Source of the DNA: Phototrophicus methaneseepsis
Lineage (GTDB): Bacteria; Chloroflexota; Anaerolineae; Aggregatilineales; Phototrophicaceae
NCBI RefSeq assembly: GCF_015500095.1
Contig: NZ_CP062983.1
Location: 5,146,001 to 5,210,000, forward strand
Length of the DNA: 64,000 bases
Reading direction: 5' to 3'
Made by a program: the position numbers and the translations under genes. Under the pieces are notes generated by a model. It saw nothing but the letters and a program-made list of their open reading frames with translations. It made no database searches and was not told where the DNA came from. This document shows positions 1-64,000 of the stretch, in pieces (within the stretch, counting starts at the first letter, position 1; each line of letters begins with the position of its first letter).

Positions 1-191
1 ACCGCGTTGGCATTCGTCATATCCGGCAGTGCATCACGGAAGCTACATGCCTGTGTGGTGCAACCAGGTGTGCTGGCCTTAGGGAAGGCGAAGATGACCA
101 CTTTTTGGCCGCGATAATCACTGAGCTTCACAATTTCGCCATCTTGGTTCGGCAGTTCGAAATCAGGTACAAGATCACCCACCTGCAACAT
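1..191 (-). CDS. bcp: Peroxiredoxin, Bcp/AhpC-TSA type (3' part outside window)
   Basis: The reverse strand from ATG at 191 encodes the N-terminal 63 residues of a thioredoxin-fold peroxidase; the C-terminal part lies outside the window. It begins [18 protein letters not shown], the usual N-terminal beta-hairpin, and carries TPGCTTQAC. The first Cys of this motif is the peroxidatic residue and the second, five residues later, is the expected resolving Cys of Bcp (atypical 2-Cys) enzymes. The family reduces H2O2 and organic hydroperoxides in the cytoplasm using thioredoxin. An AGAAACCC stretch precedes the ATG, so the ribosome site is weak. The family call is firm; full length and any fusion cannot be judged. 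Confidence 0.88.
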
Positions 192-292
192 AGGGTTTCT
201 CCATCATGTAAAGTACAATCGGCTTTGATAATACCTCTTGTGATGGCATCAGCAAATGAAATCATGATGAGAGCTTGGCACTAGACGAGTTT

Positions 293-1327
293 TTATTCTG
301 GCACTTGCCAAAGTCGTACAACACCATTTGTATCGATGGAAGCAATTAAACTCCCATCAGGGCTAAAAGCACAATCAGTAATCCCTGCACCCATATTCTC
401 TAAATTAGCTAGCTGCCGTTGATCAGATACATCCCAAATGCGCATGGTTTCATCTAACCCACATGTGACTATCAGATCACCTGTTGGATTAAAGTCAACA
501 CTCCATATCTCGCGACGATGATCTGATAATATACCAACCTCTAAGCCTGTCTCCGTATCCCATAAACGTGCAATCCGATCCTTCCCAACAGTTACTAATA
601 AAGTACCTGTTGGATTAAAATCAATTTCAGTTATTGCTTCTCCATGATCAAGTGTATAAAGATGGTCTAGGTCTTCTTTCTCGGGTCCCCAAATATATGC
701 ATGACCATCCCATGTACCTGCTGCAAACAACATATCGTCAGATGCAAACGCAATTCCGTCAACTCCACCGCTCAGTTCTACAGAACGCAACTCATTAGCG
801 GTACCGGTCTCTAAAAGAGAGGCCACATCCCAAAACACAATGTTTCGATCGTTACCTCCTCCAGCAGTGGCTAATATCTCGCCATTATTGGCGAATTTGA
901 TGCTGATGATGTCATCGAAATGCCCATTTAAGATGGTAATTTCTTCAAATGTTTCCATACTCCAGATTTTTGCTCGTGCAGTTTCATCCCAGGAACCAGA
1001 AACAAGCAAAGCTCCATCTGGACTAAAAGCAAGTTCTAAAACGCTGCCATCATGCGCAGGAATTTCTTGTACTAATTCAAGTGTTTCCACATCCCATAAG
1101 CGGATAATGCCATCATCTGACCCTGTAGCTAAAAGTGTACTATCAGGGCTAAAAGCTACGGATCTTCCCCAAGGTTCATGAACACTAGAAGAAAAAAATT
1201 CCTGTATACTTTCCACCGTTTCAGCTGTAATAGGTGCTACATTACCTCTATCTTGGGCGCTAATAATAGGAACAAAACATAATAACCCTAAACAAAACAG
1301 TGAAAATTTTAGGTTGTAAAAAGTCAT
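293..1327 (-). CDS. Exported WD40-repeat protein (single seven-bladed propeller)
   Basis: About 344 aa. An N-terminal hydrophobic segment (FSLFCLGLLCFVPIISA) ends in a plausible signal-peptidase site before QD, so the protein is probably secreted or envelope-facing. Seven WD40 repeats follow, with blade ends such as IIRLWDVET, AKIWSMET, IVFWDVAS, AYIWGPEK, IARLWDTET, MRIWDVSD and VVRLWQVPE: one complete beta-propeller and nothing else. WD40 propellers are binding scaffolds; the ligand cannot be read from sequence. An ATG also exists at 1342, but GGAG lies 9 nt before the ATG at 1327 and the signal peptide fits that start better, so I chose 1327. The gene follows the small membrane protein at 1374-1763 by 46 nt on the same strand and both are visibly AT-richer than their neighbours. 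Confidence 0.85.
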   Translation of the reverse strand: MTFYNLKFSLFCLGLLCFVPIISAQDRGNVAPITAETVESIQEFFSSSVHEPWGRSVAFSPDSTLLATGSDDGIIRLWDVETLELVQEIPAHDGSVLELAFSPDGALLVSGSWDETARAKIWSMETFEEITILNGHFDDIISIKFANNGEILATAGGGNDRNIVFWDVASLLETGTANELRSVELSGGVDGIAFASDDMLFAAGTWDGHAYIWGPEKEDLDHLYTLDHGEAITEIDFNPTGTLLVTVGKDRIARLWDTETGLEVGILSDHRREIWSVDFNPTGDLIVTCGLDETMRIWDVSDQRQLANLENMGAGITDCAFSPDGSLIASIDTNGVVRLWQVPE

Positions 1328-1373
1328 AATACAAATCTCCATGATATGTTAAAGAAAAGAGTAGGACGTGTTT

Positions 1374-1763
1374 TTATCTGCTAGAAGCTGTTCCAGTTGG
1401 CGTCGGTGTATCAAAACAAGAAAGACGAAATGAACACGCTGTACCCGTAACTTGAGGTGTTGTTTCAAAATCAGTATCTCTGATCAAGGTACTTGTAGCT
1501 TGAAGTGTAGGTGTTACCATTCCCGGTATTAAAGTTGGCGATATGGGTACCATAGTCTCTGGGGTTCCTGTTATCACTAAAGGCGGCAAATCGCTATTAA
1601 CTACAATATTAACCGTGATAACAATAGATATTGACAAAGCGAAAAAAAGGCTGAATGCAATTGTAAGCGTTAATACAGGGGACTCTCGCAACTGATCTAG
1701 CAGCCACAAAACAATTTCATGTATACATGGTCTTCCCTGGTTCTTTTTCTTCTTTTCTTCCAT
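1374..1763 (-). CDS. Small single-pass membrane protein with Thr/Pro-rich tail, unknown function
   Basis: 129 aa. A charged cytoplasmic start (MEEKKKKNQGR) is followed by a helix of about 28 hydrophobic residues (roughly residues 30-57). The outside tail is rich in Thr and Pro (for example TPTPTGTASS) and holds two Cys near the C-terminus. The tail resembles the disordered T/P-rich stalks of exported Chloroflexi proteins. I recognise no family. It lies just upstream of the exported WD40 protein on the same strand, so the two may form a two-gene envelope unit. Base composition is AT-rich compared with the genes to the right. No good ribosome site is visible, but the membrane topology supports a real gene. 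Confidence 0.6.
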   Translation of the reverse strand: MEEKKKKNQGRPCIHEIVLWLLDQLRESPVLTLTIAFSLFFALSISIVITVNIVVNSDLPPLVITGTPETMVPISPTLIPGMVTPTLQATSTLIRDTDFETTPQVTGTACSFRLSCFDTPTPTGTASSR

Positions 1764-1807
1764 GTGTTAATACTCGCCTAAATAAGTAGACTGACAGCAT
1801 TTGAGAA

Positions 1808-2587
1808 ATGAACATGACTCAACAGAATGTTACTAAATTTTATGACGCATTTGCAAGCGATTATACGGCCATCTTCGCAGATTGGATGGCCTCTGTAACG
1901 CGGCAAGGCAAAAATTTAGCGGATTTGCTGACGCAGATCGGCTATGCACCTGGCAGGTCGCTCCGTGATGTGACCTGTGGCGTAGGCACCCAGACGTTCG
2001 GGCTGGCCCAACAAGGGTATCGTGTGCATGGGACTGATCTCAGCCCACAGGCCATCGAAGAAGCGAAAAAACTGGCAGGTCGCTTCTCATTGGCAGAGCA
2101 ACCCACCTTCAGCGTGATGGACCTGCTACAACCCCCTGCTTCAGTCCAGCAAGCGGATGTGGTGCTCAGTGCAGATAACAGCATCGCTCATTTCCTGACG
2201 CCGCAGAACCTGCAAACAGCTTTCAACACTATGAAGCTGCATATGCACGATCACAGCCTGCTCATGCTCACCCTACGCGATTACGATACCCTGCTCCAGA
2301 TCAAGCCCACATCGACGGAGCCGCGCATCAGCCATACAGAGAGAGGCAAACAAGTCACATTCCAGACATGGGAATGGGACGCCGTGCAGCCAGTTTATCA
2401 GGTGGAGATGTTCATCATGACGGAACAGGAAGCGGGTTGGCATACACGCAGTTTAAAGACGACGCTGCGCGCATGGCAGCAAGCAGAAATCAGCCTTGGC
2501 TTAGCAGCAGTCGGCTTGAAGAACATCACATGGTATCCGCCAGAGACGAGCGGCTACTATCAGCCTATCGTCACAGCCACGTACTAA
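1808..2587 (+). CDS. Class I SAM-dependent methyltransferase
   Basis: 259 aa, usual length for a small-molecule class I methyltransferase. SAM-binding motif I is present in a variant form (DVTCGVGTQTFGLA, about residues 54-67), followed by the acidic end of strand 2 (GTDLSPQAIEEA) and a motif IV/post region (VVLSADNSIAHFL, LMLTLRDYD). This overall pattern resembles glycine/sarcosine N-methyltransferase-like proteins, but the substrate is not determinable. The Thr in motif I in place of the usual Gly or Ala is slightly unusual. The gene is 6 nt from the DUF4269 gene downstream, so co-transcription is likely. The start is either ATG 1808 or ATG 1814; ribosome sites are weak for both. Confidence 0.82.
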   Translation: MNMTQQNVTKFYDAFASDYTAIFADWMASVTRQGKNLADLLTQIGYAPGRSLRDVTCGVGTQTFGLAQQGYRVHGTDLSPQAIEEAKKLAGRFSLAEQPTFSVMDLLQPPASVQQADVVLSADNSIAHFLTPQNLQTAFNTMKLHMHDHSLLMLTLRDYDTLLQIKPTSTEPRISHTERGKQVTFQTWEWDAVQPVYQVEMFIMTEQEAGWHTRSLKTTLRAWQQAEISLGLAAVGLKNITWYPPETSGYYQPIVTATY

Positions 2588-2593
2588 CGCATC

Positions 2594-3154
2594 ATGCAGC
2601 ATCAAGCGTTTAACCTGAATACCCTGAAAAATGGCACTGAACGGCAGCAAGCTGCATACGATGCAATTGTCAGAATTGGCGTGATGCAGGCCCTGCGGCC
2701 CTATACCCCAGTGCTGGCGGGCACGATTCCGCTGGATGTCGATATTCCCGGCAGCGACCTGGATATTTTGTGTTATGCGCCTGATCTAGACACCTTCGCC
2801 GCTGAGGCAGAACAACAGTATGGACACATACCTACGTTCAACGCTCAGACAAAGCCCATCAACGGACACGCGACCCATCTTGTGCGATTCCAGGCTTTTG
2901 ATTTTGACTTTGAACTATTCACGCAGGCAATCCCTGTCGAGCAGCAAAACGGCTATGTGCATATGCTGATTGAGCACCGCCTGCTGGCGCTGTTCCCGCA
3001 ATCGCGCGAGCCAATCCGGAACTTAAAGCGCGGCGGCCTCAAAACGGAACCCGCTTTTGCTCATCACTTCAAGCTGATCGGCGATCCTTATATCGTACTG
3101 CTGCAATTAGCCCGTCTGGATGATGCAGACTTACTCAGGAGGTTCACAACGTGA
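2594..3154 (+). CDS. DUF4269 family protein (nucleotidyltransferase-like fold)
   Basis: 186 aa, matching the usual size of DUF4269 proteins. The diagnostic segment is LAGTIPLDVDIPGSDLDILC (about residues 40-59): a Gly-Thr followed after about ten residues by SDLDI. This is the hG[G/S]...DhDh signature of pol-beta-type nucleotidyltransferases. A third acidic position may lie in FDFDFELF (about residue 98-105). The family has no established reaction. The gene overlaps the next gene by 4 nt (GTGA), a sign of translational coupling, and follows the methyltransferase by 6 nt. The call to family is good; catalytic activity is inference. Confidence 0.8.
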   Translation: MQHQAFNLNTLKNGTERQQAAYDAIVRIGVMQALRPYTPVLAGTIPLDVDIPGSDLDILCYAPDLDTFAAEAEQQYGHIPTFNAQTKPINGHATHLVRFQAFDFDFELFTQAIPVEQQNGYVHMLIEHRLLALFPQSREPIRNLKRGGLKTEPAFAHHFKLIGDPYIVLLQLARLDDADLLRRFTT

Positions 3155-3960
3155 TGACAGCCATCGAGACGCTAACAGAAGCAGGCCATCATGTGATTGC
3201 AGGCCGTCCGGCCAGTAAGCGATTATCGGCCTTTGTGCGGTTCGCAGGGGATACAAAATCGTATCAAGACCCTTTGATTGTACGGCTTCTGAGCAATGCT
3301 CAATTACGCAAAGGAGCCACACAAACCGCTGAGCAGATCATCAAGGCTGTCAAACCTGGCAAAGCGCATGAGCGCTTTATGCAGCAGGCAACCCAACTCG
3401 TCCAGAAGGGCCTACAACGTGGCTATACCTTAACCTGCCCGACCTGTGCCCTGACGGATTGGTACCCGCTGCAGCCGCCCCTCGCCGGGGATGTTGCGCA
3501 AATCGGCCCGTTGCGTTGTTCAGGCTGCCACAATCCTATAACGCTGCCCTTCAATGCCCAGTTCGCCTACAAGCTGAATCCATTGGTGCGAGAGGCCCTC
3601 AAAGAAGGCGGCCTGACGATCCTCAACCCATGGGTTTATCTGCTGGAATGGGGGGCTGTGGAGGAGCACATCGCGCTGGAAGTGAAAAACCGGCATATGC
3701 ATACCGATATTGACATGCTGCTTCGGTCTCCGCAGGGAGGCATCCTGGTTGAGTGCAAGGATAACTTCAAAAAGACGGACGCCGCCCTGCCACAACTCCA
3801 GCGGACGATTGATCAAGGACTGATGCTCGCAGAGACTCTGGGCTATCGCTATATCTTCGCCACCCTGCAAGAGACGGTTCCAGCGACCCTTGAAGCACAG
3901 ATTGCACAGGGCAATGGTCAGTTGCTCACGGGGAGGGACCTGCTCAAGCCATGGGAATAG
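3151..3960 (+). CDS. Zinc-ribbon protein with PD-(D/E)xK nuclease-like C-terminal domain
   Basis: 269 aa. A central zinc ribbon is formed by C96-P-T-C99 and C123-S-G-C126. The C-terminal part has D186-I-D188 followed by E201-C-K203 (LVECKDN). This spacing and context match the D...(D/E)xK signature of the restriction-endonuclease fold, followed by a helix with Q and D/K residues as in many VRR/Mrr-type domains. I cannot name a family for the N-terminal 90 residues. A strong AGGAGG (3137-3142) lies 8 nt before GTG 3151, which overlaps the stop of the DUF4269 gene; ATG 3154 is the alternative. A nuclease role is inference from the motif; it could also be a non-cleaving member of the fold. Confidence 0.62.
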   Translation: MMTAIETLTEAGHHVIAGRPASKRLSAFVRFAGDTKSYQDPLIVRLLSNAQLRKGATQTAEQIIKAVKPGKAHERFMQQATQLVQKGLQRGYTLTCPTCALTDWYPLQPPLAGDVAQIGPLRCSGCHNPITLPFNAQFAYKLNPLVREALKEGGLTILNPWVYLLEWGAVEEHIALEVKNRHMHTDIDMLLRSPQGGILVECKDNFKKTDAALPQLQRTIDQGLMLAETLGYRYIFATLQETVPATLEAQIAQGNGQLLTGRDLLKPWE

Positions 3961-3977
3961 ACGATACAGGTGATAGT

Positions 3978-4901
3978 TTATGGCCCTGTAGACGTGCTGA
4001 TAACCTGTACACCTTCCCCAGGCATACCCGTTACCGTTGGCGTACCCTCTGCGCTAGCATCCGGCACAGCAAAGGGCCCGAACACACGGCCATCGTTGGT
4101 AAGTGCGTAACTCTGCCCTGCGTTGCCATCCAGGAAGAACGTCCCAGTTGTGAATCGCTGCGTCCCCAAAGCGACATCTGATAGCGCTTCCGTGCGTGCA
4201 TACCCCATGCGTTCTCGCAAACCAGGCACATTCAACCACACGACAGCAAAATCCCCTTCCGGCGGCAACAATCCCGGCGGCGCGGTCTGTCCCTGGATGA
4301 CGACCTGTGGCGGCGCTTCGACATAAGAGTAGAGGCCACGATCCCCATCAATCGTAATCGCCCAGATTTCACGCGTTTCGTCACGGCGATACATAATGCC
4401 ATTCTCAAAGACCTGCACCGTCCCAAAGAAGCCCAGTGCTGCCTGGATGGGGCATCCCAGTTCTGTATTGACGTCTGATGAAGTCCGCCATGCGTCCAAG
4501 TAGGCATTATCCACAGGAACGCCGCAGCGATTAGCATTCGCAGTTGGCTCTATGAAGACGTTGATGTCCGGCGCAAAGAATGGCTCTGCCACGTTAACGC
4601 TGCTATCGTCGCGCTCGGCCTCACCAATGAAGACACCGACAAAAGGCGTCTGAGTGGGTTGAATCGTCGCAGTTGGGACGGCAACTGTCGGCGTGATAGC
4701 AAGCTGTGTCGCGCGGACCTGCTCGACATTCGGCGTCGGAGATATATAGGCGGTTGCGAGGATGCGTTCATGCTCCAGGGTGGGGGTAGGCACTGTTGAT
4801 TCTGTTGACATCGCATCACAGGCTGCCACGATGCATGCGACCATCAACAGCATCAGCATGGTGTATAAGCTGCGTTGTTTGCGCATCACATGGCCCATCA
4901 T
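3978..4901 (-). CDS. Lipoprotein with LGFP-like segment
   Basis: About 307 aa. A type II signal peptide (LMLLMVACIVAACDAM) has the lipobox V-A-A-C, so the mature protein should be anchored outside the membrane. A Thr/Pro-rich linker follows (roughly residues 35-85). The folded part contains LGCPIQAALGF...VQVFENGIMYRRDE, which resembles the LGFP-like repeats of exported Chloroflexi and actinobacterial proteins. It ends in a flexible Ser/Thr tail. The frame is open upstream to 5030, but that stretch overlaps the preceding gene; ATG 4901 lies 15 nt after that gene's stop and has GGGAG upstream, so it is preferred. It is probably an operon partner of the membrane protein upstream. Function unknown. 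Confidence 0.72.
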   Translation of the reverse strand: MMGHVMRKQRSLYTMLMLLMVACIVAACDAMSTESTVPTPTLEHERILATAYISPTPNVEQVRATQLAITPTVAVPTATIQPTQTPFVGVFIGEAERDDSSVNVAEPFFAPDINVFIEPTANANRCGVPVDNAYLDAWRTSSDVNTELGCPIQAALGFFGTVQVFENGIMYRRDETREIWAITIDGDRGLYSYVEAPPQVVIQGQTAPPGLLPPEGDFAVVWLNVPGLRERMGYARTEALSDVALGTQRFTTGTFFLDGNAGQSYALTNDGRVFGPFAVPDASAEGTPTVTGMPGEGVQVISTSTGP

Positions 4902-4915
4902 CGCCCTATCACTCC

Positions 4916-7294
4916 CTAGCGTACGCTGATTGTCGTCAGCGGCAAAGTATCCCCAACGGATTGACCTTCTGTATCCGTCACCTGAGGCCGATACCCATTG
5001 CCGCAGTCCCCTGCGGGGGCCAGAGCACACGTATACAGGCCCACAAAGACAGTATAATCCCCGGCGGGCATATCGGCAGGCAATTTGATCTCGTATTCAT
5101 CATAGATATACTCCTCCGGCGACCACCATTCACTCATGGCATAGCCACCTGGATGCAGCTTATCAACCTGGGCCAGCGGCGGCACTTCTGGCTCGCCAAT
5201 ATGCACAAAGCTGCTGTAATTGATGGCGATATCGTCGCGGCGACCCTGCCAATAAACCGCAAGGCGCACAGTATCACCGGGGGCAAAGGTCGTCCGTCCC
5301 AGGTCATACCCTGTGACGCGGGCCAATTCGCCCTCCTCATCACTGAACGTATAACGGACCTCTGTCCGGGCAGGGGCACGGCCCGGCTCCGTGTTCAGCC
5401 ACAAAACGCTTGGTTCCGGCATAAATAGCAGCACGCCAACTAACGCGACTGCACCACCGATCAAAACGCCGAAGGCTTGCCGCTGCGTGACCTGTGGCAC
5501 ACGATCCACGGGGACGCCCGCTGGCAAGAAGCGCAGGCAGGCGAAGAATGCAATGATCGTCAGAATGCTGATGAGATTACCGAACAAGCGCGGCATCGTC
5601 GCCGTCAGGTTGACGCTGACCGTATGTTGACCTGCGGGGACTTCAAACGTGATGAAACCATGGTTCGGTGATGGCGTGATCGGCACCTGCCCGCCATCCA
5701 CAGAAGCGACCCAACCAGGCCAGTAAAATGTATAGACTTCCAGCGTAAAGGCCTCGTCGGCGCGAGTATCCCAAACATTTGACGTGGGACCGCTATCACG
5801 GGCGAAGATATCCACACCATCAGGCGCATGGGCACGATCAACCGGATAGCCATCACGATAATCGTCAATCAGGGCAGGCTGTGGCCCTGGTAAGGTGCTC
5901 ACATCTGCAGGACGGTATTCATCTGTGAAGGTGGTCCCAAGCTGCACGCCGTCTTGCTCACTATCGAGATAAGCGCCCACAGACGTATTGAGCGTTTCAT
6001 AGCGCCATTGCAACACAGTAAAGAGCGGTGCAGCCAGCAGCAGAATCAGCGCAGTTGCAGCCGCCGCAAGGCCCATCTGCCAATTAGGACGCGCGACCTT
6101 TTGCAGCCAATGCGCATTCATACCCACCAGTACCGCCAATGAAAAGGCTGCTGGCCCCAGCAACCGCCATGGGAATTGTAAATATTGCAGCGGCGTTAGG
6201 CCCTGCCAGATAGAAGCCGAAAGCGGCAGCACCAGCACCATGCAGATCAGCGCACAAAATCCAAAGAATAGCGATTGGCTCAGGGTAAGGATTGGACGCT
6301 CACCCGCACGCCATACCCGCACAATAACGACTATCGAACCCACGAACCCACTCAGTGCCAGCACCCACTGAGGCAAGCCCAGTACTGTCACAGGGCGCAG
6401 CGCATTGATGGCTCCGGCATCTTGCAAGGGGACCAGCCCAAAGAGCACATCCCCCCAGACGAAGAAGTTCTGGTAATTGAGTTGATCCACAGCGGTCAGG
6501 TTCTGTAAATGAACGGTACCGGCTTCCAGCAAGACGGGCAGCCAGAAATAGGCGGATAGCCCGACGGCGAGCGCAACCGCCAGCACAGAAAGCGTATAAG
6601 GATAGATCGCTATACGCCACTGCTTACGAGGCGTCACAATCTGCGCAGTGACCATATGCCACAAAATATAGGCCAGTAAAAACAGCGTCAGCACCACAGC
6701 CATAAGATTATGTGCCATGATGACCAGGAACAAACATAAGGCCGCCAGAGCTGTATCCCGGCGACTGCGCGTGGTTTGCAGCAATGTAAAGCGCCACATC
6801 ACCCATGGGAAGAGCGCCAGAGCCAGCAGTTCAGGGTAGGCCCCGCGTGCGTAAGGGAGTGTGAAGAGGATATAAGGGGCGAACAAATAAGCCAGTGCGG
6901 CCAATACGCCGCCCAGACGGCCACTCAGGCGCTTGCTGAAGTCATACATACCCACGCCCGCGCTGAGGTTACAGATGATAATCAGGATACGCAGCGCGCC
7001 CAATGCATCAACAGCAAACAAGCCGCTCAACAGGCTGGTCAGATAGTAGCTCAGGGGCGCGTAAAAGTGCCATAGTGGGGCCCCATACCCATAATAGAGC
7101 ACATCCGCCCAACGCGGGAACAGATCACTCAGTGCCCAACTACGGTCCATCAAAGCCGCGCGATAAGTGTGATAGAGCACATCGGCCCCGTTTGGCAAGC
7201 CCTGCGGATGCAGTATCAACGGCAGCGCTGCGAAACAACTCAGCAGCAAAACGAGCAGCAGGCCAAAATCCAGGCGAGAGGATAACCACTTCAT
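4916..7294 (-). CDS. Large polytopic membrane protein, PTPS-related/GT-C-like
   Basis: About 792 aa. About a dozen hydrophobic helices occupy residues 10-400 and again around 590-640. Two soluble beta-rich segments lie between and after them (about 430-570, and the last 160 residues with DTVRLAVYWQG). The N-terminal region, with NGADVLYHTYRAALM after helix 1 and WHFYAPLSYYLTSLL, matches membrane proteins called 6-pyruvoyl-tetrahydropterin-synthase-related. These look like GT-C glycosyltransferases with a catalytic Asp in the first outer loop. A role in transferring sugars to envelope polymers is therefore plausible but unproven. The frame is open to a TTG at 7357, but ATG 7294 starts right before the first helix and is preferred. 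The lipoprotein gene follows after 15 nt. Confidence 0.68.
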   Translation of the reverse strand: MKWLSSRLDFGLLLVLLLSCFAALPLILHPQGLPNGADVLYHTYRAALMDRSWALSDLFPRWADVLYYGYGAPLWHFYAPLSYYLTSLLSGLFAVDALGALRILIIICNLSAGVGMYDFSKRLSGRLGGVLAALAYLFAPYILFTLPYARGAYPELLALALFPWVMWRFTLLQTTRSRRDTALAALCLFLVIMAHNLMAVVLTLFLLAYILWHMVTAQIVTPRKQWRIAIYPYTLSVLAVALAVGLSAYFWLPVLLEAGTVHLQNLTAVDQLNYQNFFVWGDVLFGLVPLQDAGAINALRPVTVLGLPQWVLALSGFVGSIVVIVRVWRAGERPILTLSQSLFFGFCALICMVLVLPLSASIWQGLTPLQYLQFPWRLLGPAAFSLAVLVGMNAHWLQKVARPNWQMGLAAAATALILLLAAPLFTVLQWRYETLNTSVGAYLDSEQDGVQLGTTFTDEYRPADVSTLPGPQPALIDDYRDGYPVDRAHAPDGVDIFARDSGPTSNVWDTRADEAFTLEVYTFYWPGWVASVDGGQVPITPSPNHGFITFEVPAGQHTVSVNLTATMPRLFGNLISILTIIAFFACLRFLPAGVPVDRVPQVTQRQAFGVLIGGAVALVGVLLFMPEPSVLWLNTEPGRAPARTEVRYTFSDEEGELARVTGYDLGRTTFAPGDTVRLAVYWQGRRDDIAINYSSFVHIGEPEVPPLAQVDKLHPGGYAMSEWWSPEEYIYDEYEIKLPADMPAGDYTVFVGLYTCALAPAGDCGNGYRPQVTDTEGQSVGDTLPLTTISVR

Positions 7295-7871
7295 CAGACG
7301 AAAGACGCCCCTACGTAAACGGCCACATAACGGAGGCGAGTATAGCAGAAATTGCAAGCGTGCTCAGAGAGCGATTCTATCAACAGGTTATCTGCCGCTT
7401 ATGGAGGCAATCCATAGATACGCATACCACGAGCAAAACGAAGTTCCCTCGCTCAAAATAAGGCGAAAGCCAGCCCATACTAAAAGACACCAGCACCAGT
7501 TCAAAATAATCTGACGCATATAAGCATCGGCTCTGCCTGAATCACTTGTGAGAGAGCGACCTTTTGGAGTAATATATAGTCACATACTTGTGCAGTTCAT
7601 GCACTGGTACATCTCCTGTCAAGGGGTACGAACCGCACATTCGTGCCCCTTTGCACATTACTGGACATATCGTTAAAAACGCCTCCAGAATAGGCGTTAC
7701 GACCTGCTAAAAACCTCATTCGTTATGCACTATCACCAAACTGCGGGGCCACCTTTCGTGCGGGCTCACATTTTACGAACGCCCTCTTCGTTGGTATAGT
7801 CATAGGCGCTATTGTTACGCTGCGCAGGCGTGCAGCGTGCCACAACACACTCGTGACATGGAGGATAATTT
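7295..7871. other. Divergent intergenic region (promoter region of the ABC transporter)
   Basis: About 577 nt between the minus-strand membrane protein and the plus-strand binding-protein gene, with no convincing gene. It contains a perfect 7-bp hairpin AACGCCT/AGGCGTT at 7678-7698 next to an A run, so on the minus strand it ends in T5 like an intrinsic terminator. A possible plus-strand promoter is TTACGA (about 7773-7778) with TATAGT 16 nt downstream. The ribosome site GGAGG lies 7 nt before ATG 7872. The promoter is a guess from spacing only. Confidence 0.4.
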
Positions 7872-9371
7872 ATGAAACGCTCCTTATTATTGGTGTTCTT
7901 ACTGCTGCTGACGCTGCCACTCGCCGTACAAGCACAAGATGAACTACCGGACCTGGGTGGCGAGACGATTTCTATCGCCGTCGAAAATGCCTACCCGCCA
8001 TTCAACTTCATTGATGAAGAAACCGGTGAACCCGCAGGCTGGGACTACGATGCTGTTGATGAAATCTGTGCTCGCATCAACTGCGTGCCTGAATACATCG
8101 AAACTTCCTGGGATGGCATGATCGTCGCTGTCTCCAACGGAGAATTCGATGTCGCTGCCGATGGCATCACCATCACCGAAGAACGTGATGAAATCGTTGA
8201 TTTCTCCATCCCCTACGTCTCCATTGTGGAACGCCTCATGGCCCGTGTTGATGAAGACCGCTTCGCCACTGTCGAAGAATTCATCGCAAATGAAGAGCTC
8301 GTCGTTGGCGTTCAGTTGGCAACCACCAACTACAACACCGCCATTGAGCTCGTTGGCGAAGATCGTATCGTTGGCTATGACATCTACGGTGCTGCTGTTC
8401 AGGCGCTCATCGCTGGTGATGTCGATGCTGTCATCATTGACGATGTCGCAGGCCAGGGTTACGTCGGTGAAAATGCCGAAGATGTCCAACTCTTCGAAGA
8501 TGGCCTCACCCAGAATGGTGGCCTCGGCTTCATCTTCCCGGAAGGCAGCGAACTCGTCGCCGCTTTCGATGCCGCCCTCACCAGCATGATCGATGATGGT
8601 ACCCTCGACGAACTCAACGTCGAATGGGGCGTCGCCGGTGGTGAAGAAGAAGCTGTTGAACTGCCGGACCTGGGTGGCGAGACGATTTCTATCGCCGTCG
8701 AAAATGCCTACCCGCCATTCAACTTCATTGATGAAGAAACCGGTGAACCCGCAGGCTGGGACTACGATGCTGTTGATGAAATCTGTGCTCGCATCAACTG
8801 CGTGCCTGAATACATCGAAACTTCCTGGGATGGCATGATCGTCGCTGTCTCCAACGGAGAATTCGATGTCGCTGCCGATGGCATCACCATCACCGAAGAA
8901 CGTGATGAAATCGTTGATTTCTCCATCCCCTACGTCTCCATTGTGGAACGCCTCATGGCCCGTGTTGATGAAGACCGCTTCGCCACTGTCGATGAATTCA
9001 TCGCAAATGAAGAGCTCGTCGTCGGCGTTCAGTTGGCAACCACCAACTACAACACCGCCATTGAGCTCGTCGGTGAAGATCGTATCGTCGGCTATGACAT
9101 CTACGGTGCTGCTGTTCAGGCGCTCATCGCTGGTGATGTCGATGCTGTCATCATTGACGATGTCGCAGGCCAGGGTTACGTCGGTGAAAATGCCGAAGAT
9201 GTCCAACTCTTCGAAGATGGCCTCACCCAGAATGGTGGCCTCGGCTTCATCTTCCCGGAAGGCAGCGAACTCGTCGCCGCTTTCGATGCCGCCCTCACCA
9301 GCATGATCGATGATGGTACCCTCGACGAACTCAACGTCGAATGGGGCGTCGCCGGTGGTGAAGAAGAATAA
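7872..9371 (+). CDS. Polar amino-acid ABC transporter binding protein, tandemly duplicated domain
   Basis: 499 aa, about twice the usual length of a family 3 solute-binding protein. After a signal peptide (LLLVFLLLLTLPLAVQA, cut before QDE) come two copies of a complete SBP_bac_3 domain of 239 residues. The motif ENAYPPFNF opens each copy and DGITITEERDE, VGVQLATTN and AVIIDDVAG recur in both. Only one residue differs between copies (E versus D in V-E/D-EFIANEE). No lipobox Cys is present, so the protein should be free or held by an unknown partner. The family captures polar amino acids outside the cell for import. The permease follows after a 70-nt gap holding a hairpin; no ATPase gene is present in the window. 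GGAGG with 7-nt spacing supports the start. Confidence 0.93.
   Translation: MKRSLLLVFLLLLTLPLAVQAQDELPDLGGETISIAVENAYPPFNFIDEETGEPAGWDYDAVDEICARINCVPEYIETSWDGMIVAVSNGEFDVAADGITITEERDEIVDFSIPYVSIVERLMARVDEDRFATVEEFIANEELVVGVQLATTNYNTAIELVGEDRIVGYDIYGAAVQALIAGDVDAVIIDDVAGQGYVGENAEDVQLFEDGLTQNGGLGFIFPEGSELVAAFDAALTSMIDDGTLDELNVEWGVAGGEEEAVELPDLGGETISIAVENAYPPFNFIDEETGEPAGWDYDAVDEICARINCVPEYIETSWDGMIVAVSNGEFDVAADGITITEERDEIVDFSIPYVSIVERLMARVDEDRFATVDEFIANEELVVGVQLATTNYNTAIELVGEDRIVGYDIYGAAVQALIAGDVDAVIIDDVAGQGYVGENAEDVQLFEDGLTQNGGLGFIFPEGSELVAAFDAALTSMIDDGTLDELNVEWGVAGGEEE
7941..8657 (+). repeat. Intragenic tandem duplication, copy 1 (717 bp)
   Basis: The first 717-bp (239-codon) copy within the binding-protein gene. 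It begins at GAACTACCGG and its partner begins exactly 717 nt later. I compared the two copies by eye base by base and found six substitutions and no indels, up to the ends. One lies near the start (CTA versus CTG) and five lie within about 100 bp around 8274-8371. Five of the six are synonymous. Confidence 0.95.
8658..9368 (+). repeat. Intragenic tandem duplication, copy 2
   Basis: The second copy, in frame and directly abutting copy 1. It lacks only the two linker codons (Ala-Val) that join copy 1 to copy 2, and ends with GGTGAAGAAGAA before the TAA. Its near identity to copy 1 means either a very recent duplication, ongoing gene conversion, or an assembly artefact. Confidence 0.95.
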
Positions 9372-9393
9372 CCACCTATAAGCAAGTTGAGAT

Positions 9394-9429
9394 AAAGAGG
9401 CGCACAGCTCCGGCTGTGCGCCCTCTTTT
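9394..9429 (+). terminator. Hairpin with T run between binding-protein and permease genes
   Basis: AAAGAGG then CGCACAGC, loop TCCG, GCTGTGCG, one bulged C, then CCTCTTTT: a stem of 15 pairs ending in T4. It sits 22 nt after the stop of the binding-protein gene and 12 nt before the permease ATG. This is the usual place for a partial terminator or RNA-stabilising hairpin that lets the binding protein be made in excess over the permease. Confidence 0.8.
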
Positions 9430-9441
9430 CCGGGAGACCCC

Positions 9442-10395
9442 ATGGCTTCTCTGATGCAAGACCAACCAATCCAAGAAAAACCCAAAAACGACTTTGAAGA
9501 AGTCGAAGAACAGTCTCGAAAGCGTTTAGCAGGACGGTTCGCTCGGCTTTATACGGCCCCCTGGTGGCTGATTACACTCGTCATCGTCTGGATTTACCTC
9601 ATCGTCCAGATCACCAATAGTCTGGATTATTCACGCATTTTTGCGGAGCTTTCAGAAGGCATCTCCCTCACGCTGACGCTCTCGCTTTCCGCGTATGTGC
9701 TGGCGCTCGTTGTCGGCCTATTGTGTGGTGTCGTCCGGGCAAACCCACCCAAGCCACCGGAACACGGTATGCGTTTTGACCAAGTGGTCGGGCACATCCT
9801 TCATACTTTGCTCTATAACGCCGTGACGCTGTATGTTGAGTTTATGCGTGGTATACCGCCGCTGGTCTTCCTGCTGATTTCAGGCTTCATCCTGGTACCA
9901 GCGCTGCGCGACGCAATTAACACCTCTATTTTGCCGATGCTGCGAACCATGCTCAACAACCCGGAAATCCCTGAACTGGTCTGGCGTGGACGCGATAACG
10001 CCACTGCGATTGCAGGCCTTTCGCTGATTTACGGCGCGTTCCTCTCGGAAGTATTCCGCGCAGGTATTCAGTCCGTCGATAAAGGCCAGATCGAAGCGGC
10101 GAAATCGCTTGGCATGTCTTATTATCAGGTACTGCGCTACATTGTGATCCCGCAGGCCGTCCGCCGCATGCTGCCGCCACTTGGCAACGATTTCATCAGC
10201 ATGATTAAAGACACCTCACTGGTCACAATCCTTGGCATCAACGATATTACACAGCTCGCGCGTAAGTGGTCCGGCAGCACCTTTTTATATGTCGAGACAT
10301 ACGCCGTACTGAGCATGATTTACCTGACGCTGACGATCACGGGCAGTATGCTCGTCCAGCTTATGGAGCGCTATCTGCGTCGTAATGAGCGCTAG
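9442..10395 (+). CDS. Amino-acid ABC transporter permease (HisM/GlnP family)
   Basis: 317 aa with an N-terminal cytoplasmic extension of about 45 residues before the first helix (WLITLVIVWIYLIVQI). Further membrane helices follow. The EAA loop that contacts the ATPase is well conserved (QIEAAKSLGMSYYQVLRYIV, with IPQAVRRMLPPLGN following, about residues 212-246). EFMRGIPPLVFLL is the typical His/Glu/Gln-permease motif. It forms the membrane channel for the substrate delivered by the preceding duplicated binding protein. A homodimer is expected because only one permease gene is present. GGGAG precedes the ATG. The ATP-binding subunit must be encoded elsewhere. Confidence 0.92.
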   Translation: MASLMQDQPIQEKPKNDFEEVEEQSRKRLAGRFARLYTAPWWLITLVIVWIYLIVQITNSLDYSRIFAELSEGISLTLTLSLSAYVLALVVGLLCGVVRANPPKPPEHGMRFDQVVGHILHTLLYNAVTLYVEFMRGIPPLVFLLISGFILVPALRDAINTSILPMLRTMLNNPEIPELVWRGRDNATAIAGLSLIYGAFLSEVFRAGIQSVDKGQIEAAKSLGMSYYQVLRYIVIPQAVRRMLPPLGNDFISMIKDTSLVTILGINDITQLARKWSGSTFLYVETYAVLSMIYLTLTITGSMLVQLMERYLRRNER

Positions 10396-10436
10396 CGCTT
10401 AGCAAGGGCGATCTGCTCATTATCGGCTGTGTGCCG

Positions 10437-11438
10437 TTATTTCTGAGCTGTCGCCGTGAGGTCATTAATGATGGCTGTCGCCGTTAGCTGATATTCATCT
10501 TGCGGCGGCACCGTCGGTGCTGGCGTCGGGGTATCCCCCAGATGCCAGGGACTTTCGATGCTGTCTTCGACACGGATGCGATAGGTCAAGCCCCTCTCAG
10601 GCTCGGTCAGTGTCAGCAAATCGTCTAGCTGCCAGATTGGCTCCACAAAGCCCATATAAAAGTTCTGACCATCATCTATCCCAGCTTTTGTATAGATGCT
10701 GATGTAATTAACGCCCTGTTCAGCGTCCATTTGCGGGATGGTATAGCTGTTGCCATCGTCGTCAGAAAGGGTCCAACCCCCTAAATCGGGCATCGACGAC
10801 GAATACACGCTAGAAATGCGCACATTTTCATCCGTCTGCCCTGGGAAGACCACATCAAGCGTCACGATATAAGGCGAACTCGTGATGACCTCATCATCAA
10901 GGCCCCCTTCTAAAACGAAGATATTATCCGGCTGTACAACCGTGGGTAAAAATTCCGTCGGGCGATAAACCGGGCGAATAGCTTCAAAATCAAATGGCGT
11001 TGCAGTTATGACGGGTACCATGGTAGGTATCGGCCCAAGCTGCACATTGGGATCTGCCACAGTCTCTACGCTTGATGCTGTCGACATCTGCATACCCACA
11101 ACACCGATACCAATACCTGCGACGAGCGCAATCAGCGCCGCGATACCCATCGGCAGCAGACCCGCACGTCCTTGCGTGCGTTTCCGTTTCGGTCTATGCA
11201 TCATCATAGTCTTTTTCTCCTCTTGCATCCGGCTAGCAAGCTGCTGCCGGGACCGTTGTTGTGCCAGTTGTGTTTCTTTTAGGGATGGCGATAGCTGACC
11301 GATGAGTGTGCCGATGCCGAGCATATCCCTCAGTTCATCCGCATAGTCCGGGTAATCTCGCACGCAGTCCTCGATCGTCTCGCCAGCAGCGAGGCGGTCG
11401 ATACAGACGTTGACAATTTCCATCAGCGGCGGTGTCAT
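10437..11438 (-). CDS. Probable membrane anti-sigma factor
   Basis: 333 aa. The N-terminal 90 residues are cytoplasmic (IDRLAAGETIEDCVRDYPDY, ADELRDML), followed by a charged stretch (HRPKRKRTQGR), one membrane helix (LLPMGIAALIALVAGIGIGV, about residues 93-112) and an outer domain of about 200 residues with a Thr-rich end. The gene overlaps the sigma-factor gene upstream by 4 nt (ATGA), the common arrangement of an ECF sigma factor with its anti-sigma. I do not see the classical zinc-binding HxxxCxxC motif, so the call rests on topology and position. The outer domain has no family I recognise and could be the signal-sensing part. Confidence 0.65.
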   Translation of the reverse strand: MTPPLMEIVNVCIDRLAAGETIEDCVRDYPDYADELRDMLGIGTLIGQLSPSLKETQLAQQRSRQQLASRMQEEKKTMMMHRPKRKRTQGRAGLLPMGIAALIALVAGIGIGVVGMQMSTASSVETVADPNVQLGPIPTMVPVITATPFDFEAIRPVYRPTEFLPTVVQPDNIFVLEGGLDDEVITSSPYIVTLDVVFPGQTDENVRISSVYSSSMPDLGGWTLSDDDGNSYTIPQMDAEQGVNYISIYTKAGIDDGQNFYMGFVEPIWQLDDLLTLTEPERGLTYRIRVEDSIESPWHLGDTPTPAPTVPPQDEYQLTATAIINDLTATAQK

Positions 11439-12076
11439 GAGGCACCTCCCTTCGATCCGGCTTGGACATCCGCTTTTGGATCATCTTCTGATTTTGAAGC
11501 ATCTTCTGCCTTCGGCTCAGATGTCATGATCTGGCGCAGCGTCTGCAGAGCGCGAAACTGAATCGACTTCACGGCACTAATGCTCTTGCCAACTGTTTCA
11601 GCGGTCTCTTGTAAGCTGAGCTGCTGGCCGAAGCGCAGCAACAACACTTCCTGATGATCGCTGTTGAGCATATTAAGCGCGTGCTGCAACCGCTGCTGAT
11701 CAAATACATCCCCCAGAAGATGCTCCGGGTTACTTTCTATCATGGCTGGCATCCATTCCTCCAATGACTCCCACTGTAAGGCGATGCGTGCATTCCCGAT
11801 GGACTGTAAATGTGCCTGCAACTGCGTACGTGCGACCTTAAACAGCCAGCCCCGAAGGTGGCTGCGCGGTGCATTAGGCTTTCCGACGCATTCCAGCAGC
11901 GTCACAAATACGTCACTCACGATGTCTTCCGCCAAAGTTGCCTGTGGCACGCGCAGCCGCACAAACCGATACAGATCGGCAAAGTGCACTTCGTAAGCTT
12001 CCATGACAGCATCACGGTCGCCTTGCTGTATGCGTTCCAACAGCGATAACATCGGCGGATGATCCGGCCTATTCAT
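11435..12076 (-). CDS. RNA polymerase sigma factor, sigma-70/ECF-like
   Basis: About 213 aa. Region 2 runs from about residue 22 to 88 (YEVHFADLYRFVRLRVP, AEDIVSDVFVTLLE, LRGWLFKVARTQLQAHL). Region 4 is about residue 130-187 (LNSDHQEVLLLRFGQQLSLQ, then ETAETVGKSISAVKS and a helix-turn-helix end). Regions 1 and 3 are absent, as in ECF factors. A charged tail of about 25 residues follows. The frame also has GTG at 12082, but AGGA lies 7 nt before ATG 12076, so this start is preferred. Two overlapping palindromes sit immediately upstream. It probably directs an envelope or stress regulon controlled by the downstream anti-sigma; the target promoters are unknown. Confidence 0.88.
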   Translation of the reverse strand: MNRPDHPPMLSLLERIQQGDRDAVMEAYEVHFADLYRFVRLRVPQATLAEDIVSDVFVTLLECVGKPNAPRSHLRGWLFKVARTQLQAHLQSIGNARIALQWESLEEWMPAMIESNPEHLLGDVFDQQRLQHALNMLNSDHQEVLLLRFGQQLSLQETAETVGKSISAVKSIQFRALQTLRQIMTSEPKAEDASKSEDDPKADVQAGSKGGAS

Positions 12077-12093
12077 CGCCACATCCTATTGTT

Positions 12094-12115
12094 GAGAGCC
12101 GCTCTCATATATGAG
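12094..12115. promoter_or_regulatory. Two overlapping palindromes upstream of the sigma gene
   Basis: GAGAGC-c-GCTCTC at 12094-12106 and CTCATATATGAG at 12104-12115 are both perfect inverted repeats and share three bases. They lie 17-39 nt before the sigma-factor ATG on the minus strand. They could be operators for a dimeric regulator or alternative hairpins in the leader RNA. No regulator can be assigned. Confidence 0.45.
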
Positions 12116-12249
12116 GAGGGTAACACGGCGTATAAAGTTGCGGTGAAATTGAAAAGAGGTTCCAAGAAGCCGCTGGGAATGGATTTTTGGTATGGAGATT
12201 GATGTAAATACGGTGAATACAGGAGGAAAAACAAGCTGAAGATAGGAAC

Positions 12250-12273
12250 AAAAAAGGCCCACTAGTGTGGGCC
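12250..12273 (-). terminator. Minus-strand hairpin with T6, upstream of the sigma operon
   Basis: On the minus strand GGCCCAC-acta-GTGGGCC is followed directly by T6: a textbook intrinsic terminator (7-bp stem). No gene on the minus strand ends here; the nearest one starts downstream at 12076. It may end a short leader RNA, attenuate the sigma operon, or insulate it from antisense transcription. Confidence 0.6.
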
Positions 12274-12551
12274 CGGTAATAAAATGATTTTTAATAACCT
12301 TAGTATGCAGTTAACATACCATTTGCTACGTAGAAAGTCAATCCATCTCGTGCAAACTAACCAAACTTCTTGACAAACTGCTCCCCACACCTAGCCAGAA
12401 ACACTGAGAAGCCGCTTAACATTGCTTTACAAGGGGGCAAAATTCACCCACAATATTTATTGTGACGCACTTCACGAACTTTTGCAATAAATCAGCGCAT
12501 TTTCGTGCTGTGGCCTCACCTATCTGGACGATCGTTCTAAGGACTTACAGC

Positions 12552-13916
12552 ATGACGACAGGCTCAGCAGACGAAAGACAACCAGATCAACCTTCACAGC
12601 ATTATGATGTCATCATCGTCGGTGGCCGCGTTGGGGGGACAGCATTAGCCGCTCGTCTCGGTCTCTATGGCCTGCGTGTGCTCGTGTTGGAACGCGAGAC
12701 GTTTCCCTCATTGCCTGCGGTTTCCTCCCCCATCATCTATGCACCTACTATGAAGACGCTGGATGAGATCGGCGCGGATGAAGCCATTTATGCCCACAAC
12801 ACGCCCAAGATTCACTATGTCTATAACATCACCCCCAGCCTGCGAGGCCATATCCGCATCCCGGATATGGATGGCCGGGATTATGGCTATGCGATTGATC
12901 GCGCACGCTTCGATGAGGCCTTATGGCAAAATGCGATGCGCATCCCGACCGTCGAAGGCCGCCAGAGTTGTTCTGTGACGGATATTTTGATGACGGGCAA
13001 GCAAGCCACAGGCGTGACGGTTAAAAACGCGGATGGCAGCACAGAAACAATCTATGGCGACATCATCGTTGGCGCGGATGGACGCTTTAGCATGGTCGCC
13101 CGCAAGATGGACGCAAAGCTCAGTGACGAGTGGGAACAGCATCCCACATCGATTTATTATGCTTATTGGGAAGGCGTCACGCATCTTGATGGCAACCCAG
13201 CCGCGGCTGCTTACGAAGGCAATGGCCCTTATGGCTATCTGACGCTAGACAGTGCCGACGGCCAGACGGCAATTGCCCTGGAAGGCCGCAGCGAAGCCCT
13301 GGAGCATGATGGTGATGCCGAAGCCTTTTACGAGTCTATGGTGCAAAGCCTGCCAGAGCTGGCAGAGCGTACCGCTAACGCGCATCGTGTGACGAGCGTA
13401 CGCGGTATGAAGCACATCAGCAATGGCTACCGCGAACCAGGTGGCCCAGGGTGGGCGCTGGTCGGGGATGCGTATCATCACAAAGACCCGCTCGACGGCC
13501 AGGGGATTTATAACGCCGTGATCACGGGTAAGGCATTGGCACAGGCCATCCGTAAGTACAAACAAGGCCAACTAACGTGGGATGAAGCATTGGCCGAATA
13601 TGACGAGAACGCCCGTATCAAGACTTACCCGATGTATAAGGTGCTGCAGCGGCGCGTAAAAGAGAGCTTTTACCCACAGCCCAGCATTTTGCCGGAATGG
13701 CTCAATGAACAGATGACGCGCTGGATGTTTGAAGACCCGGACGTCAAAAGCCTGGTCGGGAAAATGCTCACGCGGCAAATTCCAGCAGATATGGTCAATT
13801 TGATGGGGCCACCCACGCTGTTTGGGGCGATTGCACGCGGGCCACTACGAGACTTCCGCAAATTGGTCGAGCTACGCCGAGAAAAAGATAAAGCAGGCAG
13901 TCAGCACTCTGAATAG
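12552..13916 (+). CDS. FAD-dependent oxidoreductase (UbiH/geranylgeranyl reductase-like)
   Basis: 454 aa, typical of the PHBH-fold flavoprotein group. The N-terminal Rossmann motif is DVIIVGGRVGGTALAARLG (FAD ADP part, with Arg in the glycine-rich loop). The middle DG motif is GADGRFSMVARKM and the second FAD motif is GDAYHHKDPLDGQGIYNAV. These three together define the family. Members are monooxygenases, halogenases or polyprenyl reductases; the substrate cannot be assigned. AAGGA lies about 8 nt before ATG 12552, and the open frame upstream of it is not protein-like. It stands alone and is separated from the convergent FprA gene by a bidirectional terminator. Confidence 0.85.
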   Translation: MTTGSADERQPDQPSQHYDVIIVGGRVGGTALAARLGLYGLRVLVLERETFPSLPAVSSPIIYAPTMKTLDEIGADEAIYAHNTPKIHYVYNITPSLRGHIRIPDMDGRDYGYAIDRARFDEALWQNAMRIPTVEGRQSCSVTDILMTGKQATGVTVKNADGSTETIYGDIIVGADGRFSMVARKMDAKLSDEWEQHPTSIYYAYWEGVTHLDGNPAAAAYEGNGPYGYLTLDSADGQTAIALEGRSEALEHDGDAEAFYESMVQSLPELAERTANAHRVTSVRGMKHISNGYREPGGPGWALVGDAYHHKDPLDGQGIYNAVITGKALAQAIRKYKQGQLTWDEALAEYDENARIKTYPMYKVLQRRVKESFYPQPSILPEWLNEQMTRWMFEDPDVKSLVGKMLTRQIPADMVNLMGPPTLFGAIARGPLRDFRKLVELRREKDKAGSQHSE

Positions 13917-13923
13917 GCAAAAT

Positions 13924-13957
13924 AAAAAATCCCCTCTCAGATGAGAAGGGATTTTTT
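13924..13957. terminator. Bidirectional terminator
   Basis: AAAAAATCCC-c-TCTC, loop AGAT, GAGA-a-GGGATTTTTT: a symmetrical stem with one C/A mismatch and A/T runs on both sides. It lies between the stops of two convergent genes (13916 and 13976) and can serve both. Confidence 0.92.
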
Positions 13958-13975
13958 AATTCACAGATAGACTTG

Positions 13976-15394
13976 TTAGTCACCCGGTGCATGCTGGCTG
14001 GCGCTATCCAGCGCTTTGAGCATATCATCAATAGTGGTGAACTTACGACGCGGGCGACCCACTTCCTTACCCAGCGACTGTTCGACTTCATCCAGGTGCT
14101 GCCAATCGGCCCAGGTCACATAGCGGACGCCTCGATCTTGTAGCAAACCTTCGATGTCGGTGTCTGCATGAGGTGACCATACCTTGTCTTTAGCCACATC
14201 TTCCAGCAGGGAATTCACAGTTTCGACAGAATCTGGGCGATTGGTGCCGATAATGCCGGAAGGTCCACGCTTGATCCAACCCGCGACATATACACCAGGG
14301 ACGACATCATCGCTGCCCTGTTCTTTGACGACACGGCCCAGTTCGTTCGGGATAGTGCCCCACCGATCATAGAAAGGAATATCAGATAGGCGTATACCGC
14401 GATAACCGACCGAGCGGAAGATCAAATCAACCGGAATAGTCTCGTATTCTTCAGTCGGTTGTGGGCGCAGGTTACCATTATCGTCTGCATACAACTCGTT
14501 TTTGACGATCTTAATCGCTTCGACTTTATCTTCGCCAATAACCTCTACAGGCGAGACGAGGAAGCGCATGATAATCTGCTTGGGCTTACCTTCAGGGGCG
14601 CGCTCTGCATATTCCTGCAAGATTTCCACATTGCGGACGTCTTTCTTATCCGCCTCGTCGGAGGTCAGCATCGCTTTGCTGAGCGAATCTAGCTTAACAT
14701 CTGCGGCTGGCACGATGATGTCCGCTTCCTGCATTTCGCCCAGTTCTTTAATCTCAGGATTGGTGAAGGCCGCTTGTGCAGGCCCACGCCGGCCCAGAAT
14801 GTAGATACGCTTGACGTTGCTCTTTGCCAGCGCTTCCAGGGCATAATCGGCGATGTCGGTGACTTTTAGTTCTTCCTGGGAGCGGGCTAAGATGCGCGTG
14901 ACATCCATAGCGACATTGCCCACGCCGACGACTGCGACAGCCTCGGCATCATCCAGATGGAAATCATGATTGCGGTAATCGGGATGGCCGTTATACCAGC
15001 CTACAAATTCCGTTGCCGCGAAACTACCTTCCAGGTCTTCGCCGGGGATACCCAGCTTTTTATCACTGGCGGAGCCTACAGCGAAGATCACCGCATGATA
15101 GCGCTGCTGTAAATCCGCCAGAGTAACGTCTGTACCGTATTCCACATGGCCGAAGAATCGTACATTCGGCAGGCTAGCCGTACGCTCATAGACACGAGTA
15201 ACTGATTTGATCTTCTGGTGATCCGGAGCGACGCCGCCACGCACCAGACCAAACGGCGTTGGTAGGCGGTCGAAAATGTCAATTTCGGTGGTGAGGGAGC
15301 TTTTTGCCAGGGCGTCCGCTGCGTAAAAACCAGATGGCCCCGACCCGATGATTGCTACACGTAGAGGGGTCGATGTTGTGCCGATGCTACTCAT
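13976..15394 (-). CDS. fprA: Ferredoxin/adrenodoxin-NADP+ reductase, FprA type
   Basis: 472 aa. FAD-binding motif VAIIGSGPSGFYAADAL at residues 13-29, then IDIFDRLPTPFGLVRGGVAP, the signature of adrenodoxin reductase and mycobacterial FprA. The NADP-binding Rossmann motif is AVVGVGNVAMDVTRIL (about 154-169), and GRRGPAQAAFTNPEIKEL is the family-specific segment. The C-terminal FAD motif includes GVYVAGWIKRGPSGIIGTNR. It transfers electrons between NADPH and ferredoxins in the cytoplasm. AGGA precedes the ATG by about 11 nt. The FAD oxidoreductase opposite may be unrelated; the two are convergent and not co-transcribed. A C-terminal extension of about 25 residues follows the usual end. Confidence 0.93.
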   Translation of the reverse strand: MSSIGTTSTPLRVAIIGSGPSGFYAADALAKSSLTTEIDIFDRLPTPFGLVRGGVAPDHQKIKSVTRVYERTASLPNVRFFGHVEYGTDVTLADLQQRYHAVIFAVGSASDKKLGIPGEDLEGSFAATEFVGWYNGHPDYRNHDFHLDDAEAVAVVGVGNVAMDVTRILARSQEELKVTDIADYALEALAKSNVKRIYILGRRGPAQAAFTNPEIKELGEMQEADIIVPAADVKLDSLSKAMLTSDEADKKDVRNVEILQEYAERAPEGKPKQIIMRFLVSPVEVIGEDKVEAIKIVKNELYADDNGNLRPQPTEEYETIPVDLIFRSVGYRGIRLSDIPFYDRWGTIPNELGRVVKEQGSDDVVPGVYVAGWIKRGPSGIIGTNRPDSVETVNSLLEDVAKDKVWSPHADTDIEGLLQDRGVRYVTWADWQHLDEVEQSLGKEVGRPRRKFTTIDDMLKALDSASQHAPGD

Positions 15395-15578
15395 TGGTTG
15401 CTGTTTTCCTGTCTACACGACTTACATTACGGACTCGGCCATTGTGCCGAATTTTACAATGTCAGTATAACACGAAGTTGTTACCCTTCAGTAAACTGGT
15501 GACAACTTTCACTAGCAGTTAGATACAACTGACGATAAAGCGGGATATTCAGGTTGCCTGGGCGTCATTAATACGCTG

Positions 15579-16811
15579 TTAGGCCTCTTTTAGCGGTAAG
15601 ACCAGGTCCTTTTTGAAGGGCGTGATCGAAACAAGCTCGCCATTTTCCGTCACGATGAAGGTGTCTTCAACACGGACCCCATACCCATCTTCTGGATAGT
15701 AAAGGCCCGGCTCAATGGTGACGCAGTTCCCTACAGCAAAGACATCTTCCCGGCGCGTATGGCTGATGCTGGGGCGTTCATGAACTTTGAGGCCCAGGCC
15801 ATGCCCGAGTGAATGCACATAGCCCTTTAAACCACCAGGGTGACTGCGCTGCGTTTGGTGCCCATTCCCCTCGAAGAAATCCAACACGGCTTCTTGCATG
15901 GTATGGGTTGGTTTACCAACGCCAAAGGTCTCTACGGAAATATCCAATGCCTGCATGACTTCATCATAAGTCTTCTGGACTGTCTCAGGCGCATAACCGA
16001 TGCACCATGTCCGCGTGACATCATGATGATAGCCGCCGCCTAATTCACGCGGGAACAGGTCAAATACAATCGATTGGCCCAGCTTCAAGGGCATATTGCT
16101 CTGGCCCCGGCTGTGCGGATAACCCGCATCACGCCCCTGGGCGAAGATCATATCCGTATCTTCCAAACCACGATCCAACAGCGCGCGGCGCACAAACGTC
16201 TTGACATCGCCAATCGTCAGCGGGTTACCAGCGTCATCCACGACGACATCATCCCCATTGGCCTGGTGGCTGGCGATGAAATCCCAGGTTGCCTCCAGGA
16301 CTTCCACCGTACGAGCGCCAATATCGCTTAGGCGTTCGATTTCATCTGTATCTTTCGTCAGCATGACTTCTTCAAAGAGCGAGGGAGAAGCTTCACCCAC
16401 GAATTCGTAGTGAGGCAATTCCTGTTGCAAGGCCTGGAATACAGCAATCGTTTCATTGACCGTATTGCGACCGTACCAACCAATGCGCCCACCCTCAACG
16501 CCTGCTTCCTGTAAAGCCAATTCGAGCTTTTTCACTTCTCGCAGCAGAGGATCCGTAATTTGTGTGACAGCCTGCATATAACCGAGCTCACCATAGGTCA
16601 TCACCTTCAGGCCACTGTGACGCGCTTCTTCAATTTCCATGCCGCTTACAATGAGCAGGAAATCGCCACCGCGTTTTTTGACGATAGTCCCCCCGGTGAT
16701 ATGGGCCCCATTGACGAGATAATCGAGCACGTCATCATAGCCCTCGCCCCCAGCGACGATCAATGCGTCCAGGCCGCGGGCTGTCATTAAGGTATCGATG
16801 TCAGATTTCAT
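15579..16811 (-). CDS. M24 family metallopeptidase (Xaa-Pro aminopeptidase-like)
   Basis: 410 aa with the creatinase N-terminal domain (residues 1-150) and the pita-bread catalytic domain. The five metal ligands are visible in order: Asp in IVFDLFPREL, Asp in HHDVTRTW, His in HSLGHGLGLKVHE, Glu in TIEPGLYYPEDG and Glu in VRVEDTFIV. These are the dinuclear metal site of aminopeptidase P and prolidase. The enzyme cleaves peptides next to proline in the cytoplasm; aminopeptidase versus prolidase specificity cannot be separated from sequence. AAGGA lies 7 nt before the ATG. The unknown gene at 16896-17336 is 84 nt upstream on the same strand and might be co-transcribed. Confidence 0.92.
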   Translation of the reverse strand: MKSDIDTLMTARGLDALIVAGGEGYDDVLDYLVNGAHITGGTIVKKRGGDFLLIVSGMEIEEARHSGLKVMTYGELGYMQAVTQITDPLLREVKKLELALQEAGVEGGRIGWYGRNTVNETIAVFQALQQELPHYEFVGEASPSLFEEVMLTKDTDEIERLSDIGARTVEVLEATWDFIASHQANGDDVVVDDAGNPLTIGDVKTFVRRALLDRGLEDTDMIFAQGRDAGYPHSRGQSNMPLKLGQSIVFDLFPRELGGGYHHDVTRTWCIGYAPETVQKTYDEVMQALDISVETFGVGKPTHTMQEAVLDFFEGNGHQTQRSHPGGLKGYVHSLGHGLGLKVHERPSISHTRREDVFAVGNCVTIEPGLYYPEDGYGVRVEDTFIVTENGELVSITPFKKDLVLPLKEA

Positions 16812-16895
16812 GTTTGCTTCCTTGAGTCAGGCGAGTTGGTCCATATGGCTAAACACAGCACGGTTCAATACAGCGCTGCTGAATACAGCCAGACC

Positions 16896-17336
16896 CTAGT
16901 CTACATCCATCATGGGCAGTTCGGTCAGGGTGGTATCACGCTCCATGAGGAAATGAATCGCCTCCGCCCAGGTATCGACAGAATGCCACCGATAATGACG
17001 CGATTGGGAGCGCCCCGCCATCTTCAGGCCCATATTGGGCGTTGCAACGCTGATGACCCACCCAAACAGAGGATGTGCAATCAATCGTTCCCGAATGGCA
17101 TCGTCTGCGAATTTGGTATAAGCCGTCATAGATTTAGGCTGGCTGGCAATTTGTTCCGGCGTGTAGCGATTTCGGTGATCAATCAGCGTATGGACCATCG
17201 GCGGCTGGCCGCTTTTCTCGATTAATTCCAACGTTAAACGCGTGCGCTCAGCCATGATGGCCGTGTCCGTCGTGCCAGGTGCATATAAAACACGGCCCGG
17301 TATTAACCACTGTACGATATTAGAGTCGCTCATCAT
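16896..17336 (-). CDS. Conserved-looking hypothetical protein, about 146 aa
   Basis: 146 aa (start ATG 17336 or the next codon). It opens NIVQWLIPGRVLYAPGTTD, continues with a helix (ERTRLTLELIEKSG) and a strand PPMVHTLIDHRNR, then AHPLFGWVISVATPN. The alternating strands and helices resemble a small alpha/beta sensor or STAS-like fold, but I cannot place it in a family. There are no membrane segments or catalytic motif. It may be co-transcribed with the M24 peptidase gene. Coding composition and length make it a likely real gene. Confidence 0.6.
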   Translation of the reverse strand: MMSDSNIVQWLIPGRVLYAPGTTDTAIMAERTRLTLELIEKSGQPPMVHTLIDHRNRYTPEQIASQPKSMTAYTKFADDAIRERLIAHPLFGWVISVATPNMGLKMAGRSQSRHYRWHSVDTWAEAIHFLMERDTTLTELPMMDVD

Positions 17337-17688
17337 CCCATATCTTTCTTCTTAACATGAATACATTGCTGGATATGTTCTGAGAATGCCAGGAAGGGGT
17401 TCAACACATCGGCACGCCATACAGCATACCACGACCTGAAAAGAGCCAACTTGATACTTGTCCAAAGACCTAAATCCTTCACAAAATACCTTCGTTTTAC
17501 AGTCGCCTTACAGTCACCTGCAAACAAGGTCATTCGATAGTAAGTATGGTGCCAACAGGAAAAGGCATTCATGCATGCTCAATCGCCCTCATGAATGAGA
17601 GCAACCCGGCAATATAGCCTATACAAACAACTTGAAACTAACAACAGAAAGCCGCTACATAGCAAATGTAGAAAACGAAACAGGAAGC
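17337..17688. other. Intergenic region, nothing recognised
   Basis: About 350 nt between two minus-strand genes. A 79-codon frame (17333-17572, minus) has an unprotein-like Cys/Trp/His-rich product and no ribosome site, so I do not call it. A small hairpin CTACAT/ATGTAG lies near 17654-17670. The region should contain the promoter of the 16896-17336 gene. Confidence 0.4.
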
Positions 17689-18171
17689 TCAATCATCACG
17701 TAGAGAAGCAATTTCGCGGGTCCTTAAAAAGACCTCAACAACGATGAAGACCATCCCCATAAAGAATGCCAACGGGAGTGAAAGTGCTCTGGGTATCTGC
17801 AACCAGGCACACATCAAGACAAATAAGCCAATCCAGATGCTTTGACGAACGATAACGCCGCTCGGCGGCACTTCTGAATCCGTAGGGGTGAAGGTAACAT
17901 TGAGGTAACGAACAAAGGGAATCGCTGTACCGGTAACAGCCATGAACAAACAGGCAAAGAACAGCCACAACTCCCCACCAATACGCGGCTGCATGTGCGT
18001 AATCACGATATAAAGCCCTCCCCACCCGGCGAGCATCAATAAAACTGCCGAGATAAGCAAGCCCGTATGATCCGGCGGGCGGCTCGTCGTGGCGTCGTCT
18101 TTTGCTGGCTGGCTGGGGGCCCGCCTTCTGTGGTTAGGTCGTACTCGTGTTGTATCTGCCATAAGAGGCAT
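17689..18171 (-). CDS. Four-helix integral membrane protein, unknown function
   Basis: 160 aa. A basic, disordered cytoplasmic start of about 35 residues (RVRPNHRRRAPSQPAKDD) precedes four hydrophobic helices at about residues 37-60, 68-90, 108-125 and 130-150, with a short charged tail. No family recognised. On the minus strand TATAAT overlaps the first ATG (18171) and ends 7 nt before the ATG at 18162. If this is a real -10 box the mRNA would be leaderless and start at residue 4; the -35 is weak, so I give the longer form. Confidence 0.62.
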   Translation of the reverse strand: MPLMADTTRVRPNHRRRAPSQPAKDDATTSRPPDHTGLLISAVLLMLAGWGGLYIVITHMQPRIGGELWLFFACLFMAVTGTAIPFVRYLNVTFTPTDSEVPPSGVIVRQSIWIGLFVLMCAWLQIPRALSLPLAFFMGMVFIVVEVFLRTREIASLRDD

Positions 18172-18289
18172 TATAACAAATTCTGTGGCTGCTGCGGATA
18201 AAGCTTATCAGATGTTTTGTTAGCGACTTGTGGAGAAATACGTAGAGAAATATGTATGGAGAAACACGCAGGTGAATTGCCATAAATTT

Positions 18290-18312
18290 AAAGGGCGCTC
18301 AACGCGCCCTTT
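18290..18312. terminator. Hairpin terminator after the BTAD regulator gene
   Basis: AAAGGGCGC, loop TCAAC, GCGCCCTTT: a perfect 9-bp stem flanked by T-rich sequence on both sides (TTTAAATTT on the minus strand). It lies 45 nt beyond the stop of the minus-strand regulator gene. Confidence 0.8.
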
Positions 18313-18357
18313 TACTTTTTTGTGTTACTTTATGTGTTGATGGTATTTGCGAAGCGA

Positions 18358-19647
18358 TTAACGCACGTCGGCTGCAATTTTATCGTGTAGCTCTGTCGTG
18401 TCGCGCGATGGTGAGATACCGACTGTATGGTCGAGATGTTCCGCCAACAATTTATACTGCATAATCGCATCATCATGACGATCCAGACGCCAGTACATGA
18501 GCATGCAGTCACGGTAAATATCTTCCCGCTGAGGCATTTCTTTCAGCGCACGAGCATAGAAACCTAATGCTGGCCCGTATTCATCACGGCGCTTGTGCCA
18601 ACGCCCCATATCAATGAGCGCATCCGCATACATTAAGCGCAGTTTTTCACGACGATCCTGCACCCAGGGCATATCGTAATCCTGCAAGAAGGGGAAGCGA
18701 TAAATATCAATGGCTCGCCTTAAAGCTGCCGCTTCTTTATCTTCGTCAAGGGTAGTCGATGCTTCATTGACGGCTGCTTCAAACTCATCGACATCGTAAT
18801 TACGCACCAGCTTATCGCTCGGCACATAGAAGCCAGAGGCATAGCTTGTCAGTTCGTAATTGCCACCATCCAGGACATTGTTAGAAATACATTCCGTGAT
18901 TTTACGCTTGGTCACATGGAAGACATTTGTCGCTTCTTTGCGGCTCAAACGCGGCCAGAATGTTTCGAATATATCGGCCCTGGTAACACGATCGTTGTCC
19001 GTAAAGTAATAGAACAATTGTCTTGGTAATGCACCATCCCAAGAATCAATCGGGCGCCCATTGACCAAAACATGCCCCTGACCAAACGCATAAACTTCTA
19101 ACTGCGGTTTGGTAGGCTCGCTCTGTGGCTGGAAGATCAGATCGGTGGCACGCTTCTCTGTGCCAAGGACAACGGCGGTGCCATCCTGAACAAAAGGCGC
19201 GAACGGTTCCAAAGTCAGGAGCCGAGCATTGAACGCGATCTTTAAGTTGGCTGGCATACCATTTACGAAATCATGCACGAATTGGCTAAACGCTTTGCCT
19301 TGTTCAATTCGATCAATTTCGTCAATGTAGAGGAGATAGTCTGAATTCTTGTGATTTGAGAGATAGCTTGAGAGGCTTTCTGCAAGGGCTTGGGCCGCCT
19401 GTGTAGGGCCACTCTTGGTTTGGCTCGCTGCATTTGATTTGAAACCAGGGAGTGCTGCCGCTAACTCATCAACCAGCTGATCAATCCACACTTCCCAGGT
19501 CGTCACATCTTCCGTCAGACGAGTATAAATGAGGTTATCGCCATACTGATTCAGTAACCCGGTGAGGTAGACATTACGTGTCTGTGCACGGGGGTACAGA
19601 ATTAAAACGCGCTTATCGCTTAAATTAGGGATTTCGTGTTCGTACAT
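18358..19647 (-). CDS. SARP/BTAD-type transcriptional regulator with degenerate ATPase-like N-terminus
   Basis: About 429 aa. The C-terminal part is a bacterial transcriptional activator domain made of helical repeats (about residues 290-425, with ALRRAIDIYRFPFLQDYDMP and MPQREDIYRDCMLMYWRLDR). A winged-helix DNA-binding domain precedes it (about 185-285, QLEVYAFGQGHVLVNGRPI, PRQLFYYFTDNDRVTRADIF). The first 180 residues look like the NTPase region of MalT-like regulators (RVLILYPRAQTRNVYLTGLL and the Walker-B-like YLLYIDEIDRIEQG), but there is no Walker A GxxGxGKT. So it is probably not an active ATPase. GTG codons at 19659 and 19656 are possible starts; ATG 19647 with GGTG upstream is preferred. 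It is divergent from the sensor-kinase island and could regulate it. Confidence 0.78.
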   Translation of the reverse strand: MYEHEIPNLSDKRVLILYPRAQTRNVYLTGLLNQYGDNLIYTRLTEDVTTWEVWIDQLVDELAAALPGFKSNAASQTKSGPTQAAQALAESLSSYLSNHKNSDYLLYIDEIDRIEQGKAFSQFVHDFVNGMPANLKIAFNARLLTLEPFAPFVQDGTAVVLGTEKRATDLIFQPQSEPTKPQLEVYAFGQGHVLVNGRPIDSWDGALPRQLFYYFTDNDRVTRADIFETFWPRLSRKEATNVFHVTKRKITECISNNVLDGGNYELTSYASGFYVPSDKLVRNYDVDEFEAAVNEASTTLDEDKEAAALRRAIDIYRFPFLQDYDMPWVQDRREKLRLMYADALIDMGRWHKRRDEYGPALGFYARALKEMPQREDIYRDCMLMYWRLDRHDDAIMQYKLLAEHLDHTVGISPSRDTTELHDKIAADVR

Positions 19648-20606
19648 GAATTTCACCACTTATCTTACATAGACTAGGACCTCTTATGTATTTATTAATG
19701 ATGACAAAAGAGGTCTGGATAAAGCCGGATTACCACGTAACTTTGTGAAAACGGCGAATTTGTATGAAGTATTTCTACGCAATTTTATTAACACATCGTT
19801 AATCTTGAGAACAAATAGCAAAAACGGTATCGTTTCCAGCTATATTTTATACTACTTTTGGCGTAAGAAGCCAATTATCATTGATTTCATCATGATATAT
19901 ATATTTTTGTAGCTTATCCATACCCTGTAACGTCATATACGAACAAAGAGACCAGCAGGCGTGTAATATAGCTTAATAGTGATAATTTTTAAAGTGTAGA
20001 GCAAAAAGTATTCATTCTTTGCTCATTTTGTATACAAAGAAGCCTGTGATTCCCTACACCCTGACCAATTTCAACTTTACTGGCAAAATCAGGTGTAAAT
20101 CTTCACAAGTCTCGTAATTATCACTCGTTTAATTCCTTTTCGAAAGTCCAATCTCCAGCGCTATACTTAGTCTGTGCTGCTTTGGTAAAAATAATAGCTC
20201 ACCTATTACACGAATTAGTAAAGAAATATAACATTAAACTTGTATAATGCGAGCCAAAACCACACCTACACATCGGGATTTTATATTTTTTACAACTTTT
20301 TTACGTTGGCCCCCATATGATTTCAGTATCTAATATGGCTCATAGTGTCTAACTTTTCTCGTTATAAACGAAATCCTAACAAAACCTTCACACAAACAAA
20401 TCCTTTCCTAGATGGTGTCTAAATGTATCGTAATGCAGAATGAAGATACCTTTGAGACACCATGTAGCATAATTACAAATTGAGGAGGATGTTGTATGAT
20501 TGATAGGTTGCATCTAAATTGATGAATAATTAAGCGCTTTGAGTGGTGGTTTTTGTTATCTACAGGGTAAGTACCTAACCTAACATATGTATAGCGTGCA
20601 TCAAAA
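19648..20606. other. Long AT-rich divergent intergenic region
   Basis: About 960 nt, clearly AT-richer than the flanking genes, between the BTAD regulator (minus) and the first multi-GAF kinase (plus). No long credible gene is present. A TATAAT at 20243-20248 could be a plus-strand -10 box (no good -35). GTGTCTAA occurs twice (about 20347 and 20416). A tiny reading frame with a perfect Shine-Dalgarno lies at 20496-20522. The length and composition fit a control region with several binding sites or a small RNA gene, but nothing more can be shown from sequence. Confidence 0.45.
20496..20522 (+). CDS. Possible leader peptide (8 codons)
   Basis: AGGAGG at 20483-20488 is followed after exactly 7 nt by ATG, giving MIDRLHLN and then TGA at 20520-20522. 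This is one of the best ribosome sites in the window. The large kinase gene starts 84 nt downstream at a GTG that has no visible ribosome site. The frame could be an upstream regulatory peptide whose translation controls the kinase mRNA. It could also be the chance remnant of a lost start. Confidence 0.35.
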   Translation: MIDRLHLN

Positions 20607-23600
20607 GTGACCCAGCAAAACAAACCTATTGCCTTGGTTCTAAACCTTATCACTGTGTTTGCGCTCGTTGGCAGCACATCTATTATCTGGCCGATGCTTG
20701 CAGAGCCCACCATACGGCTGGCCCTCCTTGCCAGTATCCTTGCTATTGTAACGATCATTATTTACAGCCCTTCCCCAACAACAGCTTTGCAGGGGTTGTT
20801 TCTGGTTAGTGCCGTCTTCGTACTGGCAAGCCATGTAGGGATTGCGCTGCTGGTACTCATCGTTGGGACGCTGTTAGGAACCCTGATCCATACTCTGAGC
20901 GATGCGAGACATAAGAAAAAGCCAACAGCGGCAGGTCACCTCAGGGCAAGGCTGATACAGGCATTATGGAACTGCGCGCAAATCATTGCAGAGGTAGGCA
21001 TTGGTCTGCTGGCCGTTTTCGTCGTTTTGCTGCTCACGCAGACAACGCTACCCATGATTGCCATTGAGCTTTTTACCGTCATCACGGTACTGGTCGCGCT
21101 CTTCCTGGGGCTATCCTTATCCTATCTCATTCACACGCTGTTACTTCCCGATGCGGAGATCATTGCCCAGTTCCAGCATCTGCATGTATGGATCAAGAGC
21201 GGCGTATTCGTCACGGGCATCCTCGCACTGAGCCTGACGCTCACGAACGTAGGGCCTGTTGTGTATGCAGCTATGCTGCTCTTCGCCGTCTATCACATTA
21301 CAAGGCCTGCAGTTTCTACCGTGTCCTTTAAAGAACAGATGGCTTCGCTAGAGACGAGTTACCACGATGAGTTGACCGTTTTGAAGCAAATCAGCAGAAA
21401 GATCACTGGCAGTATGCTGCTGGACGATCTGCTGCTGCAAATATATGAAGACATCCAATCTGTGCTTTCATTCGATACGTTTTATGTTGCGACCTATGAT
21501 GAAACGTATGTCACAGTGGCTTTTCCTTTTGTGATGCAGCAAAACGAGCGACAGAATTGGGAAGTCCACGCGCTCGATAATGGCTATACCAGCCAGGTTA
21601 TCCGTTCAGGCGACCGGGTGCATATTACGCTGAGTAATCAGCACCTTTACCCTAGCCTCCAGCCCAACACACAGGAACGGCAAGTAGCCGCTTTCGCCGG
21701 GGTGCCTCTCACCATTGATGGCGAGCAGTACGGCGTCATGGCGATTATGCATCATGGGAACGCGCGTGCATTCACTGAAAAAGACGTGCTGCTGCTGGAA
21801 ACGCTAGCCTCTCAGACGAGTGTCGCTATCCGCAATGCGACGGTTTACCAGCAAACGATGATGTTGGCGCAGAATATGTCCTTCATCAACACATCGCTGC
21901 ATGACGTCATGTTCAACATCGACCGCGCTGAAGCCCTGCAAACCGCCTGCGAAATCGCCGCTAGCCTGACGCATACCAAAAAAGCAGCTATCTTCGTCAA
22001 TGACTTAGAGGAAGACATCCAGACAGCAGTTGCTTATACGGGCTTCGCAGAAGGCACCGCTCCGCCAGATTGGCGCGATATGGAAGATACAAGCTTCGAC
22101 CCGGAAACGACAATCAATATTTCCGATACCAACCAGGCCAGCGATGCGATCCAACGCATGGCCCGTATCAGTGACTTCCGGGCCATCCTGGGGGTGCCGC
22201 TGCACTCCGGGGCGTCCGTCATCGGCAGCCTGAACGTCTACCATGACACACCCTATCAATATACAGCCAGCGAAGTCAGCCTGATGGAAATGTTGGCGAA
22301 TCAGGTCGCCGCGGCGCTGGATAACGCGGAACTCCTGCGTGCGCTAGAGCTTTACGCCTCTGAGCAAGCTCAACTTGTTGAATTATCGCGTGCTTCCTCT
22401 GTTCAGCTTGAACTTGAGCAGATTGTCCTGAAGATCAACCAGGTGCTGCGAGATTTGTTCCATTTTGCCAAGGTCGATGTCGCCCTGACATTGCCCGGTC
22501 GCAGCGAAGACCTGCTGCTCACAGCCGATGTCGGCCAGGAGCACGTCACACGCAGCTACCGCGACTTAAAACAAATCCCGGAATTGACAGAAATCCTGGC
22601 AAGTGTCCGCTTCAACGTGGTGCGTTGGGATCTGGATAATGAAGGCCTATCCGATGCGCTGCGCGAGATTATGCAGCAGGTGGGTGATGTCATCCGCATT
22701 GGGGTTCCGCTCATCATCAATCAGGAAGTCATCGGCATTTTGCAGATGCGCAACGACACCAAGCATACCCTGACAGGCAACGATATTCGCCTATTGGAGA
22801 TGGCAACCAACCAGATTTCTTTCCAGCTTTATAATGCGCGTCGCTACAACCAGACAGAAGAAGAATTGGTACAGCGGCTAGAGCAGCTTGCCCTTCTGGA
22901 AGAAATTGCTGTGCAGATCGCGCAATCGCTTGATACAGGCATTATCCTGCGTAATGTGCTAGAAGCCGCCATGCGTGCGACACAGGCCACCAAGAGCACT
23001 GTCAGCCTGATTACCTCCTCCGGCGACCTTGAAAGCACCATCCACGAGATGGTTCATAATCGCTTCACACGGCGCACAGAAGTACAGTCGCTTGAGGCGC
23101 ACCCGCTGGCAGATGTCATCCAAACAGGGGAATATCGCTTACAAAATCATCTGCCGGAACCAGGCACAGCCGACCCGGACGATACGACAATCCCCTCAGC
23201 GGAAAATGTGCGCACTTATCAGTCCTCGCTGGCGGTGCCGTTGCAACATACGGGCAAAACGCTCGGCGTGTTGGAGGTACAAAGTACACGACCTGATTTC
23301 TTCACAAATGAGCAGGTCGGCTTCTTGAAGAACCTCGCTAGCCATGCAGCCATCAGCATCAGCAATGCCACGATGCTGCAAGAGCGTCAGCAGCAGGTGA
23401 CGATGCTTAGCCGCTTGCGTGATATGACCCTCAGTGCTGTCGAGACCCTCAACCAGAATGAGATCATCCACGTCATCACGCGTGAATCGCTGGCGGTGCT
23501 CGATGGTTACCAGAGTGCCCTATACTACTATGACCCGCAGCTTGATCGTCTCATCCAGGTGACGGGCTTCATACGCGGTAAAGAAAGCGAAATTCCACGC

Positions 23601-25004
23601 GTTGGCGAGCCGCTCATCCCGGATGCGGCTGTTTATAAGGCCGTCCATGAAGCCGAAACACGCTACATCATGGATACGGCTGAAGATGCGGATTATCAGT
23701 CTTTCCGGCTGAAAGATCAGGTCCAACATCGCAGCATCGTGATTATGCCGATTGCACGGCATCACAATATCCAGGAAGTCCTATGCATCACATTCCAGAA
23801 TCCGAAGTTCTTCGATGATGAGTTCATCAATACGGTCGATCTGTTATCGCTGCAGGTCGCGCGCCACCTGGAAATTATCTCTCTGAGCGAGAGCCTGAGC
23901 AGTAGCAACAACCAGATGCGCATTATCCTCAATGCTAGCCGCGATGGTCTGGCTTTGCTAGATCGCAATGGCTTCGTTCAATCTGCGAACCTGGCAGCAG
24001 AGCAATTGCTCGGCATTAAGGTCGATGCGGAAAACCGGGATTCCTTCGCTGAAATCCTGGCGAACAGCCTCCACCCTGGAGATAAAGATGCGGCTGAAGC
24101 GTATGCTCAGGAAGTCGATACCATCTACCGCACACGGGCGTCTTCAATCGCAGACCGGGAATACGTCATCCCCGCAGAGGGGAAGCCAATATATATTAAA
24201 GAGACGCACACCTCCGTCACAGATGATGAAGGGCGGCTTATCGCGCGTTTGGTCACCCTGCGCGATCAATCTGAAGAAAAAGAACTGGAAGAATATCGCC
24301 AGAAAGTGCAGAGCATGGTTATCCATGATCTGCGTGGCCCGCTGGGCTCTATCATTAGCAGCATGTACCTGGCATTGGCCTTGCTGCAAAATGACGCCGA
24401 TACCGTCGATGAAAATCTGGTGCCTTCGCTAGAAGTCAGCCTGGAAAGTGCCAACCAACTGCTGCACCTGGTTGATAGCATGCGCGACATCGAACGTATG
24501 GATAAGGGTGAACTGCCGCTTGACTGCCAATTGCTGCCTGTTGATTACCTCATGGAGCAAGCTGTCGATGCCCTTTCCACCTCGATGGATGAGGCAAACC
24601 TCACTATTGAGACGCGTATTGCAGATGATATTACGGAAGTTTACGCCGATAATGACCTGATTCGCCGCGTTTTAATCAATCTACTGCAAAATGCTTATAA
24701 GTTTACACCGAGCGGTGGGCGTATAATGATAGGTGCAGATCACGAAACAGACGAGGAAAATCAGGTTCGGTTCTTCATTTGTGATACCGGGCCGGGCATC
24801 CCGGCTGATATGCGCGAGCGCGTCTTTGAGCAGTACGAACAGATCACAACCCAGAAGCCCTATCAGGGCGATAAAGGCAGCGGCCTTGGCCTGCATTTTT
24901 GTAAGTTAGCGGTTGAGGCACATGGTGGCCGCATCTGGGTTGCGGACGAGGGACCGCTCTCTGGGGCCTGTTTCGCCTTTACATTGCCATTAGCACCGGA
25001 CTAA
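20607..25004 (+). CDS. Multi-GAF membrane sensor histidine kinase (1465 aa)
   Basis: Residues 1-235 hold about seven hydrophobic helices. Five GAF domains follow at roughly 270-418, 427-580, 598-745, 762-925 and 938-1095. Then comes a PAS domain (about 1104-1225, IILNASRDGLALLDRNGFVQ). HisKA has its phospho-accepting His at 1240 (VIHDLRGPLGS), and HATPase_c (about 1350-1462) has N-box INLLQNAYKFTP, G1 DTGPGIP and G2 GSGLGLHFCK. All catalytic motifs are intact, so it should autophosphorylate; no receiver is attached. The N-terminal sequence upstream is closed by a stop, so GTG 20607 is the only early start although no ribosome site is visible. It is the first gene of the sensory island, followed after 109 nt by a second kinase of similar design. 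Confidence 0.92.
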   Translation: MTQQNKPIALVLNLITVFALVGSTSIIWPMLAEPTIRLALLASILAIVTIIIYSPSPTTALQGLFLVSAVFVLASHVGIALLVLIVGTLLGTLIHTLSDARHKKKPTAAGHLRARLIQALWNCAQIIAEVGIGLLAVFVVLLLTQTTLPMIAIELFTVITVLVALFLGLSLSYLIHTLLLPDAEIIAQFQHLHVWIKSGVFVTGILALSLTLTNVGPVVYAAMLLFAVYHITRPAVSTVSFKEQMASLETSYHDELTVLKQISRKITGSMLLDDLLLQIYEDIQSVLSFDTFYVATYDETYVTVAFPFVMQQNERQNWEVHALDNGYTSQVIRSGDRVHITLSNQHLYPSLQPNTQERQVAAFAGVPLTIDGEQYGVMAIMHHGNARAFTEKDVLLLETLASQTSVAIRNATVYQQTMMLAQNMSFINTSLHDVMFNIDRAEALQTACEIAASLTHTKKAAIFVNDLEEDIQTAVAYTGFAEGTAPPDWRDMEDTSFDPETTINISDTNQASDAIQRMARISDFRAILGVPLHSGASVIGSLNVYHDTPYQYTASEVSLMEMLANQVAAALDNAELLRALELYASEQAQLVELSRASSVQLELEQIVLKINQVLRDLFHFAKVDVALTLPGRSEDLLLTADVGQEHVTRSYRDLKQIPELTEILASVRFNVVRWDLDNEGLSDALREIMQQVGDVIRIGVPLIINQEVIGILQMRNDTKHTLTGNDIRLLEMATNQISFQLYNARRYNQTEEELVQRLEQLALLEEIAVQIAQSLDTGIILRNVLEAAMRATQATKSTVSLITSSGDLESTIHEMVHNRFTRRTEVQSLEAHPLADVIQTGEYRLQNHLPEPGTADPDDTTIPSAENVRTYQSSLAVPLQHTGKTLGVLEVQSTRPDFFTNEQVGFLKNLASHAAISISNATMLQERQQQVTMLSRLRDMTLSAVETLNQNEIIHVITRESLAVLDGYQSALYYYDPQLDRLIQVTGFIRGKESEIPRVGEPLIPDAAVYKAVHEAETRYIMDTAEDADYQSFRLKDQVQHRSIVIMPIARHHNIQEVLCITFQNPKFFDDEFINTVDLLSLQVARHLEIISLSESLSSSNNQMRIILNASRDGLALLDRNGFVQSANLAAEQLLGIKVDAENRDSFAEILANSLHPGDKDAAEAYAQEVDTIYRTRASSIADREYVIPAEGKPIYIKETHTSVTDDEGRLIARLVTLRDQSEEKELEEYRQKVQSMVIHDLRGPLGSIISSMYLALALLQNDADTVDENLVPSLEVSLESANQLLHLVDSMRDIERMDKGELPLDCQLLPVDYLMEQAVDALSTSMDEANLTIETRIADDITEVYADNDLIRRVLINLLQNAYKFTPSGGRIMIGADHETDEENQVRFFICDTGPGIPADMRERVFEQYEQITTQKPYQGDKGSGLGLHFCKLAVEAHGGRIWVADEGPLSGACFAFTLPLAPD

Positions 25005-25113
25005 CGTCGCTACAGCTCGCTATCTATCCGGCCCAAATGTCGCTGGCAGGTCATCAGCCGCCTCGATGTGAAGATCTGCGTTTAGTACAAACCGATGGTC
25101 ATATCGAGAATTT

Positions 25114-28100
25114 ATGATGAGAAATCGTCTTGCCCACATCCTAGCTGTGACCCTGGCAGGTATTACGCTTCTTGTCATTGTCGTTGGCTTCCCTACTACT
25201 GGATCTATCAGTGAGCACTATCTCGAAAGCTTTATATACGGACTTCTCGTCTTCTTTGCGATCATTTTCAGCATCCCGCTGAGCCAGGGACGCTTAAGCT
25301 TGGCCCACGCTATTGGTATGACGGCCTTTTTATCCCTGCCGAGGGAAGCCTTCTCCATTATGACGCTGATGATCGCGCTGGGAAGCCTTGCTGGGAGTCT
25401 GACGCTGGTACTGCGGCCACGCCCTTTCCATAGCTGGCAAGACCGGCTGTATACACTGATCTATATTGTATCCCGGCAGACAGTATCCTTCTTTGCAGCC
25501 GGGTCGATCTATCTGGCTTTGGGCGGCGTTGTGCCGATTGCACCGGGTTTCGCGTCTAACATCGTCCCGATTACGGCCTTTTCACTGGTTTATGTCGCCC
25601 TGTATCTGTTGATCTTCGCCTTACAAACGAACTATATTCAGTATGGGCCTTACCATATGACGCGCCAGAATGGCCTCGTCATCGGGATGCTCATCTTCAT
25701 GCCGATCCCATTCTCCATTCTAGGGGGCTTCCTATCGCGTATTCATACATCACCAGCCCTGTTCATCGTGACGGTAACGGGCGCGGCAATGCTCATCTTC
25801 GGATTGTATATCCTCAGCCTGCGCCAGTTGCGGCTACAAAGAGAACTCCACGAATCACGCTTGCTCAGTGCGGCCACAGATGCAATCCGGGGCAATCTCT
25901 ATTTACCGGATTTGCTGGAACTGGCTTATCAGGAAGTCGTTAAGCTGCTCGGCGTTGATTACTTCACAGTGGCGCTGCTGGACGACAATGGCGACGTGAG
26001 TTACCCGCTAATCATTGAAGAAAACGCCTATAAGCCTCATGTGCTCGGCGACCCGCCGCCGCCGGATCACGTGCTCATACAGCGCGTCATCGTCACAGGA
26101 GAGCCTCTCATCCTACCCCACGGCGTGCGTCATTACATGGATATGCACAAGCTGCCCCTGCCCAATGTCACAATTAGCAGTTGGGTGGGCATACCCTTAC
26201 GTGCTAGTGGGCGCAGCCTGGGGGCCTTCGTCATCCAATCGCAGGGGCCTCGGCGCTTCTCACAGGATGACATCCGGCTTATCCGTATCCTGACGACAAA
26301 TGCCAGTATCAGCGTAGAAAATGCCCAGGTTTACCAGCAGCAATCTTATCGGGCGGAACAACTCGCCAAGCTGAACATGGTCACAACAACCCTGACCTAC
26401 AGCCTGTCTTATGACGAAGTCATAGAAACAGCGATGGCTTCCGCCGCGCTCATCACAGAAGCGGATGCAACCGCTTTATACGCCATCACCAATGACGGCA
26501 ATTACTATCTGGCAGAACAACGAGGCCTCACATCTGCGGACCAGCTCCCGCCTGTGATGACACCACCTTATGGCACCGGGAATGCACCGCGATTATTAAC
26601 GGTGGCCTCGTTGAATACAGCGCCACCTGCGGTACAGCGCATCCTGCGCGATGCACATATCAACGCCCTTGTAGAACTGCCCCTGTGGGTCGGCAATCAG
26701 CAGATGGGCGTCCTGGTGCTGTACTACAAGATGCCGCAAATATTCGCCTATGAACGCCGCGATTTGCTGCAAGCTTATGCGACGCAGGTCGCCCAGGCGC
26801 TGCATAACGCCAGCACCTTTGCCTCGACGGACCGCGCATTGGAACAGCACATCCAGCAATTGAGCGTCCTGGCGGAATTGGGCCAAACGCTGACAGCAGC
26901 GCTCAAAGATGCGCGGCAAGTGTACGAGACCATTCTGAGCTATATCGTCGATGTCACCAGAGCACCCCATGGTGCCATCATCATGAAAAATGAACATGGC
27001 ATGCTGCACGTCCCGGCGCAGCACGGCTATCCTAAAGATTTCTTCAGCAGCGTCGCAATCTTGCGAGAAGGCATGATTGGGCAGGCTATGGAGAAAGGCT
27101 TCATGGTACAGTGCCATGATACGCACGCCGATGATGGTTGTGCGCCACTGCTACCGGATACCCGCTCCATCTTGCTGGTGCCTATCTGGCGGGGCAGTGC
27201 CTCTGTGGGGCTGGTCTTGCTAGAGAGCGAGAAAGTAGAAGCATTCTCCAAAAGCGACGCGGATTTCTTGCAGCAGGTCGTGCAGCAGGGCATCATCGCG
27301 ATTGAAAATACGCAGCTTTTCCAGCGTGTCCGGCAAGCTCGCGACAATATGGCCGTTATCCTCAACGCCATGGAAGAAGGCATTTTGCTGCTCGGTGCAG
27401 ATAGTACCGTGATGCAGGCTAACCCGCGTATGACGCTGCTCGGCCTGGATAGCGAAGATCTCATTCATCGGCCCATTGCCCACAGCATGGACAACCCGGT
27501 CAACGACCTCATCACACGGCTGGGCTTTGAAGATCAGGCACAGATCGAACGGCTCCTCCAGCGGCTCAACGACCCGGCCATCTGGTCACAATATGATACG
27601 CATAATTACACGCTTGAGGACAACGAGGGCATCCGCCATATTCAACGCCAGATTATCCCCGTGCGCGATGATCAGAGACAGGTGGTAGCGGCACTGCTGG
27701 TCTTCTATAACAAGACAGAAGAATATGAACTGGGGCGGCAGCGGCAAATGTTCTCTCGTATGCTCGTGCACGATTTACGCAGCCCCCTGACCGCTGTGAC
27801 AGCCAGTTTACGCTTATTCCAGGAGTTGATCCCAGAAGACAGCCAGTACCGGTCTATCCTGGAAAAAGCAGTTGATGCCAGCCAGCGCGCCATCCGCACG
27901 GTGTTAATGCGCGCGGATTCCCTACTGGACATCGCCAAGATGGAAAATGGTGAAGTCGAGCTGGACCGTGATATCGCCAGTTTGCCAGAAATTGTCGATA
28001 AGGTGCTGACAGAGCTTATGCCGCTGGCTGTTGAGTTGAATGTCGAGATTCAGACGAATTACATGGATGACCTGCCCTTGCTCAACATCGACGGGGAAAA

Positions 28101-28446
28101 AACAGAGCGCGTCATCATGAACCTGATGGATAATGCCCTCAAGCACAGCCCAACCGACTCCGCCATTGTCGTGCAAGCACGCGATGTGGAAGACGGCTAC
28201 TTGCGCATTAATATCATTGATCAAGGCCCGGGTGTGCCGGATTCTTATAAAGAGCGGTTGTTCGAACAATTTGTGCAGATTGAGGGCCAGCATGGTAAGC
28301 GCCGTGGCGTTGGCCTGGGGCTGACGTTCTGTAAACTGGTGATACAGGCCCAGGGTGGGCGCATCTGGGTAGAAGATAATCCCCAGGGTGGCAGCACCTT
28401 TAGCTTTACGCTGCCTGTGGCCCACATCCCGGAAATTATCGAGTAG
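25114..28446 (+). CDS. Multi-GAF membrane sensor histidine kinase (1110 aa)
   Basis: Residues 1-240 carry about seven membrane helices. Three GAF domains lie at about 256-412, 420-575 and 585-745, then a PAS domain (about 748-870, ILNAMEEGILLLGADSTVMQ). HisKA has His886 (LVHDLRSPLTAV), and HATPase_c (about 960-1105) has INLMDN-type N-box (IMNLMDNALKHSP), G1 DQGPGVP and G2 GVGLGLTFCK. The kinase core is complete and ends without a receiver. Its architecture is a shorter version of the preceding kinase, suggesting duplication and domain loss or gain. Start is ATG 25114 or the next ATG. Its stop is 6 nt from the stop of a convergent gene. Confidence 0.92.
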   Translation: MMRNRLAHILAVTLAGITLLVIVVGFPTTGSISEHYLESFIYGLLVFFAIIFSIPLSQGRLSLAHAIGMTAFLSLPREAFSIMTLMIALGSLAGSLTLVLRPRPFHSWQDRLYTLIYIVSRQTVSFFAAGSIYLALGGVVPIAPGFASNIVPITAFSLVYVALYLLIFALQTNYIQYGPYHMTRQNGLVIGMLIFMPIPFSILGGFLSRIHTSPALFIVTVTGAAMLIFGLYILSLRQLRLQRELHESRLLSAATDAIRGNLYLPDLLELAYQEVVKLLGVDYFTVALLDDNGDVSYPLIIEENAYKPHVLGDPPPPDHVLIQRVIVTGEPLILPHGVRHYMDMHKLPLPNVTISSWVGIPLRASGRSLGAFVIQSQGPRRFSQDDIRLIRILTTNASISVENAQVYQQQSYRAEQLAKLNMVTTTLTYSLSYDEVIETAMASAALITEADATALYAITNDGNYYLAEQRGLTSADQLPPVMTPPYGTGNAPRLLTVASLNTAPPAVQRILRDAHINALVELPLWVGNQQMGVLVLYYKMPQIFAYERRDLLQAYATQVAQALHNASTFASTDRALEQHIQQLSVLAELGQTLTAALKDARQVYETILSYIVDVTRAPHGAIIMKNEHGMLHVPAQHGYPKDFFSSVAILREGMIGQAMEKGFMVQCHDTHADDGCAPLLPDTRSILLVPIWRGSASVGLVLLESEKVEAFSKSDADFLQQVVQQGIIAIENTQLFQRVRQARDNMAVILNAMEEGILLLGADSTVMQANPRMTLLGLDSEDLIHRPIAHSMDNPVNDLITRLGFEDQAQIERLLQRLNDPAIWSQYDTHNYTLEDNEGIRHIQRQIIPVRDDQRQVVAALLVFYNKTEEYELGRQRQMFSRMLVHDLRSPLTAVTASLRLFQELIPEDSQYRSILEKAVDASQRAIRTVLMRADSLLDIAKMENGEVELDRDIASLPEIVDKVLTELMPLAVELNVEIQTNYMDDLPLLNIDGEKTERVIMNLMDNALKHSPTDSAIVVQARDVEDGYLRINIIDQGPGVPDSYKERLFEQFVQIEGQHGKRRGVGLGLTFCKLVIQAQGGRIWVEDNPQGGSTFSFTLPVAHIPEIIE

Positions 28447-28452
28447 CGGTGT

Positions 28453-28896
28453 CTATTTACGCTTTTCGCTATCCAGCACCAGCGCAAACGATTCACTGAG
28501 AATATCCAGCACATCGTCATAGGTGCGCAGATGATAATGCGTATGCCGCCCTGTGACGGTGGTGCTGTTTTTGTTGATGAGTTCATTACGCCAACGCGAA
28601 TGAAAAACCTGGTCAAAGCTGCTGACAGAGCCGCCAGCATAACCATATGTATCGACCTGTGTCAGGGTTAAGGCCTGTACGTCCTCAAAGACCAGCGTAA
28701 AGCCATACCAATCGCGGCCTTCGCTGTTATCCGTCACCGCAGAGCCGTCAATCTGCCCGACAATACGCAGTTGACCGCCTGCCTGGGGGTCATAATGCAA
28801 CCCATCAATGTGGATAGCGTCACGCCCTTGCAAGATACCTAGTGGCGTGTGAATGGGCTTATAAACAGGTTCTGGGAGATGCTTTTGCGGCTTCAT
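28453..28896 (-). CDS. Hypothetical protein, about 147 aa
   Basis: 147 aa, soluble, with no signal peptide or membrane helix. The middle reads as beta-rich (GGQLRIVGQIDGSAV, DWYGFTLVFEDVQALTL), with an aromatic and His-rich part (SRWRNELI, GRHTHYHLRTYDDVL) and a helical end. I recognise no family. It is convergent with the second kinase (stops 6 nt apart) and sits inside the sensory island on the opposite strand. A real gene is likely from length, start and composition. Confidence 0.6.
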   Translation of the reverse strand: MKPQKHLPEPVYKPIHTPLGILQGRDAIHIDGLHYDPQAGGQLRIVGQIDGSAVTDNSEGRDWYGFTLVFEDVQALTLTQVDTYGYAGGSVSSFDQVFHSRWRNELINKNSTTVTGRHTHYHLRTYDDVLDILSESFALVLDSEKRK

Positions 28897-29011
28897 CAGG
28901 ACGTTGTAGCAGGCACTATGATTGACGGATTGTTTAAATGTTTCCAGACATTATTTTCAATTGAATAGCAATTTCCGAATTGTGACTTTTAAGCAACAGC
29001 CTGAATCAGAG

Positions 29012-29045
29012 CGGGACGCAGCATAGCTTTGTTGCGTCCCGTTTT
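29012..29045 (+). terminator. Plus-oriented hairpin terminator
   Basis: CGGGACGCA (29012-29020), a 12-nt loop, TGCGTCCCG (29033-29041), then TTTTATT. The T run is on the plus strand, yet the nearest plus-strand gene ends at 28446 with a minus-strand gene between. It may stop read-through from the kinase operon, and it also lies just downstream of the minus-strand cyclophilin gene. Confidence 0.7.
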
Positions 29046-29087
29046 ATTAACCTATGACAGAGAACCTCTTAACGAGAGGCAACCCGG

Positions 29088-29576
29088 TTATGACTCTGTA
29101 ATTTCTACCGATTTGATTGTATCGAATTGTTCGATGCTATCGACAACGGCCTGGTCTTTTTCACCCTTCACCTTGCCGAAGACAGCGTGTTTGCCATCCA
29201 GCCAATTGGTGACGATGTGCGTGATGAAGAACTGGCTGCCATTGGTATTGCGGCCTGCATTCGCCATGCTGATAGACCCGCGTTCATGCTTGATCTGTAG
29301 GGCGGAGGATTCATCAGGCCAGGTGTAACCTGGGCCACCACGACCATCACCATTGGGGTCGCCACCCTGGATCATGAAGTCTTCGATGACGCGATGGAAG
29401 ATAAGCCCGTTGTAAAAGCCTTCTCGCGCCAAAAAGACGAAGTTATTCACCGTCTTAGGGGCACGATCTGCGAATAAGTCTAATTCGATAGGGCCCTTGT
29501 CAGTTTCAATACGAGCACTGTAATTCTTGGATGGATCAATGACCATATCCGGATAAGCATTGTATTTTTTAGCCAT
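29088..29576 (-). CDS. Peptidyl-prolyl cis-trans isomerase, cyclophilin type
   Basis: 162 aa, a single cyclophilin domain. Active-site segments are present: [19 protein letters not shown] (catalytic Arg and the Q of the binding pocket), [17 protein letters not shown] and [11 protein letters not shown]. There is no signal peptide, so it acts in the cytoplasm, catalysing isomerisation at proline bonds during folding. GAGGAG lies 6 nt before the ATG. It is a household gene on the strand opposite to the sensory island and unlikely to be functionally tied to it. Confidence 0.95.
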
Positions 29577-29984
29577 TCGTCACTCCTCAAGCTATTGAGC
29601 GATACAAAGATGATTCGCTATGTTGTCGTGGTCTCTATGTACCCAGGCTGGTTAAATAGCCCGGCTACAGGATAGCAGAAAAAGCTGTTTACACCATACA
29701 GCACCTGATTCAGGCGCCTGTACCATGAATTATTGACCTCATGCAGCGCATGCCCTGGTATACTCTGCCCTAATAGCATTTTTTACTATGGTATATAATC
29801 GTAAAGAAGAATGGTCATAGTCAGCAAGTCTTAACGCAAAGGCACCCTTAAATCCTTCATAATAATAGACAACAACACATTGAAGCGACCAATCTGTTTA
29901 ACGCAATACCGTGATGAAACATATTTATATGGGCCACGGTAAGACATCAGGGCGCAGGAATCCCCGTCCAGGAGACGATTTGCG
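29577..29984. other. Intergenic region upstream of the receiver/GAF operon
   Basis: 408 nt between divergent genes. Possible plus-strand promoter elements are an extended -10 TGGTATACT near 29755 (with TTGACC 20 nt upstream, a long spacing) and TATAAT near 29794. Either would leave a 5' leader of about 190-220 nt before the receiver gene. No gene is seen. The ribosome site of the receiver (AGGAGA, 10 nt from ATG 29985) is clear. Confidence 0.4.
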
Positions 29985-30347
29985 ATGACACGCGTGCTCT
30001 ATATCGAAGACGACTTCAATAACCGGGTACTGGTCAAGCGTGTACTCATGGCCGAGGGTTTTGAAGTCGAAGAAGCGGATAACGCCATTGACGGCATTGA
30101 GATGGCAAAATCAAATCCACCCGATATTATCTTGATGGACATCAGTATGCCGGAGATGGATGGCGTCACTGCGACCCAACAAATCCGTAGTTTACCAGGC
30201 ATTGCCGATCTACCCATTGTTGCCGTGACGGCAAACGCGATGCAAGGCGATAAAGAAGCCTTTTTGGGTGCTGGGTGTGACGGTTACATCAGCAAACCCA
30301 TTGATATCGACACATTTGTTGATCAGGTCCGGCAATTCCTAAAATAA
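29985..30347 (+). CDS. Single-domain response regulator (DivK/CheY-like)
   Basis: 120 aa, one receiver domain and no output domain. Acid pocket E8-D9-D10, phospho-acceptor D52 (IILMDISMPEMDG), switch T82 (VAVTAN) and K104 (YISKPID) are all present. Such proteins shuttle phosphoryl groups within a phosphorelay or act by protein-protein contact. It is the first gene of a run of seven or eight plus-strand genes reaching the 2771-aa hybrid kinase. A good AGGAGA supports the start. Likely partners are the kinases of the same island, which is inference from position. Confidence 0.93.
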   Translation: MTRVLYIEDDFNNRVLVKRVLMAEGFEVEEADNAIDGIEMAKSNPPDIILMDISMPEMDGVTATQQIRSLPGIADLPIVAVTANAMQGDKEAFLGAGCDGYISKPIDIDTFVDQVRQFLK

Positions 30348-30434
30348 AACGTACTTTGGCGGTGAAGGGCTCACAGGCTCGCGTCACCCCACCAGTAATT
30401 TCCACTCAGTGGGGCTGTTATGCAAAGGGAACGT

Positions 30435-30857
30435 ATGACAACACGAACACCAATTGAACCAAGTGAAGCCCACGTCCTCGTCGTTGAGGACAATGTACCT
30501 AACTTTGTGCTGATCGCACGGATGTTGGCTTTTATGGGCGTACAACGTTGTGAATGGAAGACATCTGGCTGGCAGGTTGTTCAATTTGCGGAGACACTGC
30601 CGCGTATTGACTTGATCCTGATGGACATCCGCCTGCCTTACGAAGATGGCTACCAGGCACTCCAAAAAGTACGCGGCAATCCCAAGCTCAAAGATACAAT
30701 CATCTGCGCGGTGACGGCAGAAGCCAGTGAAGACCAGATGCGCCGTGCACAAAAATCCGGTTTTGACGGTTTCCTGGGCAAACCGCTCGATCCAGACCGG
30801 TTCCCAGGCCAGATTCAACGGTTGCTGGCAGGCGAACAAGTTTGGGAGTGGCAGTAA
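30435..30857 (+). CDS. Single-domain response regulator
   Basis: About 140 aa, one receiver with a short N-terminal tail and the end VWEWQ. Acidic pair E18-D19, acceptor D64 (LILMDIRLPYEDG), switch Thr in AVTAEAS and Lys in FLGKPLD are intact. The loop before the acceptor strand is unusual in having CEWKTSGWQ, perhaps a partner surface. An ATG also exists at 30420; AAGGGA lies 4 nt before ATG 30435, so this is chosen. It follows the first receiver by 87 nt and precedes the GAF genes by 80 nt. It lacks an output domain, so it should act inside a relay. Confidence 0.9.
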   Translation: MTTRTPIEPSEAHVLVVEDNVPNFVLIARMLAFMGVQRCEWKTSGWQVVQFAETLPRIDLILMDIRLPYEDGYQALQKVRGNPKLKDTIICAVTAEASEDQMRRAQKSGFDGFLGKPLDPDRFPGQIQRLLAGEQVWEWQ

Positions 30858-30937
30858 AACGAACGCTTACACCAGCTCACATCGCTCAGACTGCTGCGGC
30901 TTAAGAACATAGGAAAGCCAATTTTAAAGGGCAATTT

Positions 30938-32596
30938 ATGGATAATCTGCTGAATTTGCTGTCGTTGGCGGATCAGTTGGGGCGTGAAAGTACTTCTCCT
31001 CAGGCACTTTTGAATACCTTTCTCCCGCGTCTCGTCACATCACACACTGATATCACTACCGCGACAGTCTACCGGCTCGGCACAACAGCACTGTTGCAGT
31101 GGGCCACCCATGGGGAGCAAGATGCGCCAGCGCGGGTCGCGCTGACAGAGCATACGCGCTATGAACAGGCCCTGACCAGTGATGCCATCATCCGGGATCA
31201 AACGTCGCTCATCGCCCCACTGCGCGTACAGGATACGCCCCTGGGTGTGCTGGAGATCCAGTACAAAGCGCCGTCTGATTTGCGAGACGAGGTCGTGGGG
31301 GCCCTGGCTCAGCATCTGGCGCTGCAACTTAACCAATGCCTGCTCCGGGCAATCTTCGCCCGCCAGCAGATCGCAAGTATTGCCCTGCAAAATAGCCATA
31401 ACGCCGCCGATGTCATGCAGACCATGGTCACAGCGCTGGATATGCCCCAGGCACAGATGACGATTTACCTCATACGCCGCAAAGACAGTGGGCAGGTCGA
31501 TAGTCTCTATCGTCTCACGCCTCATGTGCCATCCAATTACCAGCAGATTGACACCGTTGCCCAGAGCGTGTTGCAGAGCTGGCACGATCAATGGCTGAAG
31601 TTGACAGACCTCATGTGGTATGCGGGGGCGGAAGAAGTCATCGCGCCGGAGGCCATGCACAGCGTGCTCCTCAATGGGAATACAAAGAGCGCTTATATGC
31701 TCCCCCTACGCTATGGCGAAACGTTGCTCGGCGTGGTTGTCGTTGCCAGCACAGATGCTATCGCCTTAACGCCTAGCGAACGGAGCATCTTACAAACCAT
31801 TGCAGATAAAGCCGCCATTACGTTGCAGCAAATCCAACTCAATGTTAAACGCGACCAGCAGACGTCTAACGCGGTAACAGCGACCAGAGGTGAAAATGCT
31901 GCATTCAACACAGACGCAGATATTCAACGTCTGCAAGAATTCACAGCATACAGTCACGTGGTGCAGTCTGTATTCGATGAAGATGCCATCCTGAAAGCCA
32001 CACTTGAAGCGATCTTCATGGTAGTGAATGCGCAGTATGTTGCGATCAGCCTCTATAACCAGACGACGCAGACGTTAGAAATGCGTGCAGAGCAGCACTT
32101 TGAGACGCAGTCCATCAATAACCAGGAACTTATCACCGAGCAAACGCATACTCTCGCTTACCGGGCATGGACTGCCCAGGCGATGCGCCAGATTGATGAC
32201 CTGAGCACGGAATCGGATGTCGTCCATCCACAGCGGAGCAGCCTGAAAACTGTGCTTGATCTCATCATTCAGGGGCGCAGCGGCATCCTAGGCATTCTTG
32301 AGATCGGCAGCCAAGATGTGGCCGCTTTTACAGATACGGATGTTACCCTGCTGATTCAGATTTCGAGCCAGTTAGGGATCGCGTTGGCGAATGTCGCGAC
32401 ATATCTGATGAGTTCTCGTAGAGCCACCATGAAAACGCTCACGAATGAAATCTCGGGCCGCATCCAGCGCCAATCCGATATGGAGGGATTGATGCAAGTG
32501 ACGGTCGAAGCGTTGAGTAAGGCACTCCATGCTGAAAAAGCACGTATTCGCCTGGGTGTCGATGCGCCGACGTTGATGCAAAAGGATGCCCAATGA
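30938..32596 (+). CDS. Soluble multi-GAF protein without kinase domain (552 aa)
   Basis: 552 aa with no membrane helix or signal peptide. Three GAF domains are recognisable at about residues 1-140, 145-300 and 325-490. The last 55 residues (LTNEISGRIQRQSDMEGLMQ to EKARIRLGVD) look like the first helices and strand of another GAF domain that then stops. There is no HisKA, HATPase, GGDEF or other output. It overlaps the next gene by 4 nt (ATGA at 32593-32596), so the two are translationally coupled. Ligands are unknown. It probably senses a small molecule or acts as a scaffold for the membrane GAF proteins encoded next. Confidence 0.82.
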   Translation: MDNLLNLLSLADQLGRESTSPQALLNTFLPRLVTSHTDITTATVYRLGTTALLQWATHGEQDAPARVALTEHTRYEQALTSDAIIRDQTSLIAPLRVQDTPLGVLEIQYKAPSDLRDEVVGALAQHLALQLNQCLLRAIFARQQIASIALQNSHNAADVMQTMVTALDMPQAQMTIYLIRRKDSGQVDSLYRLTPHVPSNYQQIDTVAQSVLQSWHDQWLKLTDLMWYAGAEEVIAPEAMHSVLLNGNTKSAYMLPLRYGETLLGVVVVASTDAIALTPSERSILQTIADKAAITLQQIQLNVKRDQQTSNAVTATRGENAAFNTDADIQRLQEFTAYSHVVQSVFDEDAILKATLEAIFMVVNAQYVAISLYNQTTQTLEMRAEQHFETQSINNQELITEQTHTLAYRAWTAQAMRQIDDLSTESDVVHPQRSSLKTVLDLIIQGRSGILGILEIGSQDVAAFTDTDVTLLIQISSQLGIALANVATYLMSSRRATMKTLTNEISGRIQRQSDMEGLMQVTVEALSKALHAEKARIRLGVDAPTLMQKDAQ

Positions 32597-34245
32597 ACGC
32601 CATCTGGAATTCAATCTTCGACGTCTCCCCTTATTCAACGATCACGCAGCGCCATCGCGCCCGTATTGTTGAAATCTTCGGCCTGCTAGCAGTACCGATT
32701 GCGCTGTTGCGCATTTTTGCCATCGAGATCGACATTGAAGGCGTTGTTTTATTCGCCACCCTGATCCTTATAGGCGGCGGCATCGCCAGTTACTTCCTGG
32801 CACGAAGGGGTTCCTTAGTCTGGGCCCAATGGCTGCTCATTGTGTCGCTGATGACGACGCTAAGCCTGATTATCCTCAACAACTTCACCGGTGCGAGCGA
32901 TATGCCCCTGGTGATGGGCCTTGCTATCGCCATGAGTGGGCTGCTGCTGCAAGAGCGCGGCATGATCGTCACCGCTGTATGGAGCCTGGTTATCCTTGTG
33001 ATCGCCACCCTGGCACAAGGCGACCTGACAACAGACTTCATCACCGGGCTTATGAGTGTGACGAGTTATACCGTCCTCACCTATTTGTGGGTGCAATATG
33101 CTCGTGTAAGCCAACAGGCCGGTTATAGCGAAGAAGTCGAAGCACGCTTTAAGTTAGCAGATATTACAACGCAGATCGTCCGCAGCATCACGACCAAACA
33201 GACGATGCAAGAAGCGCTAACCACAGCGCTTGAACTAATCGTGAAAGCCTATGACGATTATTATCATGCGCAGGTCTTCCTGCTCCAGCCAGATGAAGTG
33301 ACCACCTCACTGGTCGCCAGTACAGGCGATGTTGGCAAACGCCTGCTTGCTCGTAACCACAGCCTCGCCGCTGGTAGTGTAAGTATCGTCGGTCAGACGA
33401 TGCTCCATGCAAGGCCGCAGTTTTCTTACGTCGATGAAGTGAACTCGATCTTACGCCCGAATGATTTGCTGCCCCAGACCGTGCTTGAACTGGGTATTCC
33501 GCTGCGCGTGGGTGATGAACTCATCGGTATGCTGGATTTGCAGAGTAAAAAACACGTGGTCATCAAAGATCGTGATCTGGCGATTTTCCAGTCCTTAGCG
33601 GATAACCTCGCCCTGGCGATCAACAACTGGCAGCAGTTAGAGACCGTACAAGAGCAGATCGAAGAAAAAGAATTGCTCGCTGAGCAAACGCGCAGCGCCC
33701 TACGAGAAGTTGAGCGCCTGAATAAGCGTATTATCGGGCGAGCATGGTCTGAATACCTGGACCAGGCACGGGATGTGCAGGGCCTGGATTACGACGCCGA
33801 AACCGAAGCGACCCTCCCGGCCAGTTCATGGACGGTATCACTGGCAGAAGCTGCCCAGAATAACACGATCGTCCACAACGAAAACACCATTGCGGTGCCG
33901 CTGCTCGTCCGTGGGCAGGTGATTGGCGCGATGGAGTTCGAAATCGCAGGAGACTACAGCATCACACCGGAAGACCTGGAGTTGATCCAGGAGATCGGCC
34001 AGGGCTTTGGTCTGGCAGCAGAAAACGTCCGCTTGCTGGAAGATAGCCAGCGCGGTGCCCAACGCCAGACCGTCATCAACGAGATTGGTACGCGCTTACA
34101 GGGTAAGACAAATGTTGAAGCGATCCTGGCAGAAACAGCACATAGCCTGTACGAAGCTATGCGCGCTAAACGCGTTACCGTCCGGCTTGGCACGCCTGAT
34201 AATGCCGATACCCCCTCAGCCGTACAACCGGAGGTCGCACAATGA
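32593..34245 (+). CDS. Membrane GAF protein without kinase domain (550 aa)
   Basis: Six hydrophobic helices at about residues 26-167. A full GAF domain follows (about 190-350, YYHAQVFLLQPDE, GIPLRVGDELIGMLDLQS). Then come a helical linker, the motif LNKRIIGRAWSEYLDQ, and a short half-GAF (VPLLVRGQVIGAMEF). The end is another truncated GAF (VINEIGTRLQGKTNVEAILA to TVRLGTP). The same order recurs in the next three genes. It lacks any catalytic output. It overlaps both neighbours by 4 nt. Likely role: a membrane sensor unit of a multi-protein complex, by inference. Confidence 0.85.
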   Translation: MNAIWNSIFDVSPYSTITQRHRARIVEIFGLLAVPIALLRIFAIEIDIEGVVLFATLILIGGGIASYFLARRGSLVWAQWLLIVSLMTTLSLIILNNFTGASDMPLVMGLAIAMSGLLLQERGMIVTAVWSLVILVIATLAQGDLTTDFITGLMSVTSYTVLTYLWVQYARVSQQAGYSEEVEARFKLADITTQIVRSITTKQTMQEALTTALELIVKAYDDYYHAQVFLLQPDEVTTSLVASTGDVGKRLLARNHSLAAGSVSIVGQTMLHARPQFSYVDEVNSILRPNDLLPQTVLELGIPLRVGDELIGMLDLQSKKHVVIKDRDLAIFQSLADNLALAINNWQQLETVQEQIEEKELLAEQTRSALREVERLNKRIIGRAWSEYLDQARDVQGLDYDAETEATLPASSWTVSLAEAAQNNTIVHNENTIAVPLLVRGQVIGAMEFEIAGDYSITPEDLELIQEIGQGFGLAAENVRLLEDSQRGAQRQTVINEIGTRLQGKTNVEAILAETAHSLYEAMRAKRVTVRLGTPDNADTPSAVQPEVAQ

Positions 34246-36071
34246 GCCTACGCACCTTACGCACCGTCAATGATCTTACGACTGACAGGGTGCTAACGAA
34301 CTTACAGAAGCAGTATATGCAGGTGCTGTGTTCAGCACTGATTTTATTCTCCGGCGTGGGGATTGTGGCGATGTTCTACGGGGCCAACCAGCGTGGCACA
34401 ACCCTGAACTTCAGCGGCACGATTGTACAAATCAGCCTGATTTTGTTTGCCTCGTTCGTGCTTATCCTCCTTGACCGCAATCGTCTGAGCCTAAGCGCCC
34501 AGATGCTCATCTACGCCACCAGCATAGCCGCCATTGCCACACTATTTATGACAGCCGATAACGAGAATCTGTCGCTGATTGAGGTGCTGACAGGCCCTTA
34601 TCTCATTGTGAGCATTCTTGCGCTCATCACCAGCGCTGTTTTGAGTGCCCGTTTTGATTACTTCATCACGACGATTGCTGTAATTGGTGCGGCTGTCGTC
34701 TTTGTCGCGTTCTCACTCAATGGAGAAGATAGCCTCGCCGCACAGAGCCTGCTCTCATATGTCACGATTATCATTTTTACGCAGGTGATGGTCAGCATCG
34801 CGCTGCGGTTCTTCGTCGGCGCGACGCGTACTGCAGCCGACAGCACCCAACGAATCAACAGCCTGCTAGAAGCCAGCGCCATCGTTGGGCAATCGCTCTC
34901 TCGTTATCTCAATACAGACCACCTCTTCCAGCATGCGATTGATATTATCCGCGACCGCTTTGGCTACTATCACGTGCAAATTTTCATTGTGGATGAAGCC
35001 ACACAATTTGCTGAGCTAAAAGCCAGTACGGGTGACATCGGCCAGATCATGCTCAACCGTCAGCATAAGCTCGCCATTGGTTCACGCAGTGTGATCGGGC
35101 GCGTCACCCAGACTAAAGAAATCGTCGTAACGGATAACACGCGCCAGGATGAATTCCACGCTTATAACGAATTGCTACCAGATACCCGTTCAGAAATCGC
35201 TGTACCGATCCTGGATGGCGACCGGCTCATTGGCGCGCTAGACGTTCAGAGTTTACGGCCTCATGCTTTTAACCAGCCAGAACAGCAAGCCCTGACTGCA
35301 ATCGCCAGCCAGCTCGCTGTTGCCATCCGCAATGCGCGTTTATTCCAGCAACAGCAGCAGAGCATTCAGGAGAATGTACGTCTCCTGCAAGAATCCGAAG
35401 AGAACCTCAACGAAATTAAGCGCCTGAACAGCCAGCTCACCCATGACACATGGCAAGAATACATTGTCGGGCGGCAGCGCCTGACGGGCGTCACCTTGCA
35501 GGGTGAGCGATTCGCACCGGGTGCCGAATGGACAAACACCATGTCCCAGGCGGCGCAGCAGCAAAAGGTCATCATCACAGAACAGGATGATCAGCGCGTC
35601 ATGGCGGTGCCAATCAGCCTGCGTGACCAGATCATTGGGGCGATTGAGGTTGAGACAGACGCTGCTACCAACCAGATTGACGCAGTCGCGATCATCGAGG
35701 CCATTGCAGAACGTCTCGCACTCAGCCTGGATAATGCCCGCCTCTTCGAAGAAACACAGGAAGCCTCAATCAATGAGCAGGTCATCAGCACGATGGTGAC
35801 GGACTTCCAGAGTACCAACAGCCTGCAAGACCTGCTGCAAACGGCCCTGGTCGGCTTAACGGAATCCCTGGGTGCCAACACAGGCACAATTCGCCTGAGC
35901 AAAGTTCCCACCCAGGCCAACTATACGACACTGACCACCCACAACGGGACCAAGAACGGGCACCAGAACGGCACAGCCTATAACGGCAATGGGAAGGGCA
36001 ACGGCAATGGTTATCACGCCAACCATAACAATGGCGGATCACATCCGGCGTCTGATGGGGGCATCGCATGA
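34242..36071 (+). CDS. Membrane GAF protein without kinase domain (609 aa)
   Basis: Six membrane helices within residues 22-200, then a full GAF domain (about 205-375, YYHVQIFIVDEATQFAEL, VPILDGDRLIGALDVQS). The linker carries LNSQLTHDTWQEYIVGR, followed by a half-GAF (VPISLRDQIIGAIEV) and a truncated GAF ending TGTIRLSKVP. The C-terminal 45 residues are Asn/Gly-rich (NGNGKGNGNGYHANH) and presumably flexible. It is a paralogue of the preceding protein. It overlaps both neighbouring genes by 4 nt. No enzymatic motif is present. Confidence 0.85.
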   Translation: MSLRTLRTVNDLTTDRVLTNLQKQYMQVLCSALILFSGVGIVAMFYGANQRGTTLNFSGTIVQISLILFASFVLILLDRNRLSLSAQMLIYATSIAAIATLFMTADNENLSLIEVLTGPYLIVSILALITSAVLSARFDYFITTIAVIGAAVVFVAFSLNGEDSLAAQSLLSYVTIIIFTQVMVSIALRFFVGATRTAADSTQRINSLLEASAIVGQSLSRYLNTDHLFQHAIDIIRDRFGYYHVQIFIVDEATQFAELKASTGDIGQIMLNRQHKLAIGSRSVIGRVTQTKEIVVTDNTRQDEFHAYNELLPDTRSEIAVPILDGDRLIGALDVQSLRPHAFNQPEQQALTAIASQLAVAIRNARLFQQQQQSIQENVRLLQESEENLNEIKRLNSQLTHDTWQEYIVGRQRLTGVTLQGERFAPGAEWTNTMSQAAQQQKVIITEQDDQRVMAVPISLRDQIIGAIEVETDAATNQIDAVAIIEAIAERLALSLDNARLFEETQEASINEQVISTMVTDFQSTNSLQDLLQTALVGLTESLGANTGTIRLSKVPTQANYTTLTTHNGTKNGHQNGTAYNGNGKGNGNGYHANHNNGGSHPASDGGIA

Positions 36072-37759
36072 ACCGCACTTTGCGCACCATTTTTAACCTT
36101 CGGCACGACTATAACGATCCAATCGACCAGATACGAGCGCGTGGCCTTTTTATTTCTGCAATCTTGACCTGTATTCTGGTCATTATCTACGTTGGCATTC
36201 ATCTGATTGATGTAATGCTTGGCGCGCCCCTGGTTATGGAGCGTGCCGCAACAGGGCTTGGCCTCCCGCTGGGCATCCTGATTCTGTTTTTGCTACAACG
36301 TGGGGATTTACGCATCGCCAGCCTGATCATGGTAGGCATCTTACTACTTTTTGGCGGCATCTCGACCCTGAACGGGGTTGATGACGCGGGTTCCAGCATG
36401 ATCATCATCTCAATTGTGATGAGCAGCTTTTTATTCGGCCATGCAGGGACGCTCATCCTCACATTTATCGGGGTGAGCTTTATCGTTGTTGGCTCACAGT
36501 TCCCTATTCTCCCTCAGACGACCACGCTGGTGGACCAGCAGCACCTGCTGTTTGCCGCGATTGTCCTTGCCATTGCAAGCCTGATGCGTATCTTTGATAC
36601 CTCTATGCAGCAATTTACACGCAAAGTCAGTGTGGGCCTTGCGGAAGCGGCAGCAACCAACCATGATATTGCAAATTACGACCTGCGCGAAGGCGAGCTC
36701 CCCCTGCTCCGCCTCGTTATTGAGCATATCGAGACAGACCTGCAATTCGACACGGCACAAATTTATCTTCTTGAGCCAGAGGGCGAGCAAGTAAAGCGCG
36801 TTGTACGTACGCTGAATATCCTGCAGACCACGACCCTACCCCTCACCTACATCAATAACACTGTTCTGGAAGCTGCTCGTGCCAAGCGAGCTGAAGTTAT
36901 CAACCTGAGAGACCCTCTTGAGCGTAGTTCTCATCTGTTGGCGGGCATGCAAACAGCCATCATAGTGCCAATGTATAGCAACGATCAGTTCATCGGCCTT
37001 ATTGATATACAGAGCCACTTATTGAACGCTCTCGATCGGTCGATGGTGGGCATCCTTCAGGTGATCGCAACACAGCTTGGGACCATGCTCCAGCACATGC
37101 GGATGATCCAAACCCTGGAGAACGACCTGGCAGAAGAAGAACATGTGGTGCTGCAACAGCGTTTGCAGTTGGATACCCTCCGTAAAGGGACGGGTAAGCA
37201 GCTGGCCTTTGCCCCCTTGAGCGAAGCCGCAGCAAGCCCCCAGGATGAGGTGATGGGGTTCGATATTATCGACGGCATGCTGCACACCGCCCCGGCAACG
37301 GACATTTCTGAAGAAATGCGCCAGGTACTGGACAAGAATGAGCTTTATATCACCCTGGACTCGGAAACGGGTGAACAGGTTCTGACAGCGCCCATCCGGC
37401 TGCGCGAGCAAACCATCGGCGCATTGAACTTCCGCATGCCGGCGGGCATCGAATTGAATAACGCACAGCGCGACTTGCTGGAAGGCGTGCTCGAACGTCT
37501 CGCCCTTGCCATTGAAAACAGACAGCTCTTTGATCAGAGTGAAGCATTGGCCCGCCGAGAAGTCAGGGCGAACCAGATCGGCCAGGTACTTTTGAGTACA
37601 ACCGATCTTGAATCGGTCCTGTCACTTGCAGCGGAGAACTTCAACAGTGCCTTGGGTGCCGTACAAACGCGGATTCGCATCCAGCCGCAAGCAAGTAAGC
37701 CTGCTTTGCGCAGTGACAGCCCCTCGCGCCATATGGATCACGCAGAGGAACAAGCATGA
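36068..37759 (+). CDS. Membrane GAF protein without kinase domain (563 aa)
   Basis: About six membrane helices in residues 25-180, then a full GAF domain (about 195-345, DTAQIYLLEPEGEQV, VPMYSNDQFIGLIDIQS). A helical linker and a half-GAF follow (APIRLREQTIGALNFRMP), with a truncated GAF at the end (NQIGQVLLSTTDLESVLSLA to TRIRIQPQ). The W-x-EY linker motif of its paralogues is not evident; the corresponding part reads QLDTLRKGTGKQLAF, so this is the most divergent copy. It overlaps its neighbours by 4 nt at both ends. No output domain. Confidence 0.83.
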   Translation: MNRTLRTIFNLRHDYNDPIDQIRARGLFISAILTCILVIIYVGIHLIDVMLGAPLVMERAATGLGLPLGILILFLLQRGDLRIASLIMVGILLLFGGISTLNGVDDAGSSMIIISIVMSSFLFGHAGTLILTFIGVSFIVVGSQFPILPQTTTLVDQQHLLFAAIVLAIASLMRIFDTSMQQFTRKVSVGLAEAAATNHDIANYDLREGELPLLRLVIEHIETDLQFDTAQIYLLEPEGEQVKRVVRTLNILQTTTLPLTYINNTVLEAARAKRAEVINLRDPLERSSHLLAGMQTAIIVPMYSNDQFIGLIDIQSHLLNALDRSMVGILQVIATQLGTMLQHMRMIQTLENDLAEEEHVVLQQRLQLDTLRKGTGKQLAFAPLSEAAASPQDEVMGFDIIDGMLHTAPATDISEEMRQVLDKNELYITLDSETGEQVLTAPIRLREQTIGALNFRMPAGIELNNAQRDLLEGVLERLALAIENRQLFDQSEALARREVRANQIGQVLLSTTDLESVLSLAAENFNSALGAVQTRIRIQPQASKPALRSDSPSRHMDHAEEQA

Positions 37760-40059
37760 ACATTCTCACCTCATCGATCTTCAATCGACTCGTTCTGACT
37801 TTGATTGTTGCTGTCGTCGTACCAGCATCCTTGATCGGTATTGCGATTACCAACATCGCCCTGGAGACGAACGAGCAAACAATCAGCGCTTATGTTGCAG
37901 AGAATGGCTCGCTAAGAGAGCGTAACATCCTGGGCAGCCTGGAACGCGCTCGTTTGAATCAATTCAATTTTGTGAGCGAGTTCCTCAACGATCCGATTCT
38001 GTACTCGCTGTTTGCACGTGGACAGCAAGAACAGAGCACGTATGCAATTGGCAACTTCTTACTGACACACCTGCTCGCGACGTCTGAAGTACCGTTCGAC
38101 GGTGCGTGGATTTTACAGTTGGACGGCAGCGTGTTAACGTCAGCATTCACCGACACGGGCGAAGTGACACCAACACCAGCAACAACACCGACAGATGAAA
38201 CTTATCAACTGGGTTTGCAGCTCATCCGGCAGGCAACAGATACACAGGCAATGGTCGTCTCTCAGGCGGAAGATGATGTCATCATCGAGATTGTTTCGCC
38301 GCTGACGATCAACGGCACGGATGTGGCACTACTGGTCACGCGGTTGGATACGCTGGATTTATTTCTACCGGCCCTAGAGCCAACCGGCACCGACATCTCA
38401 ACATACAGTTATCTCATTCTGCCACCAGAAGAAGGCATCTCGACCGAGCAATCGATCATCGTACCAGGCGCTGTACGCGAAGCAGGTCTCGTCACAACCA
38501 ACTCTCTGCAAGCACAAGGCCCTCAGTTGGCTTTGTCAGGCAATCCACAAAGTGTCCTGACGTATACCGTCACAGATTCACAAGGTAACCCGCGCGAAGT
38601 CATCGGCTATTTTGCCACGATTCAGGTACAGGGGTTGAGCTTCTTCGTCATCACAGAACTTGACCGTGCCACGATTAATGATGCCCTGTTCATCCAACTG
38701 GGGACTATTTCCAGCACTATGGTGCTGGTCTCCGGCCTCGTCGTTCTGATCCTGGCTTTCTTCTTAAGTCGGGTGCTGGTCAACCCAATCAATCGACTTT
38801 CCCAGGCGGCACAGGATATTCGCCGCAGGGACTATAGCACGCCCCTCATTGGCATGAGTCGACAGGATGAAATCGGCCAGTTGGTTTCCAACTTCAGCCG
38901 TACGCGAGACGATATTCGCCAGTATGACCACGATATGCAAGAACGCCTACAAGCATTAACGCGTGATTTGCGCATCACCCAGGAAATCAGCCAGAGTATC
39001 ACCCATCAACGCGATGTGCAGACCCTGATGAACCAGATTGTTAACTTGATCGTGGCGCGCTTTGATCAAATTTACCATGCGCAGATCTTCCTGGTCGATG
39101 ATGCTCAGGAATATGCTATCTTGCGCGCCAGCACGGGCGAAGCTGGCAACCAACTCCTGGCGCGTGGTCACCGTCTGGCTGTCGGTAGTATCAGCGTAAT
39201 TGGGCAGGTCACAGACGAAGGGACTGTCGTCGTAGCACGCGATACCGCCATGAGCCAGATTCATCGTAGAAATGAATTCCTACAAGATACGCGGGCTGAA
39301 CTCGCGATTCCGCTGCAAATAGGTGAACGTATCATCGGCGCGCTGGACGTCCAGAGCCGCCAGAGCGACAGCTTTGACGAAGATATGATCAACGCGCTGA
39401 AGATGCTGGCAGATCAGCTAACTATCGCGATTGAAAATGCCAACCTCTATACACAGAGCCAACGTCTCTTACGTGATACGGAACAAACCTGGCAAGAAAC
39501 TTCGTATCATCGCTGGGCAGAGTATCTGCGACGTCAGCGCCGTGATGTTATTTCCAGCCAGATGGGCCATCAGACAGATTACAACTTCGACGAGTTAATA
39601 CAGCTTGCATCGCGTGATGGCCGCGTGGCCGTTGGCAGCCCAACCGAACGCGGAACTGTCCCCTTTGTCATCCCGATTAAGCTGCGTGAACAAATCCTGG
39701 GTTTCGCGGAGTATGAAGTACGCCAGGAAGACTTCCAACCTGATACCGTGCTGTTAGCGGAAGAACTGGTTAACCGTCTGGCACTGGGTATCGATAACGC
39801 TCGCCTATTCAATGAAAGCCAGCAAACAGCAGAACGCGAACGCATCGTTAACGAAATATCGGCGCGCATCACAGGCAAGACGGATATTGAAGACATTTTG
39901 CAAACGGCTGTGCAAGAAGTCAGCCGGGTGCTGCATACACCGAACGTCGGCGTGCGGCTGCAACGTACAAACCAAACAGGCAACGGAGCGAATAATGGCA
40001 CACCGAGCAGGCGGCGTACATCCGATAAGCCTTCACCGAAGAAATCGCCGTTAACATGA
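37756..40059 (+). CDS. Cache-like/HAMP/GAF membrane protein without kinase domain (767 aa)
   Basis: TM1 at about residues 11-33, an outer domain of about 270 residues (Cache-like length and position), and TM2 at about 307-330. A HAMP domain (PINRLSQAAQDIRRRDYSTP, about 335-385) leads into a full GAF (about 400-560). Then come the linker motif TSYHRWAEYLRRQR, a half-GAF (IPIKLREQILGFAEYEV) and a truncated GAF ending NVGVRLQRT, plus an N/G-rich tail (GNGANNGTPS). The C-terminal half is homologous to the three preceding proteins, but the input module has been swapped for an extracellular sensor. No HisKA or methyl-accepting region is evident. The giant kinase gene follows after 109 nt. Confidence 0.85.
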   Translation: MNILTSSIFNRLVLTLIVAVVVPASLIGIAITNIALETNEQTISAYVAENGSLRERNILGSLERARLNQFNFVSEFLNDPILYSLFARGQQEQSTYAIGNFLLTHLLATSEVPFDGAWILQLDGSVLTSAFTDTGEVTPTPATTPTDETYQLGLQLIRQATDTQAMVVSQAEDDVIIEIVSPLTINGTDVALLVTRLDTLDLFLPALEPTGTDISTYSYLILPPEEGISTEQSIIVPGAVREAGLVTTNSLQAQGPQLALSGNPQSVLTYTVTDSQGNPREVIGYFATIQVQGLSFFVITELDRATINDALFIQLGTISSTMVLVSGLVVLILAFFLSRVLVNPINRLSQAAQDIRRRDYSTPLIGMSRQDEIGQLVSNFSRTRDDIRQYDHDMQERLQALTRDLRITQEISQSITHQRDVQTLMNQIVNLIVARFDQIYHAQIFLVDDAQEYAILRASTGEAGNQLLARGHRLAVGSISVIGQVTDEGTVVVARDTAMSQIHRRNEFLQDTRAELAIPLQIGERIIGALDVQSRQSDSFDEDMINALKMLADQLTIAIENANLYTQSQRLLRDTEQTWQETSYHRWAEYLRRQRRDVISSQMGHQTDYNFDELIQLASRDGRVAVGSPTERGTVPFVIPIKLREQILGFAEYEVRQEDFQPDTVLLAEELVNRLALGIDNARLFNESQQTAERERIVNEISARITGKTDIEDILQTAVQEVSRVLHTPNVGVRLQRTNQTGNGANNGTPSRRRTSDKPSPKKSPLT

Positions 40060-40168
40060 TCTTTGAACACACAGCGCAACGTTACCTTTTAGAAGGGCCC
40101 TTTTCGGAGGATCCATTGCTCACACGAAGCGCTCTCACATCCCGAATGACTAACTGAGGTCTGGGTAT

Positions 40169-43100
40169 ATGGCACAATTTATAAGAAATCGTCAATCACA
40201 ACAGAATCTGCTCAGCGAATCTTTGTTGGGCCGGATTATACCTATTCTTGCAGGCGGCCTGACTGTCCTGGCGATCATCGCGATTGCGGTGGTCATCACC
40301 ACCAATCAGACCAACCTGGCAGAAGAGCACTCAGATATTCTCAACAGCGGCGTCACTCTGGTGCAGCAAGAATTAAATCGGTACGTCCAGGATGCCACGT
40401 CACTGGCACGCAGCAATGAGATGCCCTACGTCATCGAGGGTTATGAGAGCATCTTGCAGGTAGCCTCAACCAATATGCAGACATTGCTGCAAAACAATCC
40501 CTACTATCTATCTGCGCGCTTCGTGGATGCAGAGGGTGACATCCGGCTGGAAGTCAGGGAATCTATGGGCCAGCCAACCATCAGCAACATCCCCCCTGGC
40601 GGCTTGTATGACGCCGTCATTGCCAGCCTGCCAGAATTCCAGGAAGCTATTACAACAGGTGGCGTTGTTGTCGGCAATTATCGCACCAGCCTGACGGACA
40701 GAGGGGTACCATTTGACCCACCGCGTGCTCAATTCGATATCTATGTGCCGATCACAGATGAGATTGGCTCCGTCGTGGGGGCATTGCAGGTCATCATTGA
40801 TGCGCGTCAACTGACCAATTTCATCAATAATGCAGAACTCGAAGACAGCCTAATTCAGTCCCATCCATCGCACAATTTACTTCTACTGGCAAATAACAAC
40901 ACCATCCTGGCAGATAGCAAGACATTAGGCTCGGACTATTTAGCGAACCTGCGCCCAGAAGGTGGCAATTACCTGAGCAGCAGCTTCTATACGCAAATTG
41001 CGACGGAGTTGGCGAACAACCCTGATAATTTGCTGCTCACGCACATCGGCAACAACCTCGTCTCCGCAACATCAATCAACATCCCAGGTGTGACGAACCT
41101 GGATTGGCGTATCGTCTTGACGCACCCCCTGGTTGATGCTTACCTGGGGTCCATCATCGCCGTGCTGTTGATTGCAACCGCCGTGACGGTTACGGGCTTT
41201 GCTGCGAGTGTCGTCCTGCGGAACTATCTGGAGCAGATCACGCATCCGATCACAGAAGCAAACATCCTGATGCGGCAGTTGGCACAGGGACATTCTCCCT
41301 CAGCAAGTGGTCAGTATCCTGTTATTACAGAGCCGGAAGAAAGCGATCTGGTCAACTCCACACAGCTTGTTGCCAACCGTATCGCCAGCTTAAACCAGAA
41401 TCTCGTCACGCAGATTGCGCGTCGTAACCGGGATATGCGCGTCGCGGGCCGCCTGGGCCATGAAATGGTCACAGTTGATGACCTTGAAACCCTGGTTTAC
41501 CGGGCTATCAACTTGATTTGCTCTAACCTGGGTTACTATCATGCGCAGGTTTATTTCCTCGATGACCTGGGCGAAAACGCCATACTCACCTACAGCCGTG
41601 GCGAAGTCGGCCAGCAACTACTGGCAAAGGGCCATCGTATCCCGATCAACACAACCGCCAATTCACTGGTTGGCACCGCAGCACGAGAACGTCAACCTGC
41701 TATCGTAGAAGATACGCAGGCTGAGAACGTCCCGCATATGTTTAACCCACTGCTGCCAGAAACACGCTCTGAACTGGCGCTGCCGCTGCTTATCGGCTCG
41801 GAGATCATTGGCGTGCTGGATATCCAGAGCCATTCGCCGCATTCATTCAGCCAGGAAGACCTGCCGACATTCCAGCTCATCGCGGATCAGTTCGCCATTG
41901 CGGTATACAACGCACGCCTTAAAGACGAAACAAGGGCTCGCGTTGACGAAATTGAAATTCTCAACCGCCAGCTTACACGTGATGCGTGGGCGCAGTATAA
42001 CGAAACAGCGGAGGTTAAAGACCGCTTCGGGCGTGACATTGAGGACCAAAACAACCAGATGAGTGCACCGATCCGCATCCGCGATGAGGTGATCGGCTCG
42101 CTGGATGTGGCCCTGCCTGCGAACAATGAATTCAGTGAAGATGATGCCCTCATCGTGCAGGCCGTTGCTGAACGTGTCGCGCTGGCTATGGAAAACGCGC
42201 GGCTGTTCCAAGAAACACAATTCACGCTATCAGAGACATCGGCCCTGTATTACCTGAGCAGCCAACTTAACGCAGCGGAATCGCTTGACGATGTGCTGCA
42301 TGCCATCATCAACGGTATTGCCACAGATGCATCACAAATCCACATGTGGCTTTTCGATGTCGACCCACATGATGGCATTGATCAGATGACCATTGCCACG
42401 CTCAGCGCCATGACCGGGCACCCGAACCAAACGCTTGCCATCGGCGATACGCTAGAAATGAGCGGCACGGAGTTTTACCGCAACTTTAACCCGGCAGATA
42501 TTTCGATTCATGATAATGACGATGTTGACGAGATGCATCCCCTGCTGGTGAGGAACTTCAGCCTGACGACGCTCGGAACCGTCATTTGCGTACCGCTCAA
42601 CGTGCGTGGCACATGGCGCGGCTTCATCAACATTGGCTATGATACCTATCGCCTGATTAACCAGCGTGAGACGCGTATCTTCCGCTCTCTCATCAGCCAG
42701 GTGAGCGTCGCGATTGATAACCGTGTACTCTTTGAGCAGATCGAAGCAGCCCTGCTGCGAAACGAAAAACTATATATTGCCAGCCGTGTGATCAACGCCA
42801 GCCAGACGATTGAGGAAACCCTACAAGCCGCTATCGTCACCAACTCTGACCGCCGCCTGCATTACTGGATTGCTCTCTCGGAGGGTCCGCGCGATGCTCA
42901 GGGTTGGCCTGAGGCGCTGCGCTTCGTGGCTTATACAAGCAACGATCAGATCGTCCAGATCAATGATTTAATCATCATGGGCGATATGTCGGAGGTTACG
43001 CCACTACTCGAAGGCGATTATGTCATCGTTGATAGCGAGACGTTGAATCGCGTTGATAACGCCGTCGTCGCTTATCTGCGGGAAAAACGCCAGATTTTCG

Positions 43101-46100
43101 CAGCGGTCTTCCCGCTGATTACCAACCAGACGCTCATCGGCGTGTTCCTCATTACGGCAGTCGACCCCATCACGGTGAGCAATGAAGATATTGAAGCCTT
43201 CCTGGCGATTAGCAGCCAGATGGGTACGCAAATTGAAAACAAGAACCTGTTAGATCGTACAGAAGCCGCCTTGAATGAAGCCCGTCGACTGTATGCAGTC
43301 AGTCGTGCGATTGCGAGCGCGCAGGACCAAACGACGATCTATGAGACGCTGGCGCATCACCTCAGCAGCCCGCTGCTGGATGCACAACAGCAAATGTATA
43401 CGATCACTATCTCGCTGCTGCTGGCAGAGCCACAGCCAACGGAAAATGCGCCTTATCTGCGCTATGCCTTCCAATGGAGCAGTGACCCTGATATAGCGCT
43501 GGAACCGGCTGAAAATACGGAAATCCAGCATACAGAAGCGCCCTTTGCGGATTTCATCCAGGATAGCAACGGCCTATACCATTCGTCTGATCCACTGCCA
43601 CATAGCAGCACAGCGACTATTGAGGCCATCCTCGCCGCCTATGATGGGCAAGAAACTATTATCACTTCGCTGAGTTCTGGTCGTAAGTGGTTTGGTGTGC
43701 TCATCGTGCGATCAACAAAAGAGGGTATCCTGAATGAAGCCTATCTGCGCTACCTGGAGACAATCAGTACCCTGCTCTCCGCGGCCCTTGATCGTCAATC
43801 TCTGCTGACTGCCAGTGAAAACGAGCGCCGGAACCTGGATGCTATCCTGGCGAGAATGCCAACTGGCGTTATTGTGTTCGAGCCGGATAACTTCACGCCC
43901 ATCCAATATAACAGCCAGGCTGAACAATTACTCCATCAGCCCATCAGTACAATGCAGCCCTTTGATCCGCAGCAGTACGGCATGTATCGTACGGGTACCA
44001 ATCTACCCTATCCTATCAACGAATTGGCGCTGTACGTCTCTCGTAGGACGCAGGAGCCGACCACAAACGATGATATTGCCATCATCGGGCCAGATTATCA
44101 GATTGATATGCTGATGAACGCGGCCCCAATTTACAATGTTGATGGCAGCTTACGCGGCATCGTGACGGCGCTCCAGGACATCAGCAATATCCGCAGCCTT
44201 GAAAATACACTGCAAGAAACCCTGCGCGAAACAGTCACCATGTATGAAGCGCAGCGCGCTATGACGGAAGCAGAATCTCTCGAAGATTTGCTCGATACGC
44301 TGAGCATGCATCTCATGCTGCTGGAAACAGCCAATGCTCATATCATCCTGCGCAATGAAGAAACAGATATGCTCGAAGAAGTGCGTTCATTAGGCATGCC
44401 CATACCGTCTATTGAAGCCTTGGCTCCCATCTTATCCGACTTCGATCCGTTTACGCTGAATGACGTGGTACAGGATCAAGACCTATCGCCTGAAATTGCC
44501 CAGCTGTTGGCTGAAATGGAAGCGCAAACCATCCTGAGCGTTCCGTTACGCTCCAGCAGCCGTAACCGGCCTATGGGCTGGCTCATCTTGACGAACACAG
44601 AGCCATACAGCATCTCGCCAGAAACAGAGCGCAGCTTGCTCTCCATTGGCGATATCGCCGCGACGGCGCTGGATAACCGCCTGCTGGTCCAAAGTACGCA
44701 GCACGCACTTAGGCAGACAGCCCAGCTTTATAGCGCAGCAACCGACATCAACAGTGCGACAGATGCGCTCAGCTTGATGACAGCCATCGCAGACGCGCTA
44801 CGCGATATCCAGCCAGGTATGTTCGCCATCTACATGGAAGATCAAATCAGCGGGGCTATGGTCGAGATGGCCTCTGAAGGATTCGACGAGAGTGTGCAGA
44901 ATGGGCTGAATATGCCCAAGATTGCGCGCATCCCGATACGCGATGCCAACGGCCTGTACATCGAAGATATTGCCACAGCAGAACTGAATGCCATTGGTGA
45001 GGAACTGCTGAATGGCAAGAATATCGCCGCCTTCGCCGCGCTTGATTTGCGCGTGCAAGACCTACCCGGTGGCCGCATCATGCTGGGCTATGAAGAGCCG
45101 TATCACTTTACGGAAGATACCAAACGTTTGTTGAACACCATCGTCACCAGTGCTTCCGTTGTGCTGGATAACCAGATGCTGTTAGAGCAGGTTCAGCAGA
45201 CACTGAACGAAACAAGCACCCTGTATCAGGCCAGCCGTGCCCTTACTGAGGCGGAAAACGTCCAGCAAATCGTCGATGTAGTCGTCAACTATCTGATTGA
45301 GCCTCATGTGACGCAGGTCTTCATCGCCTTGTTAAGTCATACAGGCTGGCACGATAGCAATGCGACGCTAGAAATCGCCGCCAGTTGGTCCGCAGATCAT
45401 GAAATCGAGCTTATGGGCGTCTCTCTGACGCCGGAGCAGTTCCCAGCATGGGACCTGCTTGCGACAGATTCCGTCATTACGATCAACGACATTTATGATG
45501 AATCGCTCGAATTGGATATGCTGCAACGGGCCAGTATCGAAAGCCTGGATGCACGGTCCGTGGTGTTGATGCCTCTGCGTATGGGCCGCCGTGGCCTGGG
45601 TGCCATCTGGATAGGCTCCCGCGAACCATTTGAATATACGGCACAGCATGAACGTATCTTCCAATCCTTCGCTGAGCAGACGTCCCTCTCGTTGGAAACG
45701 TCACGCCTTATGGCACAGACGGAACGCCGTGCTCGCCAGCTAGAGACATCAGCAGAAATCAGCCAGCGCGCCAGCCAACTACTGGACCTCGATGTCTTGC
45801 TGCCGCAGGTTGTCGACCTGATTAAATCTCAGTTCGGTTACGATCATGTCCAGGTCTTCATGATGGATGAAGCTTATGATTGGGCGATCCTGCGAGCCAG
45901 TACGGGCGAAGCGGGCGAGAAGCTGCTCAACGCGGGCCACAAGCTGCGCAGAGGCTCCGATAGTGTGATTGGTCAGGTGACGGAAACAGGCCAGCCAACT
46001 ATCGCGCTGGATACGGCTGAAGCGGGTGTTGTGCACCGCGCCAACCCCATCCTGCCGCTGACCCGCTCCGAAATGGCGCTGCCATTAACGATTAAGGGGC

Positions 46101-48484
46101 GTGTATTGGGGGCGCTGGATGTGCAGTCCAACCAGCCGAACGCCTTCTTGGATGAAGACATCCAGGTGCTGCGTACACTGGCAGCGCAGATCGCCGTCGC
46201 CATCGACAATGCGAACCTGTACGAAGAAGCACAGCACCGTGCAAGCGATATGAGCTTCTTGTTCGATATGACGACATCAGCCGCTTCTGCTGAGACGCTC
46301 AACGACGCGCTCAACACTATCAGCCAACGCCTGAAAGAGACGCTGCAATCGGATGCTGTCGCGATCTACCTACCGCAGTTGTACGTCGATTACAACGACA
46401 ATGCCTTCTCGACAATGAAAGCCGTGGCCGGTAAAGGTTATGAGGGCGAACTGGGCGATCTCGAAGAAACGCGCCTGGATGATATGGATAACCTCGTCAG
46501 TGTAGCCACACACGGCCGCCGGCCGCTGGTCATATCCGACGTCCATAAAGAGGCGCTTTATAACCCTATGCGCAGCGATGCACGCAGCGCAATCCTCGTC
46601 CCGATTATCTCCGGGCCGGAGCTTGTCGGCCTCATGGCGATGGAAGATAAACAGGTCAATGCTTACGACAATACGGTGGTGACCTTGCTGCTGACGCTGG
46701 CCGGGTCGCTGGCTGCGATCATCCAGAACACACTGCTGGTAGAAAAATTGCAGCAGTCCAACGAACAGTTGCGCGAACTGGACCGCATCAAGAGCCAATT
46801 CCTGGCAGCCATGAGCCATGAATTACGTACACCGTTGAACTCGATTATCGGCTTCAGCCGGGTGATGTTGAAAGGTATTGACGGCCCCCTGACCGAGATG
46901 CAGGAACAAGACCTCACCACGATCTACAACAGTGGTAATCACCTGCTCAACCTGATTAACGACATCCTCGACCAGGCTAAGATCGAAGCCAACAAGATGA
47001 CGCTCAAGCTGGACTACTTCGAAGTCAAGCCCATGATCGAGAGCGTCAAATCTATGACGATTGGCTTGTTGAAAGAAAAGCCATCGCTGGACTTGCGCGT
47101 CGAAGTCGCGCCCAATATGCCCAAGGCCTATGGTGATGAATTCCGTACGCGGCAAATTCTCATCAACCTGACCAACAACGCGGTTAAGTTTACAAATGAA
47201 GGCACCATCACCGTACGCGCCTACAGCGTTGAACAAAATGGTGCGATGCTCGTCCGCGTTGATGTGATCGACACAGGTATTGGTATTGCCGATGCCGACA
47301 TCCCGATCTTGTTCGAGCAGTTCCGCCAGGTCGATAACTCGCTGACACGTACGGCGGGCGGTACAGGCCTGGGCCTGCCCCTATCCAAATCATTGGCTGA
47401 GTTGCAAGGTGGCCGCCTGACAGTCGCTTCCGAAGTGAACATCGGCTCAACATTCTCCGTCACCATCCCGACAGTGCCAACTGTGGATGAAGAAGGCAAG
47501 CGTGAGTCAGAGAAGGATGAGGCCCAGGTCGCCATGGCAAGGCCGCTGAGTACGGGCAATGGCAAGAGTCATGATAATGGCACCAGCCTGACGGAGACCA
47601 AGCCGCCAGCCAACCCGGCCCATGCAAATGGCAACGGCAATGGTAACGGCGCGAGCAAAGAGACACATGACGCTGCAACAGCCGTCACCAAGCGCGAAAA
47701 ACACATCACGCAGGATAATATCCCGGCTCTGCCAGCGAAGCGTGACGTGCTGCTGATTGAAGATGACAAAATTATGGTCGATCAGTATCGCAAAGTGCTG
47801 CAACGCAATGGATACGAAGTTTACACAGCAGACCATGCCGCTTATGCCCAGGCGATGGCGAGTAACCTACGGCCTACCGTCATCGTCATGGATGTCAATT
47901 TTGGCAACGGTCAGGGTTGGGACATCTTAGCACAGCTCAAAGAACGCGATGATACATTCGATATTCCGATCGTCATCGCCAGCCTGGATTCCGATACGGA
48001 ACGCGCCTATCGTCTGGGTGCACATACCTTCCTGGCGCGGCCCTTCATGCCAGATGACCTGCTCGTCGTCGTGCAAGAAGCCGAAAAAGAAAGCCAGCGG
48101 GAGCGCATCCTCATCATTGATGATCAGCCAGAAAGCGTCCGTCTGCTGGAACAACTGCTCAACGAGCATGGCAACTATCGCGTGTTCAGCGCAGTGAGCG
48201 GGCAAGAAGGCATCTCCCTGGTGGCACGCCGCCAACCGAACCTGATTATCCTGGACTTGCGTATGCCAGGAATGGATGGGTTCAAAGTGCTCAACGAACT
48301 GCGCGCCAACCCAGAAACGCAAAACATTCCCGTCATCGTCGTCACAGGGGATATTGACCTCACAGCCGACGAACAAGCCCAGTTACAAAACCTGCAACTA
48401 TTGCACAAAACAGCCATCAGTCAGCAGGAATATGAAGCGTTCCTGGGGAGTGTCCAGGCGCAATTGGGCGACACGACCAAATAG
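40169..48484 (+). CDS. Giant hybrid histidine kinase (2771 aa): Cache, ~9 GAF, PAS, HisKA, HATPase, two receivers
   Basis: TM1 (about 24-47), an outer Cache-like domain (50-325), TM2 (328-350) and a HAMP-like helix pair. GAF1 (about 434-587) is followed by the LNRQLTRDAWAQY motif and half-GAF seen in the preceding paralogues. GAF2-4 span 689-1210, PAS 1221-1344, GAF5-9 1357-2192. HisKA has His2217 (AMSHELRTPLNSI). HATPase_c (about 2314-2434) has INLTNNAVKFT, DTGIGI and GTGLGLPLSK. An N/G-rich linker leads to REC1 (acceptor D2575, VIVMDVNF; conserved Lys replaced by Arg in FLARPF) and REC2 (acceptor D2696, IILDLRMPGMDG). It is exceptionally long for a bacterial kinase. It probably integrates many ligands and passes phosphate to its own or orphan receivers. 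Start ATG with GAGG about 10 nt upstream. Confidence 0.92.
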   Translation: MAQFIRNRQSQQNLLSESLLGRIIPILAGGLTVLAIIAIAVVITTNQTNLAEEHSDILNSGVTLVQQELNRYVQDATSLARSNEMPYVIEGYESILQVASTNMQTLLQNNPYYLSARFVDAEGDIRLEVRESMGQPTISNIPPGGLYDAVIASLPEFQEAITTGGVVVGNYRTSLTDRGVPFDPPRAQFDIYVPITDEIGSVVGALQVIIDARQLTNFINNAELEDSLIQSHPSHNLLLLANNNTILADSKTLGSDYLANLRPEGGNYLSSSFYTQIATELANNPDNLLLTHIGNNLVSATSINIPGVTNLDWRIVLTHPLVDAYLGSIIAVLLIATAVTVTGFAASVVLRNYLEQITHPITEANILMRQLAQGHSPSASGQYPVITEPEESDLVNSTQLVANRIASLNQNLVTQIARRNRDMRVAGRLGHEMVTVDDLETLVYRAINLICSNLGYYHAQVYFLDDLGENAILTYSRGEVGQQLLAKGHRIPINTTANSLVGTAARERQPAIVEDTQAENVPHMFNPLLPETRSELALPLLIGSEIIGVLDIQSHSPHSFSQEDLPTFQLIADQFAIAVYNARLKDETRARVDEIEILNRQLTRDAWAQYNETAEVKDRFGRDIEDQNNQMSAPIRIRDEVIGSLDVALPANNEFSEDDALIVQAVAERVALAMENARLFQETQFTLSETSALYYLSSQLNAAESLDDVLHAIINGIATDASQIHMWLFDVDPHDGIDQMTIATLSAMTGHPNQTLAIGDTLEMSGTEFYRNFNPADISIHDNDDVDEMHPLLVRNFSLTTLGTVICVPLNVRGTWRGFINIGYDTYRLINQRETRIFRSLISQVSVAIDNRVLFEQIEAALLRNEKLYIASRVINASQTIEETLQAAIVTNSDRRLHYWIALSEGPRDAQGWPEALRFVAYTSNDQIVQINDLIIMGDMSEVTPLLEGDYVIVDSETLNRVDNAVVAYLREKRQIFAAVFPLITNQTLIGVFLITAVDPITVSNEDIEAFLAISSQMGTQIENKNLLDRTEAALNEARRLYAVSRAIASAQDQTTIYETLAHHLSSPLLDAQQQMYTITISLLLAEPQPTENAPYLRYAFQWSSDPDIALEPAENTEIQHTEAPFADFIQDSNGLYHSSDPLPHSSTATIEAILAAYDGQETIITSLSSGRKWFGVLIVRSTKEGILNEAYLRYLETISTLLSAALDRQSLLTASENERRNLDAILARMPTGVIVFEPDNFTPIQYNSQAEQLLHQPISTMQPFDPQQYGMYRTGTNLPYPINELALYVSRRTQEPTTNDDIAIIGPDYQIDMLMNAAPIYNVDGSLRGIVTALQDISNIRSLENTLQETLRETVTMYEAQRAMTEAESLEDLLDTLSMHLMLLETANAHIILRNEETDMLEEVRSLGMPIPSIEALAPILSDFDPFTLNDVVQDQDLSPEIAQLLAEMEAQTILSVPLRSSSRNRPMGWLILTNTEPYSISPETERSLLSIGDIAATALDNRLLVQSTQHALRQTAQLYSAATDINSATDALSLMTAIADALRDIQPGMFAIYMEDQISGAMVEMASEGFDESVQNGLNMPKIARIPIRDANGLYIEDIATAELNAIGEELLNGKNIAAFAALDLRVQDLPGGRIMLGYEEPYHFTEDTKRLLNTIVTSASVVLDNQMLLEQVQQTLNETSTLYQASRALTEAENVQQIVDVVVNYLIEPHVTQVFIALLSHTGWHDSNATLEIAASWSADHEIELMGVSLTPEQFPAWDLLATDSVITINDIYDESLELDMLQRASIESLDARSVVLMPLRMGRRGLGAIWIGSREPFEYTAQHERIFQSFAEQTSLSLETSRLMAQTERRARQLETSAEISQRASQLLDLDVLLPQVVDLIKSQFGYDHVQVFMMDEAYDWAILRASTGEAGEKLLNAGHKLRRGSDSVIGQVTETGQPTIALDTAEAGVVHRANPILPLTRSEMALPLTIKGRVLGALDVQSNQPNAFLDEDIQVLRTLAAQIAVAIDNANLYEEAQHRASDMSFLFDMTTSAASAETLNDALNTISQRLKETLQSDAVAIYLPQLYVDYNDNAFSTMKAVAGKGYEGELGDLEETRLDDMDNLVSVATHGRRPLVISDVHKEALYNPMRSDARSAILVPIISGPELVGLMAMEDKQVNAYDNTVVTLLLTLAGSLAAIIQNTLLVEKLQQSNEQLRELDRIKSQFLAAMSHELRTPLNSIIGFSRVMLKGIDGPLTEMQEQDLTTIYNSGNHLLNLINDILDQAKIEANKMTLKLDYFEVKPMIESVKSMTIGLLKEKPSLDLRVEVAPNMPKAYGDEFRTRQILINLTNNAVKFTNEGTITVRAYSVEQNGAMLVRVDVIDTGIGIADADIPILFEQFRQVDNSLTRTAGGTGLGLPLSKSLAELQGGRLTVASEVNIGSTFSVTIPTVPTVDEEGKRESEKDEAQVAMARPLSTGNGKSHDNGTSLTETKPPANPAHANGNGNGNGASKETHDAATAVTKREKHITQDNIPALPAKRDVLLIEDDKIMVDQYRKVLQRNGYEVYTADHAAYAQAMASNLRPTVIVMDVNFGNGQGWDILAQLKERDDTFDIPIVIASLDSDTERAYRLGAHTFLARPFMPDDLLVVVQEAEKESQRERILIIDDQPESVRLLEQLLNEHGNYRVFSAVSGQEGISLVARRQPNLIILDLRMPGMDGFKVLNELRANPETQNIPVIVVTGDIDLTADEQAQLQNLQLLHKTAISQQEYEAFLGSVQAQLGDTTK

Positions 48485-48583
48485 GCAACATATGAGAAAA
48501 ACGGCCCTCATGTAACAGAATAACAATCAAAAACTAAGGGTCATGACGGATAGCCTGGGTTACAATAGGCTACTTACAATAAA

Positions 48584-48608
48584 GAGAGCGCAGACCTGCT
48601 GCGCTCTC
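48584..48608. terminator. Perfect 10-bp hairpin after the giant kinase gene
   Basis: GAGAGCGCAG, loop ACCTG, CTGCGCTCTC, 99 nt after the kinase stop and 91 nt before the next start. There is no strong T run (ATCTTG follows), so it may be a weak terminator or an RNA-stabilising hairpin. Just upstream TAGCCT/AGGCTA (about 48550-48571) forms another small stem. Confidence 0.55.
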
Positions 48609-48699
48609 ATCTTGTAGGCTATTTCGTCTTCACTAACTGCACAACAAGACATATTCGCTTTGCCAAGCAGCGTTATGCTTGTCACAATGAGAAAGCAAC

Positions 48700-50376
48700 A
48701 TGACTACACAAGCGCGTCAAAAACTCATCAATCTGGAATGTACCTACTGCCACACAGAAACACCTCTGTATGCCTTTAAGGGCGAGTGCCCCAACTGTGG
48801 CGAAAAAATCATGAAGCCGCGTTATGAGATGGAAGGCTTCGACGTCCAAGCGTGGTTAAAAGAGATCCGCAACCGCCCAGAAACACTGTGGCGCTACCAT
48901 GAACTGCTGCCTATTTACGATACCAACAATATCGTCACGATGGGCGAAGGCGGGACACCCCTTATCAAAAGCCGTGCCCTGGCTGCCAGCCTGGGCCTGA
49001 AGCATCTCTACATCAAAGACGAACGCCAGGGCCCGACAGGTAGCTTTAAAGATCGTCAGGCAACGGTGGCGATCAGCACCCTGGTTGAAATGGATGTCGA
49101 TGAAGTCGTCGTCGCCAGTACAGGGAATGTGGCTATCGCTTATGCGGCTTATGGTGCACGCGCAGGCATCAAGCTGTGGGGGTTCTTCCCCAAGTTGACG
49201 CCGAGCGAGAAAATGCGCGAAGCCGCCCTCTATGGCGCTGAAATCATCGGTACAACGGGCACCTACGACCAGACAAAAGCCCTTGCAGCCAGCTTCGCGG
49301 AGAATAAAGGCATTTTCCTGGATAAAGGCATTAAGAGCGTCGCTGCCACAGAAGGCATGAAGACGATGGCCTATGAAATTGCGGAGCAGCTCGGTAATGA
49401 ATTAGAAGACGGCCAGCGCTGGCGCTCCCCAGATTGGTATCTCCAGGGTGTAAGTGGCGGCCTTGGTCCGATTGGGATTGGCAACGGCTTCGAAGAAATG
49501 CACGAATTTGGCTTGATTGATAAAATGCCAGCCTTTGGCATGATTCAATCATCAGGCTGTGCCCCTATGGTAGAAGCATTCAACCGTGGGCAGCGCGTCG
49601 CCACCCCGCTAGAAACCTCCGGTTCGGTGATTGTCACCCTGGCGACAGGGAACCCGGGCCGCGCTTACGAAATTCTCTTCGATTATGTTCAGGAACATGG
49701 TGGGCACTTCGAAGCGGCAACCGATGAAGAAGCCTTCAACGCGATTCGCATCCTAGCACGCCATGATGGCATCTCCGTTGAGCCAGCCACAGGGGTCACT
49801 TTTGCGGGGCTCTTTAAAATGGTGCGTCAGGGCATTATCAAACCTGATGATGTCGTCGTCGTCAACGCTTCCGGCCATACACTGCCCGTAGAAAAACGCA
49901 TCCTTGGCGAGCGCTGGCAAAACCAGGTCGATATGTCGAATGCGGCTCGCAGCCATACCGTCCCCACAGCAGAATTGAGCAGCGCCGTCCGCCGGATGGG
50001 CGATGACTTCCGCCGCGTGGTTGTCATTGAAGATAACGAGGCCGCAGCCCGTTTGATGGTCCGCATCTTGAAGGCGCGCGAGAATAGTGAAGTTTACCTG
50101 GCGGATAACGGCGCCAGCGGCCTGACGCTCATCCGCGAAAAACGCCCCGATCTCGTCATTACGGACCTGATGATGCCCGATGTCGATGGCTTCTCAGTGA
50201 TCGAATCTATGAAGAGTGATAACACCCTGCAACAGATTCCCATTGTGGTTGTTACCGCCAAGGAACTGACCATACAGGAACGCGATTACCTGAGCACCCA
50301 TACAGAGATGGTATTGCAAAAAGGCTCCTTCATTGATGAAGCCATGATTGAAAGCCTGATGCAGCGGCTCAATTAG
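48700..50376 (+). CDS. Threonine synthase-like PLP enzyme fused to a C-terminal receiver domain
   Basis: 558 aa in two parts. Residues 1-430 are a complete threonine-synthase-like fold-type II PLP enzyme: N-terminal zinc ribbon (C14, C17, C30, C33), TMGEGGTPLIKS, the PLP lysine K117 in GPTGSFKDRQ, ASTGNVAIAYAAYGA, the phosphate-binding VSGGLGPIGIGNG and the C-terminal VNASGHTLP. Residues about 438-558 are a full receiver: VVVIEDNEAAARL, acceptor D489 (VITDLMMPDVDG), switch Thr (VVVTAKE) and Lys (VLQKGSF). Threonine synthase normally converts O-phosphohomoserine to threonine. A receiver attached to it is very unusual and implies control by phosphorylation or targeting to a relay. The reading frame is continuous with no sign of a frameshift. 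It lies between the giant hybrid kinase and a receiver-kinase, all on the plus strand. Confidence 0.93.
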   Translation: MTTQARQKLINLECTYCHTETPLYAFKGECPNCGEKIMKPRYEMEGFDVQAWLKEIRNRPETLWRYHELLPIYDTNNIVTMGEGGTPLIKSRALAASLGLKHLYIKDERQGPTGSFKDRQATVAISTLVEMDVDEVVVASTGNVAIAYAAYGARAGIKLWGFFPKLTPSEKMREAALYGAEIIGTTGTYDQTKALAASFAENKGIFLDKGIKSVAATEGMKTMAYEIAEQLGNELEDGQRWRSPDWYLQGVSGGLGPIGIGNGFEEMHEFGLIDKMPAFGMIQSSGCAPMVEAFNRGQRVATPLETSGSVIVTLATGNPGRAYEILFDYVQEHGGHFEAATDEEAFNAIRILARHDGISVEPATGVTFAGLFKMVRQGIIKPDDVVVVNASGHTLPVEKRILGERWQNQVDMSNAARSHTVPTAELSSAVRRMGDDFRRVVVIEDNEAAARLMVRILKARENSEVYLADNGASGLTLIREKRPDLVITDLMMPDVDGFSVIESMKSDNTLQQIPIVVVTAKELTIQERDYLSTHTEMVLQKGSFIDEAMIESLMQRLN

Positions 50377-50460
50377 GGACGCTGTGTCGCCCATATCTAT
50401 CCTCAAGTTCACTATAAATCATCTTTCATCTGCCAAATTGTATTAAATCCCCTATGACAA

Positions 50461-50484
50461 ACAGCGCACAAACTTGTGCGCTGT
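50461..50484. terminator. Perfect 10-bp hairpin terminator
   Basis: ACAGCGCACA, loop AACT, TGTGCGCTGT, followed by ACATTTCTT. It lies 84 nt after the stop of the threonine synthase-receiver gene. The T run is interrupted, but stem strength and position support a terminator. Confidence 0.7.
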
Positions 50485-50600
50485 ACATTTCTTAAGGTTT
50501 CAGTCAAGTTTCTTGCACAATTTTGTCTCTATAATAGATAAATGACGACTATCAACTGTATTCACAACTTTTCATTAATCATTTAAACGCGGGTATAATT

Positions 50601-51887
50601 GTGTCCCAACGCCCACAAACGATACTGGTTATCGAAGATGACATCACAACCATACGCACGCTGTACGACAGCCTGAAGCCCGTTGGGTATCGGCTTCTGG
50701 GGGCACGGCGTGCCGTTGAAGGGTTGGACATCGCCCGCCGCGAGCGCCCCGATATGGTGCTGACGAGCATCTATTTGCCCGATATGACCGGGCGTGAATT
50801 GGCCGTGATGCTGCGTTCAGATACGCGATTTATCAAAACCCCTATCGTGGCCCTCTCCGACAATAACGCGACAGAAGAACGCGCGCTAAGCCTTGCCGTT
50901 GGCATGACAGGCTTCATCGACAAGCCGATTGACACCGTTACAATCGTTGAGCATATCCAGTACTTTATGCAGGGCGGCCAAGAAGGCAACTTCAAGAATA
51001 CCCAAGAGCTGGAAACAGTGCGCATGACGTACCTGCGCGATGTCGTCAGCCGGTTGGAAAAACGAATCCGTGAATTGGAAGAAAATAACAAGGAACTGAC
51101 AGCAGTTGACCAGATTAAAGATGACTTCATCCGGCTGGCAGCACATGAACTACGCACGCCGTTGACGCTCATTACAGGTTACAACAAACTGCTGCAAGAT
51201 TATCCCATATTCCAGGGATTGGTAGAACAAGACCATAACGCATCCACATTTCTGGAAGGGCTTACGGAATCCATCGACCGGATGCAAAGCATCGTTGAGG
51301 AAATCCTCACAGCCAGCCGCATCATCACCAACCGCATTGATATTAACGTACGCGATATGGACCTAGGCGCTATCGTACAAGAAGTGCTCGATGAATTTGT
51401 TTTTGTCGTCAGAGAACGACGTTTACAAATTCACTTCCTGCGTAAAGATTGGCCCAGGATCATTTATGCGGACCCTGATTTGATGCGCCTGACGATTAGA
51501 AACCTCGTCAGCAATGCGATTAAATACACACCTGATGGCGGGCATATCTATCTCAACTGCGCCTTTAACGGTGAAATCGTCCAGTTCAGCGTGCGCGACA
51601 CGGGCATTGGCATCGCCCGCGATAAGCAAATCGGCATCTTTAAGCGGATGCAACAAATCAACAATGTGCAGCTCCACTCTACCAGCAAGACAGCCTTCGA
51701 CGGCGGCGGTTTGGGTTTGGGTTTGTCCATTTGTCACGGTATTATTGATGCACATCACGGTAAAATCTGGGTGGAAAGCGAAGGACAAGACCGCCGCGCC
51801 CTACCCGGCAGCGAGTTCTTCGTCGAAATACCGGTTGAACAGCCAGAAATGCCAAAACGCCGTCTCCATGCCCTCATGGCACAATAG
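50601..51887 (+). CDS. Receiver-histidine kinase with Ser in place of the phospho-acceptor Asp
   Basis: 428 aa. The N-terminal receiver (1-125) has E12-D13-D14 and the conserved Lys (GFIDKPID), but the acceptor strand reads PDMVLTSIYLPDMTG, putting Ser56 where Asp is expected. A coiled coil (about 130-165) leads to HisKA with His182 (LAAHELRTPLTLI). HATPase_c follows (about 275-415: RNLVSNAIKYTP, DTGIGI, GGLGLGLSIC). It is soluble. The kinase part is intact, so the receiver probably acts as a docking or allosteric module that is not itself phosphorylated on Asp. The start is GTG 50601 with no clear ribosome site; a TATAAT at 50594-50599 is too close to be its promoter. It follows the threonine synthase-receiver gene. 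Confidence 0.9.
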   Translation: MSQRPQTILVIEDDITTIRTLYDSLKPVGYRLLGARRAVEGLDIARRERPDMVLTSIYLPDMTGRELAVMLRSDTRFIKTPIVALSDNNATEERALSLAVGMTGFIDKPIDTVTIVEHIQYFMQGGQEGNFKNTQELETVRMTYLRDVVSRLEKRIRELEENNKELTAVDQIKDDFIRLAAHELRTPLTLITGYNKLLQDYPIFQGLVEQDHNASTFLEGLTESIDRMQSIVEEILTASRIITNRIDINVRDMDLGAIVQEVLDEFVFVVRERRLQIHFLRKDWPRIIYADPDLMRLTIRNLVSNAIKYTPDGGHIYLNCAFNGEIVQFSVRDTGIGIARDKQIGIFKRMQQINNVQLHSTSKTAFDGGGLGLGLSICHGIIDAHHGKIWVESEGQDRRALPGSEFFVEIPVEQPEMPKRRLHALMAQ

Positions 51888-51949
51888 TGATATTATATCG
51901 TTATTGTGTTATAAGAATCACGCGGTTACGATGAGCTTCAGGATAAGCT

Positions 51950-53128
51950 ATGACACACCCTAACCCTATTCACTGGCGCGGGATTGGTGCTGCATTTGCC
52001 TCACCCATTTTTTTGGGTATGGCCCCTATCTTCGGCAAGATTGCGATTACAGCCGGGGCCGATGGCTTTACAGTCGCCGCCCTGAGGACCATCATCGCTG
52101 TTTTGATGCTGTGGTCCGTGTACTTGCTTTTCTTCCGGCGCTACATCTTCATCTATCCAGCGGGTTTACTCGGTTGCATCATCATCGGCGCCATTAATGG
52201 CGTGGGTTCCCTGTTCTACTACGGTGGCCTGGAATTGCTGGATGCCTCTATGGTGCAGCTCATCAACGGCTCTTACCTGGCATTTGCCGTCCTGTTAGCG
52301 CGCATCGGCGGCCAACAGGCGAATAAGCGCACTGTGCTGCGCATCATCCTGGCGATGATCGCCCTGGTGATGATTACAGGCTTTAGCGGCCATAGCATGA
52401 GCTGGCTCGGCGTCGGGTTGATGCTGGCAAATGCCCTCATGTTCGCGGCAACGGTCATTCTCAGCCAATATATCTTGTACGAAATGCCTTCCCTGACCTT
52501 CACGCTGTATACCCTGACGACTATGGGCGTTGTGGTGACGATGGTTTGGCTGGCAATCAGTCCCCCGCTGACGTCGACCCTGCTAGAAGCGACATTCTTA
52601 CCTGTGCTGCTCTTAGGCATCACCACAGCTCTCAGCCGTTTAGCCATGTTTGCCAGCGTCAAATTCCTGGGCGGCATGCAAACGGCGATATTGGGCATTA
52701 CGGAAATTGCGGTGGCGCTGCTGCTGGCGGCGGCTGTCCTGGGCGAATCGCTCACCACAGGCCAGTGGATGGGGACCGTCTTGCTATTTACAAGCATCCT
52801 GCTCATGCGGCAGCAAGATATGCTCCCACATGGCTTTAACCCGAACGCGCTCATCGTCACCAACATGGCAAGTGTGCAGTTCCAACGGATTGCCTTTCAT
52901 CGCGCGTTTGGCACCCATGAGACAGATAATGAGCATGGCACCATGAGCGCGCTCACCACCCAGGAGATGCTGGCAATCCAGCGCATGATGGGCGCGTCTT
53001 CCGGGGCGATTGATCCTTTCCCAATCGGGCGGGCACGCCAGAACCCTGGCTACGACTCTCAGGAAGTGCTGGAACAAATCCTCAATTCGGACCCCACCAG
53101 CCAGCCCCCAGAGCCGCCAAATCTCTAA
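51950..53128 (+). CDS. EamA-family (DMT) transporter with C-terminal tail
   Basis: 392 aa. Ten hydrophobic helices in two EamA repeats (about residues 10-140 and 150-285). Typical features are ASPIFLGMAPIFGKIAI at the start and AINGVGSLFYYGGLELL in repeat 1. Family members export amino acids, metabolites or drugs across the cytoplasmic membrane; the substrate is unknown. Unusual is a soluble tail of about 100 residues after the last helix (for example TTQEMLAIQRMMGASSGA and the Pro-rich end). AGGA lies 6 nt before the ATG. It is 62 nt downstream of the receiver-kinase gene on the same strand and could be co-transcribed with it. Confidence 0.88.
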   Translation: MTHPNPIHWRGIGAAFASPIFLGMAPIFGKIAITAGADGFTVAALRTIIAVLMLWSVYLLFFRRYIFIYPAGLLGCIIIGAINGVGSLFYYGGLELLDASMVQLINGSYLAFAVLLARIGGQQANKRTVLRIILAMIALVMITGFSGHSMSWLGVGLMLANALMFAATVILSQYILYEMPSLTFTLYTLTTMGVVVTMVWLAISPPLTSTLLEATFLPVLLLGITTALSRLAMFASVKFLGGMQTAILGITEIAVALLLAAAVLGESLTTGQWMGTVLLFTSILLMRQQDMLPHGFNPNALIVTNMASVQFQRIAFHRAFGTHETDNEHGTMSALTTQEMLAIQRMMGASSGAIDPFPIGRARQNPGYDSQEVLEQILNSDPTSQPPEPPNL

Positions 53129-53251
53129 AAAGCCACACAGAGGGCATCACAGTCGGCGTTTGCCGCACGCATCACCTACGTCTCATCACAAGATACAAAA
53201 AAAGCGGAGTATAATAGCAGTATCCAGTACAGCAAGTGATGGAGGGGCTCT

Positions 53252-53959
53252 ATGGGTAGACGCAAGTTGAAGCGAGGAGAGCGCGAGCGTATCTTATTCG
53301 CCGCACTCAGCACACTATTATTGTCCTTATTGGTCGGTATTATTGTTGCCCTGGCCGTACCACAAAGCGCTACGACAACGACCGCTGTTACAGAGCGTGC
53401 CCTGCCGCCCCAAGAAGGCGACTGTGACGCAGCGACGATGCAAACCACCATTGATGCATTTGCCGAAGCTGAGACACCTGTCATTTTCCATTGCAATGCG
53501 GATGTCTTGCTCATGAATGGGCTTGTCATCAAAGGCAACGTGACCATCGTCGGCCAAGACCCTGAACTGCGCAGCTTCCGCGTCTTTATGGATGGGGCCA
53601 ATTATGCCGAGCGGTTGTTTTACTTACGGGAGAACGCCTCTCTGACGCTTGTCTCCGTTGAGTTAACGCGCAGCCGTCGATATGGCGTTTATGCCACCCC
53701 TGGCAGCCAGCTTACGCTCGATGATGTGGTCTTCACATCGATCAGCGAGGGCAGCTCAGATGGGGCCGCTATCTATAACGAAGGTGGCGTCGTGGTTGCC
53801 AGCCACAGCTTCATCAGTTCCAGTTGGGGCGAAGTCGCTATTAAAAATGAGGGTGAGGTCTGGATGGAAGACTCCGTGATCTGGAGTTCCGTCGGATGTA
53901 TCGAAAATGGCGAGGATGGTATCTCTCGGGGCGTCGAAGAATCCTGTGTGGATGCCTGA
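53252..53959 (+). CDS. Membrane-anchored protein with beta-helix-like outer domain
   Basis: 235 aa. A basic start (GRRKLKRGERER) precedes one membrane helix (ILFAALSTLLLSLLVGIIVA, about 14-33). The outer part has short repeated strand-turn units: NGLVIKGNVTIVG, RLFYLRENASLTLVSVELTR, GVYATPGSQLTLDDVVF, AAIYNEGGVVVASHSFI and AIKNEGEVWMEDSVI. This pattern is that of right-handed parallel beta-helix (pectate-lyase-like) proteins, here with too few coils for a full enzyme. Four Cys could form two disulphides. GGAGGGG lies 4 nt before the ATG. Function unknown; surface binding is a reasonable guess. Confidence 0.68.
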   Translation: MGRRKLKRGERERILFAALSTLLLSLLVGIIVALAVPQSATTTTAVTERALPPQEGDCDAATMQTTIDAFAEAETPVIFHCNADVLLMNGLVIKGNVTIVGQDPELRSFRVFMDGANYAERLFYLRENASLTLVSVELTRSRRYGVYATPGSQLTLDDVVFTSISEGSSDGAAIYNEGGVVVASHSFISSSWGEVAIKNEGEVWMEDSVIWSSVGCIENGEDGISRGVEESCVDA

Positions 53960-54003
53960 CCCACCAACCAAGATTAAAACCACAATCATTGATCTCTAAA
54001 TAC

Positions 54004-54034
54004 AAAGAGGCCCGTCTGTGTGACGAGCCTCTTT
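54004..54034. terminator. Bidirectional terminator
   Basis: AAAGAGGC-c-CGT, loop CTGTGTG, ACG-a-GCCTCTTT with one internal mismatch, followed by TG on the plus strand and preceded by the matching A run. It lies between convergent genes ending at 53959 and 54068. Confidence 0.88.
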
Positions 54035-54067
54035 TGTTGTGGTCAAAACCTGTCAACGCGCTAAAGG

Positions 54068-54925
54068 TTAGACCTCATCACGCCAACTATAGGCTGGCTC
54101 ATACCCCAGGATGCGGCGCGCTTTATCAATCGAGAGCAGCGTCTCGTGAGCGCCAACTTCTTTCTTCATCGGCACATCTGGGAACACTTCCGCCATGAGG
54201 TCGGCATTGGGGCGGCTCATGACGCTATCGGCATTCGCGATGATGAAGACATCCGCACCCGTGCCCTGATATTCCAGTGCTTTACGGATACCCTGCGCGG
54301 CATCACGTGCATCAATATAAGCCCACAAATTCCATTTACGCTTCATAGCATCACTGTCAAAGCTGGGGAATGCGGCGTAATCCTGCGGCTCCATCACATT
54401 GGAGAAGCGCAGGCCGATGATCTTCATATCGGGTTCCCAACGACAGTACTGCTTCGCCATTTCTTCGCCAAGCAATTTGGACAAAGAATAAGCGGATTCT
54501 GGGCGGCCTGGATAGTCTTCGTCAACTGGCGCATATGGTGGCGGCGTCTCGAAGGGTAGGCCAAGGACCGTCTCGCTGGACGCCCACACCACATTCTTGA
54601 TACCCAACACACGGGCTGATTCAAAAATGTTGTAGGTGCTGAGGATATTATTTTCGAAGATAACACTGTTGGCACTGCGACCAGGTGCCGGGATCGCCGC
54701 CAAATGCACAATCGCATCCACTCCGGCATAGCGGTCATCAATGCCAGCGACCGCCTGTAACGTCTGGCCGAAGTCGCTCAGTTCAACCTGTGTAAATGGG
54801 CATCCCTGGTCTTCTCGTGGCGGGACGACATCCGCACACACCACATCATAGCCATGTTCCAGTAAATCTTTCACACAGGCACGGCCCACTTTGCCGCTGC
54901 TACCTGTTACAAGCACAGTTGTCAT
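54068..54925 (-). CDS. NAD(P)-dependent epimerase/dehydratase (extended SDR)
   Basis: 285 aa. N-terminal Rossmann motif VLVTGSSGKVGRACVKDLL (GxxGxxG), Asp after strand 2 (VVCADVVPP), IVHLAAIPAPGRS, the catalytic YSLSK (Tyr-x-x-x-Lys) and an upstream Ser (VWASSETVLGL). These define an extended SDR of the NDP-sugar epimerase type, although the protein is at the short end for the family and may act on other substrates such as uronate-type sugars. AAGGGAG lies 7 nt before the ATG. It is a single-gene unit. Confidence 0.9.
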   Translation of the reverse strand: MTTVLVTGSSGKVGRACVKDLLEHGYDVVCADVVPPREDQGCPFTQVELSDFGQTLQAVAGIDDRYAGVDAIVHLAAIPAPGRSANSVIFENNILSTYNIFESARVLGIKNVVWASSETVLGLPFETPPPYAPVDEDYPGRPESAYSLSKLLGEEMAKQYCRWEPDMKIIGLRFSNVMEPQDYAAFPSFDSDAMKRKWNLWAYIDARDAAQGIRKALEYQGTGADVFIIANADSVMSRPNADLMAEVFPDVPMKKEVGAHETLLSIDKARRILGYEPAYSWRDEV

Positions 54926-55267
54926 TTTTAAACTCCCTTAATCGTATTATTTGCTCGCCATAGCTCAAGACATAGCGAGAAAGCATAAAATAAGCAGATT
55001 CAATCGACTGCCCCGCTGCTTTGATGCGTTCGCCTACGGCTTTCTTTCCGGATTCAATCCAGGTTCATTCCTCGGTCCGACAGCGAAATCAGGACGAATT
55101 TTGAAGGCCCCAAAAGCATCGTTGCTGATTATACGCATCCAGCTTATAGACAGGCAACTGAGCAAGCAGACCATACGTATTTACCCCAGATGGCCCACGA
55201 TATGCCGCATCTGCGTATGATAGGATGAAGCTGTATCAGCCCATTTTTAGAAAGAGCCCACACATTT
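54926..55267. other. Divergent intergenic region, no gene recognised
   Basis: 342 nt between the epimerase (minus) and the DoxX-like gene (plus). A frame of 89 codons (54951-55220) gives an unprotein-like product, so it is not called. A weak inverted repeat CTCGC...GCGAG lies near 54954-54980. TATGAT near 55217 is a possible -10 for the plus-strand gene. Confidence 0.4.
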
Positions 55268-55798
55268 ATGGCGCGCATCATTGACTGGTTCAACACTGCT
55301 GATAAAACCGTGACACGCTGGATGGCACGTTATGCCGTGCTGATCTTGCGCATCAGCGTAGGGATTGTCTTCTTCTGGTTTGGCTTCATTAAGTTCTTCC
55401 CAGGCCTCAGCCCAGCAGAAGAAATCGCAGGCCGCACGATAGAGACACTGAGCTTTGGCCTCATTCAACCCCAGTTGAGCCTCCCCATCCTGGCAGCATG
55501 GGAATCATTGATTGGGCTGGGACTGATTACAGGCCGTTTTAAGCGTGCGACGCTGTTCCTGCTCTTCTTGCAGATGATTGGCACGACTATGCCCATTTTC
55601 ATCTTCCCGGCAGAGACATGGAAGGTATTCCCCATCGCCCCCACCCTGGAAGGCCAATACATCATCAAAAACATGGTACTTATCAGCGCAGGGCTGGTCA
55701 TCGGCGCGACAGTACGCGGCGGCGATATGGTCGCGGATGAGGACCTGGCAGATGAAGCCGATCATCGCTTTCAGCACCAAGCTCGCAATCCAGATTAA
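55268..55798 (+). CDS. DoxX-like integral membrane protein
   Basis: 176 aa with four membrane helices. The first contains LRISVGIVFFWFGFIKFFPG, the recognisable opening of DoxX/YkgB-like proteins. A helix with AWESLIGLGLITGRFKRATL and a later AQGLV-type helix (LISAGLVIGATV) follow. An acidic cytoplasmic tail (ADEDLADEADHRFQHQ) ends it. The family is linked to redox or quinone-related membrane functions in some species, without a firm reaction. No good ribosome site is visible. After the stop, CTGTCAAAGGC(C)TTT occurs twice in tandem, forming a small hairpin. Confidence 0.82.
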   Translation: MARIIDWFNTADKTVTRWMARYAVLILRISVGIVFFWFGFIKFFPGLSPAEEIAGRTIETLSFGLIQPQLSLPILAAWESLIGLGLITGRFKRATLFLLFLQMIGTTMPIFIFPAETWKVFPIAPTLEGQYIIKNMVLISAGLVIGATVRGGDMVADEDLADEADHRFQHQARNPD

Positions 55799-55961
55799 AT
55801 ACAGGCCCATCCTGTCAAAGGCTTTCTGTCAAAGGCCTTTATAGGATAAATCCTCATGAACATAATCAAGAATGACCCTAAAATGATGCATCTACTGCGC
55901 CGACACGTATAATATAGAGCTTCTGTCGATTTATTACTCTTTTTCTGAAAATGGATGTGCC

Positions 55962-57188
55962 ATGATACTTAATCCGAGCGAGCGGCAGACAACGAGTAAC
56001 TATCGCTGGGTCATGTTAGCCCTGTGTACGTTAACGCCGCTCTTCGTCCTCACACTGCCTACCATGTCGATGCCGCCAATGTTCAAAATCATCAGCCTGG
56101 AGCTTGAACTAAGCCTGGTTGAAGTTGGCACAATATGGGGTGCGCCCTCTTTGATAGGTATCTTTTTTTCGCTGATCGGTGGCACACTTGGCGACCGATT
56201 CGGCACTCGGCGGACATTGGTCACGGTCTGCTTGTTAACGGGGTTCTTCGGTATGCTGCGTGGGCTGGCAGTGGATTTTGCCACGTTGATGGCTGCGACC
56301 ACATTCATGTCAGCATTCCAGATGATTATCCCCGTTGTGGTCTTTAAGGTCATCCGCCAATGGATGCCCCCGGAGCAACTCGGTATGGCGAGCGGCATCA
56401 CATCTGCCGGGTTTGCAACTGGGCTGATGCTCGGCCCACTGATTAGCACCAGTATTTTGATGCCTGCGCTGGGTGGCTGGCGACAGGTCCTCTTCTTTTA
56501 TGGCGTAATCGCCATTGCCTTCAGCATCATCTGGCTGTTTGCGACATCCAGAGAGGGACGCCATCAAAACAGTCAGACAGCGCGTAGTGTCTCGCTCAGA
56601 GAGAATCTCAGCTATGTGGTGCGGCTGCGCAATGTCTGGATATTGGGCATTGCCGGGTTGGGCATTGCTGGGTGCTTTCAGGGATTTGCAGGCTATATGC
56701 CCACTTACTTAAAGGCCATCGGCTGGGCGGAGCTTGATGCAGATCGCGCGCTCTCGGTTTTCTTCATGTTGAGCCTGATCGGCGTGATTCCGCTATCGAC
56801 CCTTTCTGATAGGCTGGCATTGCGGCGAGGTTATTTGATCATCGCCGCAATGATCCTCGCAACAGGGATTACGTCCCTGGCTTTCGTCACAGGGAATTTA
56901 ATCCTCATCGTCCTGGCGGCGACGGGCCTATTCTTCGACAGCTTGATGGCAATCCTCAACGCCACCGTGATGGAAGTTGAGGGGGTTGGGTATCTGCTGG
57001 CGGGGACGGCGCTAGGCTTCGCAACGATGATCCGCAATATTGGCGGGGCTGTTTCTCCCCCTTTGGGCAACAGTCTGGCAATCTATGGGCCGCATGTACC
57101 CTTTTTATTCTGGGGTGCGTTGGGCTACTTCGCCGTATTGATTCTTATCTTTGTGCTGAAATCGCCAAAGCGCAAACACGCAGCCTGA
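55962..57188 (+). CDS. MFS transporter
   Basis: 408 aa with twelve membrane helices in two halves and a central cytoplasmic loop (about residues 195-215). The loop between helices 2 and 3 carries GGTLGDRFGTRRTLV, the MFS motif A (GxLaDrxGrkxxl), and a copy appears in the second half (STLSDRLALRRGYL). The NarK/oxalate-like and cyanate-type transporters look similar; substrate unknown. It is a monocistronic gene ending in a strong terminator. Confidence 0.93.
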   Translation: MILNPSERQTTSNYRWVMLALCTLTPLFVLTLPTMSMPPMFKIISLELELSLVEVGTIWGAPSLIGIFFSLIGGTLGDRFGTRRTLVTVCLLTGFFGMLRGLAVDFATLMAATTFMSAFQMIIPVVVFKVIRQWMPPEQLGMASGITSAGFATGLMLGPLISTSILMPALGGWRQVLFFYGVIAIAFSIIWLFATSREGRHQNSQTARSVSLRENLSYVVRLRNVWILGIAGLGIAGCFQGFAGYMPTYLKAIGWAELDADRALSVFFMLSLIGVIPLSTLSDRLALRRGYLIIAAMILATGITSLAFVTGNLILIVLAATGLFFDSLMAILNATVMEVEGVGYLLAGTALGFATMIRNIGGAVSPPLGNSLAIYGPHVPFLFWGALGYFAVLILIFVLKSPKRKHAA

Positions 57189-57194
57189 TGACCA

Positions 57195-57222
57195 CAAAGG
57201 GCACAGCGTACTGTGCCCTTTG
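57195..57222. terminator. Perfect 12-bp bidirectional terminator
   Basis: CAAAGGGCACAG, loop CGTA, CTGTGCCCTTTG. It is placed 6 nt after the MFS stop and 17 nt from the stop of the convergent exonuclease gene. Confidence 0.9.
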
Positions 57223-57239
57223 ACCTAATCTATAGATGT

Positions 57240-58007
57240 CTATTTCAGCGTCAGGCTAATCGGACAGTGATCACTGCCGAGGACGTCTGCATGGATATGT
57301 GCATCAACAACGCGGTCTTTGAGATCCGGGGAAATGAAGAAATAGTCGATACGCCAGCCAATATTATTCTCACGGGCGCCACTGCGGTTTGACCACCACG
57401 AATAGCAGCCTTCTTCATCCGGATGCAGCAGCCGGAAGCTATCGATATATCCCTCATCAACGACCGTATCAATCCAGGCGCGTTCTTCCGGCATAAAGCC
57501 CGTCGTCTTGACATTCTGCTTAGGCCGTGCCAGGTCAATCTCTTGATGCGCCGTGTTGACATCGCCACAGAAAATGACGGATTTACCCTCTTTGCGCAGG
57601 CTGTTGCAATACTGCAAAAAGTGCGCTTTGTACTTCATCTTATAGGGCACACGGCTGTGATCACGCCCACCATTGGGGAAGTAAGCCGTAATAAATACGA
57701 AATCGTCGTATTCCGCGACGATGGTGCGGCCCTCCTGCGTATATTCCTCAAAGCCAAAGCCCATCTGGACAGATTTCGGCGCGACTTTGGAATAGAGCGC
57801 TACGCCGCTGTAGCCTTTTTTGACAGTGGCACTGTGCCAGTAAGAATAATAGCCTTCCGGGTTGAGGAGTTCATCATCGAGCTGTTCCGGGTGAGCCTTG
57901 GTTTCCTGTATGCCAACGATATCCGGCTGTTCGCGTTGCAGCCAGTCTAAAAAGCCCTTCTTTTGTGCGGCACGGATGCCGTTTACGTTCCATGCGAATA
58001 AGCGCAT
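57240..58007 (-). CDS. xth: Exodeoxyribonuclease III (AP endonuclease)
   Basis: 255 aa, the standard size of the exonuclease III/APE1 family. Motifs in order: WNVNGIRAAQKKGFLDWL (Asn7 metal/AP site), DIVGIQETKA (catalytic Glu), YSGVALYSK, ITAYFPNGG, FCGDVNTAHQEIDLARP (Asp-x-Asn), WRIDYFFISPDL and GSDHCPISLTL (Asp-His at the end). All catalytic residues are present. It nicks DNA at abasic sites and trims 3' ends in base-excision repair. Confidence 0.96.
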   Translation of the reverse strand: MRLFAWNVNGIRAAQKKGFLDWLQREQPDIVGIQETKAHPEQLDDELLNPEGYYSYWHSATVKKGYSGVALYSKVAPKSVQMGFGFEEYTQEGRTIVAEYDDFVFITAYFPNGGRDHSRVPYKMKYKAHFLQYCNSLRKEGKSVIFCGDVNTAHQEIDLARPKQNVKTTGFMPEERAWIDTVVDEGYIDSFRLLHPDEEGCYSWWSNRSGARENNIGWRIDYFFISPDLKDRVVDAHIHADVLGSDHCPISLTLK

Positions 58008-58164
58008 TCTATTGCTCCATATGGGTCAACTTCACACATGCATCTTACTGGTGAACGAACTATGCAGCAAGGCAGATCAGCCGTGTTATGATCGTGGCAG
58101 TACCCCTTACTGAGCTGAGCAAGTCTGTCGCAAGCAGTGGCAGATAGAACGGAGCAACATCATC

Positions 58165-59391
58165 ATGCATCGCATCAACAAGGATCGCTTGCTGGCAGAT
58201 TTCGAAGCATTATCGAAGTTTGGCGCCACAGTAGCGGGCGGCATCTCGCGCCCTGCTCTTTCAGAAGCGGATATGGCCGCCCGTGGGTGGCTGCGTCAAC
58301 AAATTGAAGCAGCAGGCCTGGACTATCGCATGGATAGCGCAGGCAGCCAGTATGGCCGTTTGACCGGAGAAGACGACACCCGGACCCTGCTCACGGGCAG
58401 CCACCTAGACAGCGTGCCCAATGGCGGGCGCTATGATGGTGCGTTGGGCGTCCTCAGCAGCCTTGAAGCGATCCGCTGCATCAAGGAACTGGGCATGATA
58501 CCCCCTATTAGCCTTGAATTGGTCAACTTCACTGACGAAGAAGGCACCCTATTAGGCCTCTTTGGCAGTCGCGCGGTGATCGGGCAGCTTACACAGCAAG
58601 AAATTGACGCACCCCGTTGTGGCAAAGACTATCTGGAAAGCAGCTTACAGCGAGCAGGTCTGACGGATGCGGGCCTCTTACAGGCCCAACGCGACGACAT
58701 CATCGGCTATCTGGAACTGCATATTGAACAGGGTAAGCGCCTGACGGAGGGCGCAACCGATATAGGCGTCGTCACGGCGATGGTGGGGATTCGCTCGTAT
58801 ACGCTGCACTTTTACGGGCAGGCAGCCCATGCAGGCACCACCCCCATGACAGAACGCGCTGATGCCCTGTGGGCAGCAACGGACTTTATGGAACAAGCCC
58901 GTCAGCTTGTCATCGAGAAGTATCTACCCGGCGTGATTAATTTCGGTGTCATTCAGGCACATCCCGGCGCGTATAACATCGTGCCAGGAGAAGTCACATT
59001 AGCGATGGAGTTCCGGCATGGTAGCGATGAGATGCTGGATGCCATGAATGCCGACCTGCTCGACATCGCCTATACCGTCACCAACACGGACGAACTTTCT
59101 GTAACGGCGGAGCGCGGCGGCGACATTCACCCCGCGCCGATGGATGAACGCGTCATCAGCGCCATTGAAACGGCCTGCGAAGAAGCTGACCTTTCAGCGA
59201 TGAGGTTGCTCAGTTTTGCGGGGCACGATGCCCAGAGCATCGCGCGCGTCGCCCCTGCCGGGATGCTGTTTGTGCCCTCACAAAAAGGCATCAGCCACAA
59301 TCCAGCGGAATACACCACACCGGATGATATGGTCAACGGGGCCAACGTCATGCTGAACAGCCTGCTGGCTCTCGCCAACCAACTCGCCTGA
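58165..59391 (+). CDS. M20-family amidohydrolase (allantoate/N-carbamoyl-amino-acid hydrolase type)
   Basis: 408 aa. Metal-site motifs are TGSHLDSVPNGGRYDGALGV (His and Asp ligands), FTDEEGTLLGLFGSRA (Glu pair), LELHIEQGKRL (His) and GISHNPAEYT (His near the end). GHDAQSIA is also characteristic of allantoate amidohydrolase and N-carbamoyl-L-amino-acid hydrolase. The dimerisation domain lies at about residues 210-325. It cleaves ureido or amide bonds to release ammonia/CO2 or an amino acid. Which substrate is used cannot be read from sequence, and no purine or pyrimidine catabolic neighbours are in the window. GGAG lies 10 nt before the ATG; a strong terminator follows. Confidence 0.9.
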   Translation: MHRINKDRLLADFEALSKFGATVAGGISRPALSEADMAARGWLRQQIEAAGLDYRMDSAGSQYGRLTGEDDTRTLLTGSHLDSVPNGGRYDGALGVLSSLEAIRCIKELGMIPPISLELVNFTDEEGTLLGLFGSRAVIGQLTQQEIDAPRCGKDYLESSLQRAGLTDAGLLQAQRDDIIGYLELHIEQGKRLTEGATDIGVVTAMVGIRSYTLHFYGQAAHAGTTPMTERADALWAATDFMEQARQLVIEKYLPGVINFGVIQAHPGAYNIVPGEVTLAMEFRHGSDEMLDAMNADLLDIAYTVTNTDELSVTAERGGDIHPAPMDERVISAIETACEEADLSAMRLLSFAGHDAQSIARVAPAGMLFVPSQKGISHNPAEYTTPDDMVNGANVMLNSLLALANQLA

Positions 59392-59424
59392 TATATATCA
59401 ACAAGCGTCAAGTTTATTTACGAC

Positions 59425-59450
59425 AAAAGCCGCCTTTGGCGCGGCTTTTT
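59425..59450 (+). terminator. Intrinsic terminator after the M20 gene
   Basis: AAAAGCCGC, loop CTTTGGC, GCGGCTTTTT: a 9-bp stem ending in T5, 34 nt after the stop. Confidence 0.92.
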
Positions 59451-59583
59451 GTCATTGTTTGTATGGGTCTGCCGGAAGCGACGGGTGTTTATGGCACAGC
59501 GTTTTGCATGGCGTTGGATTGGTGATACCATAAAATCATTCAACGACCGTGTATGCATGACTTAGGCGGGACTGTAGCCCTGT

Positions 59584-60582
59584 ATGAATCAAGCTACAAT
59601 CAACACTATGGAAACAAAAGCCAACATCACCTCACGCGAAATGGGCCAGTGGTTACATACCCAGTACAGCCTGAAGCCGAAGCGCGCCCGTTTTCTGCCG
59701 TATGGGGAGTGTGGCTGGGTTTACCTCGTAGAGGCTGATACAAACTACGTGCTCAAGCTGACACAGCCGGGACTCTGCACAGGCAGCGGCTTTAAAGAAA
59801 GCATCATCAAAACCCATATGGCCCTGTACTACGATTATGGCATCCGCCAAATCAGCGAGCCGCCCCTGAGAGCCAACAGCGGGCAGTATATCAATCAATT
59901 GGGTGAGTACGAAGCCATTCTGCTGCCCTATATCGAAGGCACGCCCGCTCTTGAAGCGGGCCTGACGGAACAGCATCAGCGTAAGCTGGGTTCCCTCATC
60001 GCGACGCTGCACCGCTGCAAATTGCACGAAGAAGAAGCCCCTCCTGCGGAAGTATTCTCTGTACAATTGGCGCGCCTGCTGGGTGATATGCTGCGACATA
60101 CAGCCACCATTGACGGGCACGCCAACGACATCCAGCAGCATCTGATCCATGTGCTGCGCGAGCGCTACCCACAGCTCAAAAAAATGGCCGCTCAGTTCGC
60201 GGCCCTGGCGCAGGTCTTACGCCAGGATACCTCCCTCGCGGAAAACTTCGTCCTATGCCACAGCGACCCCAGCAGCGGGAATATCATCATCTCCCCAGAC
60301 GATAACGTTTACCTCATCGATTGGGATACCCCCATCATGGCCCCGCCAGAGCGTGATCTGTTCCATCTGCGCCAGTGGGCTACCGCTATCGAAAGTTATA
60401 AGAGCGTGATGGGCACCACGGAATTAGACAATCGGGTGCTGCACTACTATCAGCTTGAATGGGACATTCAGGAAATTGTCGATTACGGCTCCCGGATGCT
60501 TTACTTTGAGCAGAGTGATAGCCAGAACGAACACGATTGGTCTGAACTACAAGACCATATGCGTGGTATCGGTTTGTTATAA
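59584..60582 (+). CDS. APH-fold phosphotransferase (small-molecule kinase)
   Basis: 332 aa. The catalytic loop is LCHSDPSSGNIIIS (HxDxxxxN), followed by the metal-binding VYLIDWDTPIMAPPERDL. The N-lobe has FLPYGECGWVYLVEADTNYVLKLT with the ATP-anchoring Lys. The sequence around IDWDTPIMAPPERDL resembles spectinomycin-phosphotransferase-like proteins, while homoserine kinase II and choline kinases share the same fold. Its neighbour 158 nt downstream is a threonine-synthase-like gene, which would fit a homoserine kinase, but nothing in the sequence decides this. ATG 59584 and ATG 59608 are both possible starts; neither has a good ribosome site. Confidence 0.8.
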   Translation: MNQATINTMETKANITSREMGQWLHTQYSLKPKRARFLPYGECGWVYLVEADTNYVLKLTQPGLCTGSGFKESIIKTHMALYYDYGIRQISEPPLRANSGQYINQLGEYEAILLPYIEGTPALEAGLTEQHQRKLGSLIATLHRCKLHEEEAPPAEVFSVQLARLLGDMLRHTATIDGHANDIQQHLIHVLRERYPQLKKMAAQFAALAQVLRQDTSLAENFVLCHSDPSSGNIIISPDDNVYLIDWDTPIMAPPERDLFHLRQWATAIESYKSVMGTTELDNRVLHYYQLEWDIQEIVDYGSRMLYFEQSDSQNEHDWSELQDHMRGIGLL

Positions 60583-60740
60583 TCACGGCCAACTTTTAGC
60601 GCTCAACCAGCTAAGAACCGAAGAGGCCCAGAGATGCAAAACGTATGCCCTTGCGGCTTATCTCTAGATTGGCACTCAGCACGTTATAGCTTTGTCGCTA
60701 ACGCTATCTACTTCCATCCATCTCACATTGTAAGGTGCCT

Positions 60741-61829
60741 ATGACAACCATCATCTGCACAGAATGCGGCGCACAAGCTCAACCGCTAGATTGGCGCTGT
60801 ACACATTGCGGCGGTCCGCTCGACTTTGATGAGTTACCGCCATTTGATGCCAAAGCCATCATTGCAGGTGATTTTAGCCTGTGGCGCTACCGCGCAATGC
60901 TGCCCGTGAAGCGGCGCATCAGCCTGGGCGAAGGCCTGACCCCCCTGGCGAAGACTAAGATTGACGGGCGAGCGCTGTACATCAAACAGGAATACCTCAA
61001 TCCCACGGGCAGCTACAAAGATCGTGGCACCGTCACCATGATGAACCACATCGCAGCCCAGGGCGTGACGGAAGTCGTTGAGGATTCTTCAGGCAATGCA
61101 GGCGCCTCCGTCGCCGCCTATAGCAGCGCCGCAGGCATTCAGGCACGCATCTACGTCCCAGAGAGCGGCTCCCCGGCTAAAAAGGCCCTTATACAGGCAT
61201 TTGGCGGCACCCTGGTAGAAGTCCCCGGTCCACAGCAGGCGAAAACGGACGCCTGCGAGAAGGCCGCCGAGACAACCACCTATGCCAGCCATGCCTGGAG
61301 CCCTTATTTCACACTGGGGCAAATGACGGCAGCCTATGAATTGTGGGAGCAGTTCGGCAAGGTCGCGCCGGATGCAATCGCGACACCAGTTGGGCATGGC
61401 GGCCTGTTCTTAGGGCTTGCACGCGGCTTCCGCCAGCTTTACAACGCCGGCTTGGTCGATAAAGTGCCGCGCATGTTCGCGATCCAAGCTGCGAACAGCG
61501 ATCCTATCGTGCGCGGGTGGGAAAGCGGCGCAGACGAGCCAGTTCTCTATGAGGTTCAGCCGACTGTTGCCGATGGCATCATCGTAAAAGTGCCCGTCCG
61601 CGGTAAAGCAGTTCTGAGTGCGATTCGTGAAAGCGACGGGGCAGCGCTGCGTGTCGCTGAAAATACCATCGTCCCGGCGCAGGAGACGCTGGCCCGGCAT
61701 GGCTTCATCGCGGAGCCGACAAGTGCGGTCACGCTGGCGGCACTGCCTCAACTCAGGGAGATTTTGCCAGAGACGGCTTCCTTGGTGCTGGTATTGACCG
61801 GGAATGGCCTCAAAAACGTGGAGCGGTAA
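60741..61829 (+). CDS. Threonine synthase-like PLP enzyme (stand-alone)
   Basis: About 362 aa. N-terminal zinc ribbon (C6, C9, C20, C23), SLGEGLTPLAKT, PLP lysine K93 in NPTGSYKDRG, EDSSGNAGASVAAYSSAAG, the phosphate loop TPVGHGGLFLGLARG and the end LVLTGNGLKN. This is the shorter threonine-synthase-like type with no receiver. It should convert O-phosphohomoserine to threonine in the cytoplasm, although close relatives act on other substrates. It is the second such gene in the window and is clearly divergent from the receiver-fused one. An in-frame GTG lies at 60735; ATG 60741 with AAGG about 6 nt upstream is preferred. Confidence 0.9.
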   Translation: MTTIICTECGAQAQPLDWRCTHCGGPLDFDELPPFDAKAIIAGDFSLWRYRAMLPVKRRISLGEGLTPLAKTKIDGRALYIKQEYLNPTGSYKDRGTVTMMNHIAAQGVTEVVEDSSGNAGASVAAYSSAAGIQARIYVPESGSPAKKALIQAFGGTLVEVPGPQQAKTDACEKAAETTTYASHAWSPYFTLGQMTAAYELWEQFGKVAPDAIATPVGHGGLFLGLARGFRQLYNAGLVDKVPRMFAIQAANSDPIVRGWESGADEPVLYEVQPTVADGIIVKVPVRGKAVLSAIRESDGAALRVAENTIVPAQETLARHGFIAEPTSAVTLAALPQLREILPETASLVLVLTGNGLKNVER

Positions 61830-61835
61830 AAACAG

Positions 61836-61865
61836 TGCTGAGGACTGAGTTCCGAGTATTGAGTC
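61836..61865. repeat. Degenerate 7-bp tandem repeat
   Basis: Four imperfect 7-bp units in a row: CTGAGGA, CTGAGTT, CCGAGTA, TTGAGTC, immediately after the threonine synthase stop. No coding potential. Confidence 0.5.
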
Positions 61866-61936
61866 AACCTGTTTGTGAGCATGGCAGGCTATTTTGAAGC
61901 ACAAAAACGCAAAAAGCTTAGAAAAACAAGAAATTT

Positions 61937-61964
61937 AACACAGAGGCTCAGACACACAGAGAAA
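61937..61964. repeat. Degenerate CACAGAG-type short repeat
   Basis: AACACAGAGG, CTCAGACA, CACAGAG: three imperfect units of about 8 bp in an A-rich stretch. Similar ACACAGAG strings recur between genes in various environmental bacteria; whether it is dispersed in this genome cannot be seen from one window. Confidence 0.4.
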
Positions 61965-62027
61965 AGAAATCGTGTCAGAGTTACAACTTCAATATAGGGT
62001 CTGATTAGCACATCGTTACTGTGTTTT

Positions 62028-62468
62028 CTATCTGATTTTCTGTTGATGATTCTGATTTCTAACCTGATAAGCAGTTTCCTCAGTATCGTCGCTTAGAAGG
62101 TCATGATCATTCAAAGCGTCATTATCGCTTAGGCGGCCATAATAGTTCTCAATGATTTCTTCGTCGGCACCATACTGCTGTATCGCGCTCATAATATCCC
62201 GATCTTTGGCTTCCAATAGGCGCATGACAACCAGATGACCGAGCAAGAATAACGTCAGAACGACCGAAACCGTGATGCGATCCGAGAAGAATGTGCTATA
62301 AAAGCCTGTACCCTGCACTGCATAGGATGTAAACCAGTTAGCCCACACAGTAAACTGTATCGCCAGTGACAATATAAAATGTATTGTAAAGACCATCCGC
62401 CGACGGTGATAGCGCTCAATCACATGTAAGGCATTCAGCAAATTACGCTTGGGTTTGTTCTGAGACAT
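62028..62468 (-). CDS. Two-helix membrane protein, unknown function
   Basis: 146 aa. A basic start (SQNKPKRNLLNALHVIERYH) precedes two membrane helices at about residues 25-45 and 68-86 (VSVVLTLFLLGHLVVMRLL). A cytoplasmic, acidic, Asn/Gln-rich tail of about 55 residues follows. The layout resembles 2TM-domain proteins, with both ends inside. GGGAGGACAGG directly before the ATG supports the start. No function can be assigned. Confidence 0.68.
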   Translation of the reverse strand: MSQNKPKRNLLNALHVIERYHRRRMVFTIHFILSLAIQFTVWANWFTSYAVQGTGFYSTFFSDRITVSVVLTLFLLGHLVVMRLLEAKDRDIMSAIQQYGADEEIIENYYGRLSDNDALNDHDLLSDDTEETAYQVRNQNHQQKIR

Positions 62469-62566
62469 CCTGTCCTCCCAGATTATCGACTTCTAAACCT
62501 CATTGTGACGTTATTCTTTGAGGCATGTCAACAAACACTTTATTTGCGCTCTATATAGTGAATCCA

Positions 62567-63016
62567 TCACTCCAGATCGTAGTAGAAACTGAGGCCATGC
62601 CGTTTGAAGCCCAACTGATCGTAAAAACGGTGGGCATCGACGCGCTTGGCATTGCTCGTCAGGATGATCTTCTCGCAGCCTGCTGACCGCGCCCGGTCTA
62701 TCGCGAAGGCGATTAACTGCTTACCGATTCCTTGACCGCGCAAGCTGCTATCAACAACCACGTTATTAATCTGGGCGGATATACCTGCATTGTGCGCCAA
62801 TTGCTGGATGATCAGCATGGTGAACATAGCGCGCGGCTCGCCATTGATGACAGCCACATAAATTTCGTGATAGCGGTTGTTCTGGATGCTCACAAAGGCC
62901 CTTTCCAGCGTTTCCAGCGTGAGCGGTTCATCATTGCCCAGGTCCATCTGCATGAGCAGTTCGCGCATAGCGGGGATGTCACGGTGGGCGGCCGTGCGGA
63001 ATGTGATGTCGAGCAT
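62567..63016 (-). CDS. GNAT-family N-acetyltransferase
   Basis: 149 aa, a single GNAT domain. The acetyl-CoA loop is VVDSSLRGQGIGKQLIAFAI (Q/RxxGxG/A), preceded by strands with AQINNVVV and followed by CEKIILTSNAKRVDAHRFYD and LGFKRHGLSFYYDLE, the usual C-terminal GNAT features. It transfers an acetyl group to an unknown amine. GGAG is 13 nt before the ATG. Unlinked to its neighbours in any obvious way. Confidence 0.92.
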   Translation of the reverse strand: MLDITFRTAAHRDIPAMRELLMQMDLGNDEPLTLETLERAFVSIQNNRYHEIYVAVINGEPRAMFTMLIIQQLAHNAGISAQINNVVVDSSLRGQGIGKQLIAFAIDRARSAGCEKIILTSNAKRVDAHRFYDQLGFKRHGLSFYYDLE

Positions 63017-63148
63017 AGCGGATAATATCTCCTGTGTACGGCAGCAGTATAGCGCCTTTATCGTGGGTGTGCCCTACTCAGCTTGTGGGGCCTGGGCTAC
63101 AATCGCGAGCGCATATTCACCCGATAGAACCGACCCGGAGACGACTTT

Positions 63149-64000
63149 ATGCGCCGATTTTTGCGCCTGCATGTGCCGGTAATTGCCTTATTCTTCGCTG
63201 TAGCCCTGTTGATTACATTCCCAGCCGTGTTACAAGCGACGACGCACTTCATCGGTGGCGATACCAGCGACAGCACAGAAGTCGCGCGGCATATGTGGTG
63301 GTTTACGCACAGCCTGCGCACCGGGCAAGACTTCTTCTATCAGAGCAACCTGGGCTACCCGGATGGCTTCAGCAGTAAAGTGTTTCTCTCCGTGCCGCTA
63401 TACGTGCTGCCGATGGGCCTATTCGCCTTCGTGATGCCGCTGGCGCTGGCGTTTAACCTGCATATCTGGTTGACGATGGCGCTCAATGGCTGGGCGATGT
63501 TTCTACTGGCACGCGATCGCCTGCAAAGCACCTCTATTTATCCGGCCCTGCTAGCCGGGCTGATTTTCATGGCGGCACCTGTCTTTCAGGGGCATATCGC
63601 GGACGGACACAGCGGCCTGATTGTTATGTGGCCGTTCCCGCTGTATCTGCTGGCGCTGTTTAAGCTGGTAGAAGCGCCTCGTCTGGATTGGCGCTGGTTG
63701 GCGCTCGCTGTACTGTTCTTCTTCTTGGCCCCCATGGGCCACATCTTGCAGAGCATCTACGTTTTACTGCCGCTGAGCGGCTTATTCTGGCTGGCACGCG
63801 TTTACCTGCGCGATTGGCGCGGCGCTGGTCGGGTGCTACTCGTCGGCATCATTGGCCTTGGCATTTATGGCCTGTATCTGCTGCCCGTCGTCGAAGAAAC
63901 CCTGGCGGAATCCGCATACAGCGATACAGGCGGCTATGTGCAGTACAGCCTGGATGCGCTGGGGATTGTAACGCCTTCGTTCTTCAACCCGGTATTTGAC
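63149..64000 (+). CDS. Polytopic membrane protein, GT-C/YfhO-like (3' end outside window)
   Basis: 284 codons are open to the last base, so the gene continues beyond the window. After a basic start (MRRFLRLHVP) comes the first helix (VIALFFAVALLITFPAVL), then GGDTSDSTEVARHMWWFTH. An acidic pair in the first outer loop is the hallmark of GT-C glycosyltransferases using lipid-linked sugars. At least seven helices are visible, including VFLSVPLYVLPMGLFAFVMP. GGAG lies 8 nt before the ATG. It resembles in design the protein at 4916-7294, but is not an obvious copy. The family assignment is tentative without the C-terminus. Confidence 0.72.
   Translation, partial: MRRFLRLHVPVIALFFAVALLITFPAVLQATTHFIGGDTSDSTEVARHMWWFTHSLRTGQDFFYQSNLGYPDGFSSKVFLSVPLYVLPMGLFAFVMPLALAFNLHIWLTMALNGWAMFLLARDRLQSTSIYPALLAGLIFMAAPVFQGHIADGHSGLIVMWPFPLYLLALFKLVEAPRLDWRWLALAVLFFFLAPMGHILQSIYVLLPLSGLFWLARVYLRDWRGAGRVLLVGIIGLGIYGLYLLPVVEETLAESAYSDTGGYVQYSLDALGIVTPSFFNPVFD

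Follow-up and report, generated by a model that had tools for sequence, protein, structure and literature searches.

We describe a protein family in which a PLP domain of the threonine-synthase fold (Pfam PALP) and a complete receiver domain are joined in a single chain (PALP-REC). It was found in the window, i.e., the whole stretch of 64,000 nucleotides that was analyzed, and the coordinates are collected in Table 1. The fusion is not an assembly accident but a real conserved family that is frequent in public Chloroflexota genomes; its domain make-up, its conserved residues, its placement in a single clade, and its conserved neighborhood were computed directly. Its homology label, threonine synthase, probably misnames it. 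The reading in which we place about half of our confidence treats it as an enzymatic response regulator, in which a relative of threonine synthase whose substrate site has changed would be switched by phosphorylation from the neighboring hybrid kinase.

Table 1. Features of the PALP-REC locus (positions within the window)
Feature	Coordinates	Strand	Remarks
Multi-GAF hybrid histidine kinase, 2771 aa, probable phosphodonor	40169..48484	+	C-terminal receivers at about 47729-48088 and 48101-48463
PALP-REC fusion gene	48700..50376	+	558 aa, ATG to TAG, single frame; 99 distinct fused relatives
Zinc ribbon, C14-x2-C17 ... C30-x2-C33	48739..48798	+	Four Cys kept in 99/99
PLP fold-type-II catalytic domain, Pfam PALP, residues 79-392	48934..49875	+	Pfam; best Foldseek and VIA-align matches are threonine synthases
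Lys117, PLP Schiff-base lysine	49048..49050	+	99/99; aligns with Lys61 of T. thermophilus ThrC
S140-T-G-N-V144 substrate loop	49117..49131	+	Val144 in place of the canonical ThrC Thr (T. thermophilus Thr88)
Residues 204-222, in place of the canonical ThrC NSVNPxR segment	49309..49365	+	Sequence alignment
SGGLGP, probable PLP-phosphate loop	49453..49470	+	S252, G253, G254, G256, and P257 each 99/99; role inferred from the fold
Linker, residues 401-437	49900..50010	+	0/37 columns invariant
Receiver domain, residues 438-558	50011..50373	+	Pfam match 440-542
Receiver D445	50032..50034	+	
Asp489, predicted phosphate acceptor	50164..50166	+	99/99
Receiver T519	50254..50256	+	
Receiver K541	50320..50322	+	
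REC-histidine kinase	50601..51887	+	Receiver with Ser56 at the acceptor position in this genome
EamA-type (drug/metabolite transporter superfamily) membrane transporter	51950..53128	+	

An assembly or frameshift artifact was ruled out by a scan of close relatives, in which 80 loci were kept of 316 confirmed relatives: 45 of the 80 carry the identical architecture in one ORF with more than 500 aligned residues. One further locus (L052), outside this count, encodes both ends of the fusion with a 100-N assembly gap between them, and the match is confined to the receiver region in 33. Among genomes drawn from the class, 63 of 199 carry the fusion, 16 of them in two copies, as counted from rows of at least 44% identity (73 genomes matched, less 10 in which all matches were unfused; some copies are truncated by contig ends). 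A gap in identity separates fused (at least about 44%) from unfused (at most 39%) sequences in this draw. Forty-two of 400 genomes drawn from the phylum hold the fusion, 7 of them outside the class (43 with a match minus one, G542, which is unfused). The locus scan reaches close relatives only. Seven genomes from other phyla gave no match spanning both domains. Two records titled Bacteroidetes gave matches: one has a full-length fusion and may be a mislabeled bin (L017), and the other has a 62-aa piece that is 66% identical to residues 468-529 of the fused receiver, the remainder of which was not found (L078:6824-7009).

The fetched loci yielded 111 fused ORFs, i.e., 99 distinct Chloroflexota proteins that form 94 clusters at 95% identity and show a lowest pairwise identity of 43%. 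In a catalytic-domain tree built by a quick method from 47 fused sequences and 29 unfused ones, the latter from Chloroflexota alone, the fused proteins lie on one side of a branch with an SH-aLRT of 100 and a stem of 1.66 changes per column. Relatives with the two halves as separate genes, which the first-pass annotation had named as the outcome that would speak against the fusion, did not emerge: every intact member seen with the fused-clade motifs had its receiver. The seemingly receiver-less clade members G104, G021:C682, G049, G140:C106, and G198:C329 are short matches that end at contig ends, and G132 is a gene broken by frameshifts that still encodes the receiver. A direct fusion to the kinase in L118 (a 1695-aa frame) and L119 (a long frame) was also rejected; this extension is spurious because the kinase sits in another, overlapping frame.

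The architecture itself matches the description in the first-pass annotation, i.e., a zinc ribbon, a PLP enzyme with K117, and a complete receiver in an unbroken frame, down to all the residues that it named. Pfam scores are 231 bits for PALP (PF00291; cut-off, 35) and 67.6 bits for Response_reg (PF00072; cut-off, 30.2), and the receiver signature is complete (E444/D445 acidic pair, D489 acceptor, T519, and K541). Threonine synthase 2zsj is the best match in sequence (E 4.4e-48) and in Foldseek (2zsj_A), and the best VIA-align match is threonine synthase 2c2b_A (Z 46.2, rmsd 2.2, 389 aligned residues); the fold search covers the PALP part only (residues about 13-408), and the receiver assignment rests on Pfam. 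The AlphaFold2 model, built from 38 aligned homologues, has a mean pLDDT of 81.6 and a pTM of 0.70. Because pLDDT falls below 50 at residues 394-423, in the linker region, and at 542-558, the C-terminal end, the model leaves the mutual placement of the two domains unfixed.

Both active sites are conserved. Residues C14, C17, C30, C33, K117, S252, G253, G254, G256, P257, C287, H393, D445, and D489 are invariant in the 99 proteins, as is the S-T-G-N loop; position 519 holds Thr (75) or Ser (24), and Lys541 is present in 98 proteins, the remaining one having a gap. The linker and the zinc ribbon are the least conserved stretches; averaged over columns, entropy rises from 1.15 in PALP to 1.59 in the receiver and 2.22 in the linker. 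Relative to an 84% identical homologue (L050), dN/dS is about 0.05 for PALP and 0.06 for the receiver, rough values given a dS of 1.5-2.4 near saturation. The companion receivers of the cassette are laxer in acceptor retention: Asp is kept in 98/98 fused receivers versus 56/60 for REC1 and 50/52 for REC2 of the hybrid kinase, 37/41 for the REC-kinases, and 21/21 for the lone receivers. The first-pass account of the REC-kinase receiver needs correction on this point, as in this genome Ser56 replaces the acceptor Asp that those 37 relatives keep.

A derivation of the fused receiver from REC2 of the hybrid kinase had also been suggested. The likeness exists and is modest: in the window, the fused receiver is 35% identical to REC2 over 93 aa, 31% to REC1 over 95 aa, and 31% to the REC-kinase receiver over 87 aa. 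Mean identities across loci, in a comparison of 32 chosen loci, are 39% (19), 32% (19), and 35% (16), respectively. The grouping of the fused receiver with REC2 has an SH-aLRT of just 53; the origin is thus weakly favored, and we do not claim it.

The fusion does lie between the giant hybrid kinase and the REC-kinase, as first noted, and its placement within a two-component cassette is conserved beyond this genome. Neighborhoods were counted with profiles built from the proteins of the window, estimated start sites, and same-strand genes alone. Of the 97 loci that offer 900 bp or more of sequence ahead of the fusion, 80 have a kinase as the immediate upstream gene on its strand, and the estimated gap has a median of about 23 bp. 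Directly downstream, 54 of 93 loci have either a REC-kinase (40) or a lone receiver (14), and EamA follows on the same strand within 2.2 kb in 33 of 70. Where both flanks are available (69 loci), 48 combine the kinase with a receiver or the transporter, and all of these genes are missing from 7. The H-E-L-R-T-P-type motif with the kinase His occurs in 72 of 83 upstream kinases, the other 11 being unmatched, and in 41/41 REC-kinases. By comparison, none of the 17 unfused relatives for which flank was available has a kinase within 700 bp. This control omits unfused PALP genes beside a fused gene as well as L134, which lacks flanking sequence upstream; in the case of L150, the value comes from a different PALP gene at that locus, but neither kinase nor receiver was found anywhere in L150. 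At control locus L142, a kinase lies 1.7 kb away.

The kinase is not invariably a neighbor, since 17 of the 97 loci are without one inside these limits. Flanking sequence is short in some of these but extends over several kb or more in others (L019, L021, L025, L028, and L127-L129). Among the latter, the fused copies of L127, L128, and L129 have no kinase, receiver, or EamA detected within 2.6 kb. The cassette of the window (hybrid kinase, PALP-REC, REC-kinase, and EamA) coexists with other variants, namely, hybrid kinase, PALP-REC, and EamA; kinase-less genes; and kinase, PALP-REC-REC, and lone receiver. The last of these is the arrangement of a subfamily of nine loci (L118-L126) in which the fusion bears a second C-terminal receiver and the lone receiver gene follows in 9/9. 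Co-transcription with the kinase is not obvious in the genome of the window, because 215 bp separate the two genes. Terminator-like hairpins occur on both sides of the gene, but a yield of 5 against the 3.1 expected by shuffling amounts to no evidence. When flanking ORFs lacking the five profiled domains were compared all against all, no other family of neighbors turned up in over 6 loci. Immediately ahead of the 2771-aa kinase, the window also encodes a HAMP and GAF protein (37756-40059) in which Pfam shows no kinase or output domain.

A receiver and an enzyme domain in one conserved chain, as in response regulators with enzymatic output, occur in 99 distinct proteins, and the kinase neighbor lends indirect support to phosphorylation of the fused receiver by a cognate kinase. 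In the mechanism that we propose, the multi-GAF hybrid kinase would sense a signal, autophosphorylate, and pass the phosphate to Asp489. The receiver, tethered by its variable linker, might then shift the conformation, the pairing, or the access of the PLP active site and thereby raise or lower the reaction rate, and EamA would, in many species, move the substrate or the product across the membrane. From the features described above we infer catalysis, the class of substrate, the phosphotransfer, the direction of control, and the part played by EamA.

This reading and the other option raised at the outset by the first-pass annotation, a PLP domain that acts as a sensor, remain the two best. 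According to the latter, which we consider somewhat unlikely, an amino or keto acid would form an aldimine without full turnover and alter the receiver, so that metabolite status would tune the phosphorelay. PLP folds serve as sensors in MocR/GabR-type regulators, which belong to fold type I. A sensor would be at home among kinases and receivers, and the second receiver and the lone receiver gene of L118-L126 resemble relay hardware. The lost phosphohomoserine motif and the long stem ahead of the fused clade point the same way. The conserved residues would fit a non-catalytic PLP sensor equally well. However, the invariance of the catalytic Lys, of the PLP loops, and of much of the pocket exceeds the needs of mere binding, and the fused chain has no HPt or kinase domain to take up the information. 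The sensor differs from the enzyme solely in the direction in which information flows.

The identification as a threonine synthase, with which the first-pass annotation began, was not supported. The fusion shares with ThrC (TIGR00260; T. thermophilus 1uim/1v7c, A. aeolicus 2zsj, and Arabidopsis 2c2b) the fold-type-II PLP domain, the Schiff-base Lys within SFKD, and the S-T-G-N loop. It differs in its C-terminal receiver, in the missing NSVNPxR segment, and in the residue after STGN, which is Val in 83, Ala in 15, and Lys in 1 of 99 proteins and Thr in the genome's own ThrC. Residues T88, N154, S155, and R160 (T. thermophilus numbering) are what we take to be the O-phosphohomoserine ligands of ThrC. 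In our sequence alignment, the S155 column is Gly in 99/99 fused proteins, the R160 column is A/S/G/C/V/P and never Arg, and the N154 column (position 209) is Arg or Lys in 88; position 217, one place past the R160 column, is Arg or Lys in 46. Of the canonical ligands, the Thr and the Arg of the substrate site are missing in 99/99, and O-phosphohomoserine is probably not the substrate. The S-T-G-N loop binds the substrate carboxylate in this fold, and its retention suggests that the substrate is probably an amino acid. The basic residues at 209 and 217 speak against an outright loss of the site and make possible an acidic or phosphorylated substrate held in another geometry.

Family models and genomic context agree with this. 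The fusion scores 164.9 bits on TIGR00260 in NCBIfam (cut-off, 167.1), a narrow miss of 2 bits, and 274.1 bits on PRK08197 (cut-off, 303), a miss of 29 bits, where an unfused relative reaches 618. The PRK08197-type "threonine synthases" (NF006050), the large unfused clade closest to the fused clade in the tree, share the N-terminal zinc ribbon and the GCAP motif; the fusion has FKDRQA and SGHT where they have FKARG and TGxG, and it adds the receiver. Cysteate synthase (TIGR03844; CapA2 9k3c) is likewise a threonine-synthase-derived PALP (Z 40.7), and on its model the fusion, at 116 bits, falls far short of the cut-off of 324.9. The same genome encodes a ThrC of its own (C1:3484135-3485421, minus strand) with STGNT and NSVNPFR, which scores 265.5 bits on TIGR00260, over the cut-off, and has thrB (240 bits; cut-off, 168.25) at a distance of about 0.1 kb. 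Threonine synthesis thus has a dedicated enzyme. Homoserine dehydrogenase is encoded elsewhere, and the fusion is neither linked to hom/thrB nor the sole thrC. It is accordingly improbable that the fusion is a genuine threonine synthase, or a threonine synthase/deaminase, controlled by a two-component system, despite the top sequence and structural matches and the margin of 2 bits on TIGR00260, and despite a PRK08197-type unfused PALP after the fused gene in four loci. A lineage of cyanobacterial ThrC proteins that carry an additional N-terminal domain might be cited in favor of such an enzyme, since both synthase and deaminase activity are described for it (PMC12172450); that dual activity also counsels caution against naming activities from homology.

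The four loci just mentioned have the PRK08197-type gene 132-542 bp after the fused gene on the same strand (L119:5014-6543, L130:5370-6578, L132:9365-10549, and L165:5806-7029). The window holds a second threonine-synthase-like gene (60735-61826; PRK06450, 248.6 bits; cut-off, 301), and related unfused genes lie 3.8-9.1 kb downstream of the fusion in L010, L020, L026, L034, L046, and L050. Such genes could suggest that the fusion is a regulatory subunit that partners an unfused threonine-synthase-like enzyme and adjusts its activity via the receiver. We regard this as very unlikely: of 62 loci, 7 (the four above among them) have an unfused PALP on the same strand no more than 4.5 kb downstream, the other 55 have none in that range, and the fused copy retains its own catalytic residues. 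Least probable of all is a receiver that serves dimerization or localization alone, without regulatory phosphorylation; receivers often act as dimerization modules, but D489 and D445 are kept in 99/99 proteins and K541 in 98/98 where its column is present.

Most characterized response regulators target transcription, cyclic nucleotides, or chemotaxis proteins. With the enzymatic-output type, the fusion shares a receiver-enzyme chain beside kinases; its own output is a threonine-synthase-type PLP domain that stands N-terminal to the receiver. Metabolic enzymes with attached receivers exist in bacteria and archaea, as stated in a review of archaeal systems (PMC5847659), which calls the archaeal fusions narrow, in contrast to the spread of PALP-REC over a phylum. 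Among the titles and abstract openings that our full-text literature search returned, from a collection with few subscription papers and without the output-domain reviews likeliest to include such a fusion, none described a protein that joins PALP or threonine synthase to a receiver. The claim that no threonine synthase with a receiver had been described thus held in that search, and the architecture nonetheless proved frequent in public Chloroflexota genomes. Enzyme-receiver fusions are therefore a known kind, and PALP-REC is apparently an undescribed family of enzymatic response regulators.

This family unites a fold of amino-acid metabolism with a complete phospho-receiver, and both sites stay invariant among proteins as little as 43% identical. 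Routine annotation as "threonine synthase" would mask both the altered substrate site and the regulation. Tentatively, and with less than even confidence, we envisage a phylum-wide recruitment of the threonine-synthase fold into phosphorelays. It may act as a new PLP reaction switched by a kinase within seconds, with EamA exporting an amino-acid product that is possibly a signal, or as a built-in metabolite sensor based on the PLP aldimine. If phosphorylation governs the PLP site, this would be a direct posttranslational control of metabolism by a two-component system. Since a fusion with intact sites recurs beside sensor kinases in many relatives, an environmental signal may directly switch a metabolic reaction in these bacteria.
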